A DNA stretch of 30,020 nucleotides from a virus, in IMG/VR virus record IMGVR_UViG_3300030430_003426, positions 1 to 30,020 of that record, one strand, 5' to 3'. A program made the translations under genes and the position numbers. Position 1 is the stretch's first letter. Each line of letters opens with the position of its first letter. The notes beneath the pieces were generated by a model, which was not told where the DNA came from, ran no database searches, and was given only the letters and a program-made list of their open reading frames with translations. Below, in pieces: positions 1 to 30,020 of this stretch.

Positions 1-1
1 A

Positions 2-1756
2 GATTTTGATAAAATAGAAGCCTATATAAAGACAGAATCATTGTCAGCTGAAGATATAGACAAGATTGCCAGACAAACCATTGACTATGGAGAAGTGGTT
101 TTAAGGAACAATAAACTTGATACTAAACCAACAGCAACACTAACAGAAATAGACGACATGCTGTCGAAGGTGTTTGGACCAAACAACGAGAAATTTGCAG
201 AAGCATTATTGGGTTCATCGTATCAGGACATCCGCAACAAGTATACACAACAGGGTATAACTGCAGCACAGCAAAACATTAAGAAGATAATTATGGAAGA
301 GCAAAGTGGGTTGGAGTTTGTCAGTAAAATGATGGACATAATGACACCGACTTTCTACTTCTTTATACTTGGTGCTCGTACTAGATTTCATGGTATGAAC
401 TTTGTGACAGCTCCACTTATTACGTATCAGACGTTGGGTCGATTTAGTAATCCCATGAGTGGCCTTAATGTTGTACTAAAAGGTGGTCGTATTGGTGCTA
501 AAGGTGCAGATGAGATTGCAGTACGCAGTCCAGATGGTTTGACGTTTACCAATAGAGAAATCTTTGAACTGATTGAACGTAGTGGTGTAAAGTCAGAATA
601 CAACTTCATTCGTAGTGCAATGAATGACGGTTCATTAATTCGTTTTATGAAGGCATACGAGAAGCCTGGTGTTGGTTATGGCGAATGGATAATGAACAAC
701 TTTTCCAGTTTTGCTGAAGCAACAAATCAGTTTGGTACACATACAGATATGATGTGGCGTTCATCTGTGTTTATTGATGCTATCAAGGAGGGGAGTTCTG
801 TGGAAGAAGCATTGGGCATGGCGCGTAGATCATTGTTTGACTACAATGATTTGACTGAACTAGAGCGGAGCCTCATTATAAAAGCGACTGTGTTTTGGAA
901 CTTTCAGAGACAGAACATTGTTTCGTTTGTCCAGTCATTGTTTGAGCCAGAAAAACTTAAACGCTTTGTACGCATCTACAGATTGAAACGTGACATGAAT
1001 GCGGTGTTTGCTGACATCAATGATGGTAAAAGATACCCATATGAAATGTATATGCCGGAGTATACACAGACTCGTATCATATATGGTCAGCAGCAAGGCA
1101 TTGCCAACAATAGACAGTTGCTTATGTCACCTTCGGTACCGGCACTTGAAGCGGCTATGTTTGTAACCGATGTGCTATCACAAGGTCCATTGACAGTTGT
1201 TAGAGAAAAGTACAATCAGTTGTTGGCTCCGAGCATGAAGTTGTTGGCTGGTGGCAAAGATGAAAAGTATAAAGGTAAGCGTATCAATGCTGAATACGTA
1301 AGTGTTATAAAGGCAAATGCTGACAGTCCACAAGAGATTGCGGACCAACTGTCATTGCTAGTCACTGGAGAGATAGAGCCAAAGTTTGTAGGTCATGATG
1401 CAGTTGGAAATGTTGACGGATACATCTATCCGTTGAATGATCAACAACAAAACCAATGGGCTGTGATTCAGGATGGTATTGGATTTATTGGGGCTACAAC
1501 GGCTATCAACGATTATGTTAGAGCTTTTGCTCCGAGTGGTACAACGTATCAAGGCCTGTCAATGAAACAACGTATGTTGGCACTGACAGGTGTCTTGACA
1601 CCTGCTCGTCAAAAGAGCATAGTAGATCAACAGGTTATGAACCTCAAACGTATACGTTCTGAATTACGCAAAGAACAAAACATTCAAAAAGGACTACGCA
1701 AAGGTGCTATACTTAGCGGTGTTGAAACCAAACAAAACTCATCGGAGGAACAATGA
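2..1756 (+). CDS. C-terminal part of a large internal virion protein (cut by window edge)
   Basis: The reading frame is open from base 2, so the first available start (TTG at 41) is not a true start and this is the C-terminal 584 residues of a longer protein. A stretch around GARTRFHGMNF could be membrane-associated. The segment RRSLFDYNDLTELER, followed by an aromatic/basic WNFQRQN segment, resembles a motif I recall near the C-terminus of very large phage virion proteins that are ejected with the genome. The next gene starts in an ATGA overlap, and fibre genes follow. This fits the end of a podovirus internal-protein block like the one at the right edge of the window. It has no enzyme motif I can name. 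Internal/ejection protein is an inference from size, position and that motif. Confidence 0.7.
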   Translation, partial: DFDKIEAYIKTESLSAEDIDKIARQTIDYGEVVLRNNKLDTKPTATLTEIDDMLSKVFGPNNEKFAEALLGSSYQDIRNKYTQQGITAAQQNIKKIIMEEQSGLEFVSKMMDIMTPTFYFFILGARTRFHGMNFVTAPLITYQTLGRFSNPMSGLNVVLKGGRIGAKGADEIAVRSPDGLTFTNREIFELIERSGVKSEYNFIRSAMNDGSLIRFMKAYEKPGVGYGEWIMNNFSSFAEATNQFGTHTDMMWRSSVFIDAIKEGSSVEEALGMARRSLFDYNDLTELERSLIIKATVFWNFQRQNIVSFVQSLFEPEKLKRFVRIYRLKRDMNAVFADINDGKRYPYEMYMPEYTQTRIIYGQQQGIANNRQLLMSPSVPALEAAMFVTDVLSQGPLTVVREKYNQLLAPSMKLLAGGKDEKYKGKRINAEYVSVIKANADSPQEIADQLSLLVTGEIEPKFVGHDAVGNVDGYIYPLNDQQQNQWAVIQDGIGFIGATTAINDYVRAFAPSGTTYQGLSMKQRMLALTGVLTPARQKSIVDQQVMNLKRIRSELRKEQNIQKGLRKGAILSGVETKQNSSEEQ

Positions 1757-2175
1757 ACATTAGACACATAGACCATCCAAGTATCAACAACACAGACGTA
1801 ACAAACGTAGCTCAAAACTTTGATGCAACGAAGTATCACAAACACACACTTGTAGTGCCAGAACAGATTGACACATCCGGTAAGTTTCTCGGACGTCCAG
1901 AATCTATTATTGTGCGCTGTACTGGTTTGGGTGGTAGCAATACCAGTCTGACCGTCAAAGGAACCTGGGATGCTGCTGGTGACCATGTATGGTTTCCAGA
2001 CACAGCAGGTACGATTGCACTTGGTGTAACTACCACGACAACAGGTAGTGCAGTATTTGAGTTTAGGCTTCCAGTGGAATCTTATTTTGACAATCCAGAT
2101 GTATACCTGTTCTTCAAAATTAATGGTTCTGGAAACATCACGATTGACTACTCGCAGATTGTTTGGAGTGAATAA
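1753..2175 (+). CDS. Small beta-rich virion-associated protein, unknown
   Basis: A 140-residue protein starting in an ATGA overlap with the preceding gene, behind a clear GGAGG. It is rich in Thr, Gly, Val and aromatic residues in an alternating beta-strand pattern, with no transmembrane helix, Cys cluster or catalytic motif. Segments such as GGSNTSLTVKGTWDAAGD and VYLFFKINGSGNITIDYSQ look like a jelly-roll or immunoglobulin-like sandwich. Translation is coupled to the internal virion protein upstream and to the 85-residue protein downstream (1-nt overlap), just before the tail fibre. A minor tail or fibre-accessory protein is the likeliest role, inferred from context only. Confidence 0.7.
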   Translation: MNIRHIDHPSINNTDVTNVAQNFDATKYHKHTLVVPEQIDTSGKFLGRPESIIVRCTGLGGSNTSLTVKGTWDAAGDHVWFPDTAGTIALGVTTTTTGSAVFEFRLPVESYFDNPDVYLFFKINGSGNITIDYSQIVWSE

Positions 2176-2432
2176 TGCCAGTTGCCAGTCCATTTGAAAC
2201 GGCTGGTGGTGGTGAGGTCAATTTAGAGTATGAAGACATCTCGGCACAGACGGACGGCTCCACCCAAAGTTTCACAGTAAGCAGTGACTACAAATCCGGT
2301 TCGTTGCAGGTATATTGGAATGGACTACTCCAACTGTTTACGGACATTGGAGAGTTGTCTGTTACCAATTTCACAACTACATTTATACCGGCTAGTGATG
2401 ATTCCCTGGTCGTAATATATATACTCAAATAG
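2175..2432 (+). CDS. Small fibre-domain protein related to the tail fibre C-terminus
   Basis: 85 residues, starting one base into the previous stop (TAATG). The C-terminal ~65 residues follow a pattern common at phage fibre ends: a TDGSTQSFTV strand, then VYWNGLLQ, then a hydrophobic strand ending in VVIYILK. The same order (DGSATTFD, VFRNGLAM, ITVMYFQVS) ends the tail fibre encoded next. The two proteins therefore carry related end domains, one free-standing and one fused to the fibre shaft. It may be a tail-tip or fibre accessory. The relationship is read by eye from short motifs. Confidence 0.65.
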   Translation: MPVASPFETAGGGEVNLEYEDISAQTDGSTQSFTVSSDYKSGSLQVYWNGLLQLFTDIGELSVTNFTTTFIPASDDSLVVIYILK

Positions 2433-2441
2433 GAGCCAATC

Positions 2442-4046
2442 ATGGCAGTTCAAGTCTCCAAAGAGCAAATCAAAAACAATGCAATCGATTCAACCAAACT
2501 GGATGGGTCGGCTAACTATTCCTTCTCGGGTCAAGTACGTTACACTGGATCTGATACAAACACACAAGCACTTGCAACGCGTGGCTTCGTAGAATCTGTT
2601 GCTGCTGGTCTTGACCCCAAAGACAGTTGTAAGGTTGCTACGACAGCAAACATTACATTGAGTGGAACACAAACGATTGACGGTGTGTCGGTATCTGCTG
2701 ACGACCGTGTTGCTGTCATCGCCCAGTCAAATGCCGTAGAGAACGGTATTTATATTTGTGCTGCTGGTTCATGGTCACGTGCATCAGATATGGCAGCAGC
2801 AAGTAACGCTGCCGGTGCCTCATTCTTTGTTGAGCAGGGTACTGCAAATGGAGACAAAGGTTTTGTTTGTACATCCAACAAGGGTTCGGATGTTGTAGGC
2901 ACCAACAGTTTGACCTTCAGCCAGTACACAGGGGCTTCTAACATTGAAGCTGGAGCTGCCCTGACAAAGACAGGTGACCGTCTCGATGTGGCTGTAGATG
3001 ATTCATCTATTGAAATTTCATCGGATGCGTTGCAGGTTAAAAGTGGTGGTATTACCGACAGCATGCTGGCTGGGTCCATTTCGAACTCAAAATTGTCCAA
3101 CTCTACCATTAGTGGTGTTGCTCTTGGTGCAAGTTTGAATGCATTGACTGCTTCTGCCACTGGTGGTCTGAGTCTTAGTGCGAGTTACAATGGTTCTTCC
3201 GCTGTATCTGCTAGCATCAACCTTGACGGTTCAAGTTTGAGCACTGGTTCAAGTGGACTTAAAGTTGCAACAGGTGGTATCTCTACATTGATGCTTGCTG
3301 ATGATGCTGTAAGTGCAGCAAAGTTGGCTGATGCAGCTGTAGTCACGGCCAGTATTGTTGACTTGGCAGTAACAAGTGCCAAGATTGCAGCAAACGCTAT
3401 CATCACAGCAAAGATTGCAGATTCAGCAATTACAAATGCCAAACTCGCTGGGAGTATTGGAGCCGATAAACTCACCCTGGGTAACGGTCTTGAAAACTCC
3501 AGTGGCTCTCTCATCGTATCGCTTGATGGTGGTAGCCTGGCTCTTGGTGCTGGTGGTCTTAGTATTGCTGCTGGTGGTGTAAGTGCTACAGAGTTGGCAT
3601 CTAACGCTGTAAGTGCGGCAAAGATTGCTTCAAACGCTGTTGAGACTGCCAAGATTGCAGACGATGCTGTTACATCAGCAAAGATTGCAGACGCTGCTGT
3701 AGATGCTGACCGACTTGCATCAAATGCTGTGACCACAGCAAAGATTGCCGATGCCAATGTGACTGCTGCCAAGTTGAACTTTATGGCATCTTACGAAACA
3801 TTGTCTGCTGGTGATGGTTCTGCTACCACATTCGATGCTGCAGCTGCTGCGGATGAAACCATGCTCGGTGGTGCTATTGTATTCCGAAACGGTCTGGCAA
3901 TGGGTCTCGTTGAGTCTTCACCTTCTGGTCAAGACCAATATACCCTGTCTGCAACAGGTGGTAGTGGCTCGAAATTACGCGTGACTTTTGGTGCGGCTCC
4001 AAACAACGGAGACCAAATCACTGTCATGTATTTCCAGGTTTCTTGA
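2442..4046 (+). CDS. Tail fibre protein with decapeptide repeats
   Basis: 534 residues behind a strong AGGAG. The N-terminal ~165 residues contain a module common in phage fibres: a DTNTQALATRGFVES segment, then GLDPKDSCKVATTANI, TIDGVSVSADDRV and AVENGIYICAAGSW. A Gly/Ser/Ala-rich shaft follows. It has two blocks of exact 10-residue repeats (residues ~281-340 and ~381-440) of the form AVxSAKIADx, separated by a GNGLENSSGSL-type spacer that appears twice. The last ~80 residues form a compact beta domain ending in ITVMYFQVS. This composition suits a trimeric fibre that contacts the host surface. An intrinsic terminator lies directly downstream, so it ends a transcription unit. Confidence 0.9.
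   Translation: MAVQVSKEQIKNNAIDSTKLDGSANYSFSGQVRYTGSDTNTQALATRGFVESVAAGLDPKDSCKVATTANITLSGTQTIDGVSVSADDRVAVIAQSNAVENGIYICAAGSWSRASDMAAASNAAGASFFVEQGTANGDKGFVCTSNKGSDVVGTNSLTFSQYTGASNIEAGAALTKTGDRLDVAVDDSSIEISSDALQVKSGGITDSMLAGSISNSKLSNSTISGVALGASLNALTASATGGLSLSASYNGSSAVSASINLDGSSLSTGSSGLKVATGGISTLMLADDAVSAAKLADAAVVTASIVDLAVTSAKIAANAIITAKIADSAITNAKLAGSIGADKLTLGNGLENSSGSLIVSLDGGSLALGAGGLSIAAGGVSATELASNAVSAAKIASNAVETAKIADDAVTSAKIADAAVDADRLASNAVTTAKIADANVTAAKLNFMASYETLSAGDGSATTFDAAAAADETMLGGAIVFRNGLAMGLVESSPSGQDQYTLSATGGSGSKLRVTFGAAPNNGDQITVMYFQVS
3282..3461 (+). repeat. 30-bp tandem coding repeats, first block (tail fibre shaft)
   Basis: Six imperfect 30-bp units each encode a 10-residue repeat (for example SAAKLADAAV and TSAKIAANAI). 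The period is constant with no indels. AAG-ATT-GC (KIA) is the most conserved part. Confidence 0.85.
3582..3761 (+). repeat. 30-bp tandem coding repeats, second block (tail fibre shaft)
   Basis: Six units of the same decapeptide repeat (SATELASNAV, SAAKIASNAV, ETAKIADDAV and so on), with a seventh partial unit after 3761. They are more alike than those of the first block, which suggests more recent expansion or homogenisation. Confidence 0.85.
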
Positions 4047-4065
4047 TTGAATGATTAGTTGTTGG

Positions 4066-4092
4066 GGAGTGTCCTTCGGGGCACTCCTTTTT
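4066..4092 (+). terminator. Intrinsic terminator after the tail fibre gene
   Basis: A 9-bp stem (GGAGTGTCC / GGGCACTCC, one G-T wobble) is closed by a TTCG tetraloop and followed by five T residues. It lies 20 bp after the tail fibre stop and upstream of the holin-like gene's ribosome binding site. Confidence 0.9.
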
Positions 4093-4107
4093 CCCATTGG
4101 AGGTCTT

Positions 4108-4434
4108 ATGGAAGGAGAGGTTGTTCAACTGTTAATGAGTGGTGGTGCAAACGTCGCCTTTGCCATCTTTTTGTACACTCAAAACAAAGACCTTCAACGT
4201 AGAGCAGACGAGCGAGAAGTCAAGGCGGAACAAAAGGAAGCAGAACTTCGAGCACGATATGATTCAGTCATACAGGACATGCAGGAAAAAGAGCAGGCAA
4301 TAAGAGAAACGATTGTACAGGAAATGACTGACCTGGACAAACGCATGTCATTAGTAGAGCAAAGCCTAACTACATTGAGTACAATGATTAGTGAGATAAA
4401 AGCATCATTGATACGGGTAAACAATGCCAACTAA
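4108..4434 (+). CDS. Putative holin, BhlA/UviB-like
   Basis: 108 residues. The frame is open back to an ATG at 4051, but that start would run translation through the terminator. The ATG at 4108 has GGAGG seven bases upstream and is preferred. Residues ~5-24 are one hydrophobic segment (VVQLLMSGGANVAFAIFLY). It is followed by a long charged, Glu/Lys/Arg-rich helix (residues ~25-100) with coiled-coil character. A short N-terminal membrane helix plus charged coiled coil is the BhlA/UviB holin layout, and the SGGANVAFAIFLY part resembles that family. The gene lies after the fibre, where many podoviruses keep lysis genes, but the amidase is at 18843. A membrane-anchored spanin-like or structural protein is the alternative. 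Confidence 0.6.
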   Translation: MEGEVVQLLMSGGANVAFAIFLYTQNKDLQRRADEREVKAEQKEAELRARYDSVIQDMQEKEQAIRETIVQEMTDLDKRMSLVEQSLTTLSTMISEIKASLIRVNNAN

Positions 4435-4705
4435 GAAACGGACACCAGCGCGTGGAAAACGATTTGTCAAGGTGGTCAAGAATAAGAAGACTGGTCGCAC
4501 GAAACGTGTGTCCTATGGACAGGCAGGCAAAAGTAAATCTGGAAAGGATCGTATACAACCCGGCTCCAAAAAAGGGGACAGCTATTGCGCACGCTCCTAC
4601 GGTATCAAAAAGCGTCTGTCAGCCAAGAAACGCAATAATCCTAACACTCCAAACAATCTGTCTCGAAAGAAATGGAAGTGCGTTGGAAAGAAGAGTAGAA
4701 GATGA
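4424..4705 (+). CDS. Very basic Cys-containing small protein
   Basis: 93 residues, roughly 40% Lys/Arg, overlapping the end of the holin-like gene by 11 bases. The N-terminal half (KKRTPARGKRFVKVV) is an unstructured basic stretch. The C-terminal half has YCARSYGIKK, then NNPNTPNNLSRKKWKC. I recall a similar CARS-GIKK / PNTPNNLSRKKWKC pattern in small proteins of aquatic phages. Three residues could bind metal or form disulfides, but no classic zinc finger is visible. The charge suggests nucleic-acid binding, perhaps a virion or DNA-compaction protein. It is translationally coupled to the next basic gene (ATGA). Confidence 0.7.
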   Translation: MPTKKRTPARGKRFVKVVKNKKTGRTKRVSYGQAGKSKSGKDRIQPGSKKGDSYCARSYGIKKRLSAKKRNNPNTPNNLSRKKWKCVGKKSRR

Positions 4706-5058
4706 GTAAGAAGGACGCATGCTATCACTCGGTCAAGAGCCGGTACAAAGTGTTTCCATCAGCCCGTGCATCACAAGCAATAGCCAAGTGTCGCAAGAAG
4801 AAGGGGCAGGTACGCAAGAGTAAGAAAGGAGCCGCTCTCAAACGATGGGACAAAGAGAAGTGGAAGGACCAGTCTGGGAAAGCCTGTGGTACAAAAAGAA
4901 AAGGTACACCCTATTGCAGACCGTCCAAACGTGTTAGTTCTAAAACACCACGCACCCGTAGCGAGATGTCCAAGTCTCAATACCGCTCCAAAGTTTCACA
5001 AAAGAGTAGAGTTGGTCGTGGTAAAAGAGTAACCCCATTACGAAGGAAAAAATCATGA
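4702..5058 (+). CDS. Very basic protein resembling DUF5872
   Basis: 118 residues, Lys/Arg-rich throughout. Two segments are recognisable. The N-terminal DACYHSVKSRYKVFPSARAS is a short domain widely shuffled among phage and giant-virus proteins. KRWDKEKWKDQSGKACG, then GTPYCRPSKRVSSKTPRTRSEMSKSQ, matches the DUF5872-type signature as I remember it. Four Cys may form a metal or disulfide site. The start overlaps the preceding basic gene (ATGA) and the stop overlaps the next gene (ATGA), so three small genes are coupled. Function is unknown. DNA binding is inferred from charge. Confidence 0.75.
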   Translation: MSKKDACYHSVKSRYKVFPSARASQAIAKCRKKKGQVRKSKKGAALKRWDKEKWKDQSGKACGTKRKGTPYCRPSKRVSSKTPRTRSEMSKSQYRSKVSQKSRVGRGKRVTPLRRKKS

Positions 5059-5231
5059 ACTCAGATTTACTTGCACTCACGCCAGAACTTGTTCTGTTCA
5101 TCAAAAAACTGGTACAACATTCACGCGGTGGACTAACCAAAGACGAACGTCAAGAGTTGGCAGCTGACTTAATCAACTTGTTGTACAAAGTATTGAAGGA
5201 ACTTGTTGACGCAGATACTGAAGAACGTTAA
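5055..5231 (+). CDS. 58-residue hypothetical protein
   Basis: It starts in an ATGA overlap with the DUF5872-like gene, with AAGGA about nine bases upstream, and ends 25 bp before a strong terminator. The product is mostly helical (LALTPELVLFIKKLV, then ERQELAADLINLLYKVLKEL) with no membrane span or Cys. The RGGLTKDERQEL turn between two amphipathic helices suggests a small helical-hairpin protein. Support is the coupled start and its position as last gene of the unit. No function is recognised. Confidence 0.6.
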   Translation: MNSDLLALTPELVLFIKKLVQHSRGGLTKDERQELAADLINLLYKVLKELVDADTEER

Positions 5232-5256
5232 GTTTCTACAACACCAAATCACTACT

Positions 5257-5300
5257 GGAGTTCAGAGCTGGCCAGCGTCTGAACTCCTTTTGATTTTTTT
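5257..5300 (+). terminator. Strong intrinsic terminator closing the left plus-strand unit
   Basis: A perfect 10-bp stem (GGAGTTCAGA / TCTGAACTCC) encloses the self-complementary GCTGGCCAGC and is followed by TTTTGATTTTTTT. There is no T-run on the opposite strand, so it acts on plus-strand transcripts. It overlaps the last codons of the minus-strand HTH gene. Confidence 0.9.
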
Positions 5301-5555
5301 ACGCCACCGTGCTTCTACCATCTTCATTTCTTCCATGCTGGTAATCGCTTCAAACATGAGCTGTGTGGGGCTGCGCTCTTCTCTGTTGGCAATGACAGTC
5401 ACCAGTACAATTAGGTTGCTCATGCGTGGCTCATACGCTCCAGATAGGTACTTGTTGATGGTGTTTACATGTAGTCCAGCACGATCAGCCATGTAGGTTG
5501 TGCTGACCGCATTGCGGTGCATTGCTTTGTTTAGCCATGAAGCAAATCCCTTCAT
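5262..5555 (-). CDS. Small HTH (XRE-like) DNA-binding protein
   Basis: 97 residues from the ATG at 5555. The frame is open further upstream, but that part is a Val run encoded beside a terminator. Residues ~15-50 fit an XRE helix-turn-helix: STTYMADRAGLHVNTINKYLSG, then a loop YEPRMSN and helix LIVLVTVIA. A charged C-terminal helix (SMEEMKMVEARWRKKIKR) follows. The last codons lie in the stem of the plus-strand terminator. No good SD is seen at 5555. A minus-strand terminator sits about 20 bp upstream, so expression probably depends on read-through. It resembles the two other HTH proteins of the operon. Likely a phage transcription regulator. Confidence 0.7.
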   Translation of the reverse strand: MKGFASWLNKAMHRNAVSTTYMADRAGLHVNTINKYLSGAYEPRMSNLIVLVTVIANREERSPTQLMFEAITSMEEMKMVEARWRKKIKRSSDAGQL

Positions 5556-5567
5556 CACCACCACCAC

Positions 5568-5599
5568 TAAAATAAAAGGGCAGGGAACCACCCCTGCCC
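5568..5599 (-). terminator. Intrinsic terminator/attenuator between two HTH genes
   Basis: On the minus strand, GGGCAGGG / CCCTGCCC (8 bp, 6-nt loop) is followed by TTTTATTTT. It follows the HTH gene ending at 5638 and precedes the HTH gene starting at 5555, with no room for a promoter in between. Confidence 0.85.
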
Positions 5600-5637
5600 A
5601 AACCTACCATGCAAGGAGCATGTATCGGTAGTGTAAC

Positions 5638-5853
5638 TCATTTGTCCGCCTGTATCAACACTGATAATTGTAGGTATGCTTGCTCCCATTCATCTGGGTA
5701 CAGGTATTGACAGAGTTCCAACAGTAGTATCACGGTTGGTACACGGTCACCGGATAGCCACTTGGCTAAGGTGTCACGGTGACATCCCAGGTCTTTTGCC
5801 AACTGTGTTTTGTTGACTGTTGATAAAATTTCCTTCAGTTTTTGTGCGAACAT
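5638..5853 (-). CDS. Small HTH (XRE-like) DNA-binding protein
   Basis: 71 residues from the ATG at 5853, which has GGAGG five bases upstream; longer starts lack this. Residues ~13-50 form a helix-turn-helix: NKTQLAKDLGCHRDTLAKWLSG, then DRVPTVILLLELCQYLYP. It overlaps the end of the methyltransferase gene by 19 bases, so it is probably translated from the same message. It is close in plan to the HTH protein at 9014-9250 (WLSG/WVDG, RVP, xYP). It is short for a repressor and has no dimerisation or cleavage domain, so a Cro-like regulator is plausible by inference. Confidence 0.8.
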   Translation of the reverse strand: MFAQKLKEILSTVNKTQLAKDLGCHRDTLAKWLSGDRVPTVILLLELCQYLYPDEWEQAYLQLSVLIQADK

Positions 5854-6776
5854 GCTGCCTCCAGTAGTCCTGATTTTACGATTTGTTGTCCAACCCATTC
5901 GGCGCATTGTGGGACGACAGCGTTTCCGAGTGCTCTAAGTCTGTCCACCCGATGGGAAATCCCATCATCTCTTCTACGAACAGGGGATTGAGTCGGAAAT
6001 CCTTGCCAGTGGTTTTGTTGAGGCCTTGGAGTTTGGCTGCTTCCACATTGAGACTGTTGTGACGTGCCCACTGACTCGCTCCAGATGGGTTGTTCTTTGA
6101 CTCGTTGACTGTTGGTGTTGTAAGTAGACCCTTCTGTATCATGTACATGAGTGGACGACCGCCCTGATTGTACTGTGTCCGATGTTCGGCTCCCGACTTG
6201 GTTGGTGTTGGCAGTAGTCCATCGACCGTCAACGAGTTCTCCAAATGCCATAGCGTTCTGCATGTAGTATCCAATGGTGCTTGGGTAGGCGACTGCAAAC
6301 CACCTGCGTCTAAGGTGGGGTGCTCCACATTGTGCAGCTGATATAATCGTCCACTCGATGTCATACCCGATTGCGGCAAGACTTCCAACAACGTCGGGTC
6401 CGCCCACTCGAATGATGTTTGCGACATTTTCCAACACCAAGATTGGTTGATGTCCGATTGACTGAAACTCGCTAACAAGTCGGTGGACGTGCCACCAAAG
6501 ACCAGACTTTTCCTCATTTTCTAACCCCTCCATATTTCCACAGACTGAGATCGACTGGCACGGAAACCCTGCACAAATCACATCTACTGGTTCTAAGTTG
6601 TGTGCTCCTATTGTACGCACATTGTTGTATCGTTTTGTATTAGGCCAATGTCGCTCCAAAACAGAACGACAGAACTCTTCCTTCTCTACCTGCCAGACTG
6701 TTTGCAAACCTGGGATAGCACGCTCCAGTCCAAGTTCAATACCTCCGATGCCACTAAACAGACTACCCATCTTCAT
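5835..6776 (-). CDS. C5-cytosine DNA methyltransferase
   Basis: 313 residues from the ATG at 6776 (GAGGA five bases upstream; a GTG at 6788 is the longer option). It transfers a methyl group from S-adenosylmethionine to cytosine C5 in DNA. Motifs in order: I GSLFSGIGGIELGLE (~4-18), IV GFPCQS with the catalytic Cys (~70-75), VI LENV (~115-118), VIII QCGAPHLRRRWF (~149-160) and X RLRALGNAVVP (~279-289). All look intact. The region between VIII and X, where the target-recognition domain sits, is Ser/Thr/Gln/Asn-rich and looks weakly structured. A second long frame runs through it. With no cognate nuclease visible, it is probably an orphan enzyme protecting phage DNA from host restriction. Confidence 0.95.
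   Translation of the reverse strand: MKMGSLFSGIGGIELGLERAIPGLQTVWQVEKEEFCRSVLERHWPNTKRYNNVRTIGAHNLEPVDVICAGFPCQSISVCGNMEGLENEEKSGLWWHVHRLVSEFQSIGHQPILVLENVANIIRVGGPDVVGSLAAIGYDIEWTIISAAQCGAPHLRRRWFAVAYPSTIGYYMQNAMAFGELVDGRWTTANTNQVGSRTSDTVQSGRSSTHVHDTEGSTYNTNSQRVKEQPIWSESVGTSQQSQCGSSQTPRPQQNHWQGFPTQSPVRRRDDGISHRVDRLRALGNAVVPQCAEWVGQQIVKSGLLEAACSHKN
5876..6517 (-). CDS. Candidate overlapping gene inside the methyltransferase (+1 frame)
   Basis: A 213-residue frame on the same strand, shifted +1 and wholly inside the methyltransferase gene. The ATG at 6517 has GGAGGGG about seven bases upstream. It does not look like frame-shadow sequence. It has SGMTSSGRLYQL, two LLPTPT/LLTTPT units each followed by a polar stretch (LLPTPTKSGAEH, GLLTTPTVNESKN), and then LNPLFVEEMMGFPIGWTDLE near the C-terminus. 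I recall the PTPT repeats and the LNPxFVExxMGFPxGWTxL motif from phage proteins encoded at or near methyltransferases, where they are read as a real protein. The GFPIGWTDL codons in the other frame encode the motif X region. It could instead be conserved only because the methyltransferase DNA is. Confidence 0.5.
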   Translation of the reverse strand: MRKSLVFGGTSTDLLASFSQSDINQSWCWKMSQTSFEWADPTLLEVLPQSGMTSSGRLYQLHNVEHPTLDAGGLQSPTQAPLDTTCRTLWHLENSLTVDGLLPTPTKSGAEHRTQYNQGGRPLMYMIQKGLLTTPTVNESKNNPSGASQWARHNSLNVEAAKLQGLNKTTGKDFRLNPLFVEEMMGFPIGWTDLEHSETLSSHNAPNGLDNKS

Positions 6777-7065
6777 TGCTATCCTCACTTGGGAACTCTT
6801 TGTCCCAGCTGTCTTTTATGGTCTTGGCAAGTGCACCGAGATGCTTGCACTTGGAGCCACGGTATTGGTGGTCGGGGCAGCTGCATGTAAACCCATTGTC
6901 ATCAATCACACAGGTCCATCGTGGTGTGTGACCAACCATGCTGCCATCTGACAGCATGTTGGTTTTCAGTTCCTTTTGCACCTTCTCTACACGGTCGTCA
7001 TCAAACAATCCTTTTAGTCGCCAGTGCTCGACAAGCTCTTCTATAGTTTCAGTCATGGTCGGCAT
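6763..7065 (-). CDS. SWIM-type zinc-finger protein
   Basis: 100 residues from the ATG at 7065 (GGAG about six bases upstream). The C-terminal half carries a canonical SWIM zinc finger, CxCx9CxH: C61, C63, C73 and H75, in the context CSCPDHQYRGSKCKHLGAL. SWIM domains bind DNA or protein partners. The N-terminal half (TETIEELVEHWRLKGLFDDDRVEKV) is helical and acidic, and the C-terminus is acidic (FPSEDSNEDG). The gene overlaps the genes on both sides (14 and 17 bases), placing it in a tightly coupled operon with the methyltransferase. A small DNA-binding accessory in replication or modification is the best guess. Confidence 0.85.
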   Translation of the reverse strand: MPTMTETIEELVEHWRLKGLFDDDRVEKVQKELKTNMLSDGSMVGHTPRWTCVIDDNGFTCSCPDHQYRGSKCKHLGALAKTIKDSWDKEFPSEDSNEDG

Positions 7066-7525
7066 GGTTTTCTCCAAGCGCCCCATCCATCCAGTCCATC
7101 AATGCACCGACAGATGTGTTTTCATGGTACTTCATTTCTTTGTCGAGGTACAATGTAACGTCTACGTATGCGATGTCATTGACATCATTGCTGACGTACA
7201 GGATGTGGTGATGACCCCGCTGACAGTAGAATGGATGCATCCACCCACGCTCCCCATTGAAGTTGGGTGGAGTGGTATCTGGACAGTGTAACCATCCAAG
7301 TCGCTGCAGTTCAATCCCGTAGGATTCAATTTGTAGGTCGAGCTGCTTGTATCGTTCGAGCAAGTCAGACTTGGGTGCTCTCTCTCGATACCAGTCTTCA
7401 ATCATGTCCTGCACTGGATGCAATGCATCAATGGCAACTAGAATGGTGTGCGCCTTTTGCAACGTACTTTTGGTGGCGTTGTCTTTTACTTGGTTAATGA
7501 TGTGTTGGAAATGTTCTAAGAACAT
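7049..7525 (-). CDS. Hypothetical early protein
   Basis: 158 residues from the ATG at 7525, with GGAG seven bases upstream and an AACCTACCA leader motif further up. The N-terminal ~80 residues are helical (FLEHFQHIINQVKDNATKS, then DLLERYKQLDLQIESYGIELQRL). The rest is beta-like with several His, Cys and aromatic residues (GWLHCPDTTPPNFNGERGW, FYCQRGHHHILYVSND). The cluster C, C, H-H-H could bind metal but has no standard spacing. I do not recognise the family. It lies between the helicase-loader candidate and the SWIM protein, overlapping the latter by 17 bases. Confidence 0.7.
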   Translation of the reverse strand: MFLEHFQHIINQVKDNATKSTLQKAHTILVAIDALHPVQDMIEDWYRERAPKSDLLERYKQLDLQIESYGIELQRLGWLHCPDTTPPNFNGERGWMHPFYCQRGHHHILYVSNDVNDIAYVDVTLYLDKEMKYHENTSVGALMDWMDGALGENHADHD

Positions 7526-7551
7526 AGTGTACTCCGTTGTTGGTTGGTAGG

Positions 7552-8286
7552 TTACCAGATACAGTCATCTGGATCGATGTCTGTCTCTGCATGAAAAGTA
7601 TTGTAGTGTTCTGTCGGCGGTTTGTCAACAGTCATTGGCATCGGCATTGGGTTTGTATCGGTTGGTACGTACCGTCCGTCAATCATTGTTTTTGCAATCT
7701 CCATGTATGGATTGGGCAAACCTTGGTGCGCACGCTCCTGTTGTACACGTTTCATGCGCTCGTAGTTGTGTGGTTCACGTTGTTGCATGCGTAGGATGGG
7801 CTGGCGTCCGTCACTCATGTGCCAGTGTTTGAGTGTAATCCTGGCATCGTGCATCATTTTGTTGTACAAGGCCTCCCATGTACCCATCTGTGGATACTTC
7901 AAACTCGCTCCGTTACAGGTGCATCTGGCTACACAGTTGTGAATTTTCATCCTGCCTGTAGCCCCCACCCAAAAGTGTGCACTGATCTCACGGATGCCAG
8001 CACGCTGTACGCAGTCATCGCAGAACTTGTACTCTTTCAGTTCCATACCAGTGCCACCCAACTCACGGATGACTTCCTTGACCTCTTCAAGTACGTGTCC
8101 CAGAGTGGGTGGATACTGGTGCTTCTGCGTGCACACGTTGAGCACGGCTTTGTGGAGATGAATGTCCTTAACTCGCTCCAAACCTGCATCCCACACGGGA
8201 TAAACTTGGGCTTTCCACTCATCCTTTTTGTTGAACGTAGCTGCAAACATATCCAGTACGATGTCGAGCATGTGTTTGTTAGCCAT
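7552..8286 (-). CDS. Putative replicative helicase loader (P / G39P-like) with a Cys cluster
   Basis: 244 residues from the ATG at 8286 (GGAGG five bases upstream). Residues ~24-72 follow a pattern seen in phage helicase loaders of the G39P type: W..QVYPVWDAGLERV, a short helix, LHKAVLNVC, then QYPPTLGHVLEEVKEV. A Cys/His cluster follows (C89, C92, H116, C118, C122, C124) that could bind one or two zinc ions, as in many loader and primosome proteins. The C-terminus is Met/Pro-rich and ends in an acidic IDPDDCIW tail. It follows an O-like gene with internal palindromes, as lambda P follows O. The loader role is inferred from these points. A generic zinc-binding replication protein is the alternative. 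Confidence 0.6.
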   Translation of the reverse strand: MANKHMLDIVLDMFAATFNKKDEWKAQVYPVWDAGLERVKDIHLHKAVLNVCTQKHQYPPTLGHVLEEVKEVIRELGGTGMELKEYKFCDDCVQRAGIREISAHFWVGATGRMKIHNCVARCTCNGASLKYPQMGTWEALYNKMMHDARITLKHWHMSDGRQPILRMQQREPHNYERMKRVQQERAHQGLPNPYMEIAKTMIDGRYVPTDTNPMPMPMTVDKPPTEHYNTFHAETDIDPDDCIW

Positions 8287-9010
8287 TCTTACCTCCAACA
8301 ATGAAGTTGCCGTTGTCGTCAAAGTCGTGTGGGTTGATAGTCGTAGATGGACGCTGAACGCTCTTTGGCAATGCCGGTAGTGGTTTCTGTTGACTGAGCG
8401 CGTAGTTGGCGCTCAGTTTCTTTGTAGACACCACCACGGCTGGATTCACCATGCCCTTGCTGCGTAGGTATACAGCCCGATAGTGGTCAGAGGTGAACAG
8501 CCAATCGAATACAGCCATCGCCTGCTCAATCGCTCCAGTGCTGACAACCCGTGACAGTGTACCCAAATCGATTGCACTCACCATAGTCAGCTGCCCACCC
8601 TGCTGCTCATACAGGTTCATCCAGTAGCCTAGCAAGTTTAGCAGTGGTTCATTGGCTTTGCAGTAGTCGTACAGTGATTGGGCTGTAGAACCATCTACGG
8701 GGATTGGCATATTGTTAACCAAAAGTACTTGACCTTTACCAACAGCACCACCACTATTTTTACTAGTACTAGTGGTGGTGTTGGTATGGGTTGTATTTTT
8801 TACTGGCTGTATAATAGTACTATTAGTACTAGTACTATTAGTGCAAGAATCGTGCCAAAGTCTGTGAATCTCTTCTGAAGTCTCTACGACTGCGACACGC
8901 CCCTTCTCATAGACAATCTCTGTACCCAACTTGTTTGGTGCAGTGTAGAGCATTGTCGATAGGTTAACCAGCGTCTTTTGCTTGGATGCAATCAGTGTCA
9001 ATAGAATCAT
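8279..9010 (-). CDS. Putative replication initiator (O-like position), unknown family
   Basis: 243 residues behind GGGGAGG. There are three parts: an N-terminal domain of ~50 residues, a Ser/Thr/Asn low-complexity linker (residues ~55-90) and a helical C-terminal domain (~100-200) with SLYDYCKANEPLLNLLGYW and AMAVFDWLFTSDHYRAV. The linker coincides with the palindromic repeats described separately. Lambda O has the same plan: two domains joined by a disordered linker whose DNA is the origin, followed by the loader gene. I do not recognise the sequence family, so the initiator role rests on architecture and position. It overlaps the loader gene by 8 bases. Confidence 0.5.
   Translation of the reverse strand: MILLTLIASKQKTLVNLSTMLYTAPNKLGTEIVYEKGRVAVVETSEEIHRLWHDSCTNSTSTNSTIIQPVKNTTHTNTTTSTSKNSGGAVGKGQVLLVNNMPIPVDGSTAQSLYDYCKANEPLLNLLGYWMNLYEQQGGQLTMVSAIDLGTLSRVVSTGAIEQAMAVFDWLFTSDHYRAVYLRSKGMVNPAVVVSTKKLSANYALSQQKPLPALPKSVQRPSTTINPHDFDDNGNFIVGGKNG
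8741..8845. repeat. Palindrome cluster inside the O-like gene: candidate replication origin
   Basis: Two perfect 11-bp inverted repeats lie within 100 bp: CACCACCACTA (8746-8756) with TAGTGGTGGTG (8770-8780), and TAATAGTACTA (8812-8822) with TAGTACTATTA (8830-8840). Between and within them are self-complementary words: ACTAGTACTAGT, AATAGTACTATT and AGTACTAGTACT. The stretch is AT-rich and encodes the protein's disordered linker. This resembles iterons placed inside an initiator gene. Low-complexity coding sequence could also produce such repeats. Confidence 0.5.
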
Positions 9011-9013
9011 TGC

Positions 9014-9250
9014 TCACCTCCCCTGTTCCATGCTTATTGTGTTGACCATAATGTTGTATCCTTGACCGCTGACTCTATTTGGATATACGATTTTAGCTAG
9101 TCGCATTAGGTAACCTCGCTCCGGTACTCGAATACCGTCAACCCATGCTCTTAGAGTGTAGATGGATACACCACACAGTTCTGCAACCTCATTTGGTGTA
9201 TGCTTTGAGTCTTTAATCGCTCTAGTCAATACTTCTGTAAATGTAATCAT
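9014..9250 (-). CDS. Small HTH (XRE-like) DNA-binding protein
   Basis: 78 residues behind GGGGGT. Residues ~17-52 form a helix-turn-helix: HTPNEVAELCGVSIYTLRAWVDG, then IRVPERGYLMRLAKIVYP. The shared G(I/D)RVP loop and the L..L...YP end tie it to the HTH protein at 5638-5853. It ends 3 bp before the initiator candidate, so the two are probably cotranslated. A Cro/CII-type regulator or an operator-binding partner for replication would fit. No oligomerisation domain is visible. Confidence 0.8.
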   Translation of the reverse strand: MITFTEVLTRAIKDSKHTPNEVAELCGVSIYTLRAWVDGIRVPERGYLMRLAKIVYPNRVSGQGYNIMVNTISMEQGR

Positions 9251-9261
9251 TGTGCACCCCC

Positions 9262-9399
9262 TTAGATGGCAAAGATGTAAAGATCATCACCGACATAGCA
9301 ACGACAAGTTGTGATCAACGTGTTGCTAGTCATATAGGTGTTGTAGTCTTCAAGATTGGTGAAAGTGGCAGTATGGTCTTTTGTGATGACGATATACAT
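9262..9399 (-). CDS. 45-residue early protein
   Basis: Starts at the ATG at 9399 with AGGAG nine bases upstream; the SD overlaps the previous stop. The product begins MYIVITKDHTATFTNLEDYN, matching the strand-strand-helix plan of the tiny proteins upstream in the operon (M-x-I-Y/V-x-V start), and ends DDLYIFAI. An 88-codon plus-strand frame covers the same DNA but ignores the operon direction and has no SD of this quality. Function unknown. Possibly one of a set of small host-interaction proteins. Confidence 0.55.
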   Translation of the reverse strand: MYIVITKDHTATFTNLEDYNTYMTSNTLITTCRCYVGDDLYIFAI

Positions 9400-9408
9400 G
9401 GTAGGCTC

Positions 9409-9576
9409 CTATACCGTTTTGGTGATGATGTATTGCGTGTGGTTTACACCGCAGCTGATGATTTGAATGTCCTCGATGTACTGACATTCACATGCCAGCG
9501 CTTCAAGCGTTTCTAGTGAATAGGGGAACCAGCGAATGGTCCCACCTTCGTACGTTACAATGACAATTTTAGTCAT
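9409..9576 (-). CDS. 55-residue early protein
   Basis: ATG at 9576, using the same CCTACCACAGGAGTAAACC leader as the tiny genes upstream, so the start is well supported. The protein begins MTKIVIVTYEGGTIRWFPYS and ends QYIITKTV. It has two Cys in a CEC motif and a predicted strand-strand-helix-strand order. It is 9 bp from the next gene and belongs to the same tandem cluster. No known family. Confidence 0.65.
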   Translation of the reverse strand: MTKIVIVTYEGGTIRWFPYSLETLEALACECQYIEDIQIISCGVNHTQYIITKTV

Positions 9577-9579
9577 GGT

Positions 9580-9822
9580 TTACTCCTGTGGTAGGTTGTG
9601 GGTTGTGATTTCAATGTAGGCCAGATCCGTGTCTGAACAGAATTCCTTTAGACACGCCAGAGATTGCATACCCGACAGAGTTACAAGGGCTTTGCCGTAG
9701 TGGTCGCATAACAGGGTATACAGAAAACGTCTGGCATTACCCTCCGCTTCCTCTTTTGTGGCGAATATGGCAGCTTGGTAGTCTTCGCCACTGCGTTTGT
9801 ATTGTACGACGTAGATAGTCAT
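9580..9822 (-). CDS. Tandem early small protein, copy 3 (NLPQE-tailed)
   Basis: 80 residues, MTIYVVQYKRSGEDYQ at the start, FATKEEAEGNARRFL in the middle and DLAYIEITTHNLPQE at the end. The start, the F-T-x-EEA helix and especially the last 12 residues match the copy encoded at 9826-10065, so the two are paralogues. The codons of the final QE plus stop supply the AGGAG for the next gene. Acidic, no membrane span. Function unknown. It lies early in the operon, as host-takeover proteins often do. Confidence 0.8.
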   Translation of the reverse strand: MTIYVVQYKRSGEDYQAAIFATKEEAEGNARRFLYTLLCDHYGKALVTLSGMQSLACLKEFCSDTDLAYIEITTHNLPQE

Positions 9823-9825
9823 GGT

Positions 9826-10065
9826 TTACTCCTGTGGTAGGTTGTGGGTTGTGATTTCAATGTAGGCAATGTCGTTGACATGGCAGTGCTCTGCTACGGT
9901 TTCGTACATAGATTCAGTGTAGTCAGAGTCCTCACAGAAAATTTCACTGACATGCAGTAGGAAACTGAATGCCACCTCCTGTGCTTCTTGACGGGTTGGA
10001 AAGATGGCTTTGTGATAGACTGCGCCACTGGGTAATAGTACTATTTTTAATAGGTAGATAGGCAT
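9826..10065 (-). CDS. Tandem early small protein, copy 2 (NLPQE-tailed)
   Basis: 79 residues: MPIYLLKIVLLPSGAVYHKA, then FPTRQEAQEVAFSFLL, a variable acidic helix, and DIAYIEITTHNLPQE. It is paralogous to its downstream neighbour, with near-identical C-termini and leader DNA but a much more divergent middle. The arrangement suggests duplication followed by rapid change of the core, with the ends held by the need to encode the next gene's SD. Function unknown. Confidence 0.8.
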   Translation of the reverse strand: MPIYLLKIVLLPSGAVYHKAIFPTRQEAQEVAFSFLLHVSEIFCEDSDYTESMYETVAEHCHVNDIAYIEITTHNLPQE

Positions 10066-10068
10066 GGT

Positions 10069-10296
10069 TTACTCTTGTGGTAGGTTGATGAAGTGTGATT
10101 GAATGTCAACACTGCACACGTCGTGGTGGGTACAGTATTCTTCCATTGCTTCAAAATCTAGTCTGACATCCGGTAGCAGTTCTTCCATCCATGTCAAAGC
10201 AAATTGTTTGGCTTCTTCAACGTTTGTGAATACATGCACTTCCGGTTCATTGGTTCGAACCTGACGGTTGATTAATGTGACTGTGTAAATAGTCAT
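10069..10296 (-). CDS. Tandem early small protein, copy 1 (NLPQE-tailed), first gene of the minus operon
   Basis: 75 residues: MTIYTVTLINRQVRTNEPEV, then FTNVEEAKQFALTWMEELL and a tail ending FINLPQE. It shares the M-x-IY start, the F-T-x-EEA-x-x-x-A helix and the NLPQE end with the next two genes but is more diverged. It is the first gene after the minus-strand promoter at 10352-10380. The leader carries two copies of AACCTACCA before CAGGAG. Function unknown. Confidence 0.8.
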   Translation of the reverse strand: MTIYTVTLINRQVRTNEPEVHVFTNVEEAKQFALTWMEELLPDVRLDFEAMEEYCTHHDVCSVDIQSHFINLPQE

Positions 10297-10351
10297 GGTT
10301 TACTCCTGTGGTAGGTTGGTAGGTTTGTAGATGGTTCAATCATCTGTTAGT

Positions 10352-10380
10352 AGTATACAGACGTCGATGCAGTATGTCAA
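10352..10380 (-). promoter_or_regulatory. Sigma70-type promoter for the minus-strand early operon
   Basis: On the minus strand: TTGACA (10380-10375), 17-bp spacer, TATACT (10357-10352), only one base away from consensus in both hexamers combined. Transcription should begin near 10345, about 50 bp before the first tiny gene. A short inverted repeat, AGATG...CATCT, spans the start region. The words CTGTATACT and TTGAACC recur at the minus promoter near 13221. Confidence 0.85.
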
Positions 10381-10669
10381 ATAAAAAAGAAAAATACTTT
10401 TCTATGTACCACCACCAACACTACCATAAATACCAAACTCGCTCCAATGTAAAGTCGCTCCAATGTAAGGAGCCACCCCCACTCGCACGGGGTGTCAGCT
10501 CCATGGCCACCTACCCTGGGTCTATCTGTATCGTGTATGCATTTGGTACCGTCGACTGTATAGACGATTGGCACCAAATTTTACGTTGCATCGTTACTCG
10601 GTTGCACCGGCGCTGCAGACACTGAAATTTTACACTCGGTTTTTTTTTACAGAAAAGTGTGTTTTTTAC
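10381..10669. other. Divergent control region with direct repeats and a strong hairpin
   Basis: About 290 bp between the two divergent promoters without a convincing gene. TCGCTCCAATGTAA occurs twice in tandem (10439-10452, 10455-10468; 16-bp period). It is followed at once by a hairpin at 10469-10502: GGAGCCACCCC pairs with GGGGTG plus GCTCC (11 bp, 3-nt bulge, 9-nt loop). The hairpin buries an AGGAG directly before an ATG at 10503 that opens a 40-codon frame (MATYPGSICIVYAFGTVDC at the start), which is a weak gene candidate. A nine-T run follows at 10641-10649. Operators, a regulatory RNA or an origin element are all possible. Confidence 0.55.
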
Positions 10670-10698
10670 TTGCTTTACCGTGTAGACTTCTGTATAAT
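10670..10698 (+). promoter_or_regulatory. Sigma70-type promoter for the plus-strand early genes
   Basis: TTGCTT (10670-10675), 17-bp spacer, TATAAT (10693-10698), preceded by CTG as at the minus-strand promoter. Transcription should start near 10705, about 55 bp before the ATG at 10761. Confidence 0.85.
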
Positions 10699-10760
10699 GT
10701 TTATATCAATTGCCTTCTGCAGTTGGTTTATAAACCTACCTACCACTAAGGAGCCACAAA

Positions 10761-10910
10761 ATGTATACAGTTACATTTACCGAAGACGACGGTTCTACCC
10801 GTTCTATCAATTACAAAAATCTAAAGGATGCACTTGAATTCATTAGATTTTATTTGGATTGGGGTTACCTCAATTGTGTAACCATTACAACCTCTCAACC
10901 TACCAAATAA
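10761..10910 (+). CDS. 49-residue early protein
   Basis: ATG at 10761 behind AACCTACCACTAAGGAGCC. The product (MYTVTFTEDDGSTRSINYKN at the start, NLKDALEFIRFYLDWGYL in the middle, VTITTSQPTK at the end) has the same strand-strand-helix-strand plan as the tiny proteins of the divergent minus operon. Its last codons (CAACCTACCAAATAA) again contain the leader motif and precede the AGGAG of the next gene. A gene seems certain; the function is unknown. Confidence 0.75.
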   Translation: MYTVTFTEDDGSTRSINYKNLKDALEFIRFYLDWGYLNCVTITTSQPTK

Positions 10911-10921
10911 GGAGCCACATC

Positions 10922-11764
10922 ATGGACTTTACAAAATACATCATCACCAAAAATATACCGGCGTTCAAGCGTGCAATGAATGACAACAAATTCACCGTAC
11001 CATCAGCTGCAACCTATGAACATTATACCGTATCAACCTCAGGAAAAAAGCGTAGCATCCTATCAGGTTCTATCAAGTGGGCAAAACTCGAGGGACTTAA
11101 AAATGTAGGGGTAACGGGTCTGTATCTTTCACCCGCTGAGCACATTCAAGGGTTGAACACTTGCAAGTTTGCTGGAAAGTGTCAACACGGGTGCATCGCG
11201 TTCACTGGCAATCTCGGTTTGTTTCATCGTGCAACGATTGAAAATAGAACACTTGCATTGTATCACTACACACAGCGTTACTTGGTTGACCTGCTGCGTG
11301 AGTTGTACCTTGCATGTTTTAGGGCTTCGATTGACGATAAACAGTTGTACATTCGTTTGAATGGTACTAGTGACCTCCCATTTTACAAGGTGCTGAACAT
11401 GGACGCCATCGTGTCAGACTTCAACGGGCTCGCGGGGTTCTATGACTATACCAAATATCCCGTGGTTAAAAACCCGTGGACGTCGTATCATCTCACATAT
11501 TCATACAGTGAGACAACAAAGAAGATTGACCCGTCATTCAATCGGGTTGCCATCGTTGTAACCAAAGAGGACAAAGCACGCCTCATGAATGACTACCCCG
11601 TCATTTTTGGAGATGGTGACGCGCATGACATTAGACCGCTGGATACACACCGGTTCATTCTTCTGCAGGGTAAACGAGCCACGGCAACGGATAAAAAACT
11701 TCATGACGATTTTATCCAGTCTTATGAAACCTGCGTGTCTTTGTTTGTTGGGGGTGAGGTATGA
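10922..11764 (+). CDS. GP88-family phage protein
   Basis: 280 residues from the ATG at 10922 (AAGGAGCC upstream; the earlier ATG at 10859 lies inside the preceding gene). It matches the GP88 family (named after a mycobacteriophage gene product) as I remember it. The motifs in order are LSPAEHIQGLNTC (~69-81), the Cys cluster C81-x5-C87-x3-C91, RLNGTSDLPFY (~145-155), GFYDYTKYP (~172-180), HLTYSYSE (~190-197) and VIFGDGDAHDIRPLD (~227-241). All family landmarks appear present. The biochemical role is not established to my knowledge; the Cys cluster may hold metal. It is the main product of the plus-strand early unit. Confidence 0.85.
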   Translation: MDFTKYIITKNIPAFKRAMNDNKFTVPSAATYEHYTVSTSGKKRSILSGSIKWAKLEGLKNVGVTGLYLSPAEHIQGLNTCKFAGKCQHGCIAFTGNLGLFHRATIENRTLALYHYTQRYLVDLLRELYLACFRASIDDKQLYIRLNGTSDLPFYKVLNMDAIVSDFNGLAGFYDYTKYPVVKNPWTSYHLTYSYSETTKKIDPSFNRVAIVVTKEDKARLMNDYPVIFGDGDAHDIRPLDTHRFILLQGKRATATDKKLHDDFIQSYETCVSLFVGGEV

Positions 11765-11964
11765 TAAAGGTTATCAATACATGTAATAACGAGACTTGGA
11801 TAAACGTTAATCACATTGTTAAGATCGTCCAGCATCCAAATTGGGGTTGTACAGTTGTCATTGGTGAAGGTGGTGTTCATCTCGTTTACACTTATACAGC
11901 AGTGTTTGATGTTGTGAGACTTGTCGTAGCCGAATTACGATTGATTGAAGGCGGTGAGGTATGA
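11761..11964 (+). CDS. Small FlbD-like protein
   Basis: 67 residues, ATGA overlap with the GP88-like gene. MIKVINTCNNETWINVNHIV, then HPNWGCTVVIGEGGVHLVYTYTAVFDVV, follows the FlbD-like pattern: MIxVT..G....IN.d.I..i....g..I.l..G....v.es...V. Phage members of this fold are common and uncharacterised. Coupled to the next gene by another ATGA overlap. No flagellar role is implied. Confidence 0.7.
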   Translation: MIKVINTCNNETWINVNHIVKIVQHPNWGCTVVIGEGGVHLVYTYTAVFDVVRLVVAELRLIEGGEV

Positions 11965-12146
11965 CTATAAAGATAGAAATATTGAACCATGACAACACTG
12001 TAGATGTGTCTGAATTTGTAGTCTTGGAAGATTTTATACAAATTATTAATTATTACATTGAGTTGTTACAATGGAATCATGTTGAGTTTATCGCCTACCG
12101 TGATGGCGTTCCTCACGTCTGGCACCTCGCTGGGGTAGAAATATGA
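11961..12146 (+). CDS. 61-residue early protein
   Basis: ATGA overlap with the preceding gene, GGTGAGGT upstream. MTIKIEILNHDNTVDVSEFV at the start, a hydrophobic helix (DFIQIINYYIELLQW), then a short strand (VEFIAYRDGVPHVWHLAG). It has the same small alpha/beta plan as other early proteins here. No family recognised. The chain of overlapping starts (11761, 11961, 12143) is good evidence that it is translated. Confidence 0.7.
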   Translation: MTIKIEILNHDNTVDVSEFVVLEDFIQIINYYIELLQWNHVEFIAYRDGVPHVWHLAGVEI

Positions 12147-12253
12147 AACGAGATAAACCAATCGATATCGCCATAATGTTTATGATGTGTTTAGCGTCGT
12201 TTATGTTCTGTGTTGTGTATTTTCCATACGTTGTGAGGTGGTTACATGGATAG
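12143..12253 (+). CDS. 36-residue single-pass membrane protein
   Basis: ATGA overlap with the previous gene. It has a short charged N-terminus (MKRDKPID), a hydrophobic span of ~22 residues (IAIMFMMCLASFMFCVVYF) and a short tail PYVVRWLHG. The basic N-terminus and lack of other domains suit a small membrane peptide. Role unknown: a holin-like or host-membrane modulator would fit, but nothing in the sequence decides. Confidence 0.6.
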   Translation: MKRDKPIDIAIMFMMCLASFMFCVVYFPYVVRWLHG

Positions 12254-12311
12254 GAGACGTTTACAATTTTGGCTGTTTGTTCTAGTCTTGTTACAGTGTG
12301 TAAGGTGTTAG
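12246..12311 (+). CDS. 21-residue membrane peptide overlapping the previous gene
   Basis: ATG at 12246, within the end of the 36-residue gene, with GAGGTGG four to five bases upstream. The product MDRRRLQFWLFVLVLLQCVRC has a basic start and a hydrophobic span ending in LLQC, slightly resembling a lipobox but too short to be a normal lipoprotein. It ends 20 bp before a terminator. The good SD is the main evidence; chance is possible at this length. Confidence 0.35.
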   Translation: MDRRRLQFWLFVLVLLQCVRC

Positions 12312-12330
12312 ATACAATCACAAAGCATTC

Positions 12331-12362
12331 AACCCCGTGTATTTACCTACATGGGGTTTTTT
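12331..12362 (+). terminator. Intrinsic terminator of the plus-strand early unit
   Basis: AACCCCGTGTA pairs with TACATGGGGTT (11 bp, one G-T wobble, 6-nt loop), followed by TTTTTT. Confidence 0.9.
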
Positions 12363-12446
12363 GTGTATATTGATATGTAAACTGTGTGCAGGTTGCCTCA
12401 GCTGCAGTAACAACAATACCGTATCAATCATGACCAAGGTGAACAC

Positions 12447-12743
12447 ATGACCAAAAGACCGTCTACCTACTTAAACAAACCACATAACCAGATAGCCAAG
12501 TGTATCCGTGAACAATCTATAACCGGGCTACTGTGGGCTTATATACAACTGGCACAAAGTGAGATTAAAACCGACGGTAAAAGTATCACGTTTTCGGGCG
12601 CTGACCTGTCGAAGTTTGTCGCGCTGCTACATACAAGGGAGGTGGAGACCGTATTGAGTGAACCGAAACAATTGGATGTTGCGGGCGTCGCGGCGTGGCT
12701 CGAAACATCAAAACAAAACGACACCAAAACACCAAAACAGTAG
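12447..12743 (+). CDS. Hypothetical protein (possible small terminase-like position)
   Basis: 98 residues from the ATG at 12447 (AAGGTGA five bases upstream; an ATG at 12430 opens only a six-codon leader). The product is helical: NQIAKCIREQSITGLLWAYI, then SGADLSKFVALLHTREVETV, with a polar Lys/Thr/Gln tail. Its position a gene before the terminase large subunit raises the possibility of a small terminase, but there is no clear HTH and an antisense gene lies between. The tail runs into a repeat region, so the C-terminus may be recent. No obvious promoter is seen upstream. Confidence 0.6.
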   Translation: MTKRPSTYLNKPHNQIAKCIREQSITGLLWAYIQLAQSEIKTDGKSITFSGADLSKFVALLHTREVETVLSEPKQLDVAGVAAWLETSKQNDTKTPKQ

Positions 12744-12746
12744 CCA

Positions 12747-12848
12747 TGTTTTGCCAAGTCACCGCGCTGCTCACGGTGAAACACCGAAACAAAATTTTGT
12801 TTTGCCAAACCCCCGCGCTGCGCAGAATGAAACATCAAAACATATCGT
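12747..12848. repeat. 51-bp imperfect tandem repeat
   Basis: Two units (12747-12797 and 12798-12848) share TGTTTTGCCAA, then CCGCGCTGC, then a GAAACAxCxAAACA segment. A further copy of GAAACATCAAAACA lies upstream, at the end of the 98-residue gene. CGGTG-AAA-CACCG forms a small hairpin in the first unit. No convincing gene runs through 12744-12947. A packaging, origin or recombination site is possible. Confidence 0.75.
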
Positions 12849-12891
12849 TAGGCGGGTTTGGGTTTGTGGGTTACAGGCTGCTAATTCAAAA

Positions 12892-12933
12892 GACAAAAGA
12901 AAAGCCGATAGAGTACTGTGACCCTATCGGCTT
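12892..12933 (-). terminator. Intrinsic terminator of the lone minus-strand gene
   Basis: On the minus strand, AAGCCGATAG pairs with CTATCGGCTT (10 bp, 12-nt loop) followed by TTTTCTTTTGTCTTTT. There is no T-run on the plus side. Confidence 0.85.
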
Positions 12934-12947
12934 AAAGGTTAGATGGA

Positions 12948-13127
12948 TTAGTATTGTATGTCAAAATATGATTCTGCAAATGCAACAATTTGTGAACGTG
13001 TAGCGTTGATGTCAGGGTGTTCTATTGCATCGGTTATAAAACATTCTGCATATTCATATCGAGTATCATAGCAATCATCGATATTGGGTATAAGGTGGTA
13101 GTCGTTGTAGAATTGTTCGAGTGTCAT
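12948..13127 (-). CDS. 59-residue acidic protein, isolated antisense gene
   Basis: ATG at 13127 with AAAAGGAG eight bases upstream and its own terminator 15 bp after the stop. The product is small and acidic: MTLEQFYNDYHLIPNIDDCY, DTRYEYAECFITDAIEHP, then a helix TRSQIVAFAESYF. It resembles the tiny early proteins in size and charge but not clearly in sequence. It faces away from the terminase operon. The promoter near 13221 shares words with the main minus promoter, so it is probably expressed at the same early stage. Confidence 0.75.
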   Translation of the reverse strand: MTLEQFYNDYHLIPNIDDCYDTRYEYAECFITDAIEHPDINATRSQIVAFAESYFDIQY

Positions 13128-13198
13128 GTTGACTCCTTTTGTGGTTGGTTGTTAGGTTATATCGCCAGTGTGGGCGGGTAGTGGGTTGTATACGGTTC

Positions 13199-13249
13199 AA
13201 CACAAACCCCTTTGTGTTATAGTATACAGATCCCACGAACTGCTCACAC
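13199..13249 (-). promoter_or_regulatory. Minus-strand promoter overlapped by an inverted repeat (candidate operator)
   Basis: Minus strand: GTGTGA (13249-13244, weak), 17-bp spacer, TATACT (13226-13221). A perfect inverted repeat AACACAAA-CCCC-TTTGTGTT (13199-13218) covers the expected start site. CTGTATACT and TTGAACC also occur at the promoter near 10352, suggesting shared control. The repeat could be an operator or a 5' hairpin. Confidence 0.6.
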
Positions 13250-13460
13250 GCACGATTAACCGGCTACCACGTACAAGGTTTTACATGCGGCTAAATTCAA
13301 TGACTTGCATACACTGATCGATTGCTGTATTGTATATTCAAGCATCGTGTATGATACACCTTATACATGGTGACTTTGTTCTTTAATCTTGAGGGATATA
13401 CACTAGGCTAGTATCGAGGGACATGGGGTGCTAGCCTTCCTTTACCTACCAGGTCAATAC
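13250..13460 (+). other. Non-coding leader upstream of the terminase gene
   Basis: About 210 bp with no supported gene. A weak plus-strand promoter candidate is TTGCAT (13305-13310), 17 bp, TATTGT (13328-13333). Just before the terminase start there is ACCTACCAGG, a variant of the early leader motif. No terminator or clear repeat is seen. Confidence 0.4.
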
Positions 13461-14966
13461 ATGGAATCAATACAACATCAGATAGCGCGGGTATTTAGTG
13501 ACCCTTTTGAGTTTATCCAACGTCTTAAAATAGTGGATAAATCTGGTAAGGTTGTACCCCTACGACTGAACGCAGAACAGATAGACATTATCAACGCCTT
13601 ACAGGAGGGTAGGGATACCCTTGTACTCAAGCCTAGACAGATAGGGTCTAGTACTGTTGTTTGTGCATACATGTTTTGGAAGGCCTATACAGCAACAACA
13701 CCACTAACATTAATAATACTATCCTATAAGATAGCAAGTTCTAAACACTTGTTACATATCCACAAAAGGTTTTATCAATACTTACCAGAGGGATTAAAAA
13801 GGGAGTTAGATACAGACAACACAACAGAGCTAGCATTTAAGGGTGGTGGACGTATCATAGCGGCGGCAGCTACCCAGGCAGGGGGTCTACGGTCTCAGAC
13901 GTGTTCTATGCTACACATATCAGAGTATGCCTTTGCAGAGAATCCAGAGGAACTCAAGGCTACGGCTATCAGTGCCTTGAATGATGGGCAGTTAATAATA
14001 GAGAGTACAGCGAACTATTACAATGATGCCTTGTGGAAGGAAGTACATAAACATCAGATAGGCGAGGCAGATTGGAATTACTTATTCTTTCCATGGTTTA
14101 AGCATGCAGAGTATTGTATGGATGATATACCAGATGAGGAGATAAAGTTACAGGAGGACTTTGGGCTTACACTGGGTCAGTTTGCATGGAGGCGTGAAAA
14201 GATAAGTAAGTTAGGTTGGGAGAAGTTTATACGAGAGTATCCGATGACCTTGGATGAAGCATATCGTATATCCGGGAATACCTATTTTACGTATGATGAT
14301 TTTGAGCATGTGGATGTATTGACGGTTAGTCCTACAGAGTGGGTGACATTTGAGGAGCCAAATGCAGACGACACGTATGCGATAGGGGTAGATGTTAGTG
14401 GTGGTGTAGGTAGGGATTATGCTGTAGTGTTTTGTGTGTCTAGGATGACTTTACAGCCGGTCTGTATATACCGTTCGAATACGGTTAGTCCTGTTCAACT
14501 GGCAGATTATATTTATGATATGTCGGTGACGTACAACAATGCATTGACGTTGGTAGAGAGTAACAACTATGGGTTGGCTACGATACAGGAACTGGTGCAC
14601 CAGGGGTTCCATCGTTTTTGGAAGGATGCGCATACGGGTAAGGACTTTCTGACAACGAGTAGGAGTAAGCCACTACTATTTGAGAACTTGAAGAAGGGTA
14701 TACAGACGGGTGCAATACGGTTGATAGACAATGTAACGATGACAGAACTAAGAAGTATCACAGTAGACGAGAAGGGTATATTAAGGTTTGGTGAGGATGT
14801 GGAGAGTCACTGTGACAGTGCAATGGCGATGGCATTGGCGTATTGGTGTTTAAACAGTGTAAAGATAAAGCAGAGTGCATTTTTGCCGGATTGGATTATC
14901 AGTCAGAAAGCAGATAGGCAGTTGCAGACAAGTGGTGTCAGTCCGCATTTGCATAGGAGATACTGA
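13461..14966 (+). CDS. terL: Terminase large subunit
   Basis: 501 residues from the ATG at 13461 (AGG seven bases upstream); a GTG at 13428 in frame would add 11 residues. It packages DNA into the prohead, with an N-terminal ATPase and a C-terminal nuclease. A Walker A-like P-loop is at LVLKPRQIGSST (~54-65), Walker B SMLHISEYAF (~149-158) and coupling motif ESTA (~181-184). The RNase H-like nuclease acidic residues fit GVDVSGGVGRDY (D311), LVESNNYG (E366) and ESHCDSAMA (D452). The length is normal. ATA, AGA and AGG codons are conspicuous compared with the capsid gene. The next gene starts within the TGATG at its stop. Confidence 0.97.
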   Translation: MESIQHQIARVFSDPFEFIQRLKIVDKSGKVVPLRLNAEQIDIINALQEGRDTLVLKPRQIGSSTVVCAYMFWKAYTATTPLTLIILSYKIASSKHLLHIHKRFYQYLPEGLKRELDTDNTTELAFKGGGRIIAAAATQAGGLRSQTCSMLHISEYAFAENPEELKATAISALNDGQLIIESTANYYNDALWKEVHKHQIGEADWNYLFFPWFKHAEYCMDDIPDEEIKLQEDFGLTLGQFAWRREKISKLGWEKFIREYPMTLDEAYRISGNTYFTYDDFEHVDVLTVSPTEWVTFEEPNADDTYAIGVDVSGGVGRDYAVVFCVSRMTLQPVCIYRSNTVSPVQLADYIYDMSVTYNNALTLVESNNYGLATIQELVHQGFHRFWKDAHTGKDFLTTSRSKPLLFENLKKGIQTGAIRLIDNVTMTELRSITVDEKGILRFGEDVESHCDSAMAMALAYWCLNSVKIKQSAFLPDWIISQKADRQLQTSGVSPHLHRRY

Positions 14967-15217
14967 TGGATGGTAAGCCGTTAAGTGTGTGTCCTGTGTG
15001 TGCATCGTATCCTTGTAAATGCAAAGTGGGGGTAGAGCTTGAACTGGTTCGTTTGACGTACAAGGTGGGTAGCGATAGGTTTGTAGTGTGGATACCAAAG
15101 GTGTTGGTGGACCAGTACAAAAGTCTGTACAAAGAGTTTGAGGTAATGTGTGCGGATGGTAGTGTAGTGGTGTATAGTAGTGGTGTTGTTACGGAGAAGA
15201 ACAATGAGAACCAATAG
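14966..15217 (+). CDS. Small zinc-knuckle protein
   Basis: 83 residues starting one base into the terminase stop, AGGAG upstream. The N-terminus has C9, C12, C17 and C19 (SVCPVCASYPCKCK), a probable zinc-binding knuckle. A beta-rich part follows (VGVELELVRLTYKVGSDRFVV). The gene overlaps the portal gene start by 14 bases. Function unknown. Its place between terminase and portal suggests a packaging or head accessory. Confidence 0.7.
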   Translation: MDGKPLSVCPVCASYPCKCKVGVELELVRLTYKVGSDRFVVWIPKVLVDQYKSLYKEFEVMCADGSVVVYSSGVVTEKNNENQ

Positions 15218-16844
15218 AGAAGCAGTGGCATTAATACGTACGGTATTGGATGAGCACAACCATTTTTGGGATGACCAGCGCGCGGAGATGAAGAGGTATC
15301 GGGATGTCTATGAGAATCGTTTCTGGCAGTCAGAGTATATGGATGACACAATGGTCCGAGTGGAGACAGCCGACTGCTTCAGCTACGTTGAAGGTTTTAT
15401 TGCTAGTCTGTTTTCTCGCAATCCTGCTGTTGTTGTGGCAAAAGATGCATCAATCATAGAAGGAAATGCAAAGATGGCAGAGGCTGTTGTCAACCGATTT
15501 TTGTTTGACAAGAGAGAGCAGCTCGAGATTGCATCAAGACTTGCCCTTATTTATCCTGCTTCATTCCTCAAACTATCTCCTACGGATAGCACGGATATGC
15601 TTGAGAAGGTATCCATCCGTGCGATTCCGTGCTGGGAAGTGATAGTGGATATGGATGCGAGTGCTTGGGATGAACAGAGGTTTATGGCGCATGTGTACTA
15701 CTTGCCGATGCCAGAGGTACGGCAGCGGTTTGGATCAAAGAAGTTTACACCGATACCCAAGGTGGATTACTTTACACCGCAGGAGAAGTACACTGGGGTA
15801 AGTGAGGATTTGCCCAATGATTATTTGTATGTACAGATAGTGGAGTTCTATGACCTGGCATATGACAAACTGTACTTTTGGAGTGCAAACTACAAAGATG
15901 GTGGCGAACTGTTGGAGAAGAGTGAGATACCGGTGCGAACATATGATGACCGTCCCATGAGTCCGTTGTGTCCACTTTACTATGCACGCAAGCCAGAGAA
16001 GCCTATGTGTGGGTTGTCTGCAGTAAGTCGAGTGTACGACCAGTTTTACGAGAAAAACATCCTGCGTACATACTGGGCAAACAGTGTGCGTAGAGACAGT
16101 AGACAGTACTTGTACAAAGAAGGGTCACTCGATGAAGAGGCCCTGGCAAAGATTACAGCAGGTGTTGACGGTGCAATGATTGCAGTAGATGAACCAGTGT
16201 TGGATGGTATCATCCGTGCTGTTGGTGTAGAACCATTGTCAGGTAACTTCGATAGATATTTAGGGTATATAGAGCAAGATATAAACCGCGGCAGCATTTT
16301 GGCACCGTTTAGTCGAGGGGAAGCGACGAAGGCAACGGCGACCGAAGTGACTGCCCTTGCTCAATACAGCGCATCAGAGATTGGTAAGTTGGCAAGAGAG
16401 CGAGACAATGCCATTGAACTGATTGCCCTTGCCTACTTGCGTATTGTATCATTGCTTGCTGAAGACAAAGACCAAGCTGTGATTGAGGTAGAGGGTTTAC
16501 CAAAGGTTATCACGGTACAAGACTTGGATGCCAAGTTTAAGATTGTGGCATTAGACCAAAGTAGCACTCCACTATCAGAAGCACTGAAAAGAAACAACCT
16601 TGTTCAACTGCTACCTGTGCTTACAAGTCTAGGTGTGCCTGCTGAAAAGATTAAAGAAGAACTTATACGTATTTATGACTTGCCAGAATCATTTATGGAA
16701 GCCCCTCCAGCACCACCAGCACCACCACAAGGTATGGGAGGTCCTGCACCGGAGCAAATGCAAACAACTCCAGGCGAGATAGGTGCGCAAGGTGAACTAC
16801 CATCTGCACAACTTGCTGCCATGCTCAACACACAGAGACAATAA
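15204..16844 (+). CDS. Portal protein
   Basis: 546 residues from the ATG at 15204 (GGAG seven bases upstream). The portal is the dodecameric ring at the capsid vertex through which DNA is packaged and to which the tail attaches. Size, order (terminase, portal, scaffold, capsid) and sequence features fit: helical start with WDDQRAEMKRYRDVYENRF, a wing region with aromatic strands (YLYVQIVEFYDLAYDKLYFW), CGLSAVSRVYDQFYEKNILRTY before the stem, and ATKATATEVTALAQYSASEIG, a common portal stem/crown motif. A Pro-rich linker (EAPPAPPAPPQG) and Gln-rich tail end it. It overlaps the genes on both sides. Confidence 0.93.
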   Translation: MRTNREAVALIRTVLDEHNHFWDDQRAEMKRYRDVYENRFWQSEYMDDTMVRVETADCFSYVEGFIASLFSRNPAVVVAKDASIIEGNAKMAEAVVNRFLFDKREQLEIASRLALIYPASFLKLSPTDSTDMLEKVSIRAIPCWEVIVDMDASAWDEQRFMAHVYYLPMPEVRQRFGSKKFTPIPKVDYFTPQEKYTGVSEDLPNDYLYVQIVEFYDLAYDKLYFWSANYKDGGELLEKSEIPVRTYDDRPMSPLCPLYYARKPEKPMCGLSAVSRVYDQFYEKNILRTYWANSVRRDSRQYLYKEGSLDEEALAKITAGVDGAMIAVDEPVLDGIIRAVGVEPLSGNFDRYLGYIEQDINRGSILAPFSRGEATKATATEVTALAQYSASEIGKLARERDNAIELIALAYLRIVSLLAEDKDQAVIEVEGLPKVITVQDLDAKFKIVALDQSSTPLSEALKRNNLVQLLPVLTSLGVPAEKIKEELIRIYDLPESFMEAPPAPPAPPQGMGGPAPEQMQTTPGEIGAQGELPSAQLAAMLNTQRQ

Positions 16845-17332
16845 TGCCATTGTACACCTACCGATGCCAAGCCTGTAACAAAATACATGAAGAGATAGTC
16901 TCGTTTACAGACCATCAAAACAACTTTGTGCCTAAGGTGTGTGGTACTGACACATATGAATCTGGATGTGGCGGTAAACTTTACCGTATGTTAATAGCAC
17001 CAAGTACGCACAGCAGTTGGGCTGGAACGGGTAAACATGGTGTAAACGGGTATTTTTCTAAGGCATTGGGTAAACACGTAGCCAATAGGCACACAGAGCA
17101 AAAAATTATGGAGAGCAGAGGCTTTGTGTGTGAGGCTGATTTGCCCAAAGACCGTTGGGATACAGCAGTTGAAACACAGAAAAGACGTGTTACAGCACAA
17201 GATAAATCAATAGAAACCTACACAGAGGCTTTGAAAAGTGGTAAAACAAAAGAAGAGGCTGTGGTGGAGGCGTTTCCTGCACGCGATGCAGTCAGTGGTA
17301 AGTTGGATGAAACTTGGGGGAAAAGTGAATGA
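16844..17332 (+). CDS. FmdB-like zinc-ribbon protein
   Basis: 162 residues, starting in TAATG one base before the portal stop ends. MPLYTYRCQACNKIHEE is the FmdB-type start; C8 and C11 pair with later Cys (about C33 and C42) to make a zinc ribbon. The rest is a Lys/Glu-rich helical region (ETQKRRVTAQDKSIETYTEA). Such ribbons are frequent next to portal and scaffold genes in aquatic phages, role unknown. It might regulate, or act in head assembly. Confidence 0.8.
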   Translation: MPLYTYRCQACNKIHEEIVSFTDHQNNFVPKVCGTDTYESGCGGKLYRMLIAPSTHSSWAGTGKHGVNGYFSKALGKHVANRHTEQKIMESRGFVCEADLPKDRWDTAVETQKRRVTAQDKSIETYTEALKSGKTKEEAVVEAFPARDAVSGKLDETWGKSE

Positions 17333-17813
17333 AGAAATGTTAGAGGCTGAAATCAGTGCAGCCGAGCAAGATGAAGAAGTGGCGTTTGCACAAATGGCAC
17401 CACGTGGTAGATTCAGTGCCAAAGCATTGAACAACCTGGTCAAAGCCGCAAACCGTTTGCTCCCAAAGTTTGGACAAACACCAGACTATCCTTTGTTTCA
17501 AGGAGACATCACAGAGTTTCCAACAGACTTTGTACGCGTGCTTGCAATGTTTCAAGGTGCAACAGATGATGCTGTAGAGCAGGGTATTGTAGACGACGAG
17601 TTTGGATTTGACTTTGAGAACATAACTTCGGACGCCAATCTTATGGTTCTTGCTGGTAAAATTAACAAACTGGCATCCGACAAACAATACGACAGATACC
17701 TACGGTCACAACCTACTGATGAAGAGACTGAAGAAGGTATCACAGAAGATGAAATCACAACTGAAGACATGCCACTTGAGGATGTCGAAACTTTATTTAT
17801 GGAGAGAATGTAA
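17325..17813 (+). CDS. Hypothetical head-region protein
   Basis: 162 residues from the GTG at 17325 (GGGGGAAAA before it). An ATG at 17337 is the other option; starts further upstream lie deep in the previous gene. The N-terminal region is helical and acidic (EEMLEAEISAAEQDEEVAF), the middle (KALNNLVKAANRLLPKFGQ) is basic-hydrophobic, and the C-terminus is very acidic (TDEETEEGITEDEITTED). No family recognised. The gene is linked to neighbours by overlaps, between portal and scaffold. It could be a head accessory or an assembly chaperone. Confidence 0.75.
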   Translation: MNEEMLEAEISAAEQDEEVAFAQMAPRGRFSAKALNNLVKAANRLLPKFGQTPDYPLFQGDITEFPTDFVRVLAMFQGATDDAVEQGIVDDEFGFDFENITSDANLMVLAGKINKLASDKQYDRYLRSQPTDEETEEGITEDEITTEDMPLEDVETLFMERM

Positions 17814-17968
17814 TGCCTAAAGTTAACGGAAAGAAGTTCCCATACACAGCCAAGGGAAAAGCTGCTGCAAAAAAAGCCAAGGATGCCAAGAAGTCAAAAA
17901 TGGCTAAAGTGCGTGCAGCCAAGCGTAAGAAAACCATGCCTAAAAAAGGCGCATACAAAAGGAAATGA
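17813..17968 (+). CDS. 51-residue Lys-rich basic peptide
   Basis: ATG at 17813, one base into the previous stop (TAATG), in the middle of an unbroken operon. MPKVNGKKFPYTAKGKAAAK is a short motif I recall from many phage structural modules (V-G-KKFPYT..G..AAK). The remainder is almost all Lys, Ala and Arg. It would bind nucleic acid or an acidic partner, and its acidic neighbour or the scaffold's acidic N-terminus are candidates. Function unknown. Confidence 0.75.
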   Translation: MPKVNGKKFPYTAKGKAAAKKAKDAKKSKMAKVRAAKRKKTMPKKGAYKRK

Positions 17969-17970
17969 AA

Positions 17971-18834
17971 ATGAATAACACTACCTCCGGTGCGGAGACT
18001 GTTGAAAACGTAGACACGCCAGAAACAACTGAAACTGAAACTGAAGCAGTAGAAACTGAAGATGTGGAAACACCTGATGGTGATGATAGTGTTGATGGTG
18101 GTGAAGAAGATGTAGAGCTTATGACCATTGAGGAACTGTTGGGCCTTAATGAAGAAGACTACGAAGAGTTTACCGAAGATGCCAACCACAAAGGTATGAA
18201 ACCACTTCATGAGTGGATGCAGCACATACCTGAAGATGTGAGAAAACATGTTGCTAACATTCGTTCATCATATACTCAAAAGACACAAGAGTTGGCTGAA
18301 ATGCGTAGAGCACTTGAAGCCGAACGAGCAGAACTGCATCGTCAACAAGAGCATGCGGTAAACAATCCTTTTCTCAAACGTGCTGAAGAAGAGTTGGCAA
18401 AAGAAGAAGAGTACGACATCTACACTACAGAAGGGATGCAGGCTGAAATTAAACGTCAAGCCGCAAAGATGCTTCAGGAAATGATGAAGCCTGCTCAAGA
18501 AGAAATGATGATGAAACAGCGTCGTATGCAACTTGAACAGTTTAAGGTAGACAATCCACAACTAATGGAAGACGACTACCGTTTGCCAGTGGCTCAGATG
18601 TTACAGGATAGACCAGAGTTGCGATTGGAAGATGCGTACTACATTGTAAAAGCCAAGGTGGATGCAGAAAAACTCAAGGTAGAACGAGCACAAGTGGCTA
18701 AACAAAAGTCTACTAGACGTGAAACATTGCGTAAAACATCTGGTGGCAAGTCAGTGACCCCAAGTGGAACACCAAAGTTTCGTGATGCCTGGGAAGCCTT
18801 CCAATATCACAAGTCACAAAAAGCCAAAAAGTAG
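17971..18834 (+). CDS. Scaffolding protein
   Basis: 287 residues. The ATG at 17971 has AGGA seven bases upstream, while the ATG at 17965 lies too close to it. Scaffolds guide capsid assembly and leave before packaging. This one has the expected plan: a very acidic N-terminus (residues ~8-70, Thr/Glu/Asp), a long helical Glu/Lys/Gln/Met-rich middle (QKTQELAEMRRALEAERAEL, EEMMMKQRRMQLEQF), and a basic C-terminus (TRRETLRKTSGGKSV, FQYHKSQKAKK) that would contact the coat protein. It lies between portal and capsid genes. Confidence 0.9.
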   Translation: MNNTTSGAETVENVDTPETTETETEAVETEDVETPDGDDSVDGGEEDVELMTIEELLGLNEEDYEEFTEDANHKGMKPLHEWMQHIPEDVRKHVANIRSSYTQKTQELAEMRRALEAERAELHRQQEHAVNNPFLKRAEEELAKEEEYDIYTTEGMQAEIKRQAAKMLQEMMKPAQEEMMMKQRRMQLEQFKVDNPQLMEDDYRLPVAQMLQDRPELRLEDAYYIVKAKVDAEKLKVERAQVAKQKSTRRETLRKTSGGKSVTPSGTPKFRDAWEAFQYHKSQKAKK

Positions 18835-18842
18835 AGGATGTC

Positions 18843-19268
18843 ATGCCCAAAGGTAAGCGCAACGTAGACAAAATCATTGTACATCATTCTGCTTCTCCAA
18901 AGTCAACGACAAGAGAACAGATATATGATTGGCATGTCAATGGCAACGGTTGGTCTGACATTGGGTACCACTACATTGTTTTGGGAACCGGGGAAGTGGT
19001 TGCAGGGCGACACATTAACAAAACTGGTGCACATTGCAAAGGTAAAAACAAGGGTTCCATTGGTATTTGTGTTACAGGAAATACATCCAGTGAAGCACCT
19101 AGCACTGCACAAATGGAATCTCTGTGGGGCAAAATTAAAATGTTAATGGAAGATTATGGTCTTGAACGCAGTGATGTTTATGGACATAGAGACTTCGGAA
19201 CAACCGAGTGCCCAGGTAACTACTTGTATGCAATGTTACAACAGTTCAAAGGCGGATTGCTTGCATAG
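18843..19268 (+). CDS. N-acetylmuramoyl-L-alanine amidase (endolysin, T7-lysozyme type)
   Basis: 141 residues (T7 lysozyme is 151) from the ATG at 18843 (AGAGGATGTC upstream). It cleaves the bond between MurNAc and L-Ala in peptidoglycan. Zinc ligands are visible: VHHSA (H14 or H15), YGHRDF (H115) and TECPG (C123); GYHYIV supplies the conserved Tyr. There is no signal peptide, so a holin would be needed for release. The position between scaffold and capsid is unusual for a lysis enzyme. A virion-associated wall-opening role is the alternative. Confidence 0.93.
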   Translation: MPKGKRNVDKIIVHHSASPKSTTREQIYDWHVNGNGWSDIGYHYIVLGTGEVVAGRHINKTGAHCKGKNKGSIGICVTGNTSSEAPSTAQMESLWGKIKMLMEDYGLERSDVYGHRDFGTTECPGNYLYAMLQQFKGGLLA

Positions 19269-19270
19269 GG

Positions 19271-19299
19271 TTGACAATAGAACAATTACAATTTAAAAT
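19271..19299 (+). promoter_or_regulatory. Strong sigma70-type promoter for the capsid gene
   Basis: TTGACA (19271-19276, perfect), 17-bp spacer, TAAAAT (19294-19299). The expected start is near 19306, leaving a ~90-base leader with a small hairpin ATTCC-ACA-GGAAT (19341-19353) before the capsid ATG. Confidence 0.85.
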
Positions 19300-19398
19300 G
19301 CCTATGTCAAACAAACTCTTTGAGCACTTGCGAGACAACCATTCCACAGGAATACGGTTTAGGCGAAACTACATAAACTAAACATTATAGGTAAAACA

Positions 19399-20421
19399 AT
19401 GGCTATTTCGAATGATTTGCTATCGTCAACCTTGTATTCCATCCGTGATGGCGAAGTTGACGAATTATTTCAAAAGGTTGCATTCCTTGACAATGCAAAA
19501 CGTTTTGGCGGTATTGAGTATGAAGATGGTGGTATCAAGATCCAACGTCCCCTCTCAATTGCTGAACACTCTCAAATCACCAACCTTCCTACTGGATACG
19601 AAGCAGTAAACCTTGCTGTTAAAGACGTATTGCAACCTGCTATTTATGAGTGGGCTGACTTTACTGCTCCAATCGTTATCACCAAGAAAGAAGAGTTGGA
19701 AAACAAAGGCGAGAAAGCAATCGTTAAGATTGTTGAAGCTCGTATGCGCTCTGTTATGGGTATGCTTCGACGTGAGTTAAACAAGCAGTTGCTACGCGGT
19801 AACTCTACTGTTTTAACCACTGTAAACACTTTGAACGGTGACGTTACTGGTGGATTCTTGGAAGCAGAAACTAAGACTCAACAGGCTGCTGCTGGTAACA
19901 CTGTTGGTGGTATCTCTAAGCAGACGTATCCAGTAAACGGTTGGTTAAATCAGTTGGCTGACATTCAAGGTGCATTTGGTACAAACGGTATTCTTGGTAT
20001 GCAACAAATGGCAATCCAAGCAAACACTGTAACTCACATGGGTGAGATTCAATGTGTGCTTTTGTCTGAAGCAGCAATGGCAAACTACCGTCGTGCTTTG
20101 TTCCAACAAGAACGATACATCAACGAAACCACACTTGATGGTGGACGTATGCAACTTGCCTTTGGTGGTGCTGTTGTTGAGCAAGACCTTGAGCTTGGAT
20201 TTACATACAACGCATCAACTGGTGCCGCTCCATTGTCTGGCTACTTCCTGAACTTTGACGGTGTTAAGTTGTGCATGCACAAAGATGCTGACTTCGCTGT
20301 TTCACCTTTCGAGCACATTTCTGGAACTACAGCACGAGCTGCGCAATTGTATGTTAAAATGCAATTGATTGCAGACCACCTCGGTTCTTGTGGTGTTCTC
20401 TTTGACGCAGACACTTTCTAA
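19399..20421 (+). CDS. Major capsid protein
   Basis: 340 residues, a normal length for an HK97-fold coat protein. The order scaffold, capsid, decoration protein, tail adaptor and a dedicated strong promoter all agree. Segments typical of phage coat proteins include a helix-rich start (ELFQKVAFLDNAKRFGG), VNLAVKDVLQPAIYEWADFT (spine region), a long helix with VEARMRSVMGMLRRELNKQLL, and FLNFDGVKLCMHKDADFAVSPF near the end. CGT, GCT and AAC codons dominate, unlike the ATA/AGG-rich terminase gene, as expected for a highly expressed protein. Confidence 0.92.
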   Translation: MAISNDLLSSTLYSIRDGEVDELFQKVAFLDNAKRFGGIEYEDGGIKIQRPLSIAEHSQITNLPTGYEAVNLAVKDVLQPAIYEWADFTAPIVITKKEELENKGEKAIVKIVEARMRSVMGMLRRELNKQLLRGNSTVLTTVNTLNGDVTGGFLEAETKTQQAAAGNTVGGISKQTYPVNGWLNQLADIQGAFGTNGILGMQQMAIQANTVTHMGEIQCVLLSEAAMANYRRALFQQERYINETTLDGGRMQLAFGGAVVEQDLELGFTYNASTGAAPLSGYFLNFDGVKLCMHKDADFAVSPFEHISGTTARAAQLYVKMQLIADHLGSCGVLFDADTF

Positions 20422-20432
20422 GGAGGTTTATC

Positions 20433-20912
20433 ATGGCTACACAAAACATTATTCAATACTTGGAAACTTCTCAGTACAACGCATTACCTTCTGGTGGCAC
20501 AGTTGCAGTTGGAATCGAGGCGATGAATCGTCGTCAAATCGAAACCTTCATTGCATCTGAAGCTATTGCTGTTGGTGACGCATTGTCTTTGGACTTGGCT
20601 AAAACCAACAATGGTGACAAGGCAATTTTTGTAATGAAAGCCGATACTGGTGTCAATGCAAAGCGTTGCGGAATCGGTGTTGCTATTGGTGCTGCTGCTG
20701 CTGCTGGAGATACAGTTGATGTATGTATCGGCGGTATGGCTGAGGCAAAGGTCAAAGCCGGTACTGCTGTTGGTGACCGTTTAAGTATTTTTAATACTAC
20801 AGCAGGTGTGCTTGAACCATACCAAAACACTTTTGAAGACCCTATCCTTGCAGTGGCTGGTGCCGCTGAAGCAGGTGGAAAAGCAATCGTGTTTGTGATT
20901 AAGCAGTTCTAA
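20433..20912 (+). CDS. Head decoration / capsid-stabilising protein
   Basis: 159 residues behind AAGGAGG. Small and Ala/Gly/Val-rich beta protein: ETFIASEAIAVGDALSLD, IGVAIGAAAAAGDTVDVCIG, AKVKAGTAVGDRLSI, then AVAGAAEAGGKAIVFVI. The pattern, IAxGDxLsld...G.a...AaaGd.v.V...G, is that of DUF2190-like capsid proteins. It follows the capsid gene and shares its transcription unit, ending at a terminator. Confidence 0.85.
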   Translation: MATQNIIQYLETSQYNALPSGGTVAVGIEAMNRRQIETFIASEAIAVGDALSLDLAKTNNGDKAIFVMKADTGVNAKRCGIGVAIGAAAAAGDTVDVCIGGMAEAKVKAGTAVGDRLSIFNTTAGVLEPYQNTFEDPILAVAGAAEAGGKAIVFVIKQF

Positions 20913-20933
20913 GTCTGATTCTTTATCAAGCCG

Positions 20934-20964
20934 AAGGGGTGGGTGTTTCGCCCATCCCTTTTTT
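20934..20964 (+). terminator. Intrinsic terminator after capsid and decoration genes
   Basis: AAGGGGTGGG pairs with CCCATCCCTT (one G-T wobble, 7-nt loop), followed by a T-run. It separates the highly expressed head genes from the tail genes, which then depend on read-through. Confidence 0.88.
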
Positions 20965-20977
20965 CGTATGGTGACCT

Positions 20978-22489
20978 ATGGCAAATTTAAAAGCATTAAG
21001 ACAGAAAGTTAAAAACATAACAGACTACAGCCCGGAACTGGCACAGTTTAATGACCAGCTGGATGAACTGTTGAACGATGCCTACTATTGCATCTGGACG
21101 ATGAAGCGTTGGAACTTCAGTACAGAGCTTGGCACTATGCGTTTGCACACAGACATCACAACCAGTACAGATACTGAAAACAGTTCTGGTGCCAATGTAA
21201 CTGCAACTGTGACTAAGGGGCAACGTAAAGTAGAGTTAAGTCACGACATAGACCGTTTGCATGACCCAGATATATGGGAGGGTCAACCATTTGAAATAGA
21301 CAACATGGAATACATTATTTCTAAAATAGAAGACATGCACACTATTTTACTGGACAAGCCATTTGAAGGCACCACATCTGCAACAAACAAAGGGTGGAAG
21401 ATAAAGAAGCGATGGTATGACCTGCCAGAAAACTGTTTGGAACTATTATACTTGGGACATAGGGACTACCCATATGTGAGCGTAAGTGGTTCACAAAACC
21501 CATACGGTAAGTCTACTGCCATTTTACCCAGGCGCGAAGAAGATGTAGACCTTCGAGTAGACTACACTCAATCCTACGCAGAAGCATACATAACCAGTCC
21601 TACACTTCATATTGCACCGGCTGAACAACTGAAGATTGAAGAACTGGCAGCACCAACTGGTGAGTTTCAATCCAACAAATACTACGAGTTTGCATGGGCA
21701 TTTGTTAAAGATGGTAAAGTAGGGGCATTGTCGGAGCCAACTATTTACAAAGTAACAGAAAACAACAGAACACTAAAGTTGTCATTCATTGGTTGGGATG
21801 ATTTAGAAATCAAAGCAGATACCTACAACGACAAAGACCAACAACCTACACAATGGGAAGGGTATCGAAAAGTGGTTTGTTGGAACAAAAACTTTGATCA
21901 AAACACAGGTGAGCGTAAAGGGTTGCCTTGTTGGCTGTTTGTTGTAAATGGTACCAGTACAACATCTGGAACACGAAATGACAGTGACTACCTGCGACCT
22001 ATAGTGGTTACAGACACCAACTCATTTGTAAATATTTTAAAATTAGATCAACTTGACAATGGTTCAACACGATACATTGAGATTGATGGTAATCATCAGC
22101 AGATTAGACCCTACCCACGCCCAGTTGGATACGACTTTGAGGTACCACAAGAAAAGGTTGGAACAAACATTACAGTGTTTCATGACTACGTTCGTGAGAT
22201 GGTTATGCGATACATGGTCAAACCAAAGGACTTGTTGTTGTCTACAGATGTACCACAAATGCCATATGAGTTTCACCAGCTCATTGTATATAAAGCCTTG
22301 GAAGACATTTACCTAAAGTTGGGTCAACAAGGTTTGGCAGCAACGTATGAAAAGAAATACATGAAGGAAATCAACAACCTGGCAAAACGCTATGTTGACA
22401 AGATTGATCAACGTGTGGTGCGTGGACGCTTCCATATGGCATATGGCAGACCAACATACGATGGTACCACTCTAAGGAGACTTTCATGA
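20978..22489 (+). CDS. Tail adaptor (tail tubular protein A-like)
   Basis: 503 residues. The N-terminal ~50 residues (YSPELAQFNDQLDELLNDAYYCIWTMKRWNF) and the C-terminal helical domain (MPYEFHQLIVYKALEDIYLK, then AATYEKKYMKEINNLAKRY) have the form of podovirus adaptor proteins, which join the portal to the tail nozzle. A central ~250-residue beta insertion contains an FN3-like part (EFAWAFVKDGKVGALSEPT). It is followed with overlap by the nozzle-like protein, the usual pair. Larger than T7 gp11, as often seen in environmental podoviruses. Confidence 0.8.
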   Translation: MANLKALRQKVKNITDYSPELAQFNDQLDELLNDAYYCIWTMKRWNFSTELGTMRLHTDITTSTDTENSSGANVTATVTKGQRKVELSHDIDRLHDPDIWEGQPFEIDNMEYIISKIEDMHTILLDKPFEGTTSATNKGWKIKKRWYDLPENCLELLYLGHRDYPYVSVSGSQNPYGKSTAILPRREEDVDLRVDYTQSYAEAYITSPTLHIAPAEQLKIEELAAPTGEFQSNKYYEFAWAFVKDGKVGALSEPTIYKVTENNRTLKLSFIGWDDLEIKADTYNDKDQQPTQWEGYRKVVCWNKNFDQNTGERKGLPCWLFVVNGTSTTSGTRNDSDYLRPIVVTDTNSFVNILKLDQLDNGSTRYIEIDGNHQQIRPYPRPVGYDFEVPQEKVGTNITVFHDYVREMVMRYMVKPKDLLLSTDVPQMPYEFHQLIVYKALEDIYLKLGQQGLAATYEKKYMKEINNLAKRYVDKIDQRVVRGRFHMAYGRPTYDGTTLRRLS

Positions 22490-24666
22490 AGCCACAACGG
22501 TTCAAACGTTATGTTCCATGTGGTGGTATCAATCAAGTATTGATGCCAAACATAGGGGACGCAAACATAGTCAACAACTGTCGATATGTATCTGAGGGCG
22601 GTTGGAAGGCAAATGTTGGGTTTGAATCATGGTGGCATGCGCCAGCATCTTGGACTATTACCAGTGCTATAGCTACAAAGTATTTTACTGACAAAGTTGA
22701 TGCCGTATACCAATGGAAAAGACAGGGCACCAATGACATCTACACCTTTATTGAGCAGTCAGGGCGATTGTACTACGCGATTGGTAACAAAGGACAGGGT
22801 GCAACGTATACGGGTGCCTTTTATGAGAATGATTTGGTAACGATTGACAGTGACCGATACATACCTAAGTTGGGTGATGTCGGTAGTCAGTTTGTAAACC
22901 TAGGCCAGCATGTGTTAATTATTAACGGACGAGACCGTGCAATACTGTTTAGTGGTGATCAAGTATATAGAGACTTTGGATTTGTTATACAAACCCCGAG
23001 CTGTGACCCTTTGGATGTAGCCACAGAGTATCAGAACAATAAAGTGTTAAGTGGTGGTGCTGCTGTTGCTTACAATAAGGTGTCTCAATACGGTTTGGGC
23101 GATGTGACAGAAAATGTACAATATACATACAACTACAAAATGACAATGATTTCAGACTTGGGTGCGGAATCTCCATTGAGTGCAGCACAAAGTGTTTCAT
23201 GGTCTATTCCAAATGCACAGAACAAACGATACGGTGTTGCGCTTGACTTGCCAATAGGTCAAGAAGGTGTGGTTGCCAGACGTATCTACCGCACCAAAGA
23301 GATAGCCACAAACGGCGAACTCTATTACTTTGTGTCACAACTCGACGAAAACTCTAGTCGATTCTACATAGATGCCATGCCAGACAAATTTCTGGTAGAC
23401 CAAGCACCATCGTTTACTGCAAGTACAGCTATTACAACAGACTGGAAGTTTGGTGAGGTGTGGGACAATCGACTGTGGTTGGCAGCAGGTAGCCGTATTA
23501 TCTATTCTGATAGAGGCATTTTTGAACAGTTTGGAGCGTTGGCATACTTTGACCTTGGCAATCAGACCGGTGGTGACATTACACAACTGGTAGCGTTTTA
23601 CAACAATCTGATTGTATTTAGAGAATCAGCAATCAACATTATTAGTTTTGATACAGACAGTTACAACATCAGCACTATCACTAACACACTTGGCACGGTA
23701 GCCAGCAAGGCAGTTGTAGTCATTCCCCAGTTGGGAGTTGTTTTTATCAACGAACAAGGCGTGTGGATGCTGTCAGGTGGCTTAAACGGTGGGGCATCAA
23801 TAAGCATGCAAAAGATTAGTAAGCCCATCGACAAACTGTTGCGCAGAGTCAATCGTTCGATGATGCACAAGGCTATTGCAGCATACTCCTATCGGGAGAG
23901 AGAGGTTTGGCTGCACCTGCCAACGGATGACAGCACTACACCAGACTTTGGATATGTGCTTCACTTGACACCACAGAATCCAATGTGGTCTATTCGTACA
24001 GATTTAGAAACACCTACCAATAGCTACTGGTCTGCGATGACGACAACTGTTAATGGGTACTTCCTGTTAGGCAACGACCCTAACTGGACCCCGGCATTGG
24101 ATGCGGAGACTAACAAGTTGGGTCCACTCCAGGTTATGAGTTCCAGTTCACATTGGGGTCAAACCGGTAAAATTACTGCATTTGGTGACAACGTTACATT
24201 GCAAATTACAGATACAACACACAATGGTCACCAGTGGGAAAGCGCTTGGTACAACTCCAATGAGAACAGTGTCAAGGTGCGATACTATAGTGTAGAACTT
24301 CGCATCATGTCATATGGAGACAATGGGTTCGACTTCTTTTATGGGATTGACTACTCATACACAGAGAGTACAACATCCACACAAAAGCAAGCAAAGAGTG
24401 AAACGGTGTACACCATCAAAGAAGATGCCGTGTTTGGACCAGCGGATCTGTCTGTAACTAAGGTGCCATTTACAGTAAACTCTAGTAAGATTGCAGAAGG
24501 CAGGTTAATCACACTGCGATACGATGTCAATACAGAGTTGTGTGACCAGTTTAAGTTTGGTGTGCGAACTACCAACTCTCAACAGTGGCACCTACTGTCG
24601 TTTAACATCTTGTCAGATTCAGTGGCTATGCCAGCACTTAACCAGTCCACAAAGGTGTCACGATGA
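22486..24666 (+). CDS. Tail nozzle (tail tubular protein B-like)
   Basis: 726 residues, ATGA overlap with the adaptor gene, AAGGAG upstream. The N-terminus (CGGINQVLMPNIGDANIVNNCRY) resembles the start of podovirus nozzle/stabilisation proteins. The middle has an FN3-like part (YTYNYKMTMISDLGAESPLS ... RRIYRTKEI) and blade-like repeats (VWDNRLWLAAGSRIIYSD, LVAFYNNLIVFRESAINIIS, VVFINEQGVWMLSGG) that suggest a beta-propeller. The nozzle forms the distal tube for DNA ejection. Length and gene order agree. Confidence 0.82.
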   Translation: MKPQRFKRYVPCGGINQVLMPNIGDANIVNNCRYVSEGGWKANVGFESWWHAPASWTITSAIATKYFTDKVDAVYQWKRQGTNDIYTFIEQSGRLYYAIGNKGQGATYTGAFYENDLVTIDSDRYIPKLGDVGSQFVNLGQHVLIINGRDRAILFSGDQVYRDFGFVIQTPSCDPLDVATEYQNNKVLSGGAAVAYNKVSQYGLGDVTENVQYTYNYKMTMISDLGAESPLSAAQSVSWSIPNAQNKRYGVALDLPIGQEGVVARRIYRTKEIATNGELYYFVSQLDENSSRFYIDAMPDKFLVDQAPSFTASTAITTDWKFGEVWDNRLWLAAGSRIIYSDRGIFEQFGALAYFDLGNQTGGDITQLVAFYNNLIVFRESAINIISFDTDSYNISTITNTLGTVASKAVVVIPQLGVVFINEQGVWMLSGGLNGGASISMQKISKPIDKLLRRVNRSMMHKAIAAYSYREREVWLHLPTDDSTTPDFGYVLHLTPQNPMWSIRTDLETPTNSYWSAMTTTVNGYFLLGNDPNWTPALDAETNKLGPLQVMSSSSHWGQTGKITAFGDNVTLQITDTTHNGHQWESAWYNSNENSVKVRYYSVELRIMSYGDNGFDFFYGIDYSYTESTTSTQKQAKSETVYTIKEDAVFGPADLSVTKVPFTVNSSKIAEGRLITLRYDVNTELCDQFKFGVRTTNSQQWHLLSFNILSDSVAMPALNQSTKVSR

Positions 24667-25388
24667 AAGTATTTACACAGGTAGGACAAAAGGACCTTGA
24701 CCAAGTTAAACCAGAGAACATCAATGACAACACTCGTATGGTTGTGGGTGAGTACAACGGTAAGATTGACGGGCAGAACTTTCCAGTTGCTACTATTGAC
24801 AAACTTAAAATGGCACCATCGGTAAAAACTGACACAGCAGCATCTGATGTAAAAAGATTTAAGTTTATAGGACAAACACAAAACTACTTCTTTGTGCGTA
24901 GATGGAACACCTTTGAAGGTGGACTAAATATCCATTTACCACTGTACACTTTTGACTTGCAAAACAGCAGTTGGTCAAGTCGATGGAATAACTTGACAGA
25001 TATACACAGTGATTTTAACAAGTTGGTTTTAGAATTTGAGACAGAAAGTGGAACTCTACATGGCTGCTTTGACATCAACTATCGTCATGGATTAGACATA
25101 ATAAAAGACAATACCAGTGCAGACAAACAGTTTGGTGATGATTGGTACACTCGTTGGGGTATATTTTGTAACGATGTGTTGATAGCAGAGACAGGTAGAG
25201 TTTATCCTAGACTACAAAACCTTACGGTGCCATTTAAGTTGTTTGTAGGTTCGCAACCCGTACGTCTCGATTTGCGCTGGCAAACAATCACTACAAATCC
25301 GAAGGACGAACTTAATGTAAGCACCAATCCAACGTCAAGAATGGAGATATACGGTGCATCTATTTGGGTTTGCAACACCAAGAGGTAA
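24663..25388 (+). CDS. Tail-associated protein, unknown
   Basis: 241 residues, ATGA overlap with the nozzle gene, AAGGTG upstream. Beta-rich with many aromatic residues (FEGGLNIHLPLYTFDLQNSSW, DDWYTRWGIFCNDVLIAETGRVY, PFKLFVGSQPVRLDLRW). The alternating pattern suggests a carbohydrate-binding or jelly-roll domain. No enzyme motif. It starts a run of three tail-accessory proteins. Role inferred from position only. Confidence 0.75.
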   Translation: MKVFTQVGQKDLDQVKPENINDNTRMVVGEYNGKIDGQNFPVATIDKLKMAPSVKTDTAASDVKRFKFIGQTQNYFFVRRWNTFEGGLNIHLPLYTFDLQNSSWSSRWNNLTDIHSDFNKLVLEFETESGTLHGCFDINYRHGLDIIKDNTSADKQFGDDWYTRWGIFCNDVLIAETGRVYPRLQNLTVPFKLFVGSQPVRLDLRWQTITTNPKDELNVSTNPTSRMEIYGASIWVCNTKR

Positions 25389-25390
25389 AT

Positions 25391-26056
25391 ATGGGTAAAA
25401 TCACAAATCAATACTTTGAAGGTGGGCAAGCTCCTACAGCAGCAGAACTAAATGCTGTGTATAATAGTGTTGCTGGTGATAGTGTAAAAGATGTGAACCT
25501 AGACACAGAGTGGGCACAAAGAAAGCACTTTAGCGAGTCTGACAGTATTACCAGTTTGTTTACATTTGATTATGACGGCACAGCGAACTGGAATACCACC
25601 AGTGTAACTATGACAACAATTGAAAATGTTGCTGGCACGCCAAGTAAGGTCTTGCCAAATTACAGTACGCATGGAGATACAATAGTGCGTGTGCATGCAA
25701 CCGGACTAGTTGGTGAAACAACTTTAAATAGCAATGATGGAAATGGTACGTCAGGTGAAATTAATCACAATACTTATGCGTTTCAGTTAAAGATGTCCTT
25801 AAATAGTAGTGGTACACCATCAACAGAAAACATTGCAAACTGCACATACAGTTTTACACCCAAGGCAGCAATTACCACAGAGAGCACAGGTACAGTTCTT
25901 AATATGAACTATCGATGTTTTTCTATAAGTGCTGTACATTATTTGGCTGCAGGTAACGTTATTGATGCTATAGAACTGCAAGCATGTGTTGGTTTGGCAA
26001 GCAACTCAATAAACATACAGCATAATCACATACAAGTTATTGTAGTGGAGAACTGA
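25391..26056 (+). CDS. Tail accessory/adhesin-like protein
   Basis: 221 residues from the ATG at 25391 (AGAGG upstream). The N-terminus, MGKITNQYFEGGQAPTAAELNAVYNSV, fits a short motif common at the start of phage fibre and baseplate proteins (G-x-x-x-T-A-x-x-L-N). It is followed by a Thr/Asn/Ser-rich beta domain with no Cys cluster. Probably a host-contact or tail accessory protein. Related in plan to the next gene. Confidence 0.72.
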   Translation: MGKITNQYFEGGQAPTAAELNAVYNSVAGDSVKDVNLDTEWAQRKHFSESDSITSLFTFDYDGTANWNTTSVTMTTIENVAGTPSKVLPNYSTHGDTIVRVHATGLVGETTLNSNDGNGTSGEINHNTYAFQLKMSLNSSGTPSTENIANCTYSFTPKAAITTESTGTVLNMNYRCFSISAVHYLAAGNVIDAIELQACVGLASNSINIQHNHIQVIVVEN

Positions 26057-26763
26057 TGGCATTTACTAAACCATTTACATATGTGGACGGAGCTGTGTTG
26101 TCAGCCACCAATCACGCATCCAATGAAGATGCATTGAGGGAATATGTCAACCAAGAAATCATTGCTGCTGACGTATCTGTGGATACCTTTGTTGGAGAGA
26201 GTATTGCTACCCCTCGTCTTATTACTTCTGTACAAACTGGTGACTTTGTTACTAAAACTTTACAAGGTGTATCAAAGTTACGACTACCACAAGCATATAG
26301 CTGGTTCACCTCGACCACTAAGAGCGACAATCAAACAAGCACTACGGTTGAAGATTATCAATCGTTAAGCAACACGGGTGCTGAAGTTGTTATCACCAAG
26401 GACAACACGAAAGTGATGATTACCTTTTATGCAAAAGCGGCATCTACCATTAACAGCACTGTGACTAGAGGCCCAGGCAATGGTTTATGGGAAAGTAAGT
26501 TTAAGTTGCAATATGAAAAAGCTGGTATAATAACACAATACGATGGTACAAGAGCATATGTATGGGAAAACGCTGATAACATAGTGGGTGTATTTTTAAA
26601 TCCAGGTGCACAGGCAAATGCGTGTGGTCATCGCAGCATTATGATGACTCGTATGCTAACATTAAGTGCAGGCAGATACAAGTTTTCAGTGGCAGTCAAT
26701 GCCAAGGTTGAGAAGGGGCAGATTAACTGCCAAACATTTACAATAGAAACATTTCATGTGTAG
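26056..26763 (+). CDS. Tail accessory/adhesin-like protein
   Basis: 235 residues, starting on the last base of the previous stop. MAFTKPFTYVDGAVLSATNHASNEDALREYVN is the same kind of N-terminal motif (DG-x-x-L-x-A-x-x-x-N-x-x-x-x-AL). A short helix is followed by a C-terminal beta domain of ~130 residues (VMITFYAKAASTINST, MLTLSAGRYKFSVAVNAKV) resembling TNF/C1q-like fibre heads. Probable receptor-contact or decoration protein of the tail. Confidence 0.72.
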   Translation: MAFTKPFTYVDGAVLSATNHASNEDALREYVNQEIIAADVSVDTFVGESIATPRLITSVQTGDFVTKTLQGVSKLRLPQAYSWFTSTTKSDNQTSTTVEDYQSLSNTGAEVVITKDNTKVMITFYAKAASTINSTVTRGPGNGLWESKFKLQYEKAGIITQYDGTRAYVWENADNIVGVFLNPGAQANACGHRSIMMTRMLTLSAGRYKFSVAVNAKVEKGQINCQTFTIETFHV

Positions 26764-26770
26764 GTGAACT

Positions 26771-27652
26771 ATGGCAATTGGGGCAGGATTAACAGCAGCG
26801 GCGTTAGCAGCAGCAAAACTAGGCGGTGCTAGTGCTTTAACAAAAGGAGCATTGTTAACAGGGGCTGGTACAGCCATTGGGGCTTTACCAGACATTATAC
26901 CAAGTAAGTACGAACGCGACCAAAAGAAGCGACTGCGAGAAATGCAGCGTAAACAAGAAATGGGTGCACTTGGACTGACGGAACGTGAACGTGCTGCTAT
27001 TGAATCACAAATGCGTGGAGCACGTCAACAGGCTCAACAGTTTGCACAGGCAGAGCGTGCAAGGCTTACACAGCCCACAGCACAGCCACAAATGGCTTTG
27101 TTAGGTCAACAGATGCAGGATGAGAGTAGGCAGCGTCTAGAGGCGGATTTGGCTAGCCAAATACTAGGCATGGACCTAACTCGTAAAGCACAGCAAGAAC
27201 AAGAAATCAAAGACCTTGAAGCAGCACAGGCACAGTATCGCAGAGCTAGAGCAGAAGGCCTAACAGCACCATTTCAGTCTGCTGCTGAAACATATGTGGG
27301 TCAGTTGGGTATGGAGCGTTTGCTAGGTCAGTTGAGTCAAATGGAAACACAACAGGCTATGAAAAATGCGCAAGCTGGTGAAGTAGGTAAGGCGTTGGCA
27401 ACGGCTATCACAACCAAACCCCCTGCTGAACAAGCACAGATTTTAGAATCACAATACAACTTGACACCTGAAGAGTCATCAATAATAATTTCATCAGCAA
27501 CACAAGCAGCGCAAAACTATACACCTTTTAGTCTACCACCATTGCCAAACGCATTCAACATGGAAGAAGATGCTGCTCCTACAATGATGACAAAAGAGCA
27601 ACAAGACAAGGTTGAGAATTACCTTAAAGACTTTTATTTTGGGAGACAATAA
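26771..27652 (+). CDS. Internal virion protein (gp14-like)
   Basis: 293 residues. Residues ~1-40 are an Ala/Gly/Leu-rich hydrophobic stretch (GAGLTAAALAAAKLGGASAL, LLTGAGTAIGALPDI), typical of small ejected internal proteins that enter membranes. A long helical coiled-coil region follows, rich in Gln, Arg and Glu (KRLREMQRKQEMG, RGARQQAQQFAQAERARL). This is the plan of T7 gp14-like proteins, and the position after the nozzle and before larger virion proteins matches. Role inferred. Confidence 0.75.
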   Translation: MAIGAGLTAAALAAAKLGGASALTKGALLTGAGTAIGALPDIIPSKYERDQKKRLREMQRKQEMGALGLTERERAAIESQMRGARQQAQQFAQAERARLTQPTAQPQMALLGQQMQDESRQRLEADLASQILGMDLTRKAQQEQEIKDLEAAQAQYRRARAEGLTAPFQSAAETYVGQLGMERLLGQLSQMETQQAMKNAQAGEVGKALATAITTKPPAEQAQILESQYNLTPEESSIIISSATQAAQNYTPFSLPPLPNAFNMEEDAAPTMMTKEQQDKVENYLKDFYFGRQ

Positions 27653-27653
27653 G

Positions 27654-29522
27654 ATGGCCATACAACAAGTAGGTGGACAAGGGGTATACGTCATCACTGG
27701 TAGTGGTCGTGACCCACGCAAGACAACCAGTGGACAGTCATGGGCTGACTTGGTAACTCAACAGAAGTACATGTTGATTAAGGAAGCTCAGAGAGAAGCA
27801 TTGCGCCAAATGGAGCAAGAACAACTGTCTTTTCAAGACCGTCAACAACGACAAGAACAACTGCGACAGAATCTACAGAGTCAGATTGAAACAGAGCGTA
27901 AGGCTATTGAAGACCTTCGTATCAAACAAATCACTGTTAATGAAGCACGTGAAGTTGAAAACCAACGTATCAAGGCACGGTCACCAGAGTACAAGCCAAC
28001 TAGAGCACCTGGTGGTGGAGTATCTGTCACAAGAACAATACCTACTGAAAGAGAGTATACAGGTGACTTGGGAAGAGAAATTGACCGACAAACTGCAAGA
28101 CAAAAGAGATTGCGAGCTGACCGAAAAACATTAGTAGAAGCAGAAAAAGAGGGTAGTACATTTGCTGAAATTGCACCCGATTTATTGTCTGCGACTGAAC
28201 TTCAAGATTTACAAAACTTTAAACAAGCAAAAGCCAAACTTGATGAAAGCCTTATTGCTAGTGAAAATGCACAAGCAAGTGCTCAACTGTTGCGAGATGA
28301 ATATGAAGATGCGGGTGCAGGTAGCAGGGCTGAGATATTAGAAAAAGCAGCCAGAAAGACCATTCGTACCAGTGGTGGTGGTGGTGGTGGTGGAAGAGTA
28401 ACACCTGCTGCAAAAACACTTGAAGACCTGCCAGAGTTTACAGGGTTTGACCCCGAGATTGAGCGCAGACAACAACGCATTCGTGAACTACAAGCGGAAA
28501 TGGATGCACTAGAGTTTGAAGAACGACCTACTTTTGATGGCATTGAAGAGATGCGTAGGGTGTATCGAGAGTCGTTTCCAGAGCAACCTAGACAAAGACT
28601 GCGTGATAGATTTCGTCGTGAACCACAACCAGCACCAGCTGCACAACCAATGGTTGAACAGCCGATGGTTGAACAGCCAATGGGGGCACCTATTGAGCCG
28701 GGACCCAACTTGGGACAAATGGAAAGTTACGGTGTCACTGATGAACCAATGATGATTGGTGGTGCAGATACACAACCAATGATGCAACAACAAGCACCTA
28801 GACAGCAAGAAATGGAAGCACTGGGTATGGACTTTGAGTTCCAACCATCAACACCTGAAGTTGTACAAGAAACATTTACCGATGACATTGCAGACCCTAG
28901 AATGCAACCGTCGCGGTCAGCAGAGTTTATGGAAGCGTTGCCAAGTGACTTTGGTCCTGCACAGTTTGGTGGATTTAGACCAGAAACAATGCCTACTCCA
29001 TACCAGGGCGAACGGTTTGTAGAGCAAATGATACTTGGATTAGAACCTGAAGCACCACAGGTTGGCTATGCGGCGCAGTTTGAGGACGTAAAGTTTGGCA
29101 CCGCAGCACAAAAGCAACGCAGGGCATTGGAACTTATTATAGATGCCAGTAAACAAATGGGTCCAACTAGTCCTGAATACAACAAGGCAAAGGTGCAAAT
29201 ACTTACCGAGTTGCAGAAGACAATGGACCCCAAAGAGTATCGTAAACAAAAGAAGGTTGAGCGTGTCATGGATAAGAATCCAAAGGACTACATGGCACTA
29301 GCCAAGACTGTTCGTGGATTGTCAGACAAAGATGCACAACTGGTTATGTCACTTTTTCCTGTATCCAGTGACATGAAGATAGAAGAGATTGACAGGTTGT
29401 ACAAATCTGCACAGAAAGAACTTACAAGCAACTTGACTGGTCGCAACCGAAAGAAAGCATTGGAGTTCTTAGAGCTTCAATACATTGCCGTCATGGATGA
29501 TTACAATAACTTTGGAAAGTAA
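27654..29522 (+). CDS. Internal virion protein with coiled coils and Gln/Pro linker
   Basis: 622 residues from the ATG at 27654 (GGGAG eight bases upstream); an ATG at 27612 would overlap the previous gene by 41 bases without an SD. N-terminal region of long charged helices (REALRQMEQEQLSFQDRQQR, IETERKAIEDLRIKQI), then a poly-Gly hinge (GGGGGGG, residues ~243-249), a second helical part, a Gln/Met/Pro linker with QPMVEQPMVEQPMG repeats, and a helical C-terminal domain (DAQLVMSLFPVSS). No catalytic motif. Like T7 gp15, it is probably ejected or lines the core. Next gene begins at the base after its stop. Confidence 0.75.
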   Translation: MAIQQVGGQGVYVITGSGRDPRKTTSGQSWADLVTQQKYMLIKEAQREALRQMEQEQLSFQDRQQRQEQLRQNLQSQIETERKAIEDLRIKQITVNEAREVENQRIKARSPEYKPTRAPGGGVSVTRTIPTEREYTGDLGREIDRQTARQKRLRADRKTLVEAEKEGSTFAEIAPDLLSATELQDLQNFKQAKAKLDESLIASENAQASAQLLRDEYEDAGAGSRAEILEKAARKTIRTSGGGGGGGRVTPAAKTLEDLPEFTGFDPEIERRQQRIRELQAEMDALEFEERPTFDGIEEMRRVYRESFPEQPRQRLRDRFRREPQPAPAAQPMVEQPMVEQPMGAPIEPGPNLGQMESYGVTDEPMMIGGADTQPMMQQQAPRQQEMEALGMDFEFQPSTPEVVQETFTDDIADPRMQPSRSAEFMEALPSDFGPAQFGGFRPETMPTPYQGERFVEQMILGLEPEAPQVGYAAQFEDVKFGTAAQKQRRALELIIDASKQMGPTSPEYNKAKVQILTELQKTMDPKEYRKQKKVERVMDKNPKDYMALAKTVRGLSDKDAQLVMSLFPVSSDMKIEEIDRLYKSAQKELTSNLTGRNRKKALEFLELQYIAVMDDYNNFGK

Positions 29523-30020
29523 ATGGCACAAGACACAATTACCAGTAAAGACCTTGAAAACTTTGGCATCGTCAATCCACCTAGTGAGATTGAACTAGCC
29601 AAGTTGCCGCCTGAAGTTTACAAGCAATTGGTAGACACACTAAAGGAGACTATCAAAACCAGTGCAGTACAGAAAGACACTGAAGAAGAGCGTCAGGCAA
29701 AAATTGACAAGGTGTATACAATACTTGGTACTGGTCAAACACCAGAGTATGGTAGTTTTGCAGAACGCTCACAGCGCACTGGTATAACAACAGAGCAAGC
29801 TCCTCCACTACAAACGATTACTACCGGTGCTGAACCTATTTCAGCAACAACAGCACTAAAACAACAACAGGATATATCTGCACGTAAGCCACAGACTATG
29901 GCAAATGTCATAGCAACTATTGAGAAGCAAATGCCACAGCGGTTGGCAGAGTTTGGATTTTCAGAACAAGAAATACCAGCACAAGTCCAGGCATTTAGAG
30001 CACTGTATGAGAAGTTGAGA
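29523..30020 (+). CDS. N-terminal part of a large virion protein (cut by window edge)
   Basis: The ATG abuts the previous TAA, and the frame is open to the window end (166 codons seen). The sequence is polar and helical: LENFGIVNPPSEIELAKLPP, YKQLVDTLKETIKTSAVQ, then MANVIATIEKQMPQRLAEFG. No domain is recognisable yet. In this gene order a very large internal/ejected protein, possibly carrying a transglycosylase, would be expected. It may belong to the same class as the fragment at the left edge. Confidence 0.65.
   Translation, partial: MAQDTITSKDLENFGIVNPPSEIELAKLPPEVYKQLVDTLKETIKTSAVQKDTEEERQAKIDKVYTILGTGQTPEYGSFAERSQRTGITTEQAPPLQTITTGAEPISATTALKQQQDISARKPQTMANVIATIEKQMPQRLAEFGFSEQEIPAQVQAFRALYEKLR

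Follow-up and report, generated by a model that had tools for sequence, protein, structure and literature searches.

A conserved protein overprinted on a phage cytosine-5 methyltransferase gene carries motif IX and is probably the second subunit of the enzyme

A methyltransferase gene with a second frame inside it

The window, by which we mean the whole stretch of DNA analyzed, is a virus record of 30,020 bases. On its minus strand it carries an open reading frame (ORF) for a cytosine-5 DNA methyltransferase (MTase), named here alpha, and a second ORF, named beta, lies entirely within alpha on the same strand in the +1 frame. The features of the locus are the following, with the basis of each in brackets:

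5835..6788, minus strand: alpha, the outer cytosine-5 MTase ORF, with motifs I-VIII and X (PF00145, phrog_363, M.HhaI-like model)
6555..6563, minus strand: motif IV of alpha, PCQ with the catalytic cysteine, upstream of the beta start (translation; invariant in the alpha alignment)
6527..6531, minus strand: Shine-Dalgarno sequence of beta, GGAGG, 9 bases ahead of its ATG (sequence; kept in relatives)
6521..6523, minus strand: TAG in the beta frame, one codon ahead of the beta ATG (sequence)
5876..6517, minus strand: beta, the nested ORF, 213 amino acids, with an ATG start, LPTPT repeats and motif IX (phrog_1008, relatives, permutation tests)
6297..6332, minus strand: motif VIII of alpha, QCGAPHLRRRWF, overlapped by the N-terminal part of beta (invariant A153, H155, R157, R159)
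6200..6217, minus strand: beta repeat LLPTPT, residues 101-106 (translation; L-P-T-P common among aligned betas)
6110..6127, minus strand: beta repeat LLTTPT, residues 131-136 (translation; columns 132-135, LPTP, nearly invariant)
5945..5995, minus strand: motif IX of beta, RLNPLFVEEMMGFPIGW, residues 175-191 (invariant columns; IX-X segments of in-frame relatives)
5907..5933, minus strand: motif X of alpha, ALGNAVVPQ, coded shortly after motif IX (translation, alignment, spacing)

Counted from a GTG, alpha has 317 amino acids; a start at the ATG at 6776, which has GAGGA ahead of it and gives 313 amino acids, is likelier. Alpha matches PF00145 (E 1.3e-37) and phrog_363 (E 9.4e-66), and motif I, PCQ, ENV, motif VIII, motif X and an AdoMet-dependent MTase fold identify it as a cytosine-5 MTase. 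In the AlphaFold model, motifs I-VIII and X are predicted with confidence and residues 180-255 have a pLDDT below 50. The model resembles M.HhaI (Foldseek E ~1e-12; VIA-align Z 22.5, rmsd 2.7, ~200 residues aligned). Given this match and the predicted disorder of residues 180-255, alpha looks like a large domain that lacks the small one by which DNA is read.

For beta, the matching families are phrog_1008 (E 2e-17), which is annotated "DNA methyltransferase", and two phrogs without an assigned function. All 64 aligned beta proteins match phrog_1008, and we counted 462 beta-related stretches in viral contigs. The window's beta has a T at position 133, where aligned betas have the nearly invariant LPTP of columns 132-135. 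No Pfam match was found for beta or for other beta members, and sequence searches of the PDB with beta or the beta profile found no methyltransferase. The two proteins thus belong to phrog_1008 (beta) and phrog_363 (alpha), both simply annotated "DNA methyltransferase", and the DNA that they share is not recorded there. In some Paenibacillus phages both coding sequences are annotated, each as a DNA cytosine methyltransferase, so annotators have met the overlap. Modeled alone by AlphaFold, beta gives a poor structure (pLDDT 55, pTM 0.23), which would be consistent with folding on the partner chain but proves nothing in this respect.

Two small helix-turn-helix ORFs (PF01381), at 5638-5907 and 5262-5591 on the minus strand, lie directly 3' of the MTase gene, the first of them overlapping the end of alpha. 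Either the MTase operon or the phage could be under their control. We considered triple coding at 5876-5907, by alpha, beta and the downstream helix-turn-helix ORF, and rate it as unlikely, since the better start of the latter gene is the ATG at 5853, with GGAGG ahead of it. A SWIM zinc-finger ORF (6763-7086, minus strand) directly upstream overlaps the start of alpha. Farther away, positions 2442-4046 of the plus strand encode a repetitive protein of 534 amino acids, rich in Ala, Ser and Asp, that matches tail fibre and virion structural families. An Rfam search over the locus returned no match.

Conservation of the layout and selection on both frames

Alpha and beta are both open, in the same +1 relation, in all 80 viral contigs fetched with beta and in the phage records examined, and among these loci we saw no close relative with an intact alpha and a broken beta. 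To avoid selecting on beta, we retrieved 80 loci with only the alpha profile as the query. Of these, ~79 have an open +1 ORF bearing the motif, 66 by a strict pattern and 13 of the other 14 by eye, L165 being unclear. The longest +1 ORF of the alpha-fetched loci has a median length of 234 codons, versus 55 in the +2 frame. The number of +1 stops is 10-28 in control MTases taken from plasmids of E. coli, Klebsiella, Bosea and Vibrio (27-28 for the E. coli and Klebsiella ones). The layout is seen across phages of Bacteroides, Paenibacillus, Mycobacterium, cyanobacteria and many uncultured hosts. Except at contig ends and in Streptomyces phage Samy, the overlap spans ~140-330 codons in beta-bearing loci, and its length tracks the number of LPTPT units; in Samy, alpha stops after motif VIII. 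In a Prevotella bivia genome (L125:1402-2979), the two frames are open together over just under 500 codons, with many LPTPT-like units.

We shuffled the synonymous codons of alpha in a manner that preserves its protein sequence and codon usage. Among 2000 such shuffles, the beta frame stays open in 0.05%, with a mean of 5.4 stops. Scored with a beta profile built only from sequences less than 60% identical, the real frame reaches 218 bits versus 48 +/- 12 for the shuffles (maximum 96). The residual 48 bits measure the shadow that alpha casts on the other frame; canonical MTases give up to ~20 bits in +1. When the three segments of beta (N-terminal, LPTPT and motif IX) are scored separately, each exceeds the maximum of 300 shuffles in seven of seven divergent loci. 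The shadow is greatest for the N-terminal part, over the conserved alpha motifs IV-VIII. This part of beta is partly alpha shadow, and its own function is the least certain of the three.

Rates at codon positions were computed from nine disjoint pairs and also over all pairs. In the 5' region that encodes alpha only, the third position of alpha is the fastest (0.282 versus 0.138 and 0.075, nine disjoint pairs). Between motifs VIII and IX the order is reversed: the rate is 0.256 at alpha position 1 (beta position 3) and 0.132 at alpha position 3 (beta position 2). The 95% confidence interval of this difference, -0.175 to -0.072, excludes 0. The divergence at fourfold sites of alpha in close pairs is 0.354 before beta and 0.094, 0.099 and 0.155 in three regions of the overlap.

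Beta is therefore a conserved protein and not a shadow of the MTase frame, and both frames are selected as proteins. A sequence-only reading of this DNA had described a 213-codon +1 frame, wholly within the MTase gene and on the same strand, with its own ATG and GGAGGGG, and had judged that its product resembles a genuine protein. The frame is present as described, and the shuffles, the profile score and the rates bear out its interpretation as a protein. The proposal that the stretch between motifs VIII and X is shaped by the inner frame is directly demonstrated by the codon-position rates. That reading had also named two properties to look at in homologues, stops in the inner frame and synonymous variation in the MTase frame: the former were not found and the latter is depressed.

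Division of the motifs between the two chains

Among 77 loci, motif IX is in no case in the alpha frame and in 76 cases in beta (two recognized by eye), the exception being a fragment at a contig end. Conversely, motif X (GNxVxP) is encoded by alpha in 74 of the 77 loci and by beta in one. In 61 loci, 26 nt separate the end of the motif IX coding sequence from that of motif X. Nine residues are invariant in the 64 betas, P178, F180, V181, E182, M184, M185, G186, F187 and P188 in window numbering, which gives PxFVExMMGFP; the motif in the window's beta is represented by LNPLFVEEMMGFPIGW. The invariant columns of alpha correspond to the catalytic-domain motifs and motif X, and none comes from motif IX. 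With motif IX in beta, alpha alone departs from the canonical single-chain plan, in which one chain combines this motif and the target recognition domain with motifs I-VIII and X.

We identified the beta segment as motif IX because, in relatives, it directly precedes motif X in one chain. This is the case in the single-chain MTases of Gordonia phage Jabberwocky and Mycobacterium phage Ritam007, in the C-terminal halves represented by Peaches gp76, Andrew gp44 and the Samy pair, and in MTases of Candidatus Megaera plasmids (RLNPDWVEWLMGYPISWTDGGSRMQRLQSLGNAVVP). The IX-X segments of these in-frame relatives match positions 277-322 of PF00145, although the best hit (E 0.008) does not reach the curated cut-off. 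They also match DRM2 methyltransferases in their IX-X region (E 5e-5). Phrog_1008 also covers the C-terminal half of single-chain MTases. The sequence-only reading had noted that the DNA encoding GFPIGWTDLE in the inner frame encodes GISHRVDRLRA in the outer one, which is correct; its assignment of this stretch to motif X is not, as the stretch lies just before ALGNAVVPQ and its inner product is motif IX. Its view of a whole gene overprinted on an essential catalytic fold is not supported in the sense of a gene supplementing an enzyme that is already complete: alpha is devoid of motif IX and beta carries it, so beta most likely corresponds to the missing half of the enzyme and not to an add-on. 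Homologues outside a fully overlapping gene, which it had suggested looking for, were found, in each case as part of another MTase.

The relatives display various arrangements of the same modules. In actinophage single-chain MTases, the LPTPT units, motif IX and motif X are all in one ORF. In two of these genes (L129:1353-2687 and L130:1356-2747), the beta profile gives 74-77 bits to the +1 frame over the N-terminal part, in which LPTPT units and stops occur. Judging from the sequence, this frame looks like a relic of the N-terminal part of beta, and the fused actinophage forms therefore probably derive from an overlapping ancestor by frameshift. In two Candidatus Megaera plasmids from two strains (L108:1480-2505 and L133:780-1808), motif IX is in the alpha frame and the LPTPT units are still in +1, which suggests an intermediate or decaying form. 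A Vibrio plasmid MTase (L110:1492-2736) has, within one chain, motifs I-VIII, then X and then an in-frame beta-like segment that includes motif IX; it is apparently a naturally permuted cytosine-5 MTase. We also considered beta as an independent gene with homologues outside MTases and rejected this possibility, as every homologue examined is in or beside an MTase.

A two-subunit enzyme encoded by one stretch of DNA

Both frames are selected, motif IX is only in beta, and the two parts are fused or split in relatives. The locus very probably encodes a two-subunit cytosine-5 MTase of the M.EcoHK31I type from a single stretch of DNA, with beta as the second subunit; the relatives in which the beta module is fused in frame to an MTase, or forms a tandem C-terminal half, point to this role. 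Alpha would provide the catalytic Rossmann domain, with the AdoMet-binding motif I, the PCQ cysteine, ENV and motif VIII, and a polar, probably disordered bridge would link this domain to motif X. Beta, presumably translated by internal initiation at its own Shine-Dalgarno sequence and ATG, would provide the small domain, made of the LPTPT-repeat region and motif IX. The repeat region probably reads the target sequence. Like the subunits of M.EcoHK31I, the two chains may then assemble as a heterodimer into a single active enzyme. This phage enzyme presumably protects the phage DNA from host restriction by methylating it.

Ribosomal frameshifting within the overlap could, instead of beta or besides it, join the N-terminal half of alpha to the LPTPT units and motif IX in one chain. 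The genomic fusion that some actinophages (L129 and L130) carry indicates that such a product can fold. However, beta has its own start codon and Shine-Dalgarno sequence, conserved in 29 of 30 relatives versus 13.4 expected under alpha-synonymous shuffling, and an in-frame stop is often found immediately ahead of the start. At the locus itself, the TAG at 6521-6523 closes the beta frame and rules out entry into it from farther upstream. Furthermore, motif X stays in the alpha frame, so a shifted chain would need a second shift to reach it, and selection also acts on the N-terminal part of beta, which precedes any plausible shift site. The Shine-Dalgarno sequence, the stop before the ATG and the position of motif X favor separate initiation of beta, and we regard frameshifting as quite improbable.

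We consider it very improbable that beta is a genuine overprinted protein that acts outside the catalytic enzyme, as a regulator or an unrelated partner involved, for instance, in the control of the MTase or in counteracting host defense. The absence of a Pfam or PDB match of its own and its poorly predicted structure would be in line with such a role, but its C-terminus is the MTase motif IX that is missing from alpha, and its family constitutes the C-terminal half of other MTases. Of the two roles that the sequence-only reading had envisaged, that of a partner agrees with a second subunit, whereas that of a regulator is not supported for a protein that supplies motif IX and probably target recognition. 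There is next to no chance that the inner frame is an untranslated shadow kept open by conserved alpha motifs and codon bias: such a shadow is measurable, in shuffled genes as in canonical MTases, but no shuffle scores as high as the real frame in any segment, canonical MTases have many +1 stops, fourfold sites are conserved, rates are reversed between motifs VIII and IX, and alpha has no motif IX.

Returning to the two-subunit enzyme, M.EcoHK31I and M.AquI are both two-subunit cytosine-5 MTases, the former with the target YGGCCR and the latter split after motif VIII. The original 1995 report on M.EcoHK31I is said to have described a small gene nested in the alternate frame of the large one, which is the position of beta within alpha. 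The large subunit of this enzyme carries motifs I-VIII and X and the small subunit motif IX (PMC3404938), which is the division that we observed between alpha and beta. In contrast, its target recognition domain is predicted on the large subunit (PMC3404938), whereas here the LPTPT repeats are on beta and the bridge of alpha is polar and disordered. The present locus differs also in being phage-borne, with no restriction gene recognized among the neighboring ORFs examined. In M.AquI, the small chain has both motifs IX and X (PMC3404938). Beta resembles it in carrying motif IX, but here motif X belongs to alpha and one gene lies entirely within the other; from the distribution of motif X (alpha 74/77, beta 1/77), we rejected the M.AquI layout for the window locus. 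The Samy, Peaches and Andrew phage pairs look closer to the M.AquI layout. In phage ShiLan, the methylase gene likewise conceals another protein, an HNH endonuclease, read in an alternate frame (PMC11855218). There, it represents a mobile insertion, whereas beta is part of the methyltransferase.

A two-subunit cytosine-5 MTase with motif IX on its small chain is a kind already known. In the open-licence papers searched, we found no description of its phage-wide occurrence, of a nested subunit bearing repeats or of frame switching. We lean, on somewhat better than even grounds, towards a phage and prophage MTase family that makes two proteins from one DNA by default. In this family, a DNA-reading half with expandable LPTPT repeats would be overprinted on the catalytic half, over ~140 to nearly 500 codons, and frameshifts would have repeatedly moved modules between frames, as in the fused actinophage forms with their +1 beta relic and in Megaera, where motif IX is back in the alpha frame. 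If this is true, few long same-strand overlaps in phages would be larger or more widespread, and this one would have gone largely unrecognized. Long, fully nested genes on the same strand are regarded as rare among tailed phages and are often dropped by gene callers. The overlap explains a set of phage annotations as "DNA methyltransferase" and "hypothetical protein", and alpha expressed without beta would probably be inactive. The growth of the beta repeats is mirrored by the polar bridge of alpha, which suggests a route to new target specificities within an overlapping gene. Loci of this type represent a natural test bed for selection acting on two proteins in one sequence.
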